Shown one piece after another: positions 1-64,000 of a stretch of DNA of 64,000 nt. The stretch comes from Carposina sasakii (Eukaryota > Arthropoda > Insecta > Lepidoptera > Carposinidae), in assembly GCA_014607495.2 (NCBI GenBank), contig CP053161.1:7759115-7823114 (forward strand). The letters are read 5' to 3'. Position numbers and translations under genes: made by a program. Numbering within the stretch: position 1 is the stretch's first letter; each line of letters opens with the position of its first letter. Under the pieces are notes generated by a model that was given only the letters and a program-made list of their open reading frames with translations, had not been told where the DNA came from and did no database searches.

Positions 1-250
1 TCCTGTAGGTTTTGATTCCCTTGCAAGTGTCGAAAATTTGCGGCATAAACGGCTGTATCTTTTGATTGCGTTGGCTTAGAAGTTTGATTTTTTCACAGCT
101 TCAAGGGACAGTAGACCTGAGTAATTGATATAAATTTCAGCTTCATACCTCCACGCGTTCCTGAGAAAAAGGGTCTTGACAGACGGACGGACAGACGGAC
201 AACAAAGTGATCCTATAAGGGTTCCGTTTTTTCCTTTTGAGGTACGGAAC
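1..250. repeat. Dispersed repeat with GGTTCCG...CGGAACCC end
   Basis: The block ends in AGGGTTCCG...GGTACGGAACCCT and carries a short GACGGACG-rich run near 180-205. A second copy in the opposite orientation occupies about 35625-35915, and a short piece lies at about 14930-14985. No coding capacity is seen. It resembles dispersed families common in lepidopteran genomes; the class is not determined. Confidence 0.6.
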
Positions 251-264
251 CCTAAAAATAATTA

Positions 265-798
265 ACCGACTTCAAACTTTAACAAAAAGCGATAAATAAC
301 GTAACTAGTTTATCTACTTAATACATATTAAATATCTAAAATTATTTAAATATTTACAACTTAATACCTAATACTTTAACAAAGTCATCTTTAACTATTT
401 AAGTATTTATAATTATCACTTATTTTTTGGATTCGGTGCCAGCCTAGGTAACATAGTCTGTGGTGTTGATGGACGCGCGCAGCTGGCAAAGCCACGCACA
501 CGGTAAAATACAATACGGTGTAGTAGGCAGGGCACGCGGTAATGCAATTTCCTATTCTTGGTTTTACTATGAATTTTAGTGTCGGTCAGTTTTCTTAATT
601 ACATTTATTTGTTTGGCTGGCACCGACTCCAAAAAATAAGTGATAATTATAAATATTTAAATAGTTAAAGAAGACTTTGTTAAAGTATTAGGTATTAAGT
701 TGTAAATATTTAAATAATTTTAGATATTTAATATGTATTAAGTAGATAAATTAGTTACGTTATGTTATTTTTCGCTTTTTAGTTAAAGTTTGAAGTCG
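265..798. mobile_element. Foldback element with ~180-bp inverted arms
   Basis: The left arm (265-444) and right arm (615-798) are imperfect reverse complements over about 180 bp, starting at CCGACTTCAAACTTTAA and ending at GGTGCCAGCC. A 170-bp unique spacer separates them. There is no ORF, so this is a non-autonomous foldback or MITE-type DNA element. A target duplication is not clear. It abuts the repeat at 1-250. Confidence 0.7.
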
Positions 799-878
799 AT
801 ATTTTTTTTTAAAGTCAGTTTATTTCTCGATTTTTAGTTGTGTTAATGCGTTGTGGACTTAAATAGATGCTAATTTAT

Positions 879-1254
879 ACAGGCTGATTTTTGGTCGTCA
901 ACGTTCCCGAAAACTACATAATCTCATCATTACGATCATTTTTCTCCTTGGAAGCATACCTGGGAAGTCTGGTTTCCAAAATATTAGGGTCCAAAGTTGA
1001 GTAAAAGACTGCGTTTTTCTGCATAAATGCACATAGACGCGCGTAGCAAGATTTTTTCACGAGAAATAATTAATATCTGTCTATGAAAAAACTAGCATAA
1101 ACACTGAACACTATAAATTTCGCCCGATCAAGTAATAAAAAAATTGTTTCAAAAAAATTTACATCGTTTCTCAGCATTTTTTTTGGCATATACTTTATTT
1201 GATGTATAGAGTATGTACCCTTCATAAAGGGTGGCAACGAAAAAACACCCTGTA
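879..1254 (+). repeat. ~380-bp dispersed family, copy 1
   Basis: It runs from TTGGTCGTCAACGTTCCCG to GGCAACGAAAAAACACCCTG. Two further copies are present: 10137-10516 (minus) and 26811-27154 (plus, with an internal deletion near its end). The 91-aa frame inside it (1070-1345 minus) is not conserved among the copies and is not called. Confidence 0.75.
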
Positions 1255-1258
1255 TACT

Positions 1259-1958
1259 TAAGGATTTCATCGTTACCATCTCAGGAGTAGTACCTACCCG
1301 TATAAGTATCACGTTAGCCCTACATATATAGTTTCCATCGACCAATTGCAGTACTGTCTTTCAACTCCTAACCCTTAAGGAGTTCTGTAGTTTCATCATC
1401 AGCACAGCACCATCTGATGTTGATTCAAGTAACACGTTAGTCCTACATACTACTAAAGAGTTTTCATCGACCAATTGCAGTACTGTCTCCCAACTCCTAA
1501 CCGTTAAGGAGTTCTATAGCTTCATCATCAGCACAGCAGCATCAGATGTTGATTCGAGTTCCCCGTTAGCCCTACATACTACTAAATAGTTTCCATCGAC
1601 CAATTGCAGTACTGTCTCCCGTTTCCTAAACGTTAAGGAGTTCTGTAGCTTCATCATCAGCACAGCAGTATCAGATGCTGACACCCTGAAGCATATACCT
1701 GAGTAAGACATGATTACGTAACAAAAGCACCATATGAGCATACAATTTTCGGTGGTTGCCCTAGATTTCTCCTGGATCCCATCATCAGATCCTGACCTGG
1801 TGAAAATAGGACCACCTCAGAAGTGAACTCTATCCAACAAAAAAAAAAAATTTTTAATCCGTCTATAATTGACGGAAATATCGGTGAACATACCTAAAAA
1901 AAAAATATACATACAGACGAATTGAGAACCTCCTCCTTTTTTGAAGTCGGTTAAAAAT
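1259..1958. repeat. Element with 129-bp tandem units and GAAGTCGGTTAAAAA tail
   Basis: About three tandem units of 129 bp lie at roughly 1260-1690; the word ACCAATTGCA recurs at 1341, 1470 and 1599. They are followed by a tail (1741-1958) containing CCCATCATCAGATCCTGA and ending TTTTTGAAGTCGGTTAAAAA. The same tail recurs at 41040-41500. Because 129 is divisible by 3, the array yields a spurious 75-aa frame. Confidence 0.7.
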
Positions 1959-2094
1959 AAAATATTCATACATAATTAGATACATACAAACAATGAAATA
2001 ATAAAAGTATTGTTAGACATAATAACATATAGACATAATAGGAAAAAAAAATATAAAACAATAGGATAACAATTCAACTGATAATTGAGACCGA

Positions 2095-2673
2095 TCAGTC
2101 AGCCAGTGCATGAAAGTGATCCCTTAATATATTTTTGAATGTCTCAACCGTCCTGCAGTCTCTTATCGAGTGAGGCAAATCGTTCCATAGTTTGACTGCT
2201 CGCACTGAAAAGGAATAGCCGTAGGCACCAGAATTATGACGGGGAGTTGCTAATAGCGAAGCAGTCGCAGCTCTAAGCCTATCCCTAGAAAAAAGATATT
2301 CAAATCTCTGCCTCAAATACTGAGGTGCGAATCGAAAATTTATTGTATCCTAAATAAGAGTGTGAGTATATGAGCGAAAATGAGAAACATGATCAAATTT
2401 ACGTAGTCCGTATATGAAACGGATACCCAGATTCTGTAGTCTTTCGAGTTTGTTTAGCAGCTCCTCACTGGCGTCGAGATAGCAAACATCTGCGTAGTCA
2501 AGGAGGGGAAGAATGAGGGACTGAGCAAGGGTGATTTTAGTCTTAAATGGCAACAAATTCTGAAGGTGCTTAAGCGAATGAAAGGAGGCGTAGACTTTTC
2601 TACTCACCTCCTCGACCTGAGCATGCCAGGATAACTTACTGTCGAATATCAAGATTCTGAATAATAACTTCAT
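2095..2673 (-). pseudogene. Non-LTR retrotransposon (Jockey/CR1-like) RT C-terminal fragment, broken
   Basis: On the minus strand, 2673-2350 encodes the reverse-transcriptase thumb and connection segment of a non-LTR retrotransposon (motifs FDSKLSWHAQVEEVSRK, LDYADVCYLD, LERLQNLGIRFIYGLRK). The same frame then meets a TAG at 2347-2349 and continues without frameshift to the usual C-terminus (LRQRFEYLF, GYSFSVRAVKLWNDLP). Relatives normally carry a WLPIRLRR-type segment between these blocks. Here it is replaced by a short junction, so about 20-25 codons are deleted as well as the stop. The copy is 5'-truncated, with no endonuclease or catalytic YADD box in the window. Clade assignment is from memory of the family. 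Confidence 0.8.
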
Positions 2674-2689
2674 TATAGAATAGTTGTGG

Positions 2690-3990
2690 TATAAGTTATA
2701 TAGAATAGGATTAATCTGAACCTTTTTTTAGACGAATTCTAAGAAGCAAATAAAATATTAAAAGAACAGCAAAGAAATATAATCTCAAAAACGGTTATCC
2801 GGTTCAAAGGGGATATTATACAAATCTTATACAAGAAAAGCAAAGGATTTAGTAAAAAGTTAAAAATTTTGTCTGAATAATCTTGCGCAGAACAGTTAAT
2901 TAAGTATTTATTAATAATAAGGTCTTAATAATAAGGTTAATTAGGTGTTTGCTCATCAGAGTAATTAGTATTTAATTAGATACATAGAAACGTACTAGGT
3001 ATTGTTAAACATATTTATATCATAAATAAATAACATGTAAAATGTATTTTAGTAATTTTAGATGTTATGTACCTATACAGACAATGAAAAGAAATTAAAA
3101 ATGATGTCCACAAACGTGAATTTTTATTTTAAATGGATCTATATCTACATATAATATTATCATAATTATTTCTTTATTATATCTGTAAACATAATGCAAG
3201 TTTCTCCGCTCCATTGTACTACGAGTACTTACCTACAACTAATGAACTAATATTCTAGGATCACCCTGGTCAAATTCCGACTGCAATATTCATGTATTAC
3301 TTTAAAAGGATGTAAACTGAACTATATAGAGACGTTTTCACATAAAAAATACTACACCCTCTCAGTTTTACGACTTTCACCTGCGTTCTATTCTAACAGG
3401 TATTACCTAAACATATTGCGTTGAAACATAGGTTCCACAGATTGTTTAGCAAAAAATTAGTAATGAACTCGTAATGTATAGGTAGGAGATAATTTATGCA
3501 TCGAAACGACACATGAAGATAAATAAAATCCTTACAAATGAAATTGGCGTTTTTTCGTACCTACTAGCCACTTTGATGTCAAATATCTCTTTTTTTGTTA
3601 AGAATTCCAATTTAAAAATGCAGCTATTTACTCATGCATTAGTGTTTTAAAAGCCGTAAATCATTTGGGATATGTATACAGAGTACGTAGGTAGTTTAAT
3701 GATTCTCTGGCAAGAGACATTTGCATTACGAATAGCTATTTATTTAGTTCATTGAACAGGAAAATACGATATGCTGAAAACAATAAGCCCATTTTCATGT
3801 TCGAAGCTGTTCAATCAATTTTACTACAAGCGACTGATGTGTATCTTCAAGCTCTGTAAAAATTCCAAAAAACCAGTTTGTCTTCAAACGTATTATATAT
3901 AACATGTATTTAGGTACTTCTACTATTTTGCGTCGAAAATCAAAACTTTTGTTTCTGCGATTTTTGGTATTTGGCAATATTACAAACTTA
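2690..3990. other. Intergenic, nothing recognised
   Basis: AT-rich sequence without a supportable gene. The 61-88 aa frames near 3795-4089 overlap each other on opposite strands and the tRNA-like block, and look like chance frames. Confidence 0.5.
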
Positions 3991-3995
3991 TGTAA

Positions 3996-4072
3996 ACCGC
4001 GATGGCTTGTTGGGTTAGACGTGCACCTTCCAGCAGAAGGCGTGAGTTCAATCCCTGTCAAGTGTCGTGAAA
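3996..4072 (+). repeat. tRNA-like block, probable SINE head
   Basis: An A-box-like word (TGGCTTGTTGGG, 4003-4014) and a B-box-like word (GAGTTCAATCCC, 4043-4054) sit at tRNA-like spacing. No clean cloverleaf or anticodon arm can be drawn. A tRNA-derived SINE head or a decayed tRNA is the likely explanation. Confidence 0.4.
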
Positions 4073-4089
4073 GCGTCGCACAACCATGA

Positions 4090-5140
4090 AAGGAACGTTT
4101 GGAATAATCTAATAGGAAATTGAAAAAGTAGATTTCACGCCACCTCTGATGTTAAGAGAAACTGGTTAAATTGCGGAAGTTGATATTCAGTTTACTCCGC
4201 TGAGCTAATGGAGTAAGCAAAGAAATAATAAGCGTTCTAGGAACTTGCCTTTATACAGTTTTTTTAATGTAATTATACTACCTAAGGCTCCGATGCTTTG
4301 TTATCTTAGCTCAGTTATATTTGACGTCTGTTTATTTCAAGACAAAACGTCATGTTTCTATATAGGTACTAAGTACGGATAACAAAGTATGCGAAATTAG
4401 GCAGTTGTTGGAAATAAGACTAAAACTACACAATTTTTATACCATTTCGATAATGGCAAGTGTAAATACTATGTAGTAATCCTTCATTTTGTTAGGTAAA
4501 AGATAATAAACAATACCAAACTATACTATACTGTTAGCATACATACATACTATATTCGTCATAAGTATCGACATACAGTAAAACATAAGATCATACAAGT
4601 GACATTTCTTAGGCTATACCAGGGGGAACCCTTTAGTTAAAGCACCCAGCAGTCTATTTACTATAACGATTGCAACAACCATGACAATGTGGGAGATGAC
4701 GTAAGGTGGCAAATATGCCACGCACTAATCATACATACAACATGCGATAGCTTGAAGAGCCTTAATGCCTTTACATCGTATGCCACATGTGACATGCTGT
4801 TATTGTAGAAGACTTTTATACTCATATTTACGAGTATTAGGATTTGCTCGATAAAATATCTGTAAAGGTAAATTTCCTAAAACATCAATCTGAAAGTCCT
4901 GTCTCCCTCTCCCCATTTTATGTCGGAGGTTAAAATGAACGTGGTCCGAGATAATCCATATGAGTGAATGGTAAATCGTATTTTATTGTTGTTTAGATAT
5001 ATTTTAAGTATCTTGGGAATCAATTATTATGGTAGCGCGACATGAAGAAGTGACAAATATAAAACAACCATCTAACCATATTATATTGTATTATGTCATG
5101 GATGTTTCTATACTTATCTATGTATTTATATACCGTTGCT
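4090..5140. other. Intergenic, nothing recognised
   Basis: AT-rich, no supportable gene and no obvious repeat end. Confidence 0.4.
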
Positions 5141-5145
5141 TAGTA

Positions 5146-5225
5146 TATAAATAGTACCCACGACACAAAACCTTATGTATCTTAATGTGGGACTAAGTTA
5201 ATGTGTTGTGAAGTGTGTGAATATT
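5146..5225 (+). repeat. SINE 3' fragment
   Basis: About 75 bp (TACCCACGACACAA...TTAATGTGGGACTA...GTGTGTGAATAT) are nearly identical to the 3' half of the SINE at 11204-11335. The tRNA-like head is absent, so this is a 5'-truncated copy. Confidence 0.6.
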
Positions 5226-5814
5226 ATTAATATTTACGATTATTTACGATATCTCTCAAGAAATATGCAGAATATTTTTAAAATACTTCATAAAGTAACC
5301 ACGTAATAATATCATCTGCGTGTCCTTTTTGAATATCAAAGACATCCAGACGGATAATTCAGAAGGGATAAACCCTTTAGTAGAAATTAAATGTTTTGAC
5401 TATCTGTTATTAAATTTTATATTAGTTTAATTTATAACTTTCTCCAAAACAGCGAACCCAAATTATATTTTATTGACTTGAGTAAATAGAACCCAATCAA
5501 AGCTTTAAAAGCTCGCAGTTTAAATACGTGCTAAACACCTAAGCCGTCGAGATATTGTTCTCGAATAATATGTAGTTTTCGATGAATAGGAGACTACAAG
5601 TCGCCGAGCACTTAGCTCATACAAATAGAGGTGAAATTACCAACTAAAACTTTCAGGACTTTCAGTGATGATATCGACGACGTCGCTCGGGCATACCCGG
5701 TCAAAACACCTCGTGACGTAAGCGGTTTGTGATCTAGCTAAAACAATGTAATATTCACTAGGTTGAAAATAGACGCGTACATTATTTACGTCAGCAGGTG
5801 AGCGGTAATGAGAG
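5226..5814. other. Intergenic, nothing recognised
   Basis: AT-rich, no gene supported. A minus-strand GTAAGC at about 5829 could be a splice donor for the CpG-rich block that follows. Confidence 0.3.
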
Positions 5815-6012
5815 ATGGGCTTACTTGTGCGTGAGGTTCGGGGCGGGAACGGTGCGCGGTCAGAGGCTTGTGCCTTGGTAGCGAGAGTGACGGGGCTCAG
5901 AGCAGCGCGGAGCACACGGGTGCTCGGGAGCGGCCGGCGGTCGACTGACGGAGACCGGCGCCCCGGCACCGCGCACCGCCGCCCGCCCACTCATAGAGCC
6001 TCCGTCACGCCA
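5815..6012. promoter_or_regulatory. CpG-rich island, possible promoter or 5' exon
   Basis: About 200 bp are strikingly GC- and CpG-rich (CGGGGCGGGAACGG, GGAGCGGCCGGCGG, CACCGCCGCCCGCCC) inside AT-rich flanks. Both strands are open (81 aa plus, 117 aa minus), as expected from base composition, and neither resembles a known protein. In insects such patches often mark promoters or 5' UTR exons. On the minus strand the block ends near a donor-like ACAA|GTAAGC (about 5829). Direction and gene are unknown. Confidence 0.35.
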
Positions 6013-7005
6013 CTTACCCCACAATCTTCACTAATCATAATGTCACAACTAATTCACTAAGCTTCAACTATGCATACGGTCATGTTAAGGCTTTAAGATT
6101 ATCTGTGGTTTTTTAAAATAAATTTCCAAATAGATACGTGTTGTAATTTTGGTCTGCAACTTGCACGTAACAAACCTAATGTAGGGATGGAAACTTTATT
6201 ACGGCAAGGAAAACCCACACACATAGTAGCAAATACAAGCACTCAGTACTGACATTCTCACGAGATCTTAGGGTTAGCGCAGATATGCTGCAGAGGCTAA
6301 GATCTGCTACAGAATTTAATGAGCATCAAAACATCATTTCTATTTTATAAAACCAGTATTATCCCACCACTCATTCTCGCTACTGCAACTCCTGCAAGCC
6401 TGGATCAACAGAGGCCACCACCGAAAAATGCAAATGCAGCAGAGCAACCGGGTAGACCTTACAAGCCACTATATGTATCATACAAATACCTACGTAAAAA
6501 TACTAAACAACTCGCATTATGTTCATGGTCTAAGACTAATACCAAGTACCGAATTATTCTATGTATTTATATTACGAGGAAGCTTGGCGTTGCCAAAAGA
6601 CCGGTTCATCTAAACTTAATTAACCCTTAGACCATCGGAAACTTAACCAACTCCCCGCAATAACTCGTAACTACATGAGGAGATACATGCCTCTGGTTAG
6701 AAATACTGTTTCACGCATCCAATAAACTTTACCATGTATTAACATCAGCCGAACCGCCCCACCTTCGCACGGGTGCAATACCATACATATAATTTTTTCT
6801 CTTGAATTACGCTATCTATTTGAAAAAAAAACCCATCAATATCAGTTGCTTAGTTTTAAAAATCTAAGCATATACGAGTACCTATAGGGATAGACAAGAC
6901 AGCAGAAAGCGACTTTGTTTTATATTATGTAGTGATACAGCTACTTTGATTGTATTAGCTAAGTTAAGGCATATCTGTAATTTGAATAATGTTAAGCTAA
7001 AAAAA
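6013..7005. other. Intergenic with one diverged repeat
   Basis: About 6385-6480 is a diverged copy of the short family also seen at 9830-9895 and 50535-50600 (words GCCTGGATCAACA and CCTTACAAGCCACTA). The 103- and 61-aa frames overlapping it are not supported. Nothing else is recognised. Confidence 0.4.
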
Positions 7006-7009
7006 ATTA

Positions 7010-7605
7010 GGTAAAAAAACCTTTTTAAAAACAAGCTTTTATTTAAATGCGCTAAAAAGAAAAAATAAACTTTGACACTAAAACTTTTACTGTTAATTTA
7101 TAACGTCATTTCAAATTTAACACATTTGACACAATTTATATGTTATAAAAGCTTGTCGCGACATTTAAGTACTCGCATTTACGTTCTTACTTTTAAATGT
7201 TTATTAGGCAGCATCTTTGTGTTGATGTTTCAGATTTTCTCATATTGTTCCCACGCATATCGAAGAAATATCCGTCGACCCTTCCAGAGCTTCGTGTAGA
7301 AGAGTAAGAGAGTAATATACAACAGGGTTCGCCCCGGTGCCCCGAGGTGGTATGTTCACGACATCATGTCATCATGCCACTCAGTGCTCGGCACGGCCTC
7401 ACCTTGACTTATTAAAAATTTAAAACTAAGAAAGTAAATACGAGTACTTAAATGTCGCGACAAGCTTTTATAACATATAAATTGAGTCAAATGTGTTAAA
7501 TTTGAAATGACGTTATAAATTAACAGTAAAAGTTTTAGTGTAAAAGTTTATTTTTTCTTTTTAGCGCATTTAAATAAAAGCTTGTTTTTAAAAAGGTTTT
7601 TTTAC
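7010..7605. mobile_element. Foldback element with ~190-bp inverted arms
   Basis: The left arm (7010-7200) and right arm (about 7420-7605) are close reverse complements, from GGTAAAAAAACC to TTAAGTACTCG. A 220-bp spacer with GC-richer words lies between. No transposase frame is seen; the 75-aa frame at 7072-7299 lies inside the arm and is not a gene. Confidence 0.75.
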
Positions 7606-8100
7606 CAAAATTTTATTTTATACTTTTTAGTTTTCACCTGGTAAGTTCCTAAGTCTGTTCATCTCATTCAACGCATCATTATTGCAAGGTCGTTTGCCTG
7701 TTAATTTTGAACAGTCCAGCTCTTCAATGAGTAGCCCTTCTAATGACTTCACCCTACTCAATTGCTTAAAAATATCTGTTTCAAAATAGATTTTCAAGTT
7801 TTAGAAGTCCGCCATATTGGATTAAGAGTGACGTCACATTTTTTTCGAGTTACTCTCAGCTAGCCCTTCAATTTGATACCCATATTGTAGGAATGCATTA
7901 AAAATAATTGGTCCGCCATTGTGGGTATGCCGCCATGTTGGATTTAGAATGACGTCACACTATTAATCATGCATTGTCATCCGAACTGAACGTGCTCACC
8001 AAATTTCAGCCCAATCGGTTGAGGGCAAGTGCCTTAAAATTGAGTTGTAAGATTTCACCCGAACAAACATACATTGCAAGTTAAATAAAAGCTTGTAATA
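7606..8100 (+). repeat. Dispersed repeat with twice-repeated CCGCCAT..TTGGATT motif
   Basis: It contains GTCCGCCATATTGGATTAA and GCCGCCATGTTGGATTTAG, each followed by GTGACGTCAC-like words. It ends in a tail with CCAAATTTCAGCCCAATCGG and TAAATAAAAGCTTGTAATAA. Such tails are typical of RTE-like repeats in Lepidoptera. It abuts the foldback, whose arms share the AAAGCTTGT word. Non-coding. Confidence 0.45.
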
Positions 8101-8423
8101 ATATAATAAAATAGAAATGCCTTAAGTAATGTCGTAAGTACTTATTAGACATGGGTCGTACTTGACGATTTGCGTACCAGGGCTTCAAAGTACGTCCATC
8201 AATTCGTACCAGGGCTAAAACCAGGTTTCCAGATACTTTAAAGTATTTTTTAACTACGTAGGAAATTAATCCTTATCGTGACTGTAATAAGGAATATTAT
8301 ATCGAATGGACAGCGAAATACTTTAAATACTTCATTCTCTTGTGTACCATACTTGTTGTAAGAAGCTTTAAATTACAGTATGTACCTATGTATGAATGTA
8401 CCAAAAAAGAGTTTCACAGTATA
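8101..8423. other. Intergenic, nothing recognised
   Basis: AT-rich, contains CCAGG-rich words resembling those at 9160-9240 in opposite orientation, but no convincing element boundaries. Confidence 0.3.
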
Positions 8424-8720
8424 CAGCACGTCCACGAGACTTCCTACTCCTGCACACTTTTGGAGGTCCATACCGGGTACAGCTCCTGCGTCGTCAGCAG
8501 AAGCGGGTATAGCACATCCTTTAGACTGCCCACTTTTGCACACTTTTGGAGGTCCAAAACGGGGACAGCTCCGGCGCCGTCAGCAGAAGCGAGCACAGCA
8601 CATCCATTTGACTGCCCACCTTTGCACACTTTTGGAGGTCCAAATCGGGTACAGCTCCGGCGCCGTCAGCAGCAGCGGGCACAGAATTTCCATTAGACTG
8701 CCTACTTTTGCACACTTTTG
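8424..8720. repeat. 86-bp minisatellite, ~3.4 copies
   Basis: The word GCACACTTTTGG recurs at 8452, 8538, 8624 and 8710, giving an exact 86-bp period. Each unit also holds CAGCTCCGGCGCCGTCAGCAG. The array is GC-rich compared with its flanks and open in two plus and two minus frames. Because 86 is not a multiple of 3, successive units are read in different frames, so the 61-118 aa ORFs here are not genes. Confidence 0.85.
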
Positions 8721-10136
8721 AAACTCCAGCGCCGCAGCTTTGACTTACTCACGTATAGTCGTGCTTCATACTATTTCGAGTTCGCTGTACAAAGTATGTA
8801 CTGTAAACAAACAACTTGTACCAAGTTGTTAATAAGGTTTTTATAGAAATATTATCCTAGTTTTCTTAGACATAAAGAACATAATCGTGCCTACCTACCT
8901 AAAATAAATACCTTTATTAAATAAATACCTTCAAGTATTCCACGGGTTGCCGGGCGCCGATGCCTAGGTACTAAAGTATTTCAGAGAAAATAGTCCTTAT
9001 TTCAATTAGGCTGCGTGTTATAATGCCGCTTGCAAAAAAAAAATACTTTTTATACTTTGAAAGTATTTTCTTTAAGTTAGCGCGATTATACACCTTAATA
9101 GATATAGCCTAAGGTTTAATTTATCTCTACGATACTTGCAACGAAAATACTTGCAAAGTCTTCCAGGTATTTCGGCCCGTACCTGGTTTACGTAGGTACT
9201 TCCAAGTAAAAACCTGGTTTTAAAACCAGGTCGCGTAAATACGCACCATCCATAGTAATTATAACTTATACACCTGAACCTGAACAATAATTTAGAATAA
9301 ACAAAAGTGCGAGATTAATCACGAAAGTTTTGTAAATCAACGACTCTTGCAGGACAATATAAAATCGAAACTTTAAACTTCTAAAAAACTTTAGTTAATA
9401 AAATTGGTTTAATCTTAAGGATTTATTTAATCTTACGATTTTGATTTACACAATTTTGAGGACACAATAAACTTTAAATAAAGTAGGTACCCAATACAAA
9501 TGACTGAATACATTCAGATTTCATAAAGATTGCAATCCTTTAGCTGGAATAGAAAGAGTTCAGGTTTCAGTGCCATTCAATGAAACATATGGTTACCTTT
9601 TACCAGAGTAGCACACTTCACCCAGTCACCATTAGTTAACATATTTTTATTTTATTTTACTGTAACGAAGAAAGAATTTTTATGATTTCTCTTCTCCTAC
9701 TACTTCCTCCGTACTACGTACCTTCCTTTTTATTGTGGAACTGCGATATGGTGACGTGATTTCAGTGAGGAGTTTTAGCGATAGCGAAATTAGGTATCCG
9801 ACTACCGGGATCGGCCCAACACTTTCACTCAAAGCAAGCCAGGATCAACAAAAACGACGAGAAAATCCCGGAGGGACCTAACAAGCGACTACAAAGTATT
9901 AAAACCACAGATTGAAACTAATAGAAATATAGAAAATATGAAGTATGAACATAAATACCTACCCTTTACATTAGGCATGTCAAAAATTCAAAATATTTCT
10001 GAATTCTAAATTCTCCGACATTCTTTCAGGCGATAAACAACTGGTCACTGATCATGAACATCTGTTACCGTTGTACTAAACGTGACTGTGTGCCCTTTAT
10101 GACCCTGCAGTTCGTAAAAACATCCGAGACGTAGGT
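8721..10136. other. Intergenic with one dispersed repeat
   Basis: Positions 9750-9895 hold the fullest copy (minus sense) of the short family shared with 6385-6480 and 50535-50600. Its words include CGACTACCGGGATCGGCCC, GCCAGGATCAACA and CCTAACAAGCGACTA. No gene is supported. Confidence 0.45.
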
Positions 10137-10516
10137 ATACAGGATGTTTTTTCGTGGCCACCCTTAACAAAGGGTACGTACTCTATACATCAAATAAAGT
10201 AAGTTTATGCCAAAAATAATGCTGGGAATTTTTTAATTTTTTTTTAATTAATTACTTGATCGGGCTAAATTTATAGTGTCTAGTATTTATGTTAGTTTTT
10301 TTATAGACAGATATTAATTATTTCTCGTGAAAAAATCTTGCTACACGCGTCTATGTGCATTTATGCAGAAAAACGCAATCTATTTACTCAACTTTGGATC
10401 CTAATATTTTAGAAACCAGACACTTCCCAGGTATGCTTCCATGGAGAAAAATGATCGTGATGATGAAGAGATTCCGTAGTTTTCGGGAACGTTGACGACC
10501 AAAATTCACTCTGTAT
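10137..10516 (-). repeat. ~380-bp dispersed family, copy 2
   Basis: Reverse-orientation copy of the block at 879-1254, from ACAGGATGTTTTTTCG to GGGAACGTTGACGACC. It is roughly full-length and provides independent definition of both ends. Confidence 0.75.
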
Positions 10517-11203
10517 GTTATATCCTAAAAATATACTCAATTCAACATACATACTGAATCAGTTGCAATTTAGAGTAAAGTATATAGTAAGTGGTAATAA
10601 AGTGTACTGGTTACACAGTGCTGATTTTAATAGATATTTATTTATAGTTATAAGGATGAAAGTATAAAGGACTTTCACATACACTTTCCTTTTACCAAAT
10701 TAATGATAAAGGCCTTATCAATAGGAAATCGCGTAATCAATAATTTAAGAAAATGTAAGTGGGTTCGACTAATACCTTAGCACCCAAAGTCAACCTCACC
10801 TGCCCGTGGTGCACCCTGCTAATTAACGGACGAGGCTCTGACGCTAAAAGCTCATAATACCTATTTAGAACTCGGTAACATTTCTCATTAGATTCATTAT
10901 CGGTAGCTAGATTATTGTATTTGCGCCCGAAAACAGGCGGTAAGTTCACCCCTTACCAAGTGGGACATAATAGGCTAACTGGTGAAAAGTGGGTGTGTAA
11001 ATTGCACAACCTACTACAATCTACCCAACCTCCACGTGACTATATGTATGTATGTATGGTATGTAATAATTTATTGAAGTACGGAAGTTAATTCATGATA
11101 ATTCTGTTCGTTTTCCGTGCGGCATGCACATCATAGGTCTACCCATATTGATGTCTGCAACTTTGAGATGAGCTTTTTGTTGTGAAAATATAATATGACG
11201 GCC
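10517..11203. other. Intergenic, nothing recognised
   Basis: No supportable gene. A short TATG-type microsatellite lies near 11042-11064. Confidence 0.4.
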
Positions 11204-11335
11204 ATTTGGTCTAGTAGGTAGTGACCCTGCCTGCGACGCTTACTTAGTACCCACGACACAAGACCTTAGGGATCTTAATGTGGGACTAGGTTAATGTGTT
11301 GTGTAGTGTGTGAATATTTATTTATTTATTATGAA
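11204..11335 (+). repeat. tRNA-derived SINE with internal deletion
   Basis: The head carries an A-box-like TGGTCTAGTAGGTAGTG and runs into the tail TACCCACGACACAA...GTGTGTGAATATT ending in a TTTA run. The B-box region expected between head and tail is missing. A truncated relative lies at 5146-5225. Confidence 0.55.
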
Positions 11336-11714
11336 TAAAATATAAAATTAAAATATAAAAATATAAACAAACAGATAAATACGTCAAAATATTTACGGGG
11401 TGCATAAATTAGCTCACGTTAACACCTTTTGCGTATGATCTTCTAAAAATGTAAAATAAAAATAAGTTAGCAATACTAAAAATGATATAAAACTAGCTGC
11501 CGCCCACGACTCTGATCCCGTGAACTTTAGAATTCTCTCTACCGTGGGACTTTCGAGAGACGCTTGTCGGAGTACTTATTTACACATAATCTATACACTC
11601 CCCAGGATCATACATGCTGAATTCCAATTTCCTACAACTAATTGTTTTGGCTGTACCTTGTCTGACTGCATCTGACTGAATCGGTAACAGAAGAGTTTCA
11701 TATACTCTTACCTA

Positions 11715-11965
11715 TCTATATCCCTACTAATCCTTACTAATATTATAAATGCGAAACTATCTGTCTGTCCGGCTTTCACGCTAAAAGTACTGGACCGATT
11801 AAAACGAAATTTGGCACAGCGATAGTTTAGTGCCTGAGGACGGACATAGGCTTCTTATTATCCCGGAAAAATATTTTTATTCAACATTTTGTTTTTTCTG
11901 TTCTGTTAAATAATTTAGACATTTTGTTTTTTCTGCAGTCCACGCGGACGGAGTTACGGGCATAC
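11715..11965 (+). repeat. RTE-type dispersed repeat copy
   Basis: Starts CTAATATTATAAATGCGAAA, contains CTGGACCGATTAAAACGAAATTTGG, and ends CCACGCGGACGGAGTTACGGGC...CACTAGTA. Family members recur at 16895-17160, 28275-28518, 33405-33665, 41516-41795 and 43990-44187. Non-coding. Confidence 0.65.
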
Positions 11966-12084
11966 ACTAGTATTGATATTTTAAGGTCTTCTTCATTCAT
12001 CAAATTCTTAAGGAGTAGATGGAGCTCACAGCGTCTGCTTATATCTATGCCATATAACAAAACCTTCTTATGTAAAATATATTG

Positions 12085-12185
12085 AAAACTATAAAGTCAG
12101 AAGTGGCACCATGTTGTTCTATCGGCCATTGGTGCTCTGCCTACCCCGTAAGGGATAAAGGCATGATTATATGTATGTATGTAAA
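12085..12185 (+). repeat. Retroelement tail with TATG microsatellite
   Basis: The block AGAAGTGGCACCATGTTGTTC...GATAAAGGCATGATTATATG followed by TATG repeats recurs at 37310-37385. It is probably the 3' tail of a non-LTR element. Confidence 0.5.
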
Positions 12186-12747
12186 TATATTGAAAGACTA
12201 GAAGTAAATTTAACCTTACTAATCTATTCTTTACCACAGAAATATTTTTAGTAAAAATTAACACTAATTCCTTTTGTCCAGATACAGCAAAATGTAAACT
12301 TGTATAAATTCTGACGTATAACTTATGTATATCATTATAGGCTGGATACCACTTAAACTGTATCTTCGTTGTTCACTAAACCAGGTAAAAGGACCTGATA
12401 TTCCACGCGATCACATAGGGAAGATGCGAAGAACATGTATTTGGTTTAGGTTCCATCACTTGTACTTGCACTACCTGTACTGTCCCTTATACATCGCTGT
12501 TTGCGCCTTTTATTATACTGCAGCACAATTAGAACGAACGAAAATACTAAATAAAAAGGAAATATCACTATTACTGTAACGAAAACTTGAAATACTTTAA
12601 AAAATACAACAGGAAAAACCATGATAATCTGTATTGATTACAGATTTTAGGGTAAATGACATTGTACATCAATGTCAACAGGGACGTCTCCATCATGGTT
12701 TATACATTATGCTACACATGTTATATATATGTTATATGAATGATATA
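12186..12747. other. Intergenic, nothing recognised
   Basis: The 84-aa frame at 12325-12579 (+) has no recognisable motif and no coding-like composition; it is not called as a gene. Confidence 0.4.
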
Positions 12748-12755
12748 TGCTACAC

Positions 12756-13079
12756 CTCAGAACAGTGACTAAAGCATAGAAAGAGCTTTATGACTTTAAA
12801 AGCGTATCTTGTCTTAGACATTATACGGTAAAATACGATGAACAAAGATATAGACAAAAACTTGACACGTTATGTAGCTTTTTAACTTAGTATCATGTAC
12901 GAAAGGTAGCCAAGGAACAAAGGAAAGGTAACGAAATTGACGTTTGCTTTGTGGTACGTTTTGCATTTTGAGCAACCTACATCTGTCTCTTTCTAATGCA
13001 GTTATGAGCGTATAAAAAAACAGCGACGACGATATTAGTCAAAATTCAGTTACTTCTATGCTTTAGTCATTGTTCTGAG
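12756..13079. mobile_element. 324-bp TIR element (MITE) with perfect 8-bp TSD
   Basis: The 26-bp terminal inverted repeats start CTCAGAACAGTGACTAAAGC and differ by one base (G/A at position 10). TGCTACAC flanks both sides as an 8-bp target duplication (12748-12755 and 13080-13087). There is no ORF. An 8-bp duplication is typical of hAT, P and Merlin elements; the TIR does not settle which, and hAT is the commonest choice. Boundaries are unusually clear. Confidence 0.85.
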
Positions 13080-13087
13080 TGCTACAC

Positions 13088-15493
13088 CAATAAATAATGA
13101 AGTCGGCTTTTCACTTTGGGATGTGTTGTAATATTATGAGATGTAGCTCGTCATACATTTTTTACGAGACCATTCACAATGTGTAATATAATAATATATT
13201 ACATCCCCAATTGTAAATACAAATTTCTCCGCTGCTTTTTCATGTGCTATGCTGCGAAGATGTGAAATCTAAGCTACGAAAATATGTGACCGTTTCCACC
13301 AATATTAAGCTATGGAGTTAGCTGACACCTTGGATTAACACATATGCTACTTTTTATCCCGAGAAAATATTTTTATCTCGGATAATATCGACATTTTGTT
13401 TTTGATATTTCAAAATTAGAAGCCTATATTCATTCTAACGACTGGCCTATTTATAAAAATCAATTTTATGTCTAGTTTACACAATTTGTGTGTGGCGTGT
13501 GATGTCAGTCGCTCAAGCAAATAACAACCTTTATTTCGATTCTAATGTTTAAGTAATACGTGCCTATAAAAGGATGCCCTTGGCCTAATAGTACACATTT
13601 TGTGTGTGTACAAACCGGGACGAGTGGCCATACAAAAAGGAATAACAAATAGGCGTAAATTTTTCTGATAAATGAGAATTAAGAACCTCTTCAAATTCGT
13701 CGTCAGTTCATTGCAGTCCACTGCTGGACGTAGATCTTCAAATTACCATATCAAAATTATAAGAATCGTCTTCCATATAATAATTACTTTCCGGGAGAAT
13801 TTTTACCGGGAGAAAATAGCATCAGCTTCACTCCTGACTTATATTATTTTAATATTAAACATTCAGCCGGTCATCCTTTTCAAACATCCTTCCAAATGTA
13901 CCTACGAAGAGAATTTGGAAGTCTACGATGATTTACGATTTTTTACTTCCCGGTAATTTAAACATTAGGGGATTAAATATAGTCTCACTTTGGAATATGA
14001 ATAGGTATGAAATTACCTCTTACATACATTTAAAACAAGGGTATTACATAAAAATGTATGAAAGGCAGTGTTAGTAAAAGGGTCCCTTTGCAATTTCCCT
14101 TCGAAGTAAGGGAGAGGCGAACTTAGTTATTATAATTTGTTGGGCCTTTTTCTCCATCCTTAGATTAATCATATTATAACAGGTAAATAGAAAATATTTT
14201 AGAAATAAAGTAACTCGAATATTCAAAAACGTTATATATATAACGATATAATATGCAAAAACACCTTTAAAGTTTAAGTACCGTTCCTTGTTAAAAGGAA
14301 AGGAAGTCGTGTTAAACGACTTTTACACAATAATTTTATAATTTTATTGTATAGGAGCAAGTGCCGACGTTTCCAATGTCAGATCTCTGTTCATCTAAAG
14401 TATAAAAATGCTGTCTCTATCTTGATCAAGAACATCATCCTTCATATAGGATAGGCTACTTGACCATCGGAAAATTCGGCCCTATCTATTTCTATCTGAA
14501 TATTTAAGAGTAGTTTTGTTTCATATAAAAAAATATTGAAGACCATTGAAATAAATAATAAAGTTTCCCGATATTTTTTTTCGCTTCATCTTGGGCTATA
14601 TTAGTATCCAAAATCGAGCAAATTATAACTTTCTCTTCAAACATCAAAGTGCAGAAAGTGAGTTGGAGGTGTTTACTTAAAGTGGATTCCTGATACGCCT
14701 ACGCCATAAACTTAGATCATAAATAAAACAGGGACACTCATTATCGCGCAAGACACACTCCGTCTAGCAAATTCAGAAGTTCAGGAATGTATCGGAGATG
14801 TATATCGGGCAGAGAGACGTTAAATGTCCGATAACGACGGTCCCTTGGGAAAATGTTTGAAACAACTTCTTTTAACGATAGAACTAAGTGTAAACTTGGC
14901 TTAATTGTAGATACTTTATTAAAGTTCGATTTCAGGGTTCCGCGATAAATGAGGAACCATTATGGTTTCGCCACGTCTGTCTTTTATAATTATTATTTGT
15001 ATGTAATGTAGGTTTGTCCTTGGATTATCAAGAATTTTTGACTAGTTAGTATAGTCGTTAGTTAGCCTAAAGTGACTGGGATCTGTAAAACAATGAAATA
15101 TTATTATATTAATAACATAAATCACATTTATTTCGCTGTTATTTTAGGATATTACTGTTCTTCAGTTTACCATACAATGCTAGCTACCCCTAGAAGCTCT
15201 TTTTCCTAATTATATTTTACTATTTTCTATTCTTACTATTTTTTAGTTACTACGTCAAAACCAGTGTTTTCTTAGGAAATAAATATTAAGCCCATTCGAA
15301 CCAAAGCATGCCATCTCGCTGCCCACAGAAATAATTTTCTTTTTATTTTGTAAATTTTCAGTGTATAGGTACAATAAACAATAAGAATAAATCCTTTAAA
15401 ATTTATTGTACCCGCTAGAATAAAAATAGCTACCTATAATTCTTTATCATCTCTTGAACGACGTAGTACCTTTGTAACAATATAATTAATAGG
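13088..15493. other. Intergenic with repeat fragments
   Basis: Fragments of the RTE-type family lie at 13310-13400, of a GCAGTCCACTGCTGGACGTAG repeat at 13700-13740, and of the GGTTCCG family at 14930-14985. The 94-aa frame at 13672-13956 runs across the second fragment and is not a gene. Confidence 0.45.
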
Positions 15494-15654
15494 TATATTA
15501 ACATGGAGGTAATAAAAAATACCGGAGAGTCCTAGTAAACAAAAAGTGTGACACCTCTAATATGACAGTTTTTCAAAGTATGACAGTCGACCTCATTTGG
15601 CTTCTGACGTTTGATGTGTGAAATTCGTTTTCGCAGTGCAATAAAATATAAATA

Positions 15655-16138
15655 ATGCCGTCGTGCGTAGTTAAAACCTATTGAAACAATAGCAGTTACA
15701 TCAATAAAAGTGAAGGGATAGCATTTCATAGGCAATAATGTAATTATTTATCCCAGTTGCAGTCTTTTTAGATAAAAAATATTCATCGTTTTTAAAATAG
15801 AAAACGTTGTTTTTACCAGTCAGTGTTGTCATTTTAAAAACGGGGAAATTACCCCAGAAGTAGGGAAATTAGTACTAACTAAAATGAAAATTATAACCCA
15901 AAGAAAATATTACTGTGTATATGATAGAAAAGGTTAAGAATTTCTATATCAAAGTAAAATGACATTATGAAAAAAAGTCACAGTAAAATTTTATGATAAA
16001 TTTTACAGATTCCCATCTGCAAATAACGCGTGGAAAAAAGAATGCATTACTATAATAAGACAGTGTAGAAATGACCATGATTGGACGCCATCTACGTCTA
16101 GTGTGATTTGCAGTATATATTTTGAACCCAAGTTCTGA
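15655..16138 (+). pseudogene. Decayed P-element THAP-domain exons
   Basis: Exon 1 (15655-15731) opens MPSCVVKTY, meets a TGA, then reads SEGIAFH. Exon 2 (16009-16138) reads FPSANNAWKKECI, then VICSIYFEPKF and a TGA. Joined at CATAG|ATTCCC they give the HRFP block typical of THAP zinc fingers. The intron (15732-16008) ends TTTTACAG and starts GC, either a GC-AG intron or a decayed GT. THAP domains bind DNA through a C2CH zinc site. Here the second Cys is Tyr and the final His of CxxH is Tyr, and there is an in-frame stop, so the domain is dead. The 67-aa minus-strand frame overlapping exon 1 is a shadow. Confidence 0.75.
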
Positions 16139-16197
16139 ACATGAGTCGGCAGATCCAAGGGTCAGCGGAGGGTGTAGGGCTCGGCGGTGGGCGAACC
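16139..16197 (+). repeat. Small Penelope-like element 3'-end fragment nested in the P element
   Basis: CAGATCCAAGGGTCAGCGGAG...GGGCTCGGCGGTGGGCG closely matches the last bases of the Penelope-like element at 47775-47830 (CAGATCCGAGGGTCAGTGGAG...GGTGGTGGGCG). It is probably a severely 5'-truncated insertion. Confidence 0.55.
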
Positions 16198-16894
16198 CTT
16201 GATGGAAAGTTTTACTCTGGCAAATAAATGTTATTGCTTAAAAAAATTATTTCAATTATGTCTCTAAATATAATTTTATGTAGGCGAAATAAAACGAAAA
16301 AGATTGTACTCGTTTATTTCGCGTAAATAAAGTAGGTACCTACTGCTATTTACGTCGATAAAAACATTTATTTAAGTACAATATATTCAATCTTACCAAT
16401 ATCTATTAACGGTTACACCTAGATTCTACACTGTTATTAAACCGGAAAGGATTTTCTTGACACAATATTACATAAATTTTATAATTTGGAAATCGTACTT
16501 TATACAAAAGTTTTATGAAGTAACACGAGAACTTTCAAATAATTAATTATCAACTATATTTTCTTCTTGAGAATATCCAAGTCATTTTTTTTAATGGGGT
16601 AAATTTCACGTCATAGATAAATGCGGGCAACCCTATTATGACAGACCGCCGCCATTTCTACACCTACCTCCGGTATTTTTATTACCTCCATGTATATTAA
16701 TAACAAAATTCTCTCCTGTAATTCTTTGTCGGTTTATAAGGATTTAGGGTTTTACATGGGTTTCACTCAGTAGCTAAAATCTAAACATATTACATCTACG
16801 CATTGCTTATTTAGTCATGTTAAAATTACGTAGAAACTTCTCGGTATAAACCCCAATCAACCATTTTTCGTGCTAAAATACGAATTTACTTTTT

Positions 16895-17160
16895 TTATAC
16901 ACTAGTAGAAGCCCGCGACTCCGTCCGCGTGGGTTATAGAGAAAACAAAATGTCGAAATTATCCGGGATAAAAACATTTTCCGGGATAAAAAGTGCAGAT
17001 ACGCCTATACGTTAAGTGGGACCTGTCACAATATATTCCTGAAAACTGCATCGAAATCGGTTCAGCCGTTCTGAGATTAGCGTGCACAAATGCACAGACA
17101 AACAAACAAATCGACAGACAAACCGACAAACAGACAAAAATTCAAAAAATCATTATATTG
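16895..17160 (+). repeat. RTE-type repeat copy (reversed family order)
   Basis: Starts CACTAGTAGAAGCCCGCGACTCCGTCC, contains CGAAATCGGTTCAGCCGTTC and ends in an ACAGACAAAC-rich tail. The same order is seen in reverse at 41516-41795. Non-coding. Confidence 0.6.
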
Positions 17161-17287
17161 CGTGCTATTGCATTGATAAAGGTCTCCTATAATATTTTTT
17201 CTCATATATCTTCCATGTATAGACAGCGATCCGTAACATTTTTATTATTATATGTATGCATACACATATGTAACCTTATTATTATAC

Positions 17288-17566
17288 TCTTAGCGATCAG
17301 AGGCAGGTTTAATTTTTAAAAAAGAAACACCAAGACGACCTAATCAAACTTTATGTACTCAAGGTTACAAATAATTTAACAGAAACGAATAACACGAATC
17401 GAACAATATATTGCAACTTCCTATAACCAATAGACAGCCTAAACACGTCCTATCAGTCCAAAACGCCACGATCCAAAAACCCGCCAAGCTGCAGTCACCA
17501 CCATTTTATAGATCTACCCGCTTGGTCCCGACGTTTCTGTGTCCAATCTGGGGGTAACTGCTAAGA
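17288..17566 (-). repeat. Gyp-A 3' LTR
   Basis: 279 bp, matching 21655-21932 except for one extra A in an AAAA run near 17460. Its ends form a 7-bp inverted repeat (TCTTAGC/GCTAAGA) rather than the usual TG...CA. Confidence 0.85.
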
Positions 17567-17580
17567 CGGCCGTTCCTGAC
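17567..17580 (-). other. Gyp-A plus-strand primer position: tRNA-Leu-5'-like motif
   Basis: The 14 nt touching the 3' LTR read GTCAGGAACGGCCG on the element strand. There is no polypurine tract. Equivalent positions in Gyp-B and Gyp-C carry GTCAGAATGGCCG and GTCAGGATTGGCCG. All resemble the first 13 nt of tRNA-Leu as remembered (GTCAGGATGGCCG). Confidence 0.6.
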
Positions 17581-17857
17581 TGTGGCGCGTCCTCGCCCAC
17601 TTTATTTATATGCTGGTCATCGTCATACGAGTCATCATCTGCAATGTACACAAAGACATATAAATGATCGAATAGTACGTCCTAAGCCGTACTTTAAAAA
17701 TTACCAATTTCAATTTATCTTCAGCTCCTCGATCACAAGTGTGCACTCAAGTGACCAAAGACAATAAAGATCAAAAGAAAATGATAAATTTTAAAAATAA
17801 AAACTTGATGTTTTTATGCGTCATAAGGTTCTAGACCCTTACCACACATAACAACAT

Positions 17858-18174
17858 CACTGGACAGAGGCACAAAGTTCGCATGTCCCGACGACACTGG
17901 ACAGAGGCAGAAAGTTCGCATGTCCCGACGACACTGGACAGAGGCACAAAGTTCGCATGTCCCGACACAACGGTCGCAATAGTAACCACGCAAGTGACCC
18001 AACTCGGACACAGGCGCTAGCCATACCGGCCACACGACACAACGGTCGCAATAGTAACCACGCAAGTGACTCAACTCGGACACAGGCGCTAGCCATACCG
18101 GCCACACGACACAACGGTCGCAATAGTAACCACGCAAGTGACCCAACTCGGACACAGGCGCTAGCCATACTCAT
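17858..18174. repeat. Two adjacent minisatellites in Gyp-A 3' region (37 bp x3, 72 bp x3)
   Basis: CACTGGACAGAGGC recurs at 17858, 17895 and 17932 (37-bp period). CGACACAACGGTCGC recurs at 17963, 18035 and 18107 (72-bp period). They lie between the Gag-Pol end and the 3' LTR. The 72-bp period is divisible by 3, which explains the repetitive 85-113 aa frames on both strands; these are not genes. Confidence 0.85.
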
Positions 18175-18190
18175 GACTCCACAAAAAGCA

Positions 18191-18457
18191 TCAAGCGCTT
18201 ATCCTGGAGTTTAGAGCTACTTTTCCGGTCGAGTGGCATACTCGAAACTCGCCACCCTCAAAGAATGCCTCACACGCATCCGGGGTCCATACTCCCCGCC
18301 AGAGAACCATGTATTCGGCAGCAGCCCGTGTCTTTTTGCCATAGCACCCAGCAAGCAGCTGCAACTCGTAGCGGTCGTGAGGCAGCACGCGAAGCATCTT
18401 ATGAGGTCCTTGCATGCCCGAGTCCAGCTTCCCGGAACTTTGAGAGCTTTTGTTCAC
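18191..18457 (-). pseudogene. Gyp-A integrase C-terminal tail
   Basis: The frame contains RVLPHDRYELQLLAG and AAAEYMVLWRGVWTP, the basic and hydrophobic tail that follows the integrase core in this type of Gypsy element. It is separated from the core fragment by a deletion or frameshift. Non-functional. Confidence 0.6.
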
Positions 18458-18580
18458 AAAACAAAGTCACCAACAGAGAATGTTTTCGGCTGTCGGTGGC
18501 TTTTGTTGACACTCGTCCTGACGATGTTGATCATCTGTATGCAGGTCAGAAACACATTGCCGATTCATGGTTAATAGAGC

Positions 18581-18957
18581 CTAACGGTTAGAGTGTGAGC
18601 TGTTCAATGCAAATTCACATACCAAAGATTGAATGACGGGTGTTGCACCTTCAACGCTAGTTAGCAACCGCAGCGCCGAACATTGTGCAGTTGCCCGCTT
18701 GGTGATACCGAGCGTTAGCTGCATCTTCCATAAGGTATCAGACCATGAAGCGCCCTTGTTGCTCGCAACACGCAGCATATCGAGGACATAAAATGTATGA
18801 AGCTACCTAAACCACTCACCAAGTTTTGGAATGCAGAGCTTTCGTACATTCTGCCACGATCACAAACAATCATAGCCGGTGTGCCAATCAAAGCGATTGC
18901 GTTTGAAAACATTCGTTTCAGTTCTTCGGTTTCTCGTCTATGAAGGGAGTACAACAA
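18581..18957 (-). pseudogene. Gyp-A integrase core fragment
   Basis: Two overlapping frames show ALIGTPAMIVCDRGRMYESS (second catalytic Asp region; Gyp-C has IADQGRCYVSS) and, further on, WSDTLWKMQLTLG. The third catalytic residue region (usually NGQVER) is not present: the frame breaks after it should begin. The zinc-binding N-terminus is missing. The fragment follows almost directly on the RT, showing that RNase H and the integrase N-terminus are deleted. Confidence 0.65.
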
Positions 18958-19021
18958 GTAAATTTAAATAATAAAAAATAGCCAGACCTAAGAATTGACG
19001 AACTTCCCTTACGTTTTTAGG

Positions 19022-19769
19022 TTAGGATGACTTAGTTAACGCTTTTACTTTCTCCGGACTCGGCCTAACCTGACCATTCCCAATTAGTCGTCCTAAATAT
19101 TCTACCTCAACGTCAAAGAAGGTACTTTTTTTATTTATGGAAAAACCCGCAGCTGTAAGAGCCTTCAGTATATCTTGCAATCTATCTAATCCCTCTTCAA
19201 TTGTATTAGATAGAATGAGAACGTCATCGATATATTTCAAATTTTTATCACCATCAATTAGGTGTTTTAGAGTATAAGAGATGATTCTTTGATAGACAAT
19301 GGGGGCGTTTGCCAAACCATAAGGCATATTTAAGTATTTGTAGTGCCCTATAGAAGTTACAAATGCAGTCTTATCAATGGAATCATCTTTCATAGGAACC
19401 TGGTGAAAGCCAGTTGCCATGTCGAGACTCGTGAAATATTTACAACTACCAACTTATCTATGTGTCTTCGATTAGTGGCAAAGGGAAACGTTCTTTTACA
19501 GTAATCGCATTTAGTGCACGGTAGTCCACGTACATCCTATCGCTTCCATCCTTCTTTTCTCTCAAACTATTCCCTTATCAACAAGATCCTTCAATATCAT
19601 TAACACGATTTTTCTCGTCAATGGAAAGCTTATATGGTCTATAACTTACAGGAACGGTACTTGTCAATTTTATTTCCATGCTGCCCGTACTAACTGTAGA
19701 AGTTGCTGTGCCAGTAACAAAATAATCGGAGAAATCGCGAATAAAGCAAACGATCTTTTTCACCGCCAA
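19022..19769 (-). pseudogene. Gyp-A reverse transcriptase, broken
   Basis: The 5' part (19769-19578) encodes the pre-RT segment (FSDYFVTG, STGSMEIKL, RPYKLSIDEK). After breaks, 19420-19022 gives GFHQVPM, KTAFVTS, MPYGLANAP and KYIDDVLILS, the catalytic YxDD box in YIDD form, then VEYLGRLIGNGQVRPSPEKV. The frame ends there; the connection domain and RNase H expected next are absent. Gyp-B loses sequence from the same point. Confidence 0.8.
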
Positions 19770-20170
19770 CTAACGAGGTCTTTATTTTATCGGATACCAC
19801 ATACGATACACGGTACACGCTCGATGAATCATCTACCGATCTGAAACATCTAGTTAAACGTTGACAGTCGTTAGATCGAATATAAGTTACACCTTTTCTA
19901 TTTGATACATAGGTGCCTATTAAAATTGGAGCATTAATACAATCGGAGGGTATAATGTAAAGATCTATTTCCAAAGATATTTCGGGAAATTCAATAATGG
20001 TAGTAACGAACGAACGTACATTCTACTTCCTGACTTCCCAGACCACGCATCAATCTATAAGTTGGCTTTTTATGGAGCCTTACATACTTTAAAACTCACT
20101 GATATTTCTTTAGTATCTGAATCTCACTGATTCAGATACTAAAGAAATATCAGAGCCACTATCAATTACG
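19690..20170 (-). pseudogene. Gyp-A retropepsin, interrupted by a hairpin
   Basis: The active-site segment IDSGSDISLVSES is readable just above 20120 on the minus strand, so the catalytic DSG is retained. It is followed at once by a perfect 23-bp inverted repeat that copies the same segment backwards and ends the frame. Further downstream (19974-19690) the remnant retains IIPSDCINAPILIGTYV, the C-terminal protease segment with ILIG. The frame is not continuous. Confidence 0.65.
20101..20151. repeat. Perfect 23-bp inverted repeat with 5-nt loop
   Basis: Arms 20101-20123 and 20129-20151 are exact reverse complements around TCACT. It lies in the protease segment of Gyp-A and duplicates part of it in inverted form. 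Confidence 0.9.
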
Positions 20171-20202
20171 ATTTATACTGGAATTCAATTCCGAACAAAA
20201 AT

Positions 20203-21187
20203 TTACATCGGTAGATTGTTTACCACCCGCTTTTCAACTCGTTGTTTTGTAAAACAGTTGTCCACAAGATACCCAGTCTTTTTACAGTAACTGCAAGTCT
20301 TAACAAATTTTGTCGCCGTATTTGGAACCGGATTAGAAGAAACTGAAGCTGTAATTTGTGCCTGACGTATAGTATTCAAAGACGTTGAGTTTAATCTTTG
20401 TTTCTTACGGCAGTCTGCCTTCAAATGTGCAAATTTTCCACAATGAAAACACGTTTTCGAATACTATACGCTTGGTGTTTCACTAATACGAGAGTAGGTC
20501 GGTTTACTATTAGGAAAACTCGACGAACTAAGACTAGTTTTCGAATCTACCTTAGGCTTGAGATATACGGATAGGAACCCGACAAATTCCTTCGGTTGTA
20601 ATTTGGCTTTTGCGGTGGCAGCTTTTACTTGAGGATCAACGATACCGCGAACTATGATAGCAGTTTTTAGGTCGTCAGACAATCCCTTTAGTATACTTAG
20701 GCGTAATAATAACTTACGGGCGTATTCCGAGTATGTCGCATATTTGTTTGAATCGGTGCACATTTCTTCGAAGAGTATACTTGCCGTGTCTTTATTACGA
20801 GGACAAAGCGAACGGAATTCGGACTTAAACGTGGTTTTAATTACTGACCAAATCATTGAGCCATGTTTAAGCGTCGCCGCGTAAACAACTGCCTATGTGA
20901 CCCAAACACTCGCTATCACCCCACTGGTTTAATTCCCTCGCACGGTAGACTTCCGCGCACCATACGTCAAAGTCGTGGACACTGGGATCAAATTGAGAAA
21001 TATAAAAATTCTTTGTCCGTGTTTTAGTAAGTAGTGACGTTATCGCCCCTATAAAAGTATCTGTAACTGTCTTACTTTTAAGCGATGCGCAATAATCAGT
21101 TTCGCGTGGCGTACTCTGAGGCGGAGGGGTATGACATTGGTCTCTGCGCGACTGTGAACTAGCAGTTGGAGTAGTTGAAAGTGGCAT
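20203..21187 (-). pseudogene. Gyp-A Gag (capsid and zinc knuckles), broken
   Basis: Frames at 21187-20867, 20856-20464 and 20460-20203 together give a Gypsy Gag. It holds FDPSVHDFDVWCAEVYRA (capsid start), EYARKLLLRLSILKGL, and two CCHC knuckles. The first knuckle (CFHCGKFAHLKADC) is intact; in the second (CSYCKKTGYLVDNC) the His is Tyr. At least two breaks separate the pieces. Gag would package element RNA in cytoplasmic particles. Confidence 0.75.
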
Positions 21188-21224
21188 TTGCCCCTCAAGC
21201 GCCTTTTCTTCTTCTTCTTCTACA

Positions 21225-21445
21225 TTCTAGCAAGAATACCAGAAAGTGGCTCGCGATGCGGACTACGACTACGTTCGAACGAATAATTACGGCGATCGCG
21301 ACGACGTGAACGACTATCATGTCGACGCCTCGGAGACCTTTCACGCGAACACGTCTAAGAGCTACGATGCCTAGACTGTCTATCACAATCACGGTCATAG
21401 GAATCACGACAGTTGCGAGAATCGTTCTCTTTACGACGCTTACGC
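21225..21445 (-). pseudogene. Gyp-A Gag N-terminal RS-rich segment
   Basis: The minus-strand frame reads RKRRKENDSRN, RDSYDRDCDRQSRHRSS, a stop, then SRERSPRRRHDSRSRRRDRR and SFERSRSPHREPL. This is an arginine/serine-dipeptide-rich region like the RS domains of splicing factors. The longer Val/Ile-rich 91-aa frame over the same bases is a shadow. An RS-like Gag N-terminus could act in nuclear import or RNA binding (inference). Confidence 0.55.
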
Positions 21446-21641
21446 GTTTCATATTGTCAGTTACTAACATTTTTAGTTACACGTTCAGGCATAATGAAAA
21501 ATTCACTTAAAACAAAAATGTGGGTACTTACCAAAAATCACACAAAAACTACAAAACAAAGAGAACAATACTTACAACAATCGACACTTTTTACAATTTG
21601 CAAGGATAGTTAAATAAGCGGCCTAAAGCGTGGTAATTACC

Positions 21642-21654
21642 ATCCCACTTCTGA
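21642..21654 (-). other. Gyp-A primer binding site
   Basis: TCAGAAGTGGGAT abuts the 5' LTR on the element strand. It is identical to the site of Gyp-C. It matches the complement of the tRNA-Leu 3' region (…ATCCCACTTCTGA-CACCA), skipping the terminal five bases. Confidence 0.65.
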
Positions 21655-21932
21655 TCTTAGCGATCAGAGGCAGGTTTAATTTTTAAAAAAGAAACACCAA
21701 GACGACCTAATCAAACTTTATGTACTCAAGGTTACAAATAATTTAACAGAAACGAATAACACGAATCGAACAATATATTGCAACTTCCTATAACCAATAG
21801 ACAGCCTAAACACGTCCTATCAGTCCAAACGCCACGATCCAAAAACCCGCCAAGCTGCAGTCACCACCATTTTATAGATCTACCCGCTTGGTCCCGACGT
21901 TTCTGTGTCCAATCTGGGGGTAACTGCTAAGA
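21655..21932 (-). repeat. Gyp-A 5' LTR
   Basis: 278 bp; one 1-nt indel from the 3' LTR. Followed by the ATAC target duplication at 21933-21936. Confidence 0.85.
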
Positions 21933-21936
21933 ATAC

Positions 21937-23936
21937 ATATTTACGATTAGGAGAAGATGGAGAATATATATCTACTGTGTTGCCTATCAAAATATAGCAG
22001 CTAGTATTTTAACAGCTGGCAACCCTTACCTGCGGTAAAATTGAAGTGATAGCGCTCATTATGCGTCGAACATCTACCAATGGGTGGGATATCATCAAAG
22101 TAAGTATATTCTTTGGATCTCATACTCTATGCTAAGTTTAATGTTCCAAAACCTACATATCTTCAAAAATCTATATTGGGCTTGGCCACCTATGTCTTTT
22201 TCGTGTGCGGCAGGCGCGATTTTCAGAAACATGATGTGACAGTATGTTGACAAGATTATATGACAAATCAGATATAAAAATTATCAATCCTAGAAACAAT
22301 GTAAGTTAAATGCTGTGGTTAAATTAGGGTAGACAGACATCCTGATACTAGCCACGAATTGGATTGAGCCATCCATTTAGTTATTCTAATTTTTGGTAAG
22401 TACATGTTTTTTTTTTAAATACATACATATCTAATTGCATACTCACCCAATACATAATATGTTATGCTTATAGATTGGGAGCCGCAGTAGTAGTTTTGTA
22501 ACTTGCGATTGAGATCACAGCTGATAGACGCCAAAGTCACTGTCATGTCATGCATGAAATTCGTATTATTCCAGGAACTAGGTAACTATCCACTTAACTT
22601 GATTCTATACATTTCTTTGTATTATTTTATGGTATTATTCTACAAATTTGAAAAATTACGATATACGGATATTTTGAGTCGGTATCACTTGACGCTTTAG
22701 GAATTTGTACCACACTTTTTTAAAGAAGCCCTTTTTACCTGACTGCACCAGTGTCTTTCAAGCATGTAATTGGCACGCTTTAGGTAGAGCCTTCATAGCA
22801 TGTCTCATTGGAGCTAGAGTGGTATTATTACATTTGTCTTAATCGTAAGAGTGACACTGGGTACATCAAAACTATGGCGCAGTCGGGTGCTTTTACATAT
22901 AATTAATTAATTTCATTTTTTTGTAACATTTATTTACTTGTCTCTCAGTTAATCAATAATACAAGTACAACCCGGCAGATGAATTACGTCTACGGGCTAT
23001 TGATGATGATACTCATGCACATCCAAGTACTGACTAATATCAGAAACAAGTTTATTAAATAAAAGACGATACCTACAACGTCGGAAAGAAAAAATCGTCT
23101 TAAGCGTGTTCTAAAGGTTGTGAAATGTAAACTAGGATCGTGATTAAAGGTAATTATAAAAATTCTTCTAAAAATATATACACATAAGTATTTTTTCTCC
23201 ACATGCTCATATGTGAAGTTTGCCATTATTAAAACCACAAAATATCCTGACAAAAATTCCAGCCTTTACTTATTTTATAAAGAAATAGTATACCAAACTT
23301 AAGCTGCCGGATCTCTTACTATCATAATAAATTTGTAATTTATTATATCGTTTTTGTTAGAAACCAATATAGAATAAGAGTCTTCCTAATAATATCATTT
23401 CTCTCATCTTCTGATTACAATACAATTGAATAAAGTTACGGAAAATTATTAGTCACAACGCCTATAACTAAATTTTAATTCTTCGAGTATATTATACTAG
23501 TTTATTTAATTCTCCAGTCTAATTTGCTGACCTTATTAGATTTTCAATAGGATTTTTTATAGTATTTCTTAATTTAAAAAGCGATGTTTAATATTAGTAT
23601 TACCTTGTTGCCCTTTTCACCGTATTTCTTAGTTGTATTACTATACCTAGTATTATCATATCTTTAGTTTATCACAACATATTGCAATACGTAACCTATA
23701 TATAATATGTAAGTAAAACAACTACCTTGAAACCTTGGACACACACATACTTCATGCATTTAGCAACAAATGTTAACAAAGCTTTCTCAATTAATCCAAA
23801 GGCTACTGGGCATTTCTCAGCAACCTTTCGAGGCCGAATGCACCTCACATAGGCCCCACTACTAACTTATTGATATCGAGAGCACGGGACAGGCCTTTCT
23901 CTGGCAGTGGGCCAGTAACCGCACGGACGCAGGGCA
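21937..23936. other. Intergenic upstream of lipase, one dispersed repeat
   Basis: Positions 22735-22860 are, in reverse, similar to 27636-27724 (AAAGCGTGCCAA, ATACCACTC, GTGTCACTCTTA). No gene is supported; the 65- and 87-aa frames have no recognisable features. No clear TATA box is seen upstream of the lipase ATG. Confidence 0.4.
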
Positions 23937-23940
23937 TGCC

Positions 23941-25668
23941 ATGCACCACTACCGAGTGTTGCTGGCGGCTCTCGCGATGGGCCTGCTCGTGACCGCAACC
24001 TTCGCCGCTGCTCACAACAGGCGACGTAGGTCTGAGAACGACCTTACCTTTGCCGAAACGATGTATATCAGACTTTCTGGTGCATGTAAGTCCTTTTAAT
24101 ACGTTAGATAGGGTTTAGTTAAGTGTTATGTACCAAAAATATTGTCTGGTTGATCCTAAATTAACATCTATCGTTTCTTAAATAAAAACATATTAACTAA
24201 GTATTGTAATATACAATTATTTTCCAGTTTCATTTTTTATTAAGTTTTAACTATAATAGCAAAAGTTTTTACAAAGTAATTAACAAAATTTTCTTTCAAA
24301 CATAGTTGAATGGATAGATTTTATCAATGGATCAAAATGCATCATTGTATTGTGATTTTAAAATATTTACGTTAGGATATGGTTGATCGTTTCATCTTTA
24401 AACATTGTGCTGAGGGATTCAGCTTTGTTTGCCGAGATTTGGCTAGTTAGTATAGCTATCGGGATGAAAAATAACGTTGCCAATGTGTAATTTAGAAAAG
24501 AGATGGTTAAGTTCGTCATTCGAGTAATTGACCCGGTAGCTCAGTGGTTAGAGCGGCTGGCACGGTTTGCAGTGGTCGTGGGTTCGATTCCCACTCGGGT
24601 GAAGAATTTTTTCCATTTCTTTATTAATAATTTTATAATATTTACTTTAATTAAATTATCTTTCCATAGATACCTATAAAGTACGTTTAACACATTCGTT
24701 TATTTTTTACAGGTAGAGCGATCGTGGATCTACGTCACGGTTCAATGTCTGAGCAAAAAAGCCTAGTAAAAAAAATGAAGATCATCCACATCGACGGAAA
24801 CACGATAAACTCATTTCCTATAGATGAAGCATTTCACGCTCTAACTCAGCCATCTGTTTATGATATTAGAAAACAAACTAAACTTGTAATACATGGATTT
24901 AAAGATAGCGCACGATCATTGATACCCTCAGATTTAGCTCAAGCCTACAACGAGAAGAAAATGTTTAATGTCCTATTGGTGGATGCTGAAGAGCTTATGA
25001 ATGTAGGATATATAACAGCTGTACACAATGTTCGTCTTATTGGTAAAAGGCTAGCAAATCTAATAGCAAATTTAGAGAATTATGGAGCCAACGCTGACGA
25101 TATACATCTCCTTGGAATAAGCCTTGGTGCGCATACAGCGGGCTGGGCTGGAAAGTACTTCAAACAATACAAAGGTCACAAACTGGGACGCATTACTGGA
25201 CTAGATCCCGCAGGACCCTGCTTTTCTAATGCATACAGTGATCAGAGACTGGACAGAATGGACGCTAACTATGTGGATGTAGTCCATTCGAATAGATTAG
25301 TGCAAGGCGTTATTGAGGCGCTGGGTCATGCTGATTTTTACATCAATGGCGGAGGGCCAACTCAACCTGGGTGTATCATGCCCACTTGTAGTCATTTACG
25401 AGCGGCAGAAGTTTATACAGAGAGCATAAGATCTCCAAAAGCATTTATAGGATTAAGATGCTCAAGCTGGAAGCAGTTTGTAGATAATAATTGTGAATTT
25501 AAAGATTATGCTGTGTTAGGATATGGGTCGTCCACCTCAGCACGTGGGTTGTATTATCTGCGGACTTCAGGAGCTGCTCCATTTGGACTCGGTATGGATG
25601 GAACTAAAAACGACAACCAGTCACCATACACGTTTGACAGTTTATTACGTACATTGAATTTAACTTGA
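23941..25668 (+). CDS. Secreted neutral (pancreatic-type) lipase, two exons
   Basis: Exon 1 is 23941-24085 and exon 2 is 24713-25668, joined through T|GT (Cys49) with GTAAGT and TTTTTTACAG splice sites. The product is 366 aa. Residues 1-24 form a signal peptide (MHHYRVLLAALAMGLLV...). The alpha/beta-hydrolase core keeps the triad: Ser185 in GISLGAH, Asp213 in GLDPAGP, His276 in CSHLRA. Cysteines near 218, 269 and 274 fit family disulfides. This family hydrolyses acylglycerols or phospholipids outside the cell; insect members act in gut, fat body, venom or yolk. The start was chosen because the upstream ATG (23936) hits a stop and this one gives a signal peptide in frame. Substrate cannot be told. 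All catalytic residues are present, unlike yolk proteins of the family. Confidence 0.92.
24530..24602 (+). tRNA. tRNA-like sequence in the lipase intron (pseudo-tRNA or SINE head)
   Basis: A 73-nt block has near-perfect RNA polymerase III boxes (TAGCTCAGTGGTTAGAG and GGTTCGATTCC), a GTGGG/CCCAC T-stem, a GCTC/GAGC D-stem, and an acceptor stem pairing at 6 of 7 positions. A T-run terminator follows. The anticodon arm does not fold normally (GGCTGGCACGGTTTGCAG needs a bulge and lacks U33), so no amino acid can be assigned. It is sense to the lipase. Confidence 0.5.
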
Positions 25669-26000
25669 TACGATTTATTTAAGAATTATCATAAGATTTT
25701 TGGTTTAAAAAGTTGGCCATAATATTTGAAGTCAAAGTACAACCAAGTTTCTATGCTTATACCAAAGTGACGTGTGATGCGTTTTTTTTATACAATTCAA
25801 GTCGGTTAATAGCTGCTTACCTGAACTCTAGATTCTATAATTTATTATATGAGCAATTTTTATATTTAACAAAATTCCTTGAAAACTTGCAATGCATAAG
25901 CAAATAATGAGGAAAGGTAGTACATAATGTATATGAACATAAATAGCACGCTTGTGCAGATTCCCTATCAAACAAAAGTGAAGTTGAAGTTTGTAAACTT

Positions 26001-26006
26001 AATAAA
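26001..26006 (+). terminator. Lipase poly(A) signal
   Basis: Canonical AATAAA 333 bp after the stop codon, with no earlier canonical hexamer noticed on the plus strand. Confidence 0.55.
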
Positions 26007-26339
26007 GTTTCTATAGAAACTCTTCACGGCTATTTCGGTGTACCTGCTTACAATAAGATTTTTTAGGTCTCTCAACTTTACACTATGTAAAAGGTTTCCG
26101 CACTGTTTCACACCGAGACTAATGGAGGAGCGCTCTGATGATGTCTCGAAATCTTGTTAGACATTTCATTAGCAAACAATAGGTATTAAAATTTTGTTTC
26201 GATGTTTCGTAAATTTTCACTGAGATCGTCATACCTATCAGTTATGGAACCTTGAGCTGGTTCTTAGAAACGGAGTACCTACTCTGGTCATTAAGTGGCT
26301 ATAGAACTAATATTAAGTATAACAATATGATAAATATGC

Positions 26340-26500
26340 TATCTATGGTTCCTCATAAGCTACACAGGGGTACAAAGCGAAATATTAAGCGAAATATTAT
26401 GTAAATAGCCCACTATAGAGAATCAATCCACATTTAATTTTGAGTCTCGAAATCACATGGTTATTTTTCATGATTGTATCTATGAACATTCATGAGATGT
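26340..26500 (+). repeat. Partial copy of the GGGTGTAAC MITE family
   Basis: It carries TATGTAAATAGCCCACTATAGAGAA and GAGTCTCGAAATCACATGG, matching the left arm of the element at 49360-49617. Confidence 0.55.
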
Positions 26501-26810
26501 TTAGGTATATTTATTTGTATATTTTTTGTATTCGCATTCACATACCATGCGTGTGAGTGGTTGTAAAACTTGAGACACAAGTTTACCCTGCAAGTTGTGT
26601 TTTATTTATATCTGTAGGTAATATTTCGAAACTGTCGCAAAAGAGATAAATTAATATAGACATGCTCTAATTCTGTAACAAATGCGAGATTGATTAGTTA
26701 CGTTACAATTTTTTATATGTACCTCTCGTAGTTATAGAATAGCCTATCAAATAGCCTATTAAACAATGTATACGTTTATGAAGTAATGGCATCTTGCAAG
26801 CCGCAAGCTT

Positions 26811-27154
26811 GCAGGACGTTTTTTGGTCGTCAACGTTCCCGAAAACTACGGAATCTCCTCATCATCACGATAATTTTTCTCTGTGGAAGCATACCCGGGA
26901 AGTGTCTGGTTCCCAAGATATTAGGGTCTAAAGTTGAGTAAATAGACTGCATTTTTCTGCATAAATGCACATAGACGCCCGTAGCAAGATTTTTTCACGA
27001 GACATAATTAATATCTGTCTATGAAAAAACTAGCATAAACAATGGACACTATAAATTTCTCGCGATCAAAATATAAAAAAAAAGTATTAAAAAATTTACA
27101 TCTTTTCCAGCATTTTTTTTGGCATTAAGGATGGCAACGAAAAAACACCCTGTA
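26811..27154 (+). repeat. ~380-bp dispersed family, copy 3
   Basis: Matches 879-1254 from TTGGTCGTCAACGTTCCCG to CAACGAAAAAACACCCTG, with about 40 bp missing near the 3' end. Confidence 0.75.
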
Positions 27155-29098
27155 GTTATCTAGGATAGCGGTGCTGTCATATATGAAATAATTATTTATT
27201 TGATTAAAACATGGTACAATAAAGTTATTATTAGATCAGAGACATGTTTTGCCAAAAAATGTGACGAGCCAATATATTAATTTATTCAATAATATTAAAA
27301 AATTAATTATCAAAAGTAATACTACTCAAGCTACCGTGCGTACGTAAAACCACGCAATATTTACGGTACCGACACGTAATAAGTTCCTTCAAGACCGGCA
27401 TATGAAACCATAGCTTTAGGCGTAGATGTTTGATCTAAGCTTACTAGTAGTTAAAAAACGTCAAAAATACTTTCGTATGCTTAAGCTTAACTATTAATTA
27501 AACATTAGGTCCTTAATGACTGTATTGACTTTGAAAATGTATGTACTTTTGAGGTGCAGCCGTATACCATGTGAACCACTACATGGATAACCTCATTTAC
27601 ATAAAGAAACCACTTGACTGCGATTTTTTTTAACTTAATGTCACTCTCATAACTAAGATGAATCTAATGATACCACTCAAGCTCAAATGCGACAAGCCGT
27701 TAAGGATCTAAAGCGTGCCAAACAAATATACATACATATATACATACACTCGAAAAACATAACTCCTCCTTCTGGCGCATCGGGTAATAACTATGCGTAA
27801 ATCTGATAGACGTTGCGTAGACGCGAGATATGTTTTATTTGAGAATGGAGTCTTATTTCATTTATTGGCACAACGTCAGTTGTTACAGAGTTGTGACACT
27901 TTGCTCAACGTGCACATTAGTATTAGCAATATTATTTGGTCAGTTGCACCGCAATGTTAGAAAGTCAATACCTTATTAGGTCGTGTAGTAATACACAACT
28001 GTGATACATTAAAATAGTATTCAGGTTTATTTACTTGTTGTTATTCTATACTATGGACATGTTGTTGAATTTGTTCTTTGTCATTAATGTCAATAACAAA
28101 TTGTTGTTTGTTGTTAAAGTGTTTTATTTAAAGACCTTTATATGTATACCTTTATATGTGATCAAATTAGTATTAAATCAATCTAATTGGCTTGTCTAGA
28201 ATTTTATCCATCTTGAAGACATGAATTAAGTTACTAAATTGTAAGAAATCGGTGCCCTAATTGTATAATATGTTAATTATCTTACTAATATTACTTATAA
28301 ACGCGAAAGTTTGTGAGTATGTATGAAGAATGTTTGATACTCTTTCACGTAAAAACGGCTGGAGCGATTTTAATAAAATTTGATATGGAGTTAGCTCACA
28401 CCCTAAATTAACACATGGACTTTGTGGAGGAGGAAAATATTTTTATCCCGGATAATTTCGACATACATTTTTTTTTTCTGTAGTCCACGCGAACGAAGTC
28501 GCGGGCGTCCTCTAGTTTAAAATAAATAAAACCTACCAAATTATCTTATATAGATTTACAGTTATTATTATTATTATGTAACAATACCTTCGTGGGTCTC
28601 CCATCCCAAGTGACCACTTGGTAATTAAAAGTTAGCACTTCAGCTGCCGATTTGGTACAAAAGAACAATTTAGAAATAAATTATTAACTAAGTTGTTTCA
28701 TAATTAGTGATGTTTTCTCATAAAGCGTAGGTAACGTAACATCGACGAAATTGGAAAACATAATATGATTCATAAACTAATCCAATTTAAATGAATTGAA
28801 TTCCCGAAAATTGATCCGTGATACGTTCATTCATTTATTAAACTTTTCATACCGTTATCGGAAAACACAAAAGTGGCATCAGAAGCGATTGTTGAAGCTA
28901 TTAAACTAGGCAAATTATATTATTATCGGATCCTATGAGAAGTCTTTGTAGTCAGTCACAGTCGCCGCTTAGTCATGGATTATAAGTACGCGACTCTACG
29001 TCACTTGCAATTTCTTGTTTCAATGGTCACTGTTTGATGGCGAATCAGCTATGTCGCAACTGAGTAAATTGGCATTTAGCACGGTGTAATCTTTGTAG
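27155..29098. other. Intergenic with several repeat copies
   Basis: Contains a repeat at 27636-27790 (reverse-related to 22735-22860, with a TATG-type run and an opposite-oriented CCTCCTTCTGGCGCA end). An RTE-type copy lies at 28275-28518. A short 5S-rRNA-like stretch is at about 28590-28650 (minus). No gene is supported. Confidence 0.45.
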
Positions 29099-29599
29099 TC
29101 TTATCCACTTCCACTTCACTTAGGATATAAATATGTAACATTCGTTTGTGCTCACAGCTCTACTTATAGGAGTAAATCCATTGGTATACGTCCATTGCAA
29201 AGGACTTGCAAAATTGGTTGTCCCGTACATGTCCATATAACCTATTCTAAAAACAAAAACGGTTTTACTATCACATCTATGGTAGATAAACATATTGGTC
29301 ATCTCGTTGATGAATTTACTTTTAGACATTATTGTGCAAATAGAGGTATTAGAGCCATTGATTTTTTAATTCCCCGCGTAGTTGTAGATACCGCGAGTAA
29401 TGTTGATATTTATAGTAAAGTAAATAAAAGTAACAAATCAATCAAATCAAATATAAAACTCTTTTTACATTGTAATGCCCCCAGTATTAAAATTAGAGAA
29501 TATCTTCGTAGTGCATATAACACTGAGATTTCTTCCAAAAATTTATCAGTTATAAAGAAGAAAATCTCGGTAGTGACAGTACAAGCTCAGAACTCTTGA
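29099..29599 (+). pseudogene. ZSWIM/MULE-like transposase fragment
   Basis: An open frame of 166 codons without a plausible ATG starts after a stop at 29096. It reads YKYVTFVCAHSSTYRSKS, RPLQRTCKIGCPVHVHITYS, VDKHIGH, then RHYCANRGI and a Lys/Ser-rich stretch. The layout (Cys, basic residues, CP-type motif, HxxH, FxxY) is like the N-terminal zinc-binding region of ZSWIM1/3-like proteins and related FAR1/MULE transposases. The catalytic and SWIM parts are missing. It could be a transposon relic or the truncated retrocopy of a domesticated gene. Family assignment is from memory. Confidence 0.4.
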
Positions 29600-31740
29600 T
29601 AGTTTATTATCAGACCTTCAGTCTGATAAAGGAATGATCGCTGAGACTATAGTCACTGACAACACTGTAGAACTAATATACTTTAAATTTTCCTGGATGG
29701 GCCATTTTTTTTATTCCTTTCTGGACGCAAAAAGGTAATATGTGATACAATGGGCCATTTGACAACCTTTATTTTATAATGTACATAATTGATAAATATT
29801 ATAAACATTTGCAAAATTATCACATCGAAACCATGAAAACTTGCCGAGATATACAATTTTAAACCCACAAAATGCTCCTTACAAACGGCCGCTAGGTTGT
29901 GACGTCACATCTTAGAAACGTGTATTTCCTTTTTAAAATTTTAGAGGGAGTGGGTTGGAATTATTTGATGATTGAAATAAGTATGCATGACAAAGCAGGG
30001 TAATACCATTGCACCTCATATACTGTTTTCACACAGTTAACTTCGTCATTCATGCACTCTTTCACAATACTAGGTACCTTTTATAGCTATCAAAATATAT
30101 TGCTCATTTGATCAAATTATTAACGTAAAACATAACCTGTATACTTATGCGCTAATCTCCAGTACTTGATGCGCGTAAACCACAGACAAAGAAGTACAAA
30201 GCAGCAATCTCCCGAACAAGGAATATTTAACGAATTAAATAAAATAACTTATATGAGGTTAATATAGTTTAAACCATTCAATGAGTGTAATATATCACTT
30301 CAACTTCAAGCTTGCTTACTATATCGAATTAAACAAACTTTCTCACCTCATTTTAAATCATTTACTGTGCGTGAACAAGAAGGCCATGGTTTCACTTAGG
30401 TATTATTTCATAAGAATCTTATATAATAGTTTGGTAATCTTTTTAGTTTTATTGTTTAACGTTAATGGTTACCAAGTCAAAACAGTAAAAATTAGGTTCC
30501 TACTCACTTTTCTCGGTCATGGTGAACGGAAACTCGTCACGACTAAAATTACGACATGCACGGAAGAATATGCAGCTGATGTATTCTTATAAAGCCTTGC
30601 ATTAGCACTGGAACAACTAGAATTACGTTGACAAAAATATATAAAGAATACGAGTATTGTTCCATCTGAGGTGCGTTTCTTGCGTGCGAGCGTGAAGTAA
30701 CTTTCTAGTAACAAATTTTCTCTTGATAAAGTTATCCAAAAAATTGCTTTGGAAAATTACATTTGTTCAGCATTCCTTGCATAAATATATTTGAAGGGAT
30801 ATTTGAGTAGGTAGAGTTCGGACGGAGTCGCAGGTAATCACTGATAACTCATAAATCATGCCTACAGCATCCTACAGCCTATTTATATTAGGACGACACG
30901 GTGAAACTTAATAACGTCGGAAGACTTAGGGCGATATTACACAGGAATACAATGTCTGGCCCATCGGTCACCGATACACACCGTCAACATCAACACTCTT
31001 ATATAAAGGTTCATTCAGGGTATCTACAATAGCTGCACAGGGTGCTTAGACAAGACATCGTTTGTTATTAACGCTTATGGTCGCAACACTTGCACCAATG
31101 CGGTTAGAATACATCACGTGACTGACGAACGCACAAAAAAGAAGGCTTCCTATTGGAGTAAACGTGTCGGTCACGAGGTTCTATCGATTTCATCGAGAAA
31201 TATTGTTACTTTGCCGAAGGGTAATTTGTTTGCCTATTCTCTTTTTTTAAAAAAAAGAATGTTACTAAGATCAGTTAGATAATGATTTACTCGAGCCGAG
31301 AACTAGAGATATTGTTAACTGCTGTGTGTGTGATGCAGCTACCTAGGAAGCAGGTATAAGCACGTGGTTACTTCACTGCCAGTCACCACTGGTATCGTAG
31401 TGTGAAGGATCTCTTAGAGCCATATTGCGGGAAATTATACAGCTTCCCAACACTGCATAATGAAAAGACTCCGCTCATGGCTCTGATTTGAATTAACCTC
31501 ATCTTTTAAAAGGTTACAAAGCCGGTTCATTATAATGCTCCTACGTCCTGCTAGATTACATGACGACAATTGTTTTTCAGAAATTTAATTTTTAGGTACC
31601 TGAGTATATTTTACGATGAATAATTCTGTAACCTAGAATCCATAATATTAATAGGTACATTCATGAAAGATGAACTATAAGATAAGTGAGCCTGTACCAC
31701 TGAATTTATTTAATGTACGGATTTTTCTAAAAGTTGTCAC
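29600..31740. other. Intergenic, nothing recognised beyond a repeat tail
   Basis: About 29690-29915 resembles an RTE-like tail (GGGCCATTTGACAACC, GGCCGCTAGGTTGTGACGTC). The 103- and 65-aa frames near 30281-30714 overlap on opposite strands and are not called. Confidence 0.4.
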
Positions 31741-31744
31741 TTAG

Positions 31745-31885
31745 CTATACCCGAAAGGACTGGTGTCAGGCAGGCAGCCGGACGTAAAAACAAATGCCAA
31801 CACTTTGGCAATGTGAGTTTCGAAAGAGACCATATTGCGCCGACCCCATAAATAATAGGACAAGGGCAGGAAGATGATGATTCAT
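31745..31885 (-). repeat. Dispersed repeat with GGGGTCGGCGCAATATGG motif
   Basis: In minus sense it reads CCTGCCCTTGTCC, TGGGGTCGGCGCAATATGG, and GTGTTGGCATTTGTTTTTACG. The motif recurs at 40789-40850 (plus). The 68-aa minus frame across it is repeat-derived. Confidence 0.55.
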
Positions 31886-33400
31886 GAGAGATAAACGTTT
31901 GATTCTCTTGTGTAATACATGTCCTCGGAAGTAGGCTATTTCATAACATTTGGCTTTCGTTACCCCTTCCATAATAATATAGGTAATTAATAAACTGTGC
32001 TATAATAGTTGAACCCATAATATACGAGTAACAATAGTTGCAAAGTTAAAATGTGGCTATAATTCCAAGTTATACACACATAATCTAAGAAAAAATATCG
32101 GAAGAACAGCCCCAGGCAGTTTCCCCCTCAAAGCTCTAGAATCACCCCCCAGTTGGAGTAGTAAATAAGGGGTAGTTCCCTCGGGCCTAGAGGGAGATTG
32201 TAGTAGTTTACTTACAACTTAATCGAGACTTGAAGAAACTCTTGTACATTAATTCTTCTTTGCTGTCCCGTAGTTCTCCAAGAGTCGTCTAAACGGGATT
32301 AAATATTTTGAAATGCATGATGGATGACAATAATTTCACAGGTAAATATAATAAATAAAATTGGTAAAATAAAATCTTCATGAAACTAGAATATCTTTCG
32401 AACATCGTTGAAATTGGCTTTTTTAACACCTTGATACATATATTAGAGCAAATGTAGATGATGTGAAAGAGGTGTGTTGCCACAGCAAATGGAGTTCCGT
32501 GATCTCTTCCTATGCCTCCGAGAAAGTGGTGTGATTTTATGTATGTACCTAAATATTTCACAACGACTTGGAAATTTGCTAAATATAAATTATAATTTTC
32601 CTCAATCTATGCAAAATATGGAAATATTTATTAGAATTTGAGATATAAATTAATTTACCTATATTTACTTGGCGATACCCTGATGATTTATAAAAGAAAA
32701 CGTTGCCATTCGAATCAACGGATTTGTGTAGGTGTAGAGATTGCAAAGCAACCCACAGAAAATTTTATTTTCATAAATATTAGTATAGTTTATGCAGTAC
32801 CTAAGTATAAAATAAATATAAGTATATATATTATCATAACTATATGTATTTTTAGGTATATTGATACCTAATTATCGTTGACAACGTTGACATGTTCGAA
32901 TTAATCGTAAAATTTAGAACTTATTGTTCACATAATGTACGCACATTATGTGAACAGTACGTACAAAATACGTGTAACTTACCTGACTGGACCCCGACGA
33001 AGAGGAAACAGATTCTATAATGAAAATGTATGTAGTTTAAATGGATAAAAGATCTGGAACATACATACATATATCCAATGCAAAGAAAACAAGCGTTTTC
33101 GTGTAACATACCTTGTGTACGACTAGATACTCTATTAAAAATAGCTTTTATTTTAGTTTATTAGCAACTGTTTTATCGACTATCGATTCGCCCAATTTTT
33201 ATGATCTCGTGTATATGTCGTTATTTATTGCATCAACTTCAGATGAATAAAATCCAAAAGAATATATAATCTAGAGATTGTATAGAGTAAATGGCCTGAC
33301 TAAAAACTATAAAGCATTTGGAGATAACTCTAAAACATGAGCAATCATAAAGTTACAAAATACGACTATGTCAACTGCTTTTATATAAATGAAACCATTA
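31886..33400. other. Intergenic, with a short perfect palindrome
   Basis: Holds the palindrome at 32925-32956; otherwise AT-rich without a supported gene. Confidence 0.4.
32925..32956. repeat. Perfect 14-bp inverted repeat, 4-nt spacer
   Basis: TGTTCACATAATGT, ACGC, ACATTATGTGAACA. It is perfectly symmetric, stands alone and contains GTTCA/TGAAC half-sites. Confidence 0.85.
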
Positions 33401-33404
33401 TCTT

Positions 33405-33665
33405 ACTTCTTACTATTATTATAAACGCGAAAGTTTGTAAGTATGGATAGATTAGTGGATGGATAGATGGATGGAAGGATGGATGTTTATTACTCTTTCA
33501 CGTAAAAACGGCTGGAGCGATTTTAATAAAATTTGGTACGGAGTTAGCTGACACTCTGGATTAACATATAGGCTACTTTTTATCCCGGGAAAATATTTTT
33601 ATCCCAGATAATTTCGACATTTTGTTTTTCTGCAATCCACGCCGACGAAGCCGCGGGCGTCCAGT
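33405..33665 (+). repeat. RTE-type dispersed repeat copy
   Basis: Runs from ACTATTATTATAAACGCGAAAG, through a GGATGGAT microsatellite and CTTTCACGTAAAAACGGCTGG, to CGACGAAGCCGCGGGCGTCC...AGTAG. Near-parallel to 28275-28518. Confidence 0.65.
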
Positions 33666-35620
33666 AGTTTACTATAATTTACAGCAATGTAGTTACAATT
33701 TTCTGGTAGTTTCAATTAACAAATACGGTAACATAAAGCTAACAGAGTGGGTGAACACAGCTTAATAAGCGAGTAAACTTTCCTGAATGAACATTTACGT
33801 TTGTAGGTAGAAAATAATTATTTGATAAGCATATAATTCGTTTGGTACAAGTGTATACAGACGGGTGAAAATTATTTCGGGGGCCTGCCGGTTGGCAAGC
33901 GTTCAAAGGGACGCCGAGCGGCGGTTACGCGGGAACCGCCTAGGGTCGCCACATCACATCCCATTTGTACGATTTCCCTACTGAGTTGCGGACAGTTATT
34001 GCCTGCTCTTACAAATTGAACAGCTTTTTAAGCGGATGCTTGTACAATATATGGCAGATATGATTAGGCTTATTCACTGAACTAAATTTTATATCTGTTA
34101 CAAAAATTATTTTGATCAACCATTTCATTTGTGTACCTACACAATATTTGTCAGAGTTTAATTATAGTATTGGAATTTTTATTTATTAGCAAAAAGAATA
34201 GATACAATTCAGAGTACAATTCAATACTGTTATGGTAATTTTAAAAGGCATTATAGATGCAAATGATAGGCATTGTATTATTTAGGCTGGCATACATCGG
34301 GAAACCACATAGTAGGTACACAAACATTTAGGTGTTGTCCTATTCACATAGGTAGGTACTTATATTAATAACGGTCAATCGCACGAACGGTAGGATCGCA
34401 TGCCGAATACCTGAGCTTACAGTTTATTCCAATTCCAATAACCGATTCCAAAGGATTTTTTGCATTTTCAGATTAATTGTTCCATTGTTTTTATACAAAA
34501 TGTAAAAAATTTAGAATATGAAAATCCGACATTCTATAGGTATATGATCTCTAGTATTGGAATTGACCATAAATCCGTTTACAGTAGAATGATGGTATCA
34601 TGCACGAAATTAAAAGTAGGATTTGGTTCTAAATGGTCATGAAAACGTTTTCACGTGCTCTATTTAAATAGCAAAGCACTATTAAATGTATCTTACTGCA
34701 TCTAACAGATATTCCTATAAGCAGGCTAGGTATCAGCCCTATATGAATGTCAAGAATCGTCGCGGGCTCCGATTCCATCCAACTCACCGCGACACACTTA
34801 CCGACCGAATTAATTATTACGAAATACAGACAACAGAAATTACATTTTATTTTATAAGAGAATATACCTATAGACGGCATGAACGTATAAAGAACAACGG
34901 ACGTAATGCTGTCACTGCACAGGTTGAAGCACCGTAATGGCGGCGCGTTGTGTATGTGTGCGGATTTTCTGGTAGGCGCCAAGATTACTATGGTTTGTAT
35001 TTGTGGGTGGATAACGCGTCAATACACATACCTAGTACGTTACCGAGCTTAATATGAATGCTTCACTCTGTGTAGTGACAACACTCTGTCCGATTCTTTA
35101 TACGTTCATGATAGACAATTATTGACATTCATATTCCCAAAATGGGGTAGCCTGCAGAATCATAAAGAACACTCCATGTTTTCTTTAACATGTAAGTGAT
35201 CGAAACGCTAAAGTAAAAAAAAATAGACTACATGTGCTCATAATATTTGAGGATTGAAAAATTGTTAACCTCATTTTTTAAAGTAGGTTATAATGTAATA
35301 TGTAGGAACTTTTGTAGTAGTGGGATCAAAATGAGTAAATTTTACCTGACTCAGTGTGCTTCCCTATCTCAAAAACTAAAAGGCTTAATATGTTTATACG
35401 TACCTACCTATCTACGTATTATCGGAAAAAATACCTTTTCGTTTTTCCTGCAATAAACATGATAGAAGTTTCTGATTACCTATAAAATTAATATTTATTT
35501 TAAGCACCGTGGATTCGCATGGATTCATTGAAAGGCAATAAGGATTATTCTGGGATATAATTAGCAAATATCGATTATCATTGTCGTGTTGATTTTATTT
35601 ACTACAATCATACCAAATTC
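33666..35620. other. Intergenic, nothing recognised beyond fragments
   Basis: A small GC-rich patch lies at 33880-33955. A partial repeat at about 35165-35280 shares AGACTACATGTGC with 41245-41275. The facing 117- and 83-aa frames near 34629-34982 are antisense to each other and not supported. Confidence 0.4.
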
Positions 35621-35624
35621 CAGG

Positions 35625-35915
35625 TTTTTAGGGTTCCGTACCTCGAAAGCTAAAAACGGAACTCTTTTTTCTCAGGAACGCGTGAAAAAATAAAACTTCT
35701 AAGCCAACGCAATCAAAAGGTTTATGCGAAAAATTTCCGCAAATTTTCGACTTCTCAAGGGAATCGAAACCTACAGGGTACTTCTCGTGAACTTTGAATC
35801 TTGAAATTTGGTACGAAGCAACGTCATCTAGCACAGATAACAGAAAAAACCGTAAATTTTTAGTTACATCATATAATAAAACAGGTTGGTACGGAACCCT
35901 CGGTGCGCGAGTCCG
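35625..35915 (-). repeat. GGTTCCG-family dispersed repeat, opposite copy
   Basis: Reverse-oriented relative of 1-250 with both ends present: AGGGTTCCGTACCTCG on the left and TGGTACGGAACCCTCGG...GTCCGACTAGCAC on the right. The 119-aa minus frame through it is repeat-derived. Confidence 0.65.
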
Positions 35916-35919
35916 ACTA

Positions 35920-36465
35920 GCACTTGGGAGTATGGTGATATTTTTTACAAAATCATTTTTTTCTTGAAACAATTTTTCCATTCGCAAAATTTCCCGATTT
36001 GTTATTTATATATTTATTATCTGTTATATTATTTATATCGAATTCCCTGGTTTCCTGTTTTCTCGATAGTAATAATTCCATTCGTAAAATTGAACAATCT
36101 TGTTAAATCCAAATAGTTTATTACAAAAACACTTTCCTACACTTTAAACAGATGTACTAAAAGTAGGTATTGGAGCCATTTTATTCATATTCTATTATAC
36201 GAGTAAACCTTGCCAGTTCAAAGCTGTATCGAAAGGAAGCTATTGTTCAAAGTAGCTATATGTTTATTATCAAGAAGAAATAGCGGTAAAATATGCGTAT
36301 GGAATAATCTCATCTGGTAAAAAGCTATATCAGTAAATTAAACTTCGAAAAAATCAGCGAAATAAAACAAAAAGTTTGGTAAATTTCGCGAATGGAAAAA
36401 TTTGCTTCAAGAAAAAATGATTTTGTCAAAAATGTCACCATACTCGCACTTGGCCGGTTTTTGTT
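35920..36465. repeat. Inverted pair of ~70-bp blocks
   Basis: 35923-35995 (GCACTTGGGAGTATGGTGAT...CCATTCGCAAAATTTCC) is repeated in reverse at about 36390-36458, separated by about 400 bp of AT-rich sequence. This could be a foldback element or two opposite insertions. Confidence 0.55.
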
Positions 36466-36686
36466 TTTGAGAGTGGAAAATCTCCAACAGTTATTTAACA
36501 GTTAGAAATTTTTAACACGCCCATCTATTTTACAAGCCGCCCTCAAATTAGAAATACTTACCTATATGATATTACGGTTGGTGAAATGCGATGGTACTCA
36601 TGTTATGTGATGTTATATTACTACGGTACCTACAAAAAGATCAATGTGCCCACGAATAAAATTATAATTCGGTATTGACGCACATT

Positions 36687-36967
36687 AGGGGCCAATTCTC
36701 GAAAAGTCTCGAGTGGGAACGAAGCCGAAACGGAACCGTTGTAGGCGCTCAGAACAAAGCAATAATTACTTTATGGTGACGTAATTAGACACATTTCAGC
36801 ACGAGACAGATATTTGTTTTATTCTGTCATACTCGTGACCGATGCGTGCTTATGATGTTCCTTACGAGTATAACTCAAGCGGTAAGTATATATTGCTTCA
36901 CACCGCGTTTCGTTAACTGTTCGAGTGATTGCATTTCGGCTCAAAAATTTTCAAGAATTGCCCCCCT
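36687..36967. mobile_element. 281-bp MITE-like element
   Basis: Imperfect terminal inverted repeats AGGGGCCAATTCTCGAAAA and (reversed) AGGGGGGCAATTCTTGAAAA bound a non-coding interior. A target duplication is not clear, so the superfamily is undetermined. Confidence 0.55.
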
Positions 36968-37309
36968 GTACAGTCTAATCCGTACCTAAATGTATTCAGA
37001 TGAATGTGCTAATGTATAATGAAATTGGCTTGTCTGTTGATTTTACAAACATAAACTTTTCGCATGCCTTTTTAAAACTGTTTACATTGTGTTTTACATC
37101 ATGATGTTAGTTTATATTGTCAATAATATAACTTCTATGTTGCTCTGGGAGTGAAAAAAAAAAGTATAATACAGTTGCTTCTCTTCCCTGGCATACTGTA
37201 CAAGTCAGTAGAGGGACAAGAGGGTCTTGGTGTTTTGTAGGCGATGGGCTGACCACCTGTCACTACTAATCGAACTTGTACATCTCAACTATACCCTCAA
37301 ATTGGTTAG

Positions 37310-37385
37310 AAGTGGCACCATCTGGTTCTATCGGCCCTTGGTGTTCTGCCTGCCTCCTAAGGTATAAAGGCGTGATTATATTATA
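37310..37385 (+). repeat. Retroelement tail, second copy
   Basis: AGAAGTGGCACCATCTGGTTC...GTATAAAGGCGTGATTATAT matches 12085-12170. Confidence 0.5.
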
Positions 37386-37837
37386 TATGAAATTAAATAC
37401 GAATTAAATATTTTTATTTTAAGCTATTTTTCTTGTTTGTTTATCTATATGATGTTTATGTTTCTATAGAACATGAGTCGTGAGAAGTTATTAGATCATA
37501 ACTGCCAAAATCAAATTGTCCACTTGAATAAGCCATGTTGAGTATAACGGTATAGACAGATGATATACCACCTAAGTATGTACCTATTTTCTCATTTATT
37601 AGTCCTCAAGTCCCAGTAATTTTTCTCTTTAGGTAAATGAATTCATAATAAGTTATTAATAAATTCCCAAGTTTATTAACACAAGTACATTTTAAAAAAA
37701 CGACAAATATTCCAGCGTCATTGATTTAACCTGCGATGTTTTGCCAGTTTGGCTTAGCAGATTGAAAGCACGACTTTACAATCTAGTCGAAAGTGTAATA
37801 AATAATGTTTGCATGTGTGTCGGCACGTTTTTATACG

Positions 37838-37925
37838 TGTGCGGTGTTGGGCGGGCGGGCCGCGCAGTCGCGCAAACGCAGCGAGCCGCGCCGACCGGAC
37901 CGATCGAGTGCGCCCGGGCATCTCT
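37838..37925. promoter_or_regulatory. CpG-rich patch, possible promoter or 5' UTR exon
   Basis: A sharp GC/CpG-rich island (GGGCGGGCGGGCCGCGCAG, GAGCCGCGCCGACCGGACC) lies in AT-rich DNA. The 74- and 84-aa plus frames reflect its composition. It lies 12.5 kb upstream of the plus-strand exons at 50.36 kb, which need an upstream non-coding exon because an in-frame stop precedes their ATG after a splice acceptor. The link is inference. Confidence 0.35.
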
Positions 37926-38619
37926 CAACTACTTTCTTTCCACCAATTTATTAATGTACGTGTAAACAAAAATGATGTTCCAATTCAAGTGATTGTGTTC
38001 GCAACTCGAATCAGTGCTGCGAAGTTCGTAATGACGTATCCAATCATATCGGAAGTGCAGTGATCGGAATCAAATAGATCTCTATAAAATCAAGTGTTAT
38101 GTAACGTTCGTTAGTTGAGCGAGCGATGTACGAGTATGAGATGAGTGGATTGAATTGTTTTATCATTTGAGTTTTTTCAAGCTAAAGCGAGAAGGTCTTC
38201 CTATAAATATAAATACGAATCGATATGACGTGTAATAAAAGCAATTTATAGTCAATGGGTCATTTGTTATAAGGAATACCTAACTAAATTATAAAGTAAA
38301 TACTTATTGTTCAAAAGTTATAAAAAAATATATACCTACTTATGGCAATATGTACCGGCAAACGGTCAAATTAATATTTATCAATAAGCTATATTCGAAA
38401 CTAGAACAAGGTAATCTGGCTTTGAGACCTTGAATGTTGGGTATATGTACATGCATCCTAAGAATTACATATCTATATTATTTTTCAATTTTCTTTGGGT
38501 GATTTTTGCACGATAAGATTCATATACAAACACACCTTATGGTCACGACCATAAAATACTCCCATAAGGAAAATGGCACTGACTGCTGTATTACTTTCTT
38601 AAGCTACTTAATATAATAT

Positions 38620-39060
38620 TATATTAAAGGGTAAATATTTTAAATAGTCGTCTCTCAGAACTTCGCAATAAAATTTTAAAATCGTTTCATTTACATAAAT
38701 TGATCTGTGTCTTTGATGTTCCTTTGGATTATAAGGGAATACTAATAAAGAATTTCCAGATATTCCTACGGAAACGGGAAAAAATGCAGAAATCATGAAA
38801 TTTTTAAAAACGCTTATTCGCGAAAGTTTTTTTTTATGTTTTTATTTTGGGCAGTGACAAAGCAAGAATTTTTCAAAATTCTCACAGGAAGCAAACATTA
38901 TGGGAGTCATTATGTGGTTATTAAACCGATTGATGTTCAAAGATGGGCATGTATGTTCCTTGGGTAACGTCAGAAAAGGATGTCTCGATATTCCCATTGC
39001 TGCGGGAAAAACGAGATTTCTAATTTCCATAAAGTTTTCCGTAAAGCGGACAAAATAACG
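38620..39060. repeat. Diverged copies of the CCCACGGGA tandem-unit family
   Basis: ATTTCCAGATATTCCTACGGAAACGGG and TCTCGATATTCCCATTGCTGCGGG are decayed versions of the unit found at 43213-43990 and 62811-63683. The 62-aa minus frames here are repeat-derived. Confidence 0.45.
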
Positions 39061-40228
39061 TAGGCGAAATGAACCTAACCATGTCTTTGAAAAAGTTCTG
39101 GAAAAATTTAATTAAACAAAAGCAACCTAGAAACAAAGTTACGGAGTCGTATGAAAAGAACATGCTAGAACTCTTAAAAGGCAAGAAACCTCTCACAATT
39201 CTCGGTTAAACTTTCCCACTTTTTTTCCTTTACTTTATAAGTTTACGCAAATAACATGATCGTTTACTTTAAAGAATTAAGATGTGCAGGCACTGATCTA
39301 TACGAGAAAATATTTAGAACTAACTAACCCGGCGAAGTTCGTACCGCCTTATTTCTTAGGTTTTCTAAAATCTGATTTAAATTTTTTTTAAAACTGTACA
39401 TGCATCTCTTCTTTAATGTTGTATGCCATATTTCTTTTTGTGTGTGTGCAATAAAGAATAAAGAAAAGAAAGAAAACTTTTTTAATACAAACCTTTTCCT
39501 AGAAATAACAAACACAAAAAAAAAAAAAAAAAAATTGGTCCAGTACAAAAATGCTTGTATAGCTATGGACATTCTTATATACCTTCAGTCTATCATACCT
39601 GATCTACCTCTATCATTACAATTCTTCCTTAACCAATTAAAAATATATAAACTAAAATAGATATAACGATGATAAAAATATTAAAAAAACATATCACTCT
39701 ATAAACGTGGGGGTAAAAGATAGTAAGTATTTCTATTCAAATCCATAATGTTATACAAGTACCGTAATCACGGGTCTATGGTACGTTTCGCTCGGTGGAT
39801 TATTATTTCTATCTATCTATAGGTATATCTATATCTCATCTTATTGTATTTTATATATAATAATAATTTTTTTAAAACGAAAAACCGACTTCCTCCCAAA
39901 ACTCGAGCTTACTAAAGTAAAATTTAACTAAAGGGCAAATATATATTGCGTTAAGCCGTGTACGAAGTTTAGGAGGCATAATATTGTCAGATTTATATAA
40001 CTTTTATATAAAATAGGCCACATGACAAAAGAGAAAAAGGACTAGGCTTCGAAACTTTACGTCTGACAATATGATGATTATGATGATAATGATGACCTCC
40101 GACCAATTTAGGTCATGCCGACCACTTCTACTCCTAGATATTACTAAGTTGGCGTTCATGCGCTCGGTGATGGCTTACATTTACATAGCCAATCTTCGCC
40201 CTGAATGCCCGCGCACACAGAGGACAGG
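39061..40228. other. Intergenic with poly(A) tract
   Basis: A pure A run lies at about 39516-39534 and a CGACTTC-type retroelement end near 39885-39900. No gene is supported. Confidence 0.4.
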
Positions 40229-40775
40229 TTAGTGCGCCATTATTGTATTATAGATAATGGCAGCAGGAGGACGAGTCTTTAGTTCATCACGTTTAGCGTC
40301 AAGGTCAGCTTGACGCTGCTCCTCGAACTCGTGTACTTGCTTTATCACCGTCCTGCGCCACTCTGGTCGTTGTGCTGACAAAACTTCCCATTTAGATGGA
40401 TCTATATTGCATCTCTTCATCTCTTTTCTGAACATCTTTGTATCTGAGGAGTTGCCCGCCGCGTTTCCGCTTGCCCTCCTCTAGTTTATAAAAGAAGATG
40501 CTCTTAGCCAATCTCTCCTCCGCCATACGAGACACCTGACCGCACCACCGAAGCTGCCGACGCATTAAGTAGGCCTCAATGCCACTTACATTGGCTCTTC
40601 GCAATACTTCGGTATTACGCACTCGGTTGGACCATCTGATTCTCATGATGGATCGGAGACACTTGAGGTGGAATCGATCCAGAGTGCGTATGTGGCGACG
40701 GTACATGCACCACGCCTCGGAGGAATATAAGAGATTTGGCAGCACAACAGCCATGTACACACTTATTTAAGCAAC
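40229..40775 (-). pseudogene. RTE-like non-LTR retrotransposon 3' end, frameshifted
   Basis: The minus strand encodes [54 protein letters not shown] and [15 protein letters not shown] residues (40760-40440). A frameshift near 40435 leads to [22 protein letters not shown] and RQADLDAKRDELKTRPPA (to 40229). This is the conserved C-terminal region after the RT of RTE-type LINEs. The copy is 5'-truncated with no endonuclease or RT catalytic box. The plus-strand 63-aa frame is a shadow. Confidence 0.8.
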
Positions 40776-40784
40776 ATATAATTA

Positions 40785-41500
40785 CACTCCTTCTTCCTGC
40801 CCTGTTCCCAATCATTTGGGGTCGGTGCAATATATAGGTACTCTTTTTTCATTCATCCCTATTATCCGTCATCTCGTTATTCTCATGTCTACCTCTTCCT
40901 CTATAATCATCTTACTTCGGACACGGCTTAACGCAACATATAATTTAATGACTTAACACAATTATCTTTATCTTCATAAGCCTATTGCAGTCCATTACTG
41001 GACGTAGGCCTCCCCCTGCCATAGGGGGATTTTGTTACTAAAAAGTTCCACTATCTGTTTTTCGGCGGCTCCATCATCAGACCCTCGTTTCCTTTATATT
41101 ATGTGTAGCTGACCAAAATTCTCTATAAAAATCTAAAAACGGACTACTCGTGCCTTTTATATTTGAGGATATCCCTAGATTCCTTAGAGATTCCATCATC
41201 AGATGTTATGTTTTATATGTAGGTGATCAAAACGCTCAGTAAAAGTATAAAAACAGACTACATGTGCCTACAATATTCGAGGATTGCCCTCGATTTCTCC
41301 AAGATCCCATCATCAGATCCTGATATGGTGAATATGGGACCAACCTGGAAGTATACCATGACCAACTATAAAAAAAAATCTGAAATCGGTTCATAAATGA
41401 CGGAGTTCTGAGGTAACACACATAAAAAAAAAAAAATATTAAAAAAAACATACAGACGAATTGATAACCTCTCTTTTTGAAGTCGGTTAAAAATGTAACG
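40785..41500 (+). repeat. Composite of dispersed repeats ending GAAGTCGGTTAAAAA
   Basis: Holds a GGGGTCGGTGCAATATA motif (40815), a TTGCAGTCCATTACTGGACG/CATAGGGGG block (40985-41030), two partial units with ATCATCAGA, and the tail ACATACAGACGAATTGATAACC...GAAGTCGGTTAAAAA. The tail matches 1741-1958. Confidence 0.6.
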
Positions 41501-41515
41501 AATCGCTGTCTGTAC

Positions 41516-41795
41516 ATGGAAGATATATGAGAAAAAATGTTATAGCAGACCTTTATCAACGCAATAGTACTCGATAGAATGATTTTTGGAATTTTTGTCG
41601 GTTTGTCGATTTGTCTGTGCATTTGTGCACGCTAATCTCAGAAACGGCTGAACCGATTTCGATACAATTTTTAGGAATACTCGTATATTGTGACAGGTCC
41701 ACTTAACATGTAGTCTACTTTTTATCCCGGACAATTTCGACATTTTGTTTTTTCTGTAGTCCACGCGGACTGAGTCGCGGGCGTCCACTAGTATT
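41516..41795 (-). repeat. RTE-type repeat, minus copy
   Basis: Reverse complement of the 16895-17160 type, ending GCGGGCGTCCACTAGTA on the plus strand. Its 128- and 82-aa minus frames are repeat-derived. Confidence 0.65.
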
Positions 41796-42057
41796 AACTA
41801 GTAATGTTAGATATAAGTATAAGTAAGTATGTTGTAGCTTTTTACGTATAGTTTTGAATTTTTATGTTTGGAGAGGGATGACGGCAGTGTTCAGAAAAAC
41901 CAGTAATGTAAACCAGTATACTCGTACTCGTACATACACTGTTGGCACTAACTATTGTAAATTATGTGGAAATAAATAACTTATTATATAGCAGTAGGTA
42001 CCTAAGTTATGATTTAAAAGTGAGGTATCACAATCGACTTATCAACTTCGTAGTATA

Positions 42058-42446
42058 CTGGGTGTAAAAAGACAACTTTGTTCTTTTAATACCTCGTATT
42101 CCTTGTAACATCACGATAATTTTTTTCTATGAAAACACCCCTGGGAAACCACGGGTTTCCAAGATATTGAGGTACAAAGTTACATTAATATTATAATTTT
42201 TTTTTACATAAATCCATCTGAAATCGGTTAACAAACATTTTTTTCAAAGATACCATGTCAAAATGTTAGTTTTGTAGATACATTTGTACATTGCGCATCA
42301 AACGAACACATTGCTTGCAATAAAATGACAGTATTTTTTCTTATTTTTTTTGTCGTTTCCCAGGGTCGGTTCCATAGAAGAAAATTATCGTAACCTTACA
42401 AAGAATACGAGGTATTAAAAAAACATTGTTGTCTTTTTACACCCTG
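42058..42446. mobile_element. 389-bp foldback MITE, TATA duplication
   Basis: Arms of about 100 bp (CTGGGTGTAAAAAGACAAC..., with TTTTAATACCTCGTATTC) are inverted at 42340-42446. TATA flanks both sides (42054-42057, 42447-42450). Non-coding. Confidence 0.7.
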
Positions 42447-43046
42447 TATATTTCTGTAGAATAAAATAACAGTGCTGTCCTGAGCTGATGTCACTAGAAT
42501 ACATCAACTGCATCTCTCTCCACGTACGTCGCAAGAGTCGACTATGGAACTTACGCATTCCCTCAAGCGATAAGCTAACAACTTGTCACTGATCATCTGC
42601 ATCTGTCCCCGCTATGCTAAACGTGGTTCTAGAATCTCCTTTAGGATACTGCAGTTTTGACTACCTCATTTCGGGTCTGGATTATGACTCTGTATGTACA
42701 ACAAAAACATGGAGTGTGGTAAGCAGGTGAACGTCATTCTTGCCAATGCATTAGTAACAATTACCTATCTATTGCTCATCCTATTTCTTTGAGTAAATTA
42801 TCAATCAAGCTGATTACAAAAAAATAAATGAAATTGTATTAGGCGTTACAATTCGGAAGTTCAAACATTTACTATGGGTGCGCCCACCACCGGGCCCTAC
42901 ACCCTCCACTGACCCTCGGATCTGATAACTCATAATTACGACAACAGGCACTTGCACTAACTACAATCGCCATGAGAAACCAGACCCGAGCACCTAGCAT
43001 GCAAGACGATACATTGCACCATTCCGAAATCAAAAACTAGATAAAC

Positions 43047-43089
43047 AATCTACATATGTTTCGCCAACAACCGTGGCATCCTCAGGATT
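43047..43089 (-). ncRNA. Hammerhead ribozyme, left arm
   Basis: Identical on the minus strand to the motif described at 47613-47655. Confidence 0.65.
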
Positions 43090-43212
43090 ATAGAAATTAG
43101 TAAATTGGTAAACCACTAATTACTATGAACCTCTAAAACCCAACACATTACTTACACAGAATTAACTACCCTCTACTAAGTATTAAAAAATATATAAATA
43201 ATTACCCACCAT

Positions 43213-44187
43213 CTACACTAATATTATAAAGAGGAAAACTTTGTTTGTTTGGTTGTAATGAATAGGCTCAAAAACTACTGGACCGATTTTAAAAATTCTT
43301 TCACCGTTAGAATCCTTATAGGACCTGGATGAACATAGGCTATAAGAATTTCCCGATATTCCCACGGGAAGGCGACAAACGGGAATTCTATATTTTTTAC
43401 GAAAACCACTATACATATGAAGCTGAAATCGGGCATATATGTTCATTGGGGAGAGCAAGGGAGGACTAAAAACGGATTTCCCGAAATTCCCACGGGAAGG
43501 GGACAAACGGGAATTCATAATTTTTACGAAAACCGCTATACATATTAAGCTGAAATTGGGCATAGATGTTCATTAGGGACTGCAAGTAAGCACTAAGGAC
43601 GAATTTCCCGAAATTCCCACGGGAAGGGGGCCAACGGGAATTAATTATTTTTTATGAAAACGGTTACACATATGAATCTTAAGTTGGGCATATTTGTTTA
43701 TTTGGGACCCCGAGGAAGCACTAGGAACGGATTTCTCGAAACTCCCACGGGAAGGGGACAAACGGGAATTCATTTTTTTACGACAAGCGCGATACATATG
43801 AATTCGAAATTAGACCTGTACGTTCATTAGGGACTGCGAGGGAGCGCTAAGAACGAATTTCCCGAAATTCCCACGGGAAGGGGACTAACGGGAATTCAAT
43901 TTTTTTACAAAAACCGCTGTACATGTGAAGCTAAAATCGGAGACTGCGGGGAAGCACTAAGAATTGATTTCCCGAAATTCCCACGGGAAGGGACTGTCTG
44001 TGCGTTTGTGCACGCTAATCTCAGGAACGGCTTAACCGATTTCGGTGCAGTTTTCAGGAATATATTGTGACAGGTCCCACTTAACATATAGGCTACTTTT
44101 TATCCCGGGAAAATGTTTTTATCCCGGATAATTTCGACATTTTTTTTTCTGTAGTCCACGCGGACGGAGTCGCGGGCGTCCACTAGT
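43213..44187. mobile_element. 975-bp dispersed element with ~127-bp tandem units, inserted in the left Penelope arm
   Basis: The uninterrupted right arm defines exact ends: the insert starts CTACACTAATATTATAAAGAGG and ends GCGGGCGTCCACTAGT, with at most 1-2 bp of target overlap. Inside are a head (ACTACTGGACCGATTTTAAAAATTC), about six units of some 127 bp (CCGAAATTCCCACGGGAAGG), and an RTE-type tail (43990-44187). Relatives lie at 62811-63683 and 63686-63845. The 116- and 60-aa minus frames are repeat-derived. Confidence 0.75.
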
Positions 44188-44406
44188 TATTTATATTTCA
44201 AATAAATATATACTATTTGTGCACACAAACCAAATAGTATTGGGTGAATTAGTTAAATTTAAATGAAAAAATTCAAAAATTCACCAAAATATTGATAAAT
44301 TAGTAAAGAAAAACAAGGATGTATGCAACAACATATTCCATTGCCCACAAAAACAAAAATTGTTATTGACATTGACAAGCCATTATATGTATACTAAAGT
44401 TACTAT

Positions 44407-45501
44407 TTATTTATTTATTCTAGCAATCGAATTTAATAGTGGGGAACAAAATTCAACTTGTTCATTTAAAAGGTTTACACCAGAATATTTGGCCTTCAAA
44501 ATCTCCAACTGTTCCAAAATAGATAGACGAATGCCCTTTTCACACGTATACAGACTAACAAAACTGTGGTCATCTGGAATTTTATGATTTGAAACTAACA
44601 AGTGTTTGGCAAAATGTGATTTTTCAGGGAAATTGTTCCTGTAAGCTGCCAGATGTTCTTGGTATCTAATCTTGAAGTTACGACCCGTTTGACCTATATA
44701 AACAGAATTACAGTCAGGACAGTGCAAGTTATAAACTCCTGATTTTTTATCAATTGGTAATATTTGTTTTGTGTTAATTAATCTATTTAAAGAATTAAAA
44801 GTCTTAAAAGCCACCAAGATGTTTTGTTTTTTCAATGATTTTGCAATCATCTCTGAGATATAGCCAAAATATGGTAAACTACCAGTATAAATATTTGTAA
44901 TCTCCTCTATTTTTGGGTACAACATTTGTTTAACTAAAATGTTTTTCTTTTTATCAATTAGGTTATAAATTAGTTGTGAACTATATCCATTTGATCTGGC
45001 TATTTGTATAATAGTATTTATTTCTTTAACATAATTAAAGTTATTAAGCGGCAACGTTACTAACCTGTGTATCATTGATTTGTATGCCGCAAGCTTATGT
45101 TGCCATGGATGGAAAGAATCAATTGGAATAGTTACATCTGTATGTGTTGGTTTCCGGTAAACTGAAAAATCATGATAATCTCCCAATCTAGTAATAGTTA
45201 CATCTAAAAAATTTATACTATTGTTTATTTCTTGTTCTATTTTAAATTTAATCTTAGGATGTTTTGTGTTAAGGACGTTAACAAAAAGATGAAACTGCCT
45301 AACTGTGCCTGTCCAACATAAGATGATATCATCAACATATCTAAAATAATATTTTATATGATTATTACTATTAACAATATATTCATTTTCAAACCAATCC
45401 ATAAATATATCGGCTAAAAGAGGTGAAAGCGGAGAACCCATAGTAAGACCATCCTTTTGTATGTAATATGTACTATTATAGCAGAAATAATTCTGGCTCA
45501 T
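44407..45501 (-). CDS. Penelope-like RT/GIY-YIG protein, 5'-truncated copy
   Basis: The 364-aa frame starts within the RT domain. It retains MGSPLSPLLADIFMDWFE and the catalytic YVDD, then the linker and the GIY-YIG endonuclease (SGVYNLHCPDCNSVYIGQTG). It is almost identical to the right-arm copy (V for F in NILVKQ, N for S in GVYNL). Upstream (45517-45620) is a 5' piece, DLLDQKARDF, in another frame, so an internal deletion removed about 180 codons. It lacks RT motifs N-terminal to MGSPLSP and should be inactive. Confidence 0.75.
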   Translation of the reverse strand: MSQNYFCYNSTYYIQKDGLTMGSPLSPLLADIFMDWFENEYIVNSNNHIKYYFRYVDDIILCWTGTVRQFHLFVNVLNTKHPKIKFKIEQEINNSINFLDVTITRLGDYHDFSVYRKPTHTDVTIPIDSFHPWQHKLAAYKSMIHRLVTLPLNNFNYVKEINTIIQIARSNGYSSQLIYNLIDKKKNILVKQMLYPKIEEITNIYTGSLPYFGYISEMIAKSLKKQNILVAFKTFNSLNRLINTKQILPIDKKSGVYNLHCPDCNSVYIGQTGRNFKIRYQEHLAAYRNNFPEKSHFAKHLLVSNHKIPDDHSFVSLYTCEKGIRLSILEQLEILKAKYSGVNLLNEQVEFCSPLLNSIARINK

Positions 45502-45638
45502 ACAAAGTCTAGTTAAAGTGCAAAGTCCCTAGCTTTCTGGTCTAAAAGATCAAACTCAACTGGATGAAGCTTAAAAGCCAATTCCATGTGCAAAACCTTT
45601 AAGATAATTTAAAAATACACTTAAAGGTTAGGTTAATA

Positions 45639-47270
45639 ATGAAGCATGAGGTGTATCATAGTAAGATAATGGAAATCCTCAATACAGATGAATTTCAAAT
45701 ATTACCATTTGATCCAACTAAGAAATTCCATGCACAATTAAAGCAATGTATTACTTCTGCTGAATATATTTTTCCAAAAAATTCTGCTTATTTAAAGGAA
45801 CGTTATATTCCTATGAACCCAGTAACACCATTGTTATATGGTTTACCAAAAATTCATAAAGATAATATACCATTAAGGCCAGTCGTTTCATATATTGGAG
45901 CTCCAGCTTATAAATTAGCAAAATTTCTGAATGACATTATAAAGGAAAAAATTCAATTTACACCCAAATATAGTGTCAATAATAGTCTAAATTTAATAGA
46001 TAAAATTAAAAATATTAAATTATCAACAAATTCCAAATTATTTTCTTTAGATGTTGAGAGTTTGTTTACAAATGTTCCTTACAAGGAATGTTTAAATATT
46101 ATTAAAACTTGGTGTGAAAAAGTTAAACTAAATCCAATGGAGGCAGATAATCTTATTACCTTAACTAGACTTTGTATGAGCCAGAATTATTTCTGCTATA
46201 ATAGTACATATTACATACAAAAGGATGGTCTTACTATGGGTTCTCCGCTTTCACCTCTTTTAGCCGATATATTTATGGATTGGTTTGAAAATGAATATAT
46301 TGTTAATAGTAATAATCATATAAAATATTATTTTAGATATGTTGATGATATCATCTTATGTTGGACAGGCACAGTTAGGCAGTTTCATCTTTTTGTTAAC
46401 GTCCTTAACACAAAACATCCTAAGATTAAATTTAAAATAGAACAAGAAATAAACAATAGTATAAATTTTTTAGATGTAACTATTACTAGATTGGGAGATT
46501 ATCATGATTTTTCAGTTTACCGGAAACCAACACATACAGATGTAACTATTCCAATTGATTCTTTCCATCCATGGCAACATAAGCTTGCGGCATACAAATC
46601 AATGATACACAGGTTAGTAACGTTGCCGCTTAATAACTTTAATTATGTTAAAGAAATAAATACCATTATACAAATAGCCAGATCAAATGGATATAGTTCA
46701 CAACTAATTTATAACCTAATTGATAAAAAGAAAAACATTTTATTTAAACAAATGTTGTACCCAAAAATAGAGGAGATTACAAATATTTATACTGGTAGTT
46801 TACCATATTTTGGCTATATCTCAGAGATGATTGCAAAATCATTGAAAAAACAAAACATCTTGGTGGCTTTTAAGACTTTTAATTCTTTAAATAGATTAAT
46901 TAACACAAAACAAATATTACCAATTGATAAAAAATCAGGAGTTTATAGCTTGCACTGTCCTGACTGTAATTCTGTTTATATAGGTCAAACGGGTCGTAAC
47001 TTCAAGATTAGATACCAAGAACATCTGGCAGCTTACAGGAACAATTTCCCTGAAAAATCACATTTTGCCAAACACTTGTTAGTTTCAAATCATAAAATTC
47101 CAGATGACCACAGTTTTGTTAGTCTGTATACGTGTGAAAAGGGCATTCGTCTATCTATTTTGGAACAGTTGGAGATTTTGAAGGCCAAATATTCTGGTGT
47201 AAACCTTTTAAATGAACAAGTTGAATTTTGTTCCCCACTATTAAATTCGATTGCTAGAATAAATAAATAA
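45639..47270 (+). CDS. Penelope-like reverse transcriptase / GIY-YIG endonuclease
   Basis: This 543-aa open frame has RT motifs LDVESLFTN (137-145), GLTMGSPLSPLLADIF (197-212), FRYVDDIILCW (232-242, catalytic YVDD 234-237) and a FLDVTI motif (278-283). A C-terminal GIY-YIG nuclease follows: GVYSLHCPDCNSVYIGQTGR (434-453, with the CxxC insertion), and a distal Glu-containing helix. Full proteins of this group are longer, so the N-terminus is missing here; the frame is open upstream of this ATG for a few codons. No internal stops. The RT would copy element RNA and the nuclease would nick target DNA. The overlapping antisense 75-aa frames are shadows. Confidence 0.85.
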   Translation: MKHEVYHSKIMEILNTDEFQILPFDPTKKFHAQLKQCITSAEYIFPKNSAYLKERYIPMNPVTPLLYGLPKIHKDNIPLRPVVSYIGAPAYKLAKFLNDIIKEKIQFTPKYSVNNSLNLIDKIKNIKLSTNSKLFSLDVESLFTNVPYKECLNIIKTWCEKVKLNPMEADNLITLTRLCMSQNYFCYNSTYYIQKDGLTMGSPLSPLLADIFMDWFENEYIVNSNNHIKYYFRYVDDIILCWTGTVRQFHLFVNVLNTKHPKIKFKIEQEINNSINFLDVTITRLGDYHDFSVYRKPTHTDVTIPIDSFHPWQHKLAAYKSMIHRLVTLPLNNFNYVKEINTIIQIARSNGYSSQLIYNLIDKKKNILFKQMLYPKIEEITNIYTGSLPYFGYISEMIAKSLKKQNILVAFKTFNSLNRLINTKQILPIDKKSGVYSLHCPDCNSVYIGQTGRNFKIRYQEHLAAYRNNFPEKSHFAKHLLVSNHKIPDDHSFVSLYTCEKGIRLSILEQLEILKAKYSGVNLLNEQVEFCSPLLNSIARINK

Positions 47271-47612
47271 ATAGTAACTTTAGTATACATATAATGGCTT
47301 GTCAATGTCAATAACAATTTTTGTTTTTGTGGGCAATGGAATATGTTGTTGCATACATCCTTGTTTTTCTTTACTAATTTATCAATATTTTGGTGAATTT
47401 TTGAATTTTTTCATTTAAATTTAACTAATTCACCCAATACTATTTGGTTTGTGTGCACAAATAGTATATATTTATTTGAAATATAAATAATGGTGGGTAA
47501 TTATTTATATATTTTTTAATACTTAGTAGAGGGTAGTTAATTCTGTGTAAGTAATGTGTTGGGTTTTAGAGGTTCATAGTAATTAGTGGTTTACTAATTT
47601 ACTAATTTCTAT

Positions 47613-47655
47613 AATCCTGAGGATGCCACGGTTGTTGGCGAAACATATGTAGATT
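47613..47655 (+). ncRNA. Hammerhead ribozyme in Penelope-like element 3' region
   Basis: The core reads AATC-CTGAGGA-T-GCC(ACGGTTGTT)GGC-GAAAC-ATAT-GTA-GATT. This fits a minimal type I hammerhead: CUGANGA (47617-47623), stem II GCC/GGC, GAAA (47640-47643), a two-pair stem III (AC/GU) with loop AUAU, cleavage after A47651 of GUA, and stem I AATC/GATT. Hammerheads of this kind are reported in Penelope-like elements, where they process transcripts. One unpaired T precedes stem II. Confidence 0.65.
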
Positions 47656-47835
47656 GTTTATCTAGTTTTTGATTTCGGAATGGTGCAATGTATCGTCTTG
47701 CATGCTAGGTGCTCGGGTCTGGTTTCTCATGGCGATTGTAGTTAGTGCAAGTGCCTGTTGTCGCAATTATGAGTTATCAGATCCGAGGGTCAGTGGAGGG
47801 TGTAGGGCCCGGTGGTGGGCGCACCCATAGTAAAT

Positions 47836-49359
47836 ACAAAAAAATACTTAATATTGTGGTTCTCTCCTGCATCCGATAGATGGCTCCGCTACAAATGCAA
47901 ACTTTCTGAAATAAGCTGTAACAATATGGACCGTTATAAAAACATTGTCTAGTTGACCGAATTGTGAATCTAAACCATTTTCGAACCCACTTGAACACAC
48001 ACTAAAAAAATCATCAAAATCGGTTTAGCCGTTTTAGAAGAACGTTAATTACAAACACGCGAACAGAAAATAAAGGAAACATTTCCGAGATATAACAACC
48101 ATCTACCGGGCGTAACTGAAACTAAAGTACATTTTTGAATATTCGACACAGCGACGGCACTGCAGTCTGCCGGATCCTATGAAAAAAGTTCTAACATAAA
48201 CAACAATATAAATCTTCTTTTCGTGTAGTTTCTTTAACTCCTTCTAAACGGCTGGACCAATTTTAATGAAATTTTGTGTGTATGTTTAGGTGGGTTCGAG
48301 GATGGTTTAGCTTCACAATTCGGTCAACTAAATAATGTTTTTGCGCGTGGACTGCGGAGAAAAAAAAGTCGTTAACCGAATCATAAGTCTAAACCCACTT
48401 GAACACACACACAAAATTTCATCAAAATAAGTTGAGCCGTTCAGAGGGAAAACCATTACAAACACACAAACAGAAGATTTTTATATATCAAGATAATAAC
48501 TATAATAATAACCAAAAAGTTTACTAAACTGAGAAGTTATAGGTACCTCTATGTTTGAGTATCATTTTTTTAAACAATCTATTATTATATAAATAAAAAA
48601 AGAATCTCCGAAATATATGCACTTACGTGCATAACTTTTGAACCAAATTGGATGATTTTTTTGTTATTTTATATATGTTTTCAGAAATGTTTGAAATATA
48701 ATGGGAATAAGAATTTATTTATTTATTTATTTTATTGTACCTTGTAATTGTAAATGATCTATCAATATTTTTATCACAAAATGAGTAACCATTTCTTCGT
48801 TTAAAAATAAATCGACATTCGGGAACAGTCGCCACCTCTCCACAGTGGCTCGACCACAGATTTTTATAGAGTACTCGTATCGACTGTATGCGCTCTAGCG
48901 ACACACTGGCTTAAGACACCTTGATGTATTTCTGTATAGACACCGACATCTAAATTAAACTCTCCTATATATAAGTGACGGTGATTGTTTCGTTGGCATG
49001 ATTTTATAAACACGCCGCCGCCACATTTTGATATTTTGTGTGTTCAATTAACCCAGAATATTTGTACTATTATTCTGTTTTTAAACATACCTAATACCTA
49101 ACATTATAATAAAATTTCATATGTTCTGATAAGTACTTTATCAGCAGAAAATTTCCATTAGGTAAAAAGGCTGGATTCAGAAATGGTAAAAAATTTAATC
49201 AGTCAGTTGTGTAATTAATGTCAGCATTAAAGTACGTGCGTTCCCTTTTGGTAGTCACATCGATATCCTCATTCCATGATTTTAATTATTCATCGAGTTG
49301 TAAAAGCTCGAAAAGGGAAAACATTAAATTACAGCGAATTGTCGTAGCTGTAATTATAT
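47836..49359. other. Intergenic with a three-fold repeat
   Basis: A ~115-bp block (GTTGACCGAATTGTGA...CGAACCCAC...TCAAAATCGGTTTAGCCG) occurs forward at 47940-48055, reversed at 48233-48345 and forward again at 48366-48480. A TATA-like CTATATATAAG lies at 48966. No gene is supported. Confidence 0.5.
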
Positions 49360-49617
49360 AGGGTGTAACAGAAAGGGTATGTTAAGCGAAAAGCTATGTA
49401 AATAGCTCACTATAGAGAACCTATTTCCAAAATTTGAGACTCGAAATCACATTTTTATTTTTCAAGATTGTATGAAAATTCCTGAGATATTTAAAAATTC
49501 TCCATACTATCGGGAAAAATAAACATGTGATTTCGGGTCTCAAATTTTGTGGATAGGTTCTCTACAGTGGACTATTTACATAGCTTTTCGCTTAACATAC
49601 CCTTTTTGTTACACCCT
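49360..49617. mobile_element. 258-bp foldback MITE (GGGTGTAACA family)
   Basis: Arms over 100 bp: AGGGTGTAACAGAAAGGGTATG... is mirrored by ...CATACCCTTTTTGTTACACCCT. TATA words flank it. Partial relatives lie at 26340-26500, 50009-50072 and 51893-51996. Non-coding. Confidence 0.75.
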
Positions 49618-50008
49618 GTATACATATAGGTAGGTACCCCCATTTTAGGAACACAACCGTGTAGCCAAAAGAAAATTCACAACCACGAAGATTTATAGCT
49701 ACGTTTAACATAGCGGGGTCAGATTTTAATGATCAGTGAAGTTGTTCGTTTATCATCTGAGGGTACCCTTAGTCACCTCTTAGAACATGCACAGAAGGAG
49801 ATGCAGCTTGTTGTACATGTACTCTAGGAAACCCCGCATTAGTACATTGTAATTAGATTTATGCGTCTGCGTAATATTACCTAACTAATAGGCAAGGGTT
49901 TATGTACCATCTGACAATGCATCCGATTCACAGTTATTGGCAATAATCACATATAATTTTTTCAATTTCTGGGAATCATGTTGCCATCTAATTTAATTAA
50001 ACTCAATA

Positions 50009-50072
50009 CAGGGTATAAGAGAAGGGGTATGTTAAGCGAAAAGCCATGTAAATAGCCCTGTATGATATGCTA
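50009..50072 (+). repeat. GGGTGTAACA-family fragment
   Basis: CAGGGTATAAGAGAAGGGGTATG...AGCCATGTAAATAGCCCTGTA, the end portion of the MITE at 49360-49617. Confidence 0.5.
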
Positions 50073-50359
50073 ATGTAACACCCCTATCGGGCGATGCAAA
50101 GTCCGTCATTAAAAAGTAAACTCTGGAAGGAAAAATGAGACTCTTTAACAAAAGACAACGTAACACTGAGATAATCACAATAATACAAAATGAGTTTTAC
50201 AAATATACCACCTCGATTAGTGTTTAATGTTCCTGATTGATTAAATTGATTCACTGAGTTGCGGACACAAACTTGTAGATAACAATATTTAAGGAGAACT
50301 CTACTTACTTTGAGTGCAAACGAAACCGTGCTAGAATCAGTTTATGCGTTTTTTTACAG

Positions 50360-50756
50360 CTAGTGAGCTAAATCATATCAAGGATGGTGGCAGGCGACGT
50401 GACGCGGCGGGCGTCCATCACCGCGCCATCCATGCACCGCCGGCCGTCGGCGAGGCGAGGCTCACTCATAAAGAACCCACAGACACAGTCTCAGGTATAC
50501 TTCACATTCTGTTTTTCTACTAGTTACTTTATAGTCGCTTGTTAGATCCCCCCAGGATTTTCTATGCATTTTTTATGTTGATCCTGGCTTACAGGGAACA
50601 GTGGCAGAAATGAGCAGTAGGCCAATCCCGATAGGAATAGTGGAAATCCCTTTAACCACTCCAAGTCCAATTCCAAGTAGGAGATCAAAAGAGTTAAGCC
50701 AACTTCCTTATTTGTCCAATGCTAAAGATGACCATTTCCCCAATTGTCTATTTGAG
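50360..50756 (+). CDS. Two putative exons of an unrecognised host gene (first coding part)
   Basis: Exon A (50360-50494) follows TTTTTTTACAG and holds 24 nt of leader with an in-frame stop, then ATG at 50384. It codes MVAGDVTRRASITAPSM, then RRPSARRGSLIKNP, and ends CAG|GTATAC. A 100-bp phase-0 intron ends GGCTTACAG. Exon B (50595-50756) continues in frame: GTVAEMSSRPIPIGIVEIPL, TPSPIPSRRSKELSQ, DDHFPNCLFE, with a weak donor GAG|GTGTCT; otherwise the frame stops at 50781. Exon A is CpG/GC3-rich, unlike its flanks. RRAS and RRGS are kinase-type sites. I do not recognise the protein; it looks like a disordered N-terminus. Downstream exons would lie beyond the transposons, possibly outside the window. 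Confidence 0.5.
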
Positions 50757-51892
50757 GTGTCTATTACATACACACATACATAGATAGACAATTTTGGCAT
50801 CCTTTAACCTTATAATCTTCAACTAAAAAACAGCATTAGCACACAGGTTAAGCTGTTGTAAAACGTTGGTGGGTGTGATTTGTGTAGGCAAAATAGCCTG
50901 TTTTCAGAGCTTTGATAATAGCTTGGCCAAATCCTAGCCGCCACAAGCCACACACACACCTTATGTCAAGCTCTAACCACATACACCTAGCTAGCCTTTA
51001 TTTTCTGCCTAATAACTTCGCTGAACACACCTACGTCATTTACGAACCATAGCAGAGTTTATAAGTTAGAATAGAAAAACAAAATGCGTAAAACGTGAAC
51101 TTTGAAAAAAAAGGCAGGATGACCTATTTTAGTGTCATTAAAACCACACCCTATAAAAATATTATAAAGTTAAAGGAAATTGATATCTGTTGCTAAAAGG
51201 GTTAGGGGACATCTTTGGCATAGAAAGGAAGCCCCATTTAGTCAAAATAACTATAGTGAATCACACTCGTGCGTCATCTTGTTGGGATGTAAAAATGTAT
51301 ATAATCCCCATGATAAGTAAGCTTCGTCCGCGGGGGCTACTACAAATTGTGGCGTATTTAGATAAAATATACACCCGTTCTTAAGTTAGACCTTGTACAA
51401 AAAAATAGTGAAAACCGAATTTAATTTCATTAAATAGTTTTTGCGTGATGCGCGAAACAGACAGCCAGCCAAAAATTCAATAACGTGTAGTTTGGCTTAT
51501 GTTGGCTCTCAAAGGGCCCATTTTTGCTATATGTCCAATGTACAAACAAACTTGAGTTATAGATTTGTTATATCTATAAGTAAGTACATAGATATACATA
51601 TTCAATATTCGTATCTAAAAGCTTGTATGGATAGAAGTATGAATAGCTGAATAACGTAGCTTCCTCAAAAACAAGTAAATGGATATAAATTAAACAGATT
51701 CAGGCATAGAACGTTAGGAAATAATACAAAATAACGTTATTTTTGTTGATGAATCGAATATGCTCTTATTTTTACCCGACTGCGCGACGCAAAGGAGTGG
51801 TATTGTGTTTAACAGCCTATGTATGTATGTACGTTCCTTTGAAGCACTACACAGACCAAACGCCTCGGCCGATTTTTATGATTCATACGTCA
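50757..51892. other. Intergenic or intronic, nothing recognised
   Basis: About 51775-51850 is a dispersed repeat start (ACCCGACTGCGCGACGCAAAG with a TATG run). The 64- and 69-aa frames are not supported. Confidence 0.4.
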
Positions 51893-51996
51893 ATCATTTG
51901 AGACTCGAAATCACATTTTTATTTTTCAAGATTGTATGAAAATTCCTGAGATATTTAAAAATTCTCCATACTATCGGGAAAAATAAACATGTGATA
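51893..51996 (+). repeat. Truncated MITE at the Gyp-B insertion site
   Basis: Nearly identical to the central part of the MITE at 49360-49617 (TTTGAGACTCGAAATCACATT to AAATAAACATGTGAT), then breaks into TATATATA at the LTR. Confidence 0.65.
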
Positions 51997-52002
51997 TATA
52001 TA

Positions 52003-52298
52003 TGTGGGAGATTTGTGTATTTATTAATGTAAAATAACATTTGTTTTGTTAAATAAAAATAAATTAGTTGTTGTGTTGACTAGTACGAGGTTCCAGTGAC
52101 AGGTACGCTGTTTTACCGACGACCGGGTACTACGAAGTACGTGGTTCCGGTCTCAGGTACGCGGTATAACTGTCATACGGATACCACGTGGTTAGTTTCC
52201 ACTTCCCTCGGTCACTTGTTTATGCCATGCTTTATAAGCGCTTGCAAAACGATAAGCGGACGAGTTTTGTTCCGACTGTTGCGGTGACTGTTTGTAAG
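52003..52298 (+). repeat. Gyp-B 5' LTR, short form
   Basis: Matches the first 296 bp of the 491-bp 3' LTR (two mismatches), up to GTTTGTAAG. It then joins directly to AAACAAAATACT and the Gag ATG. The last 195 bp of the LTR and the primer site are missing. Confidence 0.75.
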
Positions 52299-52310
52299 AA
52301 ACAAAATACT

Positions 52311-53528
52311 ATGTCAGACAAGAATCTGTGTGAGGACGCGACTATAGATTCCGAAGTGCAGGATCCGGGCATTCCATGCATCGCACCGGCCTCACCAATC
52401 CTCAGTCAACGCTCCGTACTGACGGGGCAACAACCTGTGAACGAAAACGTTGCGCCTGGAACCAACCAGGAGGGAATTCCTACAATAGACTCCAATGGAC
52501 CTATTACAAATGCCGGTAATTTCGTTCCTTTAAATTTTATGAAGTCTATAATGCAAGAAATGATGGCTACCTTCAGTCAAACATGTACTAACGCTTTTCC
52601 TACGCCTTCGACCGCACAACCATTGTCCAGACCTAGGAATCTTGACCACATCTACTTGCCCTCATTCGACCCCGATGACCGAGCGGATACGGTTCAAGTC
52701 TGGTGCCAACATTTAGAAGAACTTCAGGCTGAATACCAGCTTAATAACCGAGAAATGCTTAATTTGGCTAGGAAGAACTTGAAGGGTCGTGCTGCTGATT
52801 GGGCACGCCGAAACTACGCTAGTCTAACTAATTGGCTAGAACTGAAAAATAATATTGTCCAAACCTTTGCAGATGAAACTAGGTATTATGACGATTTGAC
52901 CGCATTCATGGAGTATACGAGTGATAAGACCGGCAACCTTGCTGAGTATGCAACCCGCAAATGGGAGCTGGCAAAGAGGGCAGTAGGCGTTGCAGTGACA
53001 GAGGCGCATTTAGTTGAAGCTGTGATATCAGGTATGTCAGACTTTCGTATTAGATCTGATTTGTTACGGTTGACACCCAAAACTTTGCCCCAGTTGGTGC
53101 AAAGTCTTAATTCTTATAAACGCAAGCAACCAATATGCGATACTACTCACTCAATCCCTACTAAGAAAACTAAATTAAACCCTAATGATTTTAAATTAAG
53201 GCGCTGTCAAAGATGTTTTAAGTTAGGTCATGTACAAAGAGATTGTTATACCATCATTAAAAACAAATTGCCTTCCCCTGACAGTTCTGTTGCGGCTCAG
53301 CCTCTAACTAACCAGTTAATTCCTGAACCTCAAAATAAAGTGATACCTTCTCGACCTCTCACTTGTAGCTTTTGTCATAAACCAGGTCATAAGTATGAAA
53401 ATTGCTTCAAACGTCTAAACAAGACTGCTAAATCAGAAAAATCTATAAATTCCCTGGTAGTTAGTAATTCCCGTTCCGTGATAGCTAAAATTGATGAACG
53501 GAGTATAGTGGGGCCGAATGTTCCCTAA
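52311..53528 (+). CDS. Gyp-B Gag
   Basis: 405 aa from ATG 52311. It contains a capsid-like region (YLPSFDPDDRADTVQVWCQ, LNLARKNLKGRAADW, near residues 115-165) and two CCHC zinc knuckles, CQRCFKLGHVQRDC (299-312) and CSFCHKPGHKYENC (352-365). The frame is open upstream into the LTR, with another ATG at 52227 inside the LTR; Gyp-C also starts Gag in its LTR. Gag overlaps the protease frame at its end. It appears intact and would form virus-like particles that carry element RNA. The 64-aa antisense frame is a shadow. Confidence 0.85.
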   Translation: MSDKNLCEDATIDSEVQDPGIPCIAPASPILSQRSVLTGQQPVNENVAPGTNQEGIPTIDSNGPITNAGNFVPLNFMKSIMQEMMATFSQTCTNAFPTPSTAQPLSRPRNLDHIYLPSFDPDDRADTVQVWCQHLEELQAEYQLNNREMLNLARKNLKGRAADWARRNYASLTNWLELKNNIVQTFADETRYYDDLTAFMEYTSDKTGNLAEYATRKWELAKRAVGVAVTEAHLVEAVISGMSDFRIRSDLLRLTPKTLPQLVQSLNSYKRKQPICDTTHSIPTKKTKLNPNDFKLRRCQRCFKLGHVQRDCYTIIKNKLPSPDSSVAAQPLTNQLIPEPQNKVIPSRPLTCSFCHKPGHKYENCFKRLNKTAKSEKSINSLVVSNSRSVIAKIDERSIVGPNVP

Positions 53529-53854
53529 TGCGTGAAACTATTGGTGATTCCATAAGTGGCAAAACGTTATTTGCTACAACATTTTTACGGGGAGTTGGTG
53601 AAAATTCGTTTTGTTCATCCCGTAAGAAAATTTGTTTAATATGTATTGATAATCTAAATTTCGAACTCGAGTTTGTACTAGTACCAGATCACTACATTCA
53701 ATATGACATTTTGCTGGGTGAAAATCTTTTTAATATTCCCGGTATACAAGTGATATTTTCTAAATCTGAAACTAAAATTTCCCGAACTTATTATAATATT
53801 AATGTCGTAGAGAAGATAGACTTGCAAACTGTTCTTGACACGGATATAGACTAA
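53495..53854 (+). pseudogene. Gyp-B retropepsin with altered active site
   Basis: In the frame shifted from the end of Gag, the sequence reads EYSGAECSLMRETIGD. The catalytic DSG/DTG triplet is YSG, one base from GAT. Downstream is the expected flap and ILLGENL segment (108-aa frame from 53528). With Asp changed, proteolysis should be abolished. Confidence 0.65.
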
Positions 53855-53867
53855 CTTTAGGGAAAAG

Positions 53868-54634
53868 TTGCTTAACATATTAAATGGTTATACTGATCTT
53901 TTTACTTCTGGAAATTGTGTTACACCCGTCAATACTGGCGAGTTATCGATTCGTCTAAAGAACCCAGATAAAAAGGTACAAAGACGGCCTTACCGTCTTG
54001 CTCCCATTGAACGGGAAAGTGTTAAGAAAATTATTCAAGACCTAAAAAGTAATTACATTATTCGTGATAGCAATTCTCCTTTTTCTAGTCCCATTTTCTA
54101 TTAGTCCGTAAAAAGGACGGTAGTGATCGCCTTTGCGTTGATTTTAGAGAGCTAAATAGCAACACAGTGCGCGATAATTTTCCACTTCCGTTAATTGACG
54201 ACCATATTAGTAAACTCGTAAATGCTAAATATTTCACAGTACTAGATATGGCGGCAGGTTTCCACCAAATCCCTATAGCTCCTAGTTCTATTGAGAAAAC
54301 AGCCTTTGTTACACCCGATGGGCAATATGAATTCTTGCGTATGCCTTTCGGGTTGTGCAATGCCCCATCCGTTTTCCAGAGAGCAATTACAGCCGCTCTT
54401 AAACCATACGTTGATATCTTTGTACTAATATACGTCGATGATGTTATAATTTTCTCCAGTACTATTGAGGATGGTATTGAAAAATTACGAAATGTTCTTG
54501 ATTGTTTAAGAAAAGCCGGATTCTCTTTAAATATCAGAAAGTGTAAATTTCTCAAAACCGAAATTGAATATTTAGGTCGTATTATATCTAATAGCTCTGT
54601 TAGACCCAGTCCTGGTAAAGTTTCAAGCTCGTGA
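53868..54634 (+). pseudogene. Gyp-B reverse transcriptase, one break then truncated
   Basis: 53868-54104 encodes the pre-RT segment (VNTGELSIRL, RRPYRLAPIERE, SPFSSPI) and ends by frameshift at SPILLV. 54110-54634 is a good RT core: CVDFRELNSNT, FTVLDMAAGFHQIP, KTAFVTPDGQYEFLRMPFGL, LIYVDDVIIFSS (catalytic YVDD). It stops shortly after RPSPGKV. A deletion joins this to a DCNSLKASS block (54640), the end of RNase H, removing about 230 residues. Confidence 0.8.
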
Positions 54635-54639
54635 CGGAT

Positions 54640-55674
54640 TGTAACTCCTTAAAAGCATCTAGTAATAAAAAAGAATTACTTCCTCGTGTTCACCAGTGGT
54701 GGGCCTACTTACAGTCTTTCGATTTTGACATTTAGTAACGGAGAGAAGAACGTATCCCAGATGTAGACTTTTTGAGTAGGAATCCCCCGCCTCTCAATAT
54801 TAATAATGTACTTATTTATAATGATTGGTTAGAGGTTGGTCAGGAAAAAGATTCGGAAACTAAAAACTTATTAGAACCTATAAAAAACGGGTCTATAGAT
54901 AAAAGTATAGCTTCTAGTTATGAAATACAAAACGGGTTACTTTACAAAGTCTACAATACAAAAGACAATAAAACAAAAAAGGCCTTGTTTGTTCCTAAAA
55001 GTTACAGATGGTATATCATTCAAACTTTTCATGATTCATTAAAACACTTGGGATGGGAAAAAACTCTTGATAAGATCCGTGAGAATTTTTGGTTCCCTAA
55101 TATAACTAAAAACGTCCGAAAGTATGTTGAGAATTGCCTAACATGTAAAATTAACAAAAGTCAATATGGTTCGCGTCAAGTGTCCTTGCATCCTATTGAT
55201 AAAAAGCCCTTACCTTTCCATACAGTGCACATGGATACGACAGGAAAACTCAGTGGAGGTAACGCTGTGGTATTCGTGGATGCTTTTTCGAAATACTGTT
55301 TCATAAAACCCGTATTAAATCTTACGGCAACCGCTACTGTTAATTGTTTAAAGGATTTAATTTATACCTTTGGTACCCCCAAAAGAATTATTTGCGATCA
55401 AGCTGCATCGTATACTGGTAAAGAATTGCGGGCATTTTGTAATATTTGGTCAATTGAGCTGCATTTTATTGCTAGCGGTGTCAGCCGTGCAAATGGTCAA
55501 GTCGAAAGACTTATGAAAGTTTTGACAGACTGTTTCACGGTAATAGAAAATACTTCACGGAGAAGCTGGAAGGATGCTGTCGGTGAAGTTCAATTGGCTA
55601 TTAACTGTTCATTTAATAAAACTACAGGTCAGACTCCCTTCCAGCTACGCCTCCTGCCATCTCCGCCCTCATAA
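54640..55674 (+). CDS. Gyp-B integrase (with RNase H tail fragment)
   Basis: After the RNase H end fragment (LPRVHQWWAYLQSFDFDI and a stop), an open frame resumes near 54772. It carries the zinc-binding H87, H92, C122, C125 (HDSLKH, CLTCK) and the catalytic triad D155 (HMDTTGK), D209 (ICDQAAS), E245 (NGQVER), a DD-35-E spacing (numbering from 54772). It ends at a frameshift at LPSPPS (55674). This enzyme inserts element cDNA into chromosomes. The core itself looks intact. Confidence 0.75.
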
Positions 55675-55679
55675 ACGAT

Positions 55680-56012
55680 ATTGAACGCTTGGACCTAGAT
55701 ACTTGCCGTCAGTTGGCTAAACATAAAATTGATGCATGTGCATTAAAACAAAAGGAACTTTTTGATCAAAATAAGGCTAAAATTGTCCCCTTTAAGGTTG
55801 GTGATATTGTACTAGTGAAACAAAATTCACGAACAATTACCAAACTTGACAGCAAGTACAAAGGTCCATGCGTCATTACCGAAATCCATGATAATGAAAG
55901 ATATACAGTAAGAGTTCACAATACTGGTAAAGATTTATATGTTGCTCACGAAAATTTAAGACTAGTTTCGCCTGATATGGGTTGTGAACTAACCGATTCT
56001 CTAGATGACTAA
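55680..56012 (+). pseudogene. Gyp-B integrase C-terminal tail
   Basis: Continues in another frame: LDTCRQLAKHKI, FKVGDIVLVKQNSR, and the GPY/F-type motif KYKGPCVITEIHDNERYTV, ending HENLRLVSP. Gyp-C has the equivalent in frame (RKFRGPFIITQVLTNDRYEL). Confidence 0.7.
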
Positions 56013-56089
56013 TCTTTTATTTTTAAGATTCTTATCACCCTGTATTGACCAAACTCGTGGCCAGATGTTAAGGTTTATGCAGTGTAATA

Positions 56090-56600
56090 AGAATGTTTGT
56101 ATTATGGCTGTACCCTTGTGGCGTTTTTACCGAGGCCAATAAGATATCTCTAGTGTATTAAGTAATATGGCTGTGCCCTTGTGGCGTTTTTACCGAGGCC
56201 AATAAGATATCTCTAGTGTATTAAGTATTATGGCTGTGCCTTTGAGGCGTTTTTACCGAGGCCAATAAGATATCTCTAGTGTATTAAGTATTATGGCTGT
56301 GCCTTTGAGGCGTTTTTACCGAGGCCAATAAGATATCTCTAGTGTATTAAGTAATATAGCTGTGCCCTTGTGGCGTTTTTACCGAGGCCAATAAGATATC
56401 TCTAGTGTATTAAGTATTATGGCTGTGCCTTTGAGGCGTTTTTACCGAGGCCAATAAGATATCTCTAGTGTATTAAGTAATATGGCTGTGCCCTTGTGGC
56501 GTTTTTACCGAGGCCAATAAAATATCGCTAGTGTATTAAGTATTATGGCTGTGCCTTTGTGGCGTTTTACCGAGGCCAATAACATTAATGTGTAATTATT
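56090..56600 (+). repeat. 63-bp minisatellite in Gyp-B 3' region, ~8 copies
   Basis: ATGGCTGTGCC recurs every 63 bp from 56104 (56167, 56230, ...), each unit with GGCGTTTTTACCGAGGCCAATA. The last copies are degenerate. Stop codons occur in all units, so it is non-coding. Confidence 0.9.
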
Positions 56601-56780
56601 TTGATTTTGTCGTGCCAAATTGGCGTTTTACCGAGGCAATTAATTATGGTATAACTATGCGTTATGAAGGCTTTTCACAAAAATTATAAGTTTATGATAA
56701 CTAAATTAATATAGGACAAATAGTTTACTTTTGAAAATTGTTACTTATGAGATTTGCGAGCCTGTCGATGCTGGCTGCTT

Positions 56781-56793
56781 GTCAGAATGGCCG
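56781..56793 (+). other. Gyp-B plus-strand primer position: tRNA-Leu-5'-like motif
   Basis: GTCAGAATGGCCG abuts the 3' LTR (TGTGGG). It corresponds exactly to the first 13 nt of a tRNA-Leu with an A at position 6. No purine tract is present upstream. Confidence 0.6.
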
Positions 56794-57284
56794 TGTGGGA
56801 GATTTGTGTATTTATTAATGTAAAATAACATTTGTTTTGTTAAATAAAAATTAATTAGTTGTTGTGTTGACTAGTACGAGGTTCCAGTGACAGGTACGCT
56901 GTTTTACCGACGACCGGGTACTACGAAGTACGTGGTTCCGGTCTCAGGTACGCGGTATAACTGTCAGACGGATACCACGTGGTTAGTTTCCACTTCCCTC
57001 GGTCACTTGTTTATGCCATGCTTTATAAGCGCTTGCAAAACGATAAGCGGACGAGTTTTGTTCCGACTGTTGCGGTGACTGTTTGTAAGGTAAACTGTTG
57101 ATTATACTATTTTTATATAAAGCTATCTTGTCCCATATTATATTGTTAATTATTGATAGCATACAGTTATTTGTTAATAATTTATGTACTTAATTGCACA
57201 ACTGAAATTTTTAAATAGTGTGCTTATTTAGAATAAACATTAAGTATTTATATTTTCGTGTTTTACTTATTTCAATCTCTCTCA
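56794..57284 (+). repeat. Gyp-B 3' LTR, full length
   Basis: 491 bp, TGTGGGAG...CTCTCTCA, with an AATAAA at about 57231. Position 296 is AAG|GTAAAC, a splice-donor-like site at which the 5' LTR copy stops. Confidence 0.75.
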
Positions 57285-57290
57285 TATATA

Positions 57291-57653
57291 TAAAGGCACC
57301 GAGAAGTCTTCACCAGAAGAATCCATAATTATCGTGGGTAGGCGGGCTAGGAGACTTGGGGTTCGATGAAATGATGAAATACTTAGTAAACCGAAAATAC
57401 ACTTCTTTAATGATTCGCCAATTAAATTTACAAATCGTAACGATAAGAGATTACACGGATACAATCAGATTAGTTATTTACTGACGTTCCACTGAACACG
57501 TGAGACGCGTGCGCAACGTCTTTTTACTGCGGTCGCTCAATGACAACTGACTCGGTAATGGCCGCCGTCTCAGTGCCCAGTGTTACGTCTTCTGTCAGGA
57601 GTATGCGGGTAGTTTTGTTATAAGTCAACCGCCATTCCTTCGATGCGCCGTCA
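57291..57653 (-). repeat. Gyp-C 3' LTR
   Basis: 363 bp; element strand starts TGACGGCGC and ends GCCTTTA. One difference from the 5' LTR (G versus A at about 57527/62683). It also carries a copy of the start of the Gag ORF. Confidence 0.85.
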
Positions 57654-57667
57654 CGGCCAATCCTGAC
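57654..57667 (-). other. Gyp-C plus-strand primer position: tRNA-Leu-5'-like motif
   Basis: GTCAGGATTGGCCG abuts the 3' LTR on the element strand. A second related word, GTCAGGAATGGTCGAG, lies 70 bp inside (57737-57752) and extends the tRNA-Leu match to GAG. Confidence 0.6.
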
Positions 57668-57840
57668 TGTCGCACGCCCACGTGCGTTTAGTCATCTTGT
57701 TGAGGATCATCTGAAATGTAGAGATGTCATTACTTGCTCGACCATTCCTGACATAAAGTTACTCCCGTCTTAGTTATTACTCAGCTTAGGACAGGCCCGG
57801 GCGTACATGGCCCTTTCGCCCAGCTTTACCAGACTAAAGG

Positions 57841-58180
57841 GCATGGACTAGGTGTGCTGGACCTTTTCGACCATCCTTACAAAAACCTCGAGGCGTGGAC
57901 CAGGCGTACTGGGCCTTTCCGACCAGCCACACATATCTCTAAGGCGTGGACCAGGCGTACTGGGCCTTTCCGACCAGCCATACATAACTCCAAGGCGTGG
58001 ACCAGGCGTACTAGGCCTTTCCGACCAGCCATACACATCTCAAAGGCGTGGACCAGGCGTGCCAGGCCTTTCCGACCAGCCATACACATATCTAAGGTGT
58101 GGACCAGGCGTGCTGGGCCTTTTCGACCAGCCATTTCCAACTACAAGGTATGGACCAGGCGTACTGGGCCTCTTCGACCA
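57841..58180. repeat. 51-bp minisatellite in Gyp-C 3' region, ~6-7 copies
   Basis: GGCGTGGACCAGGCGT recurs at 57892, 57943, 57994 and onward every 51 bp, each with CCTTTCCGACCAGCCA. Because 51 is divisible by 3, repetitive 62-114 aa frames appear on both strands; these are not genes. Confidence 0.9.
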
Positions 58181-58227
58181 ACCTAATCGTTTATAGAACA
58201 AACTTACAACATTAATAAAGTAGCAAA

Positions 58228-61200
58228 CTATCCAAACTCACTTTCATTTGTGTGATTCTCTAACTCAGAGACAACAGAGATAGTTTCGGAGCCGGCTGTC
58301 ATAGTACCCTCACTCGAAATCGAGATGGTATCGCTGTCGCTATCAACCAGGGATATTTGATCAATTTGCTCCCCCTCGACCGCCGACTCGGCCTCTTGAC
58401 TATCAAGCATATTTGTCGCGATTTCTGCTAAGCCCTCAAAGCCCCTCGGCACTAAACGCAGATTTTCATGTGAATATTTGTAGACACGATTACCGCCGGA
58501 TATGGGCTTCAATTCGTATCTATCGTTAGTTAGTACTTGTGTTATGATAAAAGGTCCGCGGAATTTTCTAGACAATTTAGTTTGATTCCGTTCACTGCAT
58601 TTGATAAAAACGTATTCTCCACATGAAAAGGGTCTTACTTTTGCTCTACCACGATCAAAGCGCTCAGCTTCAGCAACAGCCGCCCTTTGAATACGATCTG
58701 ATGCCGTGTTCCGAATCGCATCTAAATCAGCGCGTTTAGGCGAACTTACGTTTGGCGATATGCTTGATAAGCCTAACGATTGCGCGCGAATACCGAACAT
58801 TAACTCAGTTGGGGTGTACCCAGTGACTCTAGACCTTGTACTGTTTAATGCCAATTGAACATTATCAAGTTCTTCGCGCCAAACTTTATTTGGATCGTTT
58901 TCTATTATGGTTAGAAGACATTTTAAGGTGCGCATGATACGCTCGACTTGTCCATTAGCCCTAGAAGAGCCAGTAGCGATAAGGTGCAATTCAATATTAT
59001 GCTCCTTACAGAATTCTTTAAAGTTTGAACTAACATAGCACCTTCCCTGATCAGCTATGACTCTTTTAGGTGCCCCGAACAGAGAAACCGCCTTTTTCAA
59101 GGCCTTGACTGCGCATACAGAATCTACAGACTGAGTATACTCCAATAGCACATATTTGGTGAACCCATCAATTATTACCGACACGTATTCTTTACGATCA
59201 CTTTTACCACTGAGCTTGCCTGTTAAATCGATGTGGATAGTATGCCAGGGAACTGTAATTTTAGGAATAGGATGTAGTCGTAACTGTTGGGCTCCCGATG
59301 GACCCTTCGAGGCGGTGCATACTATACAAGAATTAACGAACTTTCGGACATTTTTTGCCATTTGTGGGAACCAATACTGTTCATAGATTTTATCGAGTGT
59401 TTTATCGTAGCCTAAATGTTTAATTTCGTTATGCACGTGATTGATTAAAGTCCAAATAAGAGATCGTGGTACTATGGGTAACCAGGAGCTAATTTTGTTA
59501 CGCTCAACTTTTCTGTATAAAACACCGTTACGCACATCGTACGTGTGCGATACGGCTTCTGGCAGTTCGTTATTAGTGTGCTTGCTAATAAGATCCAAAA
59601 TTTCTGAATCTCTATTTTGCTCAACTTGCAGCCAACCATCGTGAAGTTCAACAAAATTAACTAACTTACGTGGGGTTGACAGACTAACTTCAGACTCTTC
59701 TTGTTCTGTTATCGGTTCAGTCGGGGAAGGGAGCGGGTTTCTCGACAAGTAATCAGCGTGTTCCATCTTTCGACCTTCTTTGTACACTATGTCAAAATCA
59801 TGAGCTTGGAGGTACGCCCACCACCGATGGACGCGTGGAGAAAGGTCTACTTTAGATTTTGAAGCCTTCAAAGAATTGCAGTCAGTGAACACAGTGAAAT
59901 GTTGGCCATAGAGATAGTGGCGAAAGTTTTCGACAGCGCGCACCACCGCTAAGGTTTCCAGTTCATATGAATGGTATCTGGACTCCGTATCGGTGGTGCG
60001 GCGGCTAAAGTACGCGATAACCTGGGGTATATTAACGTACCTTTGAATTAAAATGGCCCCGTAGCCTGCTGAACTCGCGTCAGTGTGGAGTTCTATCGGA
60101 ACCTCGGGATTAAAGATCGTCAAAACTGGTTCAGATGTTAAAATAGCGATTATCTTTTCATGGACTTCACGGTGTTTACCGGACCAGGTAATGGGTCCTT
60201 TCAACTTTGTAAGCGGGTATAGAGGACCAGCCAGTGTGGCAAAATTAGGGATAAACCTTCGAAAGTAGGATGCCAGACCGAGAAACTGCCTAACTTGCGT
60301 AGCTGTGGTTGGAGCTGGGACATTAATAAGGGCTTTGATTTTTCGCGGATTGGGTCTCACTTCCCCGGCCTGGATAACGTAACCAAGATAATCAATTTCA
60401 CTTTTTAAGAACTTGCACTTACGCATATTAAAAGAGAAACCGGCTTCAGATAGGGCAGTTAGAACCGCTTCTAAACGACGTAATCCTTCGCTTACATCGG
60501 GTGAAAAGCAAAGCACATCATCCATATATGCTAGAGCTACAGTATCTTTAAGAGATTTTAGTGCTTTGTTGATGCAGCGTTGGTAAATGGACGCTGCATT
60601 TCTTAACCCGAAGGGCATAGCTAAATATTCATACTGGCCATCCGGTGTAACGAAGGCCGTACGTTCTACTGAATCAGATTCCACAGTAATTTGATGGTAT
60701 CCTGAAGCCATGTCCAGAGAGGAAAAATAGTGCGCTCCACTTAGCTTATCTACCTGCTCGTCTATTCTGGGGAGGGGGTAGTGTTCAGGATGTGTATTCG
60801 AATTGAGTTCCCTGTAATCAACACACATCCTGTCCGTACCATCCTTCTTTTTAACTAACAAGATAGGGCTTGCGAACGGAGAAGAACTTTCACGTATGAC
60901 TCCTGCTTCGAGAAGGGACTGAACTTTATCTTTAACTATTTCTTTTTCGGTGGGAGATAATCGATAAGGACGACGTTGTACTGTTTTATGGGGATCAATT
61001 AAATCAATTTTAAGACTACCTGTTGAAACGCGGCGAGTGGGGACGCCCTCTATAAAGAATTTACTAAACCTTTGCAATACGTCTATCAAAGCGAGCTTTT
61101 CAGCGCCAACTAAATCAGTATCGATAGTACTAAAATCAAACATGGTGTCATTACACACATTAATTTCTTTGCGCAATATAAAAGCTAGATGATCACTATT

Positions 61201-62478
61201 AATTTCGACGTGAATACCCTGCTCAAGAATATCTCTTCCTACAATAATTGCTTCCGAGATAGCATTGTCCGGCACAACGTGAAAAAGTATAGACAAGGGG
61301 ATATCTTGGATCGTAACAGAGCTAGTAATTTGCTTAGTGCATTTTACATCTTCCCCACCAATCCCGGTTAAATAAACAGTATCATCGCATTCAGTACCAA
61401 GAAGCTTATCGGCGAAGCTACATTTTACCAAAGAACAGGCCGATCCACTATCGAAAAGAAACAAAATGACCTCACCAGTTGATGTTGACAGGTTACCTCT
61501 CGCTGTTCGCCGCGTACAGATCTGGACGTCCTTGCGGGTGATGGACTCCGCTTGAGTTTTCTTGTTAGGGCAGCTAGTACTGAGATGCCCCGCCTTGCCG
61601 CAGGTGTAACAGGTTACGGTGCGGTCCTTTTCTTTCTCCTTTTCCAGGTTCCTCGGCTTCATGTCACGACGTTTGCGGCAATCTTCCATTTTATGACCCC
61701 GGTGACCGCAGAAATGGCAGCTCCCATTGAATTTGAAATCAGTTAAACGTGGACGCTTTACTTCTGTGTCATGGGCTTCAGACTCGTCGTGGCGTCTCTT
61801 CAACGAAATACCGTTAAGCACCCTGCATAGTTGAGCTCGTGTAGAAATAGTGTGGGAATTGAACTCTCTGCGTATTAGGGCGTCTTTTTGCGACAAAACA
61901 GAAATTGCAAACCCGGTAATGACATCTTCGCCCATTTCAAGTTTTGGGATGCGTTGGATGAGGTTCCACAGTCTCATGGCAGCTTCATTCGCGGTTTCTT
62001 TATTTCCTATTTGGAATCTTAGTACCTCATCGAAATAATCCTGCATTAACATCGGGCGACCGAATTTCGCAAGTAAGATTTCTTTGACGTGTGACCATGT
62101 TATTTCGGCGCTACTTAGTTTGATTAGGCACTTGGCAGCTCGGCCCTTGAGTGCATGCGTGAGCGCAAGCAGTAGCTCTGTTCCAACCAGCTGTCGACTG
62201 TTCACAATTATTTCAGTTAGGTTACACCAACCTTCGATGTCGGAATCGCCTTCATCTGGATCGAATTGGACAAGGCGCGGTGTGGAGTGACTCGGTGATG
62301 AATTTTGAGTAGATGCCAGTATACGGGATAAGAGAGTTTCCATGTTGGTCAGGAAACCTTGCGCCTCGACATTCGTGGTTGATGGGCCAGCGGTCTTACT
62401 GCTGGTCTCCTCAGAATTAAGCCCTCGAGATCCCACTTCTGATAAAGGCACCGAGAAGTCTTCACCAGAAGAATCCAT
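58228..62478 (-). CDS. Gyp-C Gag-Pol polyprotein
   Basis: 1416 aa from ATG 62478 (frame open a further 46 codons upstream, without ATG). In order: capsid region; CCHC knuckles CHFCGHRGHKMEDC (254-267) and CYTCGKAGHLSTSC (290-303); protease FDSGSACSL (DSG 343-345); RT with YMDD (651-654); RNase H (HTDASSAGYG about 798-807; TDCNSL); integrase with H1016, H1021, C1051, C1054 and triad D1084, D1143, E1179 (DD-35-E); GPF-type tail. All catalytic residues seen are present. Gag and Pol are one frame without stop or frameshift, unusual for Gypsy elements. The ATG lies in the 5' LTR, 36 nt before its end, and codons 13-17 (SEVGS) are the primer site. The other frames across 59156-62290 are shadows. 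Confidence 0.92.
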   Translation of the reverse strand: MDSSGEDFSVPLSEVGSRGLNSEETSSKTAGPSTTNVEAQGFLTNMETLLSRILASTQNSSPSHSTPRLVQFDPDEGDSDIEGWCNLTEIIVNSRQLVGTELLLALTHALKGRAAKCLIKLSSAEITWSHVKEILLAKFGRPMLMQDYFDEVLRFQIGNKETANEAAMRLWNLIQRIPKLEMGEDVITGFAISVLSQKDALIRREFNSHTISTRAQLCRVLNGISLKRRHDESEAHDTEVKRPRLTDFKFNGSCHFCGHRGHKMEDCRKRRDMKPRNLEKEKEKDRTVTCYTCGKAGHLSTSCPNKKTQAESITRKDVQICTRRTARGNLSTSTGEVILFLFDSGSACSLVKCSFADKLLGTECDDTVYLTGIGGEDVKCTKQITSSVTIQDIPLSILFHVVPDNAISEAIIVGRDILEQGIHVEINSDHLAFILRKEINVCNDTMFDFSTIDTDLVGAEKLALIDVLQRFSKFFIEGVPTRRVSTGSLKIDLIDPHKTVQRRPYRLSPTEKEIVKDKVQSLLEAGVIRESSSPFASPILLVKKKDGTDRMCVDYRELNSNTHPEHYPLPRIDEQVDKLSGAHYFSSLDMASGYHQITVESDSVERTAFVTPDGQYEYLAMPFGLRNAASIYQRCINKALKSLKDTVALAYMDDVLCFSPDVSEGLRRLEAVLTALSEAGFSFNMRKCKFLKSEIDYLGYVIQAGEVRPNPRKIKALINVPAPTTATQVRQFLGLASYFRRFIPNFATLAGPLYPLTKLKGPITWSGKHREVHEKIIAILTSEPVLTIFNPEVPIELHTDASSAGYGAILIQRYVNIPQVIAYFSRRTTDTESRYHSYELETLAVVRAVENFRHYLYGQHFTVFTDCNSLKASKSKVDLSPRVHRWWAYLQAHDFDIVYKEGRKMEHADYLSRNPLPSPTEPITEQEESEVSLSTPRKLVNFVELHDGWLQVEQNRDSEILDLISKHTNNELPEAVSHTYDVRNGVLYRKVERNKISSWLPIVPRSLIWTLINHVHNEIKHLGYDKTLDKIYEQYWFPQMAKNVRKFVNSCIVCTASKGPSGAQQLRLHPIPKITVPWHTIHIDLTGKLSGKSDRKEYVSVIIDGFTKYVLLEYTQSVDSVCAVKALKKAVSLFGAPKRVIADQGRCYVSSNFKEFCKEHNIELHLIATGSSRANGQVERIMRTLKCLLTIIENDPNKVWREELDNVQLALNSTRSRVTGYTPTELMFGIRAQSLGLSSISPNVSSPKRADLDAIRNTASDRIQRAAVAEAERFDRGRAKVRPFSCGEYVFIKCSERNQTKLSRKFRGPFIITQVLTNDRYELKPISGGNRVYKYSHENLRLVPRGFEGLAEIATNMLDSQEAESAVEGEQIDQISLVDSDSDTISISSEGTMTAGSETISVVSELENHTNESEFG
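62430..62442 (-). other. Gyp-C primer binding site, inside the Gag ORF
   Basis: TCAGAAGTGGGAT abuts the 5' LTR on the element strand, identical to Gyp-A. It is translated as part of Gag (SEVGS). Confidence 0.65.
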
Positions 62479-62805
62479 AATTATCGTGGGTAGGCGGGCT
62501 AGGAGACTTGGGGTTCGATGAAATGATGAAATACTTAGTAAACCGAAAATACACTTCTTTAATGATTCGCCAATTAAATTTACAAATCGTAACGATAAGA
62601 GATTACACGGATACAATCAGATTAGTTATTTACTGACGTTCCACTGAACACGTGAGACGCGTGCGCAACGTCTTTTTACTGCAGTCGCTCAATGACAACT
62701 GACTCGGTAATGGCCGCCGTCTCAGTGCCCAGTGTTACGTCTTCTGTCAGGAGTATGCGGGTAGTTTTGTTATAAGTCAACCGCCATTCCTTCGATGCGC
62801 CGTCA
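62443..62805 (-). repeat. Gyp-C 5' LTR
   Basis: 363 bp, one mismatch to the 3' LTR. On the element strand an initiator-like GAGTCAGTTGT lies about 100 nt in and the Gag ATG about 327 nt in. Confidence 0.85.
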
Positions 62806-62810
62806 TATAT

Positions 62811-63683
62811 AATATTATAAAGAGGTAAACTTTGATTGTTTGTTTGTTTATTTGCAGCGAATAGGCTCCGAAACTACTGGACCGATTTCAAAAATTCTTT
62901 CACCGTTAGAATCCTTATTGGACCTGGATGAACATAGGTTATAAGAATTTCCCGATATTCCCCCGGGAAGGCGACCAACGGGAATTATATATTTTTTACG
63001 AAAACCACTATACATATGAAGCTGAAATCGGGCAGATATGTTCATTGGGGACAGCGAGAGAGGACTAAAAACGGATTTCCCGAAATTCCCACGGGAAGGG
63101 GACCAACGGGAATTATTTTTTTTACAAAAACCGCTGTACATGTGAATCTAAATCGGGTATATGTATATATTCATTAGGGACTGCGAGGAAGCACTAAGAA
63201 CGGATTTCCTGAAATTCCCACGGGAAGGGGACGAACGGTAATTCAAAATTTTCACGAAAATCGCTATACATATGAAGCTGAAATCAGACCTGTATGTTTA
63301 ATTGGGACCCCGAGGAAGCACTAGGAACGGATTTCCCGAAATTCCCACGGGAAGGGGACAAACGGTAATTCAAAATTTTCACGAAAACCGCTATACATAT
63401 GAAGCTGAAATTGGATTAGGGACTACGAGGAAGCACTAAAAACGGATATCCCAAAATTCCCACGGGAAGGGGACTTACGGGAATGTCAAATTTTTACGAA
63501 AACTGCTATTTTTACGAAGTGAAATCGGACTACGAGGAAGCTCTAAGAACGGATTTCCCGAAATTCCCATGGGAAGGGGACCAATGGGAGTTCCAAATTT
63601 TTAAGAAAACCGTTGTACCTACAATGAAGTCGTAGCTATGTACTGATATGTACCGAAGCGAAGCGAGGGCGGGCCACTAGTAA
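62811..63683 (+). mobile_element. Dispersed element with ~127-bp tandem units, second copy
   Basis: Starts ATATTATAAAGAGGTAAAC, has the head with ACTACTGGACCGATTTC and CACCGTTAGAATCC, then about six units with CCGAAATTCCCACGGGAAGG, and ends CGAAGCGAGGGCGGGCCACTAGTA. Related to 43213-44187. The 97-aa minus frame is repeat-derived. Confidence 0.75.
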
Positions 63684-63685
63684 TA

Positions 63686-63845
63686 ATATTACCTATATAA
63701 AGAGGTAAACTTTGATTGTTTGTTTTTTTGCAGCGAATAAGCTCCGAAACTAGGTACTGGACCGATTTCAAAAATTCTTTCACCGTTAGAATCCTTATTG
63801 GACCCAGATGAACATAGGCTATAGGGTTTCGCATAATTTCCTCTG
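63686..63845 (+). repeat. Third copy of the same element, head only
   Basis: TAATATTACCTATATAAAGAGGTAAAC...CACCGTTAGAATCCTTATTGG...AACATAGGCTATAGGGTTTCG, truncated before the tandem units. The 123- and 76-aa minus frames are repeat-derived. 63846-64000 holds nothing recognised. Confidence 0.65.
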
Positions 63846-64000
63846 GGCTGGAATAAATATGAATTAAATACAAAAAAATACCATTTGACGCATGGAGGTA
63901 TAAGTTTGATATACACCATAGAATAACAAGTCCCCAGAAGGGGTCATCAATGACAGATGTATTCCGGGTAGTGAAGCAAAAACGAGTCAAAAATCGATAG

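What the first reader, a model, noticed from the sequence alone, without database searches (positions are those of the whole stretch)
56781..57667. tRNA-Leu 5'-end sequence in place of the polypurine tract in three LTR retrotransposons
Seen: the bases touching the 3' LTR are GTCAGGAACGGCCG (Gyp-A, 17567-17580), GTCAGAATGGCCG (Gyp-B, 56781-56793) and GTCAGGATTGGCCG (Gyp-C, 57654-57667), with no purine tract. The LTRs that follow differ in sequence, so this is not LTR homology. Known, from memory: tRNA-Leu begins GTCAGGATGGCCG and ends ATCCCACTTCTGACACCA. In Gyp-A and Gyp-C the primer site TCAGAAGTGGGAT is complementary to that 3' part, missing the last five bases. Inference: one tRNA-Leu may serve twice. 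Its 3' part would prime minus-strand DNA, and a 5' tRNA fragment, identical to the plus strand here, would anneal to the cDNA and prime plus-strand DNA exactly at the LTR edge. A simpler alternative is that the motif is an ancestral copy of tRNA sequence cut as an unusual PPT.
Basis: partly seen in the sequence, partly recalled or inferred. Interest (0 to 1): 0.88.

Follow-up and report, generated by a model that had tools for sequence, protein, structure and literature searches.

The report
tRNA-like tract replaces retrotransposon purine primer
A group of insect-type jumping genes appears to start its second DNA strand at a short sequence resembling the front end of the leucine tRNA that starts the first strand, instead of at the usual run of purines; how that works is still open.

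Summary
In Gyp-A, Gyp-B and Gyp-C the bases touching the 3' LTR are a tRNA-Leu-5'-like motif, with no purine tract. It is not confined to the window: six families with different LTRs have the motif at an edge shown by comparing LTR copies; three more are inferred. Core: CAGRA-N(1-2)-GGCCG|LTR. RT pieces of five families are 49-61% identical, other Gypsy RTs held at most 43%; two elements outside the group have ordinary purine tracts. I read it as a plus-strand primer site replacing the polypurine tract in one clade. Whether tRNA itself primes is undecided: seven of nine edges carry an extra base, three differ at position 6, and the covariation test failed for lack of material: every PBS read in these families is tRNA-Leu, except a degenerate one in Gyp-B, and tRNA-Ser patterns found nothing above chance. 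Most plausible: the element's own RNA is cut there by RNase H. A tRNA-fragment primer stays possible. 84 of 97 PBS copies on four contigs have no strict motif in reach.

The parts
17567..17580 (-). Gyp-A motif GTCAGGAACGGCCG touching the 3' LTR (presumed plus-strand primer site)
17288..17566 (-). Gyp-A 3' LTR, TCTTAGC...GCTAAGA, flanked by target duplication GTAT
21655..21932 (-). Gyp-A 5' LTR
21642..21654 (-). Gyp-A primer binding site TCAGAAGTGGGAT, complementary to the tRNA-Leu 3' end without its last five bases
19022..19420 (-). Gyp-A reverse transcriptase fragment (RVT_1)
52003..52298 (+). Gyp-B 5' LTR (3' boundary not resolved)
52350..52364 (+). Gyp-B degenerate primer-site-like sequence TCCGAAGTGCAGGAT
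   Evidence: by eye
54167..54634 (+). Gyp-B reverse transcriptase (RVT_1)
54772..55674 (+). Gyp-B integrase (Integrase_H2C2, rve)
56781..56793 (+). Gyp-B motif GTCAGAATGGCCG touching the 3' LTR
56794..57089 (+). Gyp-B 3' LTR, apparently truncated
57291..57653 (-). Gyp-C 3' LTR, TGACGG...CCTTTA, target duplication TATA
   Evidence: ends placed by hand
57654..57667 (-). Gyp-C motif GTCAGGATTGGCCG touching the 3' LTR
58228..62616 (-). Gyp-C long open frame (gag and pol by its position and domains), starting inside the 5' LTR and running through the primer site
   Evidence: integrase domains of a piece
62430..62442 (-). Gyp-C primer binding site TCAGAAGTGGGAT
62443..62805 (-). Gyp-C 5' LTR
   Evidence: ends placed by hand

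Best explanation
The motif is the plus-strand primer site of one group of tRNA-Leu-primed Ty3/Gypsy elements: a non-polypurine replacement of the polypurine tract. Shown: it abuts U3 in six families, its core is kept while the adjoining LTRs differ, and no long purine run stands beside it there. Inferred: after minus-strand synthesis the element's RNase H cuts the element RNA after GGCCG (or two bases earlier, if integrase trims two bases), and the surviving piece ending in CAGRA-N(1-2)-GGCCG primes plus-strand DNA. Its likeness to tRNA-Leu 1-13 most likely reflects origin from a captured copy of the primer tRNA, or selection for something shared with it, rather than a tRNA molecule priming in every cycle.
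For: Edge motif in six families with LTR comparison: A, B, C, A2 and E, D (D was reached through a match in RT coding, so it was not selected by its edge). Three more inferred from PBS spacing or LTR start: F, G, H. In the nine edges GGCCG is invariant, CAGRA is present in all nine, and the next base is T. RT pieces of A, B, C, D, E are 49-61% identical, against at most 43% to the other Gypsy RTs held. Leu PBS TCAGAAGTGGGAT: 751 matches against 2 for the reversed pattern (tRNA-Leu genes are among the 751). Of 25 strict motifs on contigs C1-C4, 13 have a same-strand PBS 2.5-9 kb upstream (one of the 13 is of the type that in two other copies is internal, not the edge); 0 in the reverse order, 2 and 0 on the opposite strand. 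Two elements outside the RT group (L048, L056; RT 33-38% identical) end in GGAGGGGGAGGA|LTR and AGAGGGGGAGG|LTR.
Against: No biochemical data. 84 of 97 PBS copies on C1-C4 have no strict motif within 2.5-9 kb; some must be fragments or variants such as H, but families with a different edge are not excluded. The genome-wide strict count of 153 against 19 includes other sequences: of 7 places read, 2 look like edges, 1 is an internal match about 80 nt before the edge, and 4 could not be identified as edges. In F the edge itself holds an 8-purine run, AGGAAAGG, three bases short of the LTR, so a purine signal is not excluded everywhere. A box GAGGACG begins 14-17 nt before the motif in 6 of 9 families and might contribute.
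Confidence: 0.62

Rival explanations
1. A tRNA-Leu 5' fragment is itself the plus-strand primer. The tRNA joined to the minus strand, or a free 5' tRNA fragment, anneals to the cDNA copy of the motif, RNase H cuts it near tRNA position 13, and the end is extended into U3. One tRNA would serve both strands.
For: The same tRNA matches both sites. Predicted pairing of tRNA 1-15 with the minus strand is -20.4 to -24.2 kcal/mol in 8 of 8 edge sequences, reached by 0 of 300 shuffles each (RNA parameters stand in for RNA-DNA). B and H have no extra base between CAGRA and GGCCG, like the tRNA.
Against: The other seven of nine edges carry an extra base; B, E and G have A at position 6; the middle bases vary. 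The element's own RNA pairs better with the cDNA in 7 of 8 cases, B being the exception, and is already in place. No covariation test was possible.
Confidence: 0.12
2. The motif is not primarily a primer but the 3' half of a two-part tRNA binding site, as Ty3 has in its 3' U3 region, pairing with the primer tRNA in the RNA genome.
For: CAGRA can pair with the tRNA 3' acceptor strand whether R is G or A. Predicted pairing with tRNA 61-87 is reached by only 2-12 of 300 shuffles in four of 8 edges (B, C, E, G). Ty3 has a bipartite PBS with one part in 3' U3 (PMC5371799, passages and section 6).
Against: In the other four edges (A, D, F, H) 25-199 of 300 shuffles reach that pairing, and pairing with tRNA 11-26 is reached by 42-205 of 300 in all 8. 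It does not explain why the motif touches U3 exactly.
Confidence: 0.1
3. The likeness to tRNA-Leu is a coincidence; CAGRA-N-GGCCG is simply the RNase H cutting signal of this group.
Against: The match is at the very 5' end of the same tRNA that matches the PBS, which makes coincidence less likely (inference).
Confidence: 0.16

Closest known systems
Polypurine tract of Ty3/Gypsy elements and retroviruses
   Same: Position at the 5' edge of the 3' LTR; presumed role as plus-strand primer.
   Different: No long purine run in the six families compared (longest 4-6 in 80 nt; 57-64% purine in the last 14 nt), and pyrimidines CC in the invariant GGCCG. Family F, inferred, has an 8-purine run inside the motif.
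Mag lineage of Ty3/Gypsy
   Same: Mag-like elements of Culex have PBS matching tRNA-Leu or tRNA-Ser (PMC3286476, passages).
   Different: No Mag reference sequence was available to place these families; a tRNA-like edge was not mentioned in the passages seen.
Ty3 bipartite primer binding site
   Same: tRNA-related sequence at the 3' end as well as at the 5' PBS.
   Different: In Ty3 the 3' part lies in U3 and hybridises with the tRNA (PMC5371799, passages); here it lies just outside the LTR and has the same sense as the tRNA 5' end.
Hepadnavirus plus-strand primer translocation
   Same: Precedent for a short RNA moved from elsewhere to prime the plus strand (recalled; only a search listing was seen).
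   Different: The primer there comes from the viral RNA, not from a tRNA (recalled).

Membership tests
Ty3/Gypsy (Metaviridae) | Reverse transcriptase and integrase with zinc-binding H2C2 and rve domains | tested here: met
   RVT_1 in A and B pieces, Integrase_H2C2 and rve in B and C pieces
Ty3/Gypsy (Metaviridae) | LTRs, tRNA-type PBS at the 5' LTR, short target duplication | tested here: met
   A and C; B has LTRs but no clear PBS or target duplication
Mag lineage | Groups with Mag reverse transcriptase | not tested
   no Mag sequence held; only PBS usage fits (PMC3286476, passages)
Element with a polypurine tract | Run of purines abutting the 3' LTR | tested here: not met
   six families; the inferred family F has AGGAAAGG three bases before the LTR
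tRNA-primed plus strand | tRNA fragment found at the plus-strand 5' end | not testable with these tools
   needs cDNA ends
tRNA-primed plus strand | Edge motif changes with the PBS tRNA | tested here: inconclusive
   tRNA-Ser edge and PBS patterns not above control (2 against 0); every PBS read in these families is tRNA-Leu, except Gyp-B's degenerate site

The most novel reading that the evidence does not exclude
One host tRNA primes both DNA strands: its 3' part the minus strand at the PBS and its 5' part the plus strand at the U3 edge, making a polypurine tract unnecessary in a whole group of Gypsy elements.
Probability: 0.12. Interest if true: 0.92.

Novelty: new variant of a known kind. 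Interest (0 to 1): 0.6.

Why it matters
A purine tract is treated as a standard mark of LTR retrotransposons. A group of families that keeps a different, tRNA-like sequence there would show that plus-strand primer selection by RNase H can rest on another signal, and it makes a tRNA role in plus-strand priming directly testable.

Tried and rejected
A central copy of the motif (19061-19074, RT coding GQVRPSP) as a central primer site: similar matches occur in A2 and D, but the codons of Gyp-B and Gyp-C do not keep it, and those elements had surfaced through that very match. tRNA-Ser-like hits in L048 and L056 lie in elements outside the group with ordinary purine tracts and not at their LTR edges. 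Relatives elsewhere: none in viral contigs, genome contigs or phages. Of 14 regions that I picked from the places listed (one of only 3.0 kb), 4 had an LTR pair starting right after the motif and 10 did not. One of three elements fetched through RT coding (L068/L069) gave no LTR pair. An edge search not relying on CAGRA (GAGGACG...GGCCGT) did not complete, nor was the one-mismatch edge search (122, 124) or any protein search of this genome (42, 45, 47, 49, 51, 52, 56, 92). Literature: the listings of searches showed no title or abstract start about a tRNA-like sequence in place of the tract; beyond listings I saw only passages of PMC10886601, PMC3286476, PMC5371799 (55, with section 6) and PMC3601003. 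Most subscription papers are not held.

Full report
What is there. The window lies in a 399-Mb genome of 31 contigs; that it is an insect, perhaps a moth or butterfly, is my inference. The three elements are Ty3/Gypsy LTR retrotransposons (RVT_1 in A and B, Integrase_H2C2 and rve in B and C). Alignment of LTR copies puts the motif directly against the 3' LTR in all three: GTCAGGAACGGCCG|TCTTAGC (A), GTCAGAATGGCCG|TGTGGGA (B), GTCAGGATTGGCCG|TGACGGC (C). A and C have 4-bp target duplications (GTAT, TATA; read) and the PBS TCAGAAGTGGGAT at the 5' LTR. B has a degenerate PBS-like sequence and a 3' LTR that seems truncated.

The tRNA. One pattern search found 7 tRNA-Leu loci. The 6 printed start GTCAGGATGGCCGAGCGGTC; all 7 carry ATCCCACTTCTGACA; ARAGORN called Leu-CAG in 4 of 7. 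The 19 PBS copies read outside tRNA genes all lack the complement of the last five bases, CACCA, so the minus strand must start on a shortened tRNA or by an unknown route (inference).

Is it general? Beyond the window the motif touches LTRs with other starts in A2 (L016, L017; TTTTGTC), a further copy of A (L018) and E (L020; TGTCGGAG), with the same PBS read in L017, L018 and L020 (these were chosen because they held the motif, 4 of 14 regions). Family D (L064-L067; LTR TATAAGC, edge ATCAGGATAGGCCG, same PBS) came up through a match in RT coding sequence, so its edge was not selected. F and G rest on PBS spacing: F, GTCAGGAAAGGCCG|TGTTGGAG, with a PBS 5.7-7.4 kb upstream in 5 copies; G, GTCAGAATTGGCCG|TGTTACC, in 1 copy. 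H was picked up through an internal chance match, and its edge, GCAGGACGGCCG|TGTCGGAG in two copies, carries the core in a form that the strict pattern misses. Its LTR start is inferred from likeness to E, and its PBS was read at a third copy (L087).

Statistics. The strict pattern RTCAGRAWNGGCCG occurs 153 times against 19 for its reverse, but part of this is not LTR edges: of 7 places read, 2 look like edges, 1 is the internal match of H and 4 could not be identified. The PBS pattern occurs 751 times against 2, tRNA-Leu genes included. On C1-C4, where both lists are complete, 13 of 25 strict motifs have a same-strand PBS 2.5-9 kb upstream, against 0 in the reverse order and 2 and 0 on the opposite strand; one of the 13 is of H's internal type. 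84 of 97 PBS copies there have no strict motif in reach. Eight of those were read at the PBS only: four belong to one family and the other four have different LTR ends. The group is diverse and its edges are only partly sampled.

Relationships. RT pieces of A, B, C, D and E are 49-61% identical to one another and at most 43% to the other Gypsy RTs in hand; A2, F, G and H were not compared. Integrase pieces: B-C 41%, C-D 33% and B-D 29% with L003 (the broken copy L005 gives 26-36% in pieces). Integrase of C against elements outside the group reaches similar values (27-29% with L037 and L048), so the grouping rests on RT. Two elements outside it have ordinary tracts: ACTTGGAGGGGGAGGA|TATAGC (L048) and TTAGAGGGGGAGG|GTGTAAC (L056).

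Mechanism. In the LTR elements studied so far the 5' edge of U3 is set by the end of the plus-strand primer (established knowledge), so the sequence touching it is the primer site by position. The nine edges share CAGRA, one or two free bases and GGCCG, and the next base is T (A and A2 have the same edge). Element RNA is predicted to pair with its own cDNA at -23.6 to -28.3 kcal/mol, tRNA 1-15 at -20.4 to -24.2 (8 edges). Both could serve; the first needs no extra partner. If the tRNA were the primer I would expect selection to keep an exact 13-base match, and none of the nine has one. I therefore prefer an element-encoded, mostly non-purine primer of possible tRNA origin and keep the tRNA primer at 0.12. 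A Ty3-like bipartite site has some support in four of 8 edges and none in the others. In F the edge holds an 8-purine run, which leaves room for a purine contribution there.

The missing test. Covariation needs relatives with another PBS. Mag-like elements of Culex use tRNA-Leu or tRNA-Ser (PMC3286476, passages), so I looked for tRNA-Ser versions: the edge pattern gave 61 against 64 for the control; PBS patterns gave 2 against 0 and 11 against 11, of which 7 lie beside tRNA-Ser gene starts listed. Only these patterns, partly from memory, were tried; none showed such a relative, and other insects could not be searched.

Noticed in passing
17858-18170, 56099-56582, 57840-58180: Each of the three elements carries a tandem array (37 and 72 bp, 63 bp, 51 bp units) between pol and the 3' LTR.
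   Followed up: partly
62430-62616: In Gyp-C the long frame starts inside the LTR and the primer site is read in frame as SEVGS; by eye L080, L083, L084 and L086 look similar. The primer site would then be coding.
   Followed up: partly
21642-21654, 62430-62442: The PBS starts five bases short of the tRNA 3' end (no match to CACCA) in the 19 copies read outside tRNA genes.
   Followed up: partly
44187-47490: Inverted repeat with 1333-nt arms, 100% complementary, 638 nt apart.
   Followed up: no
19061-19074: RT coding GQVRPSP resembles tRNA-Leu 1-15 in A, A2 and D, near the middle of D; not kept in B and C.
   Followed up: partly
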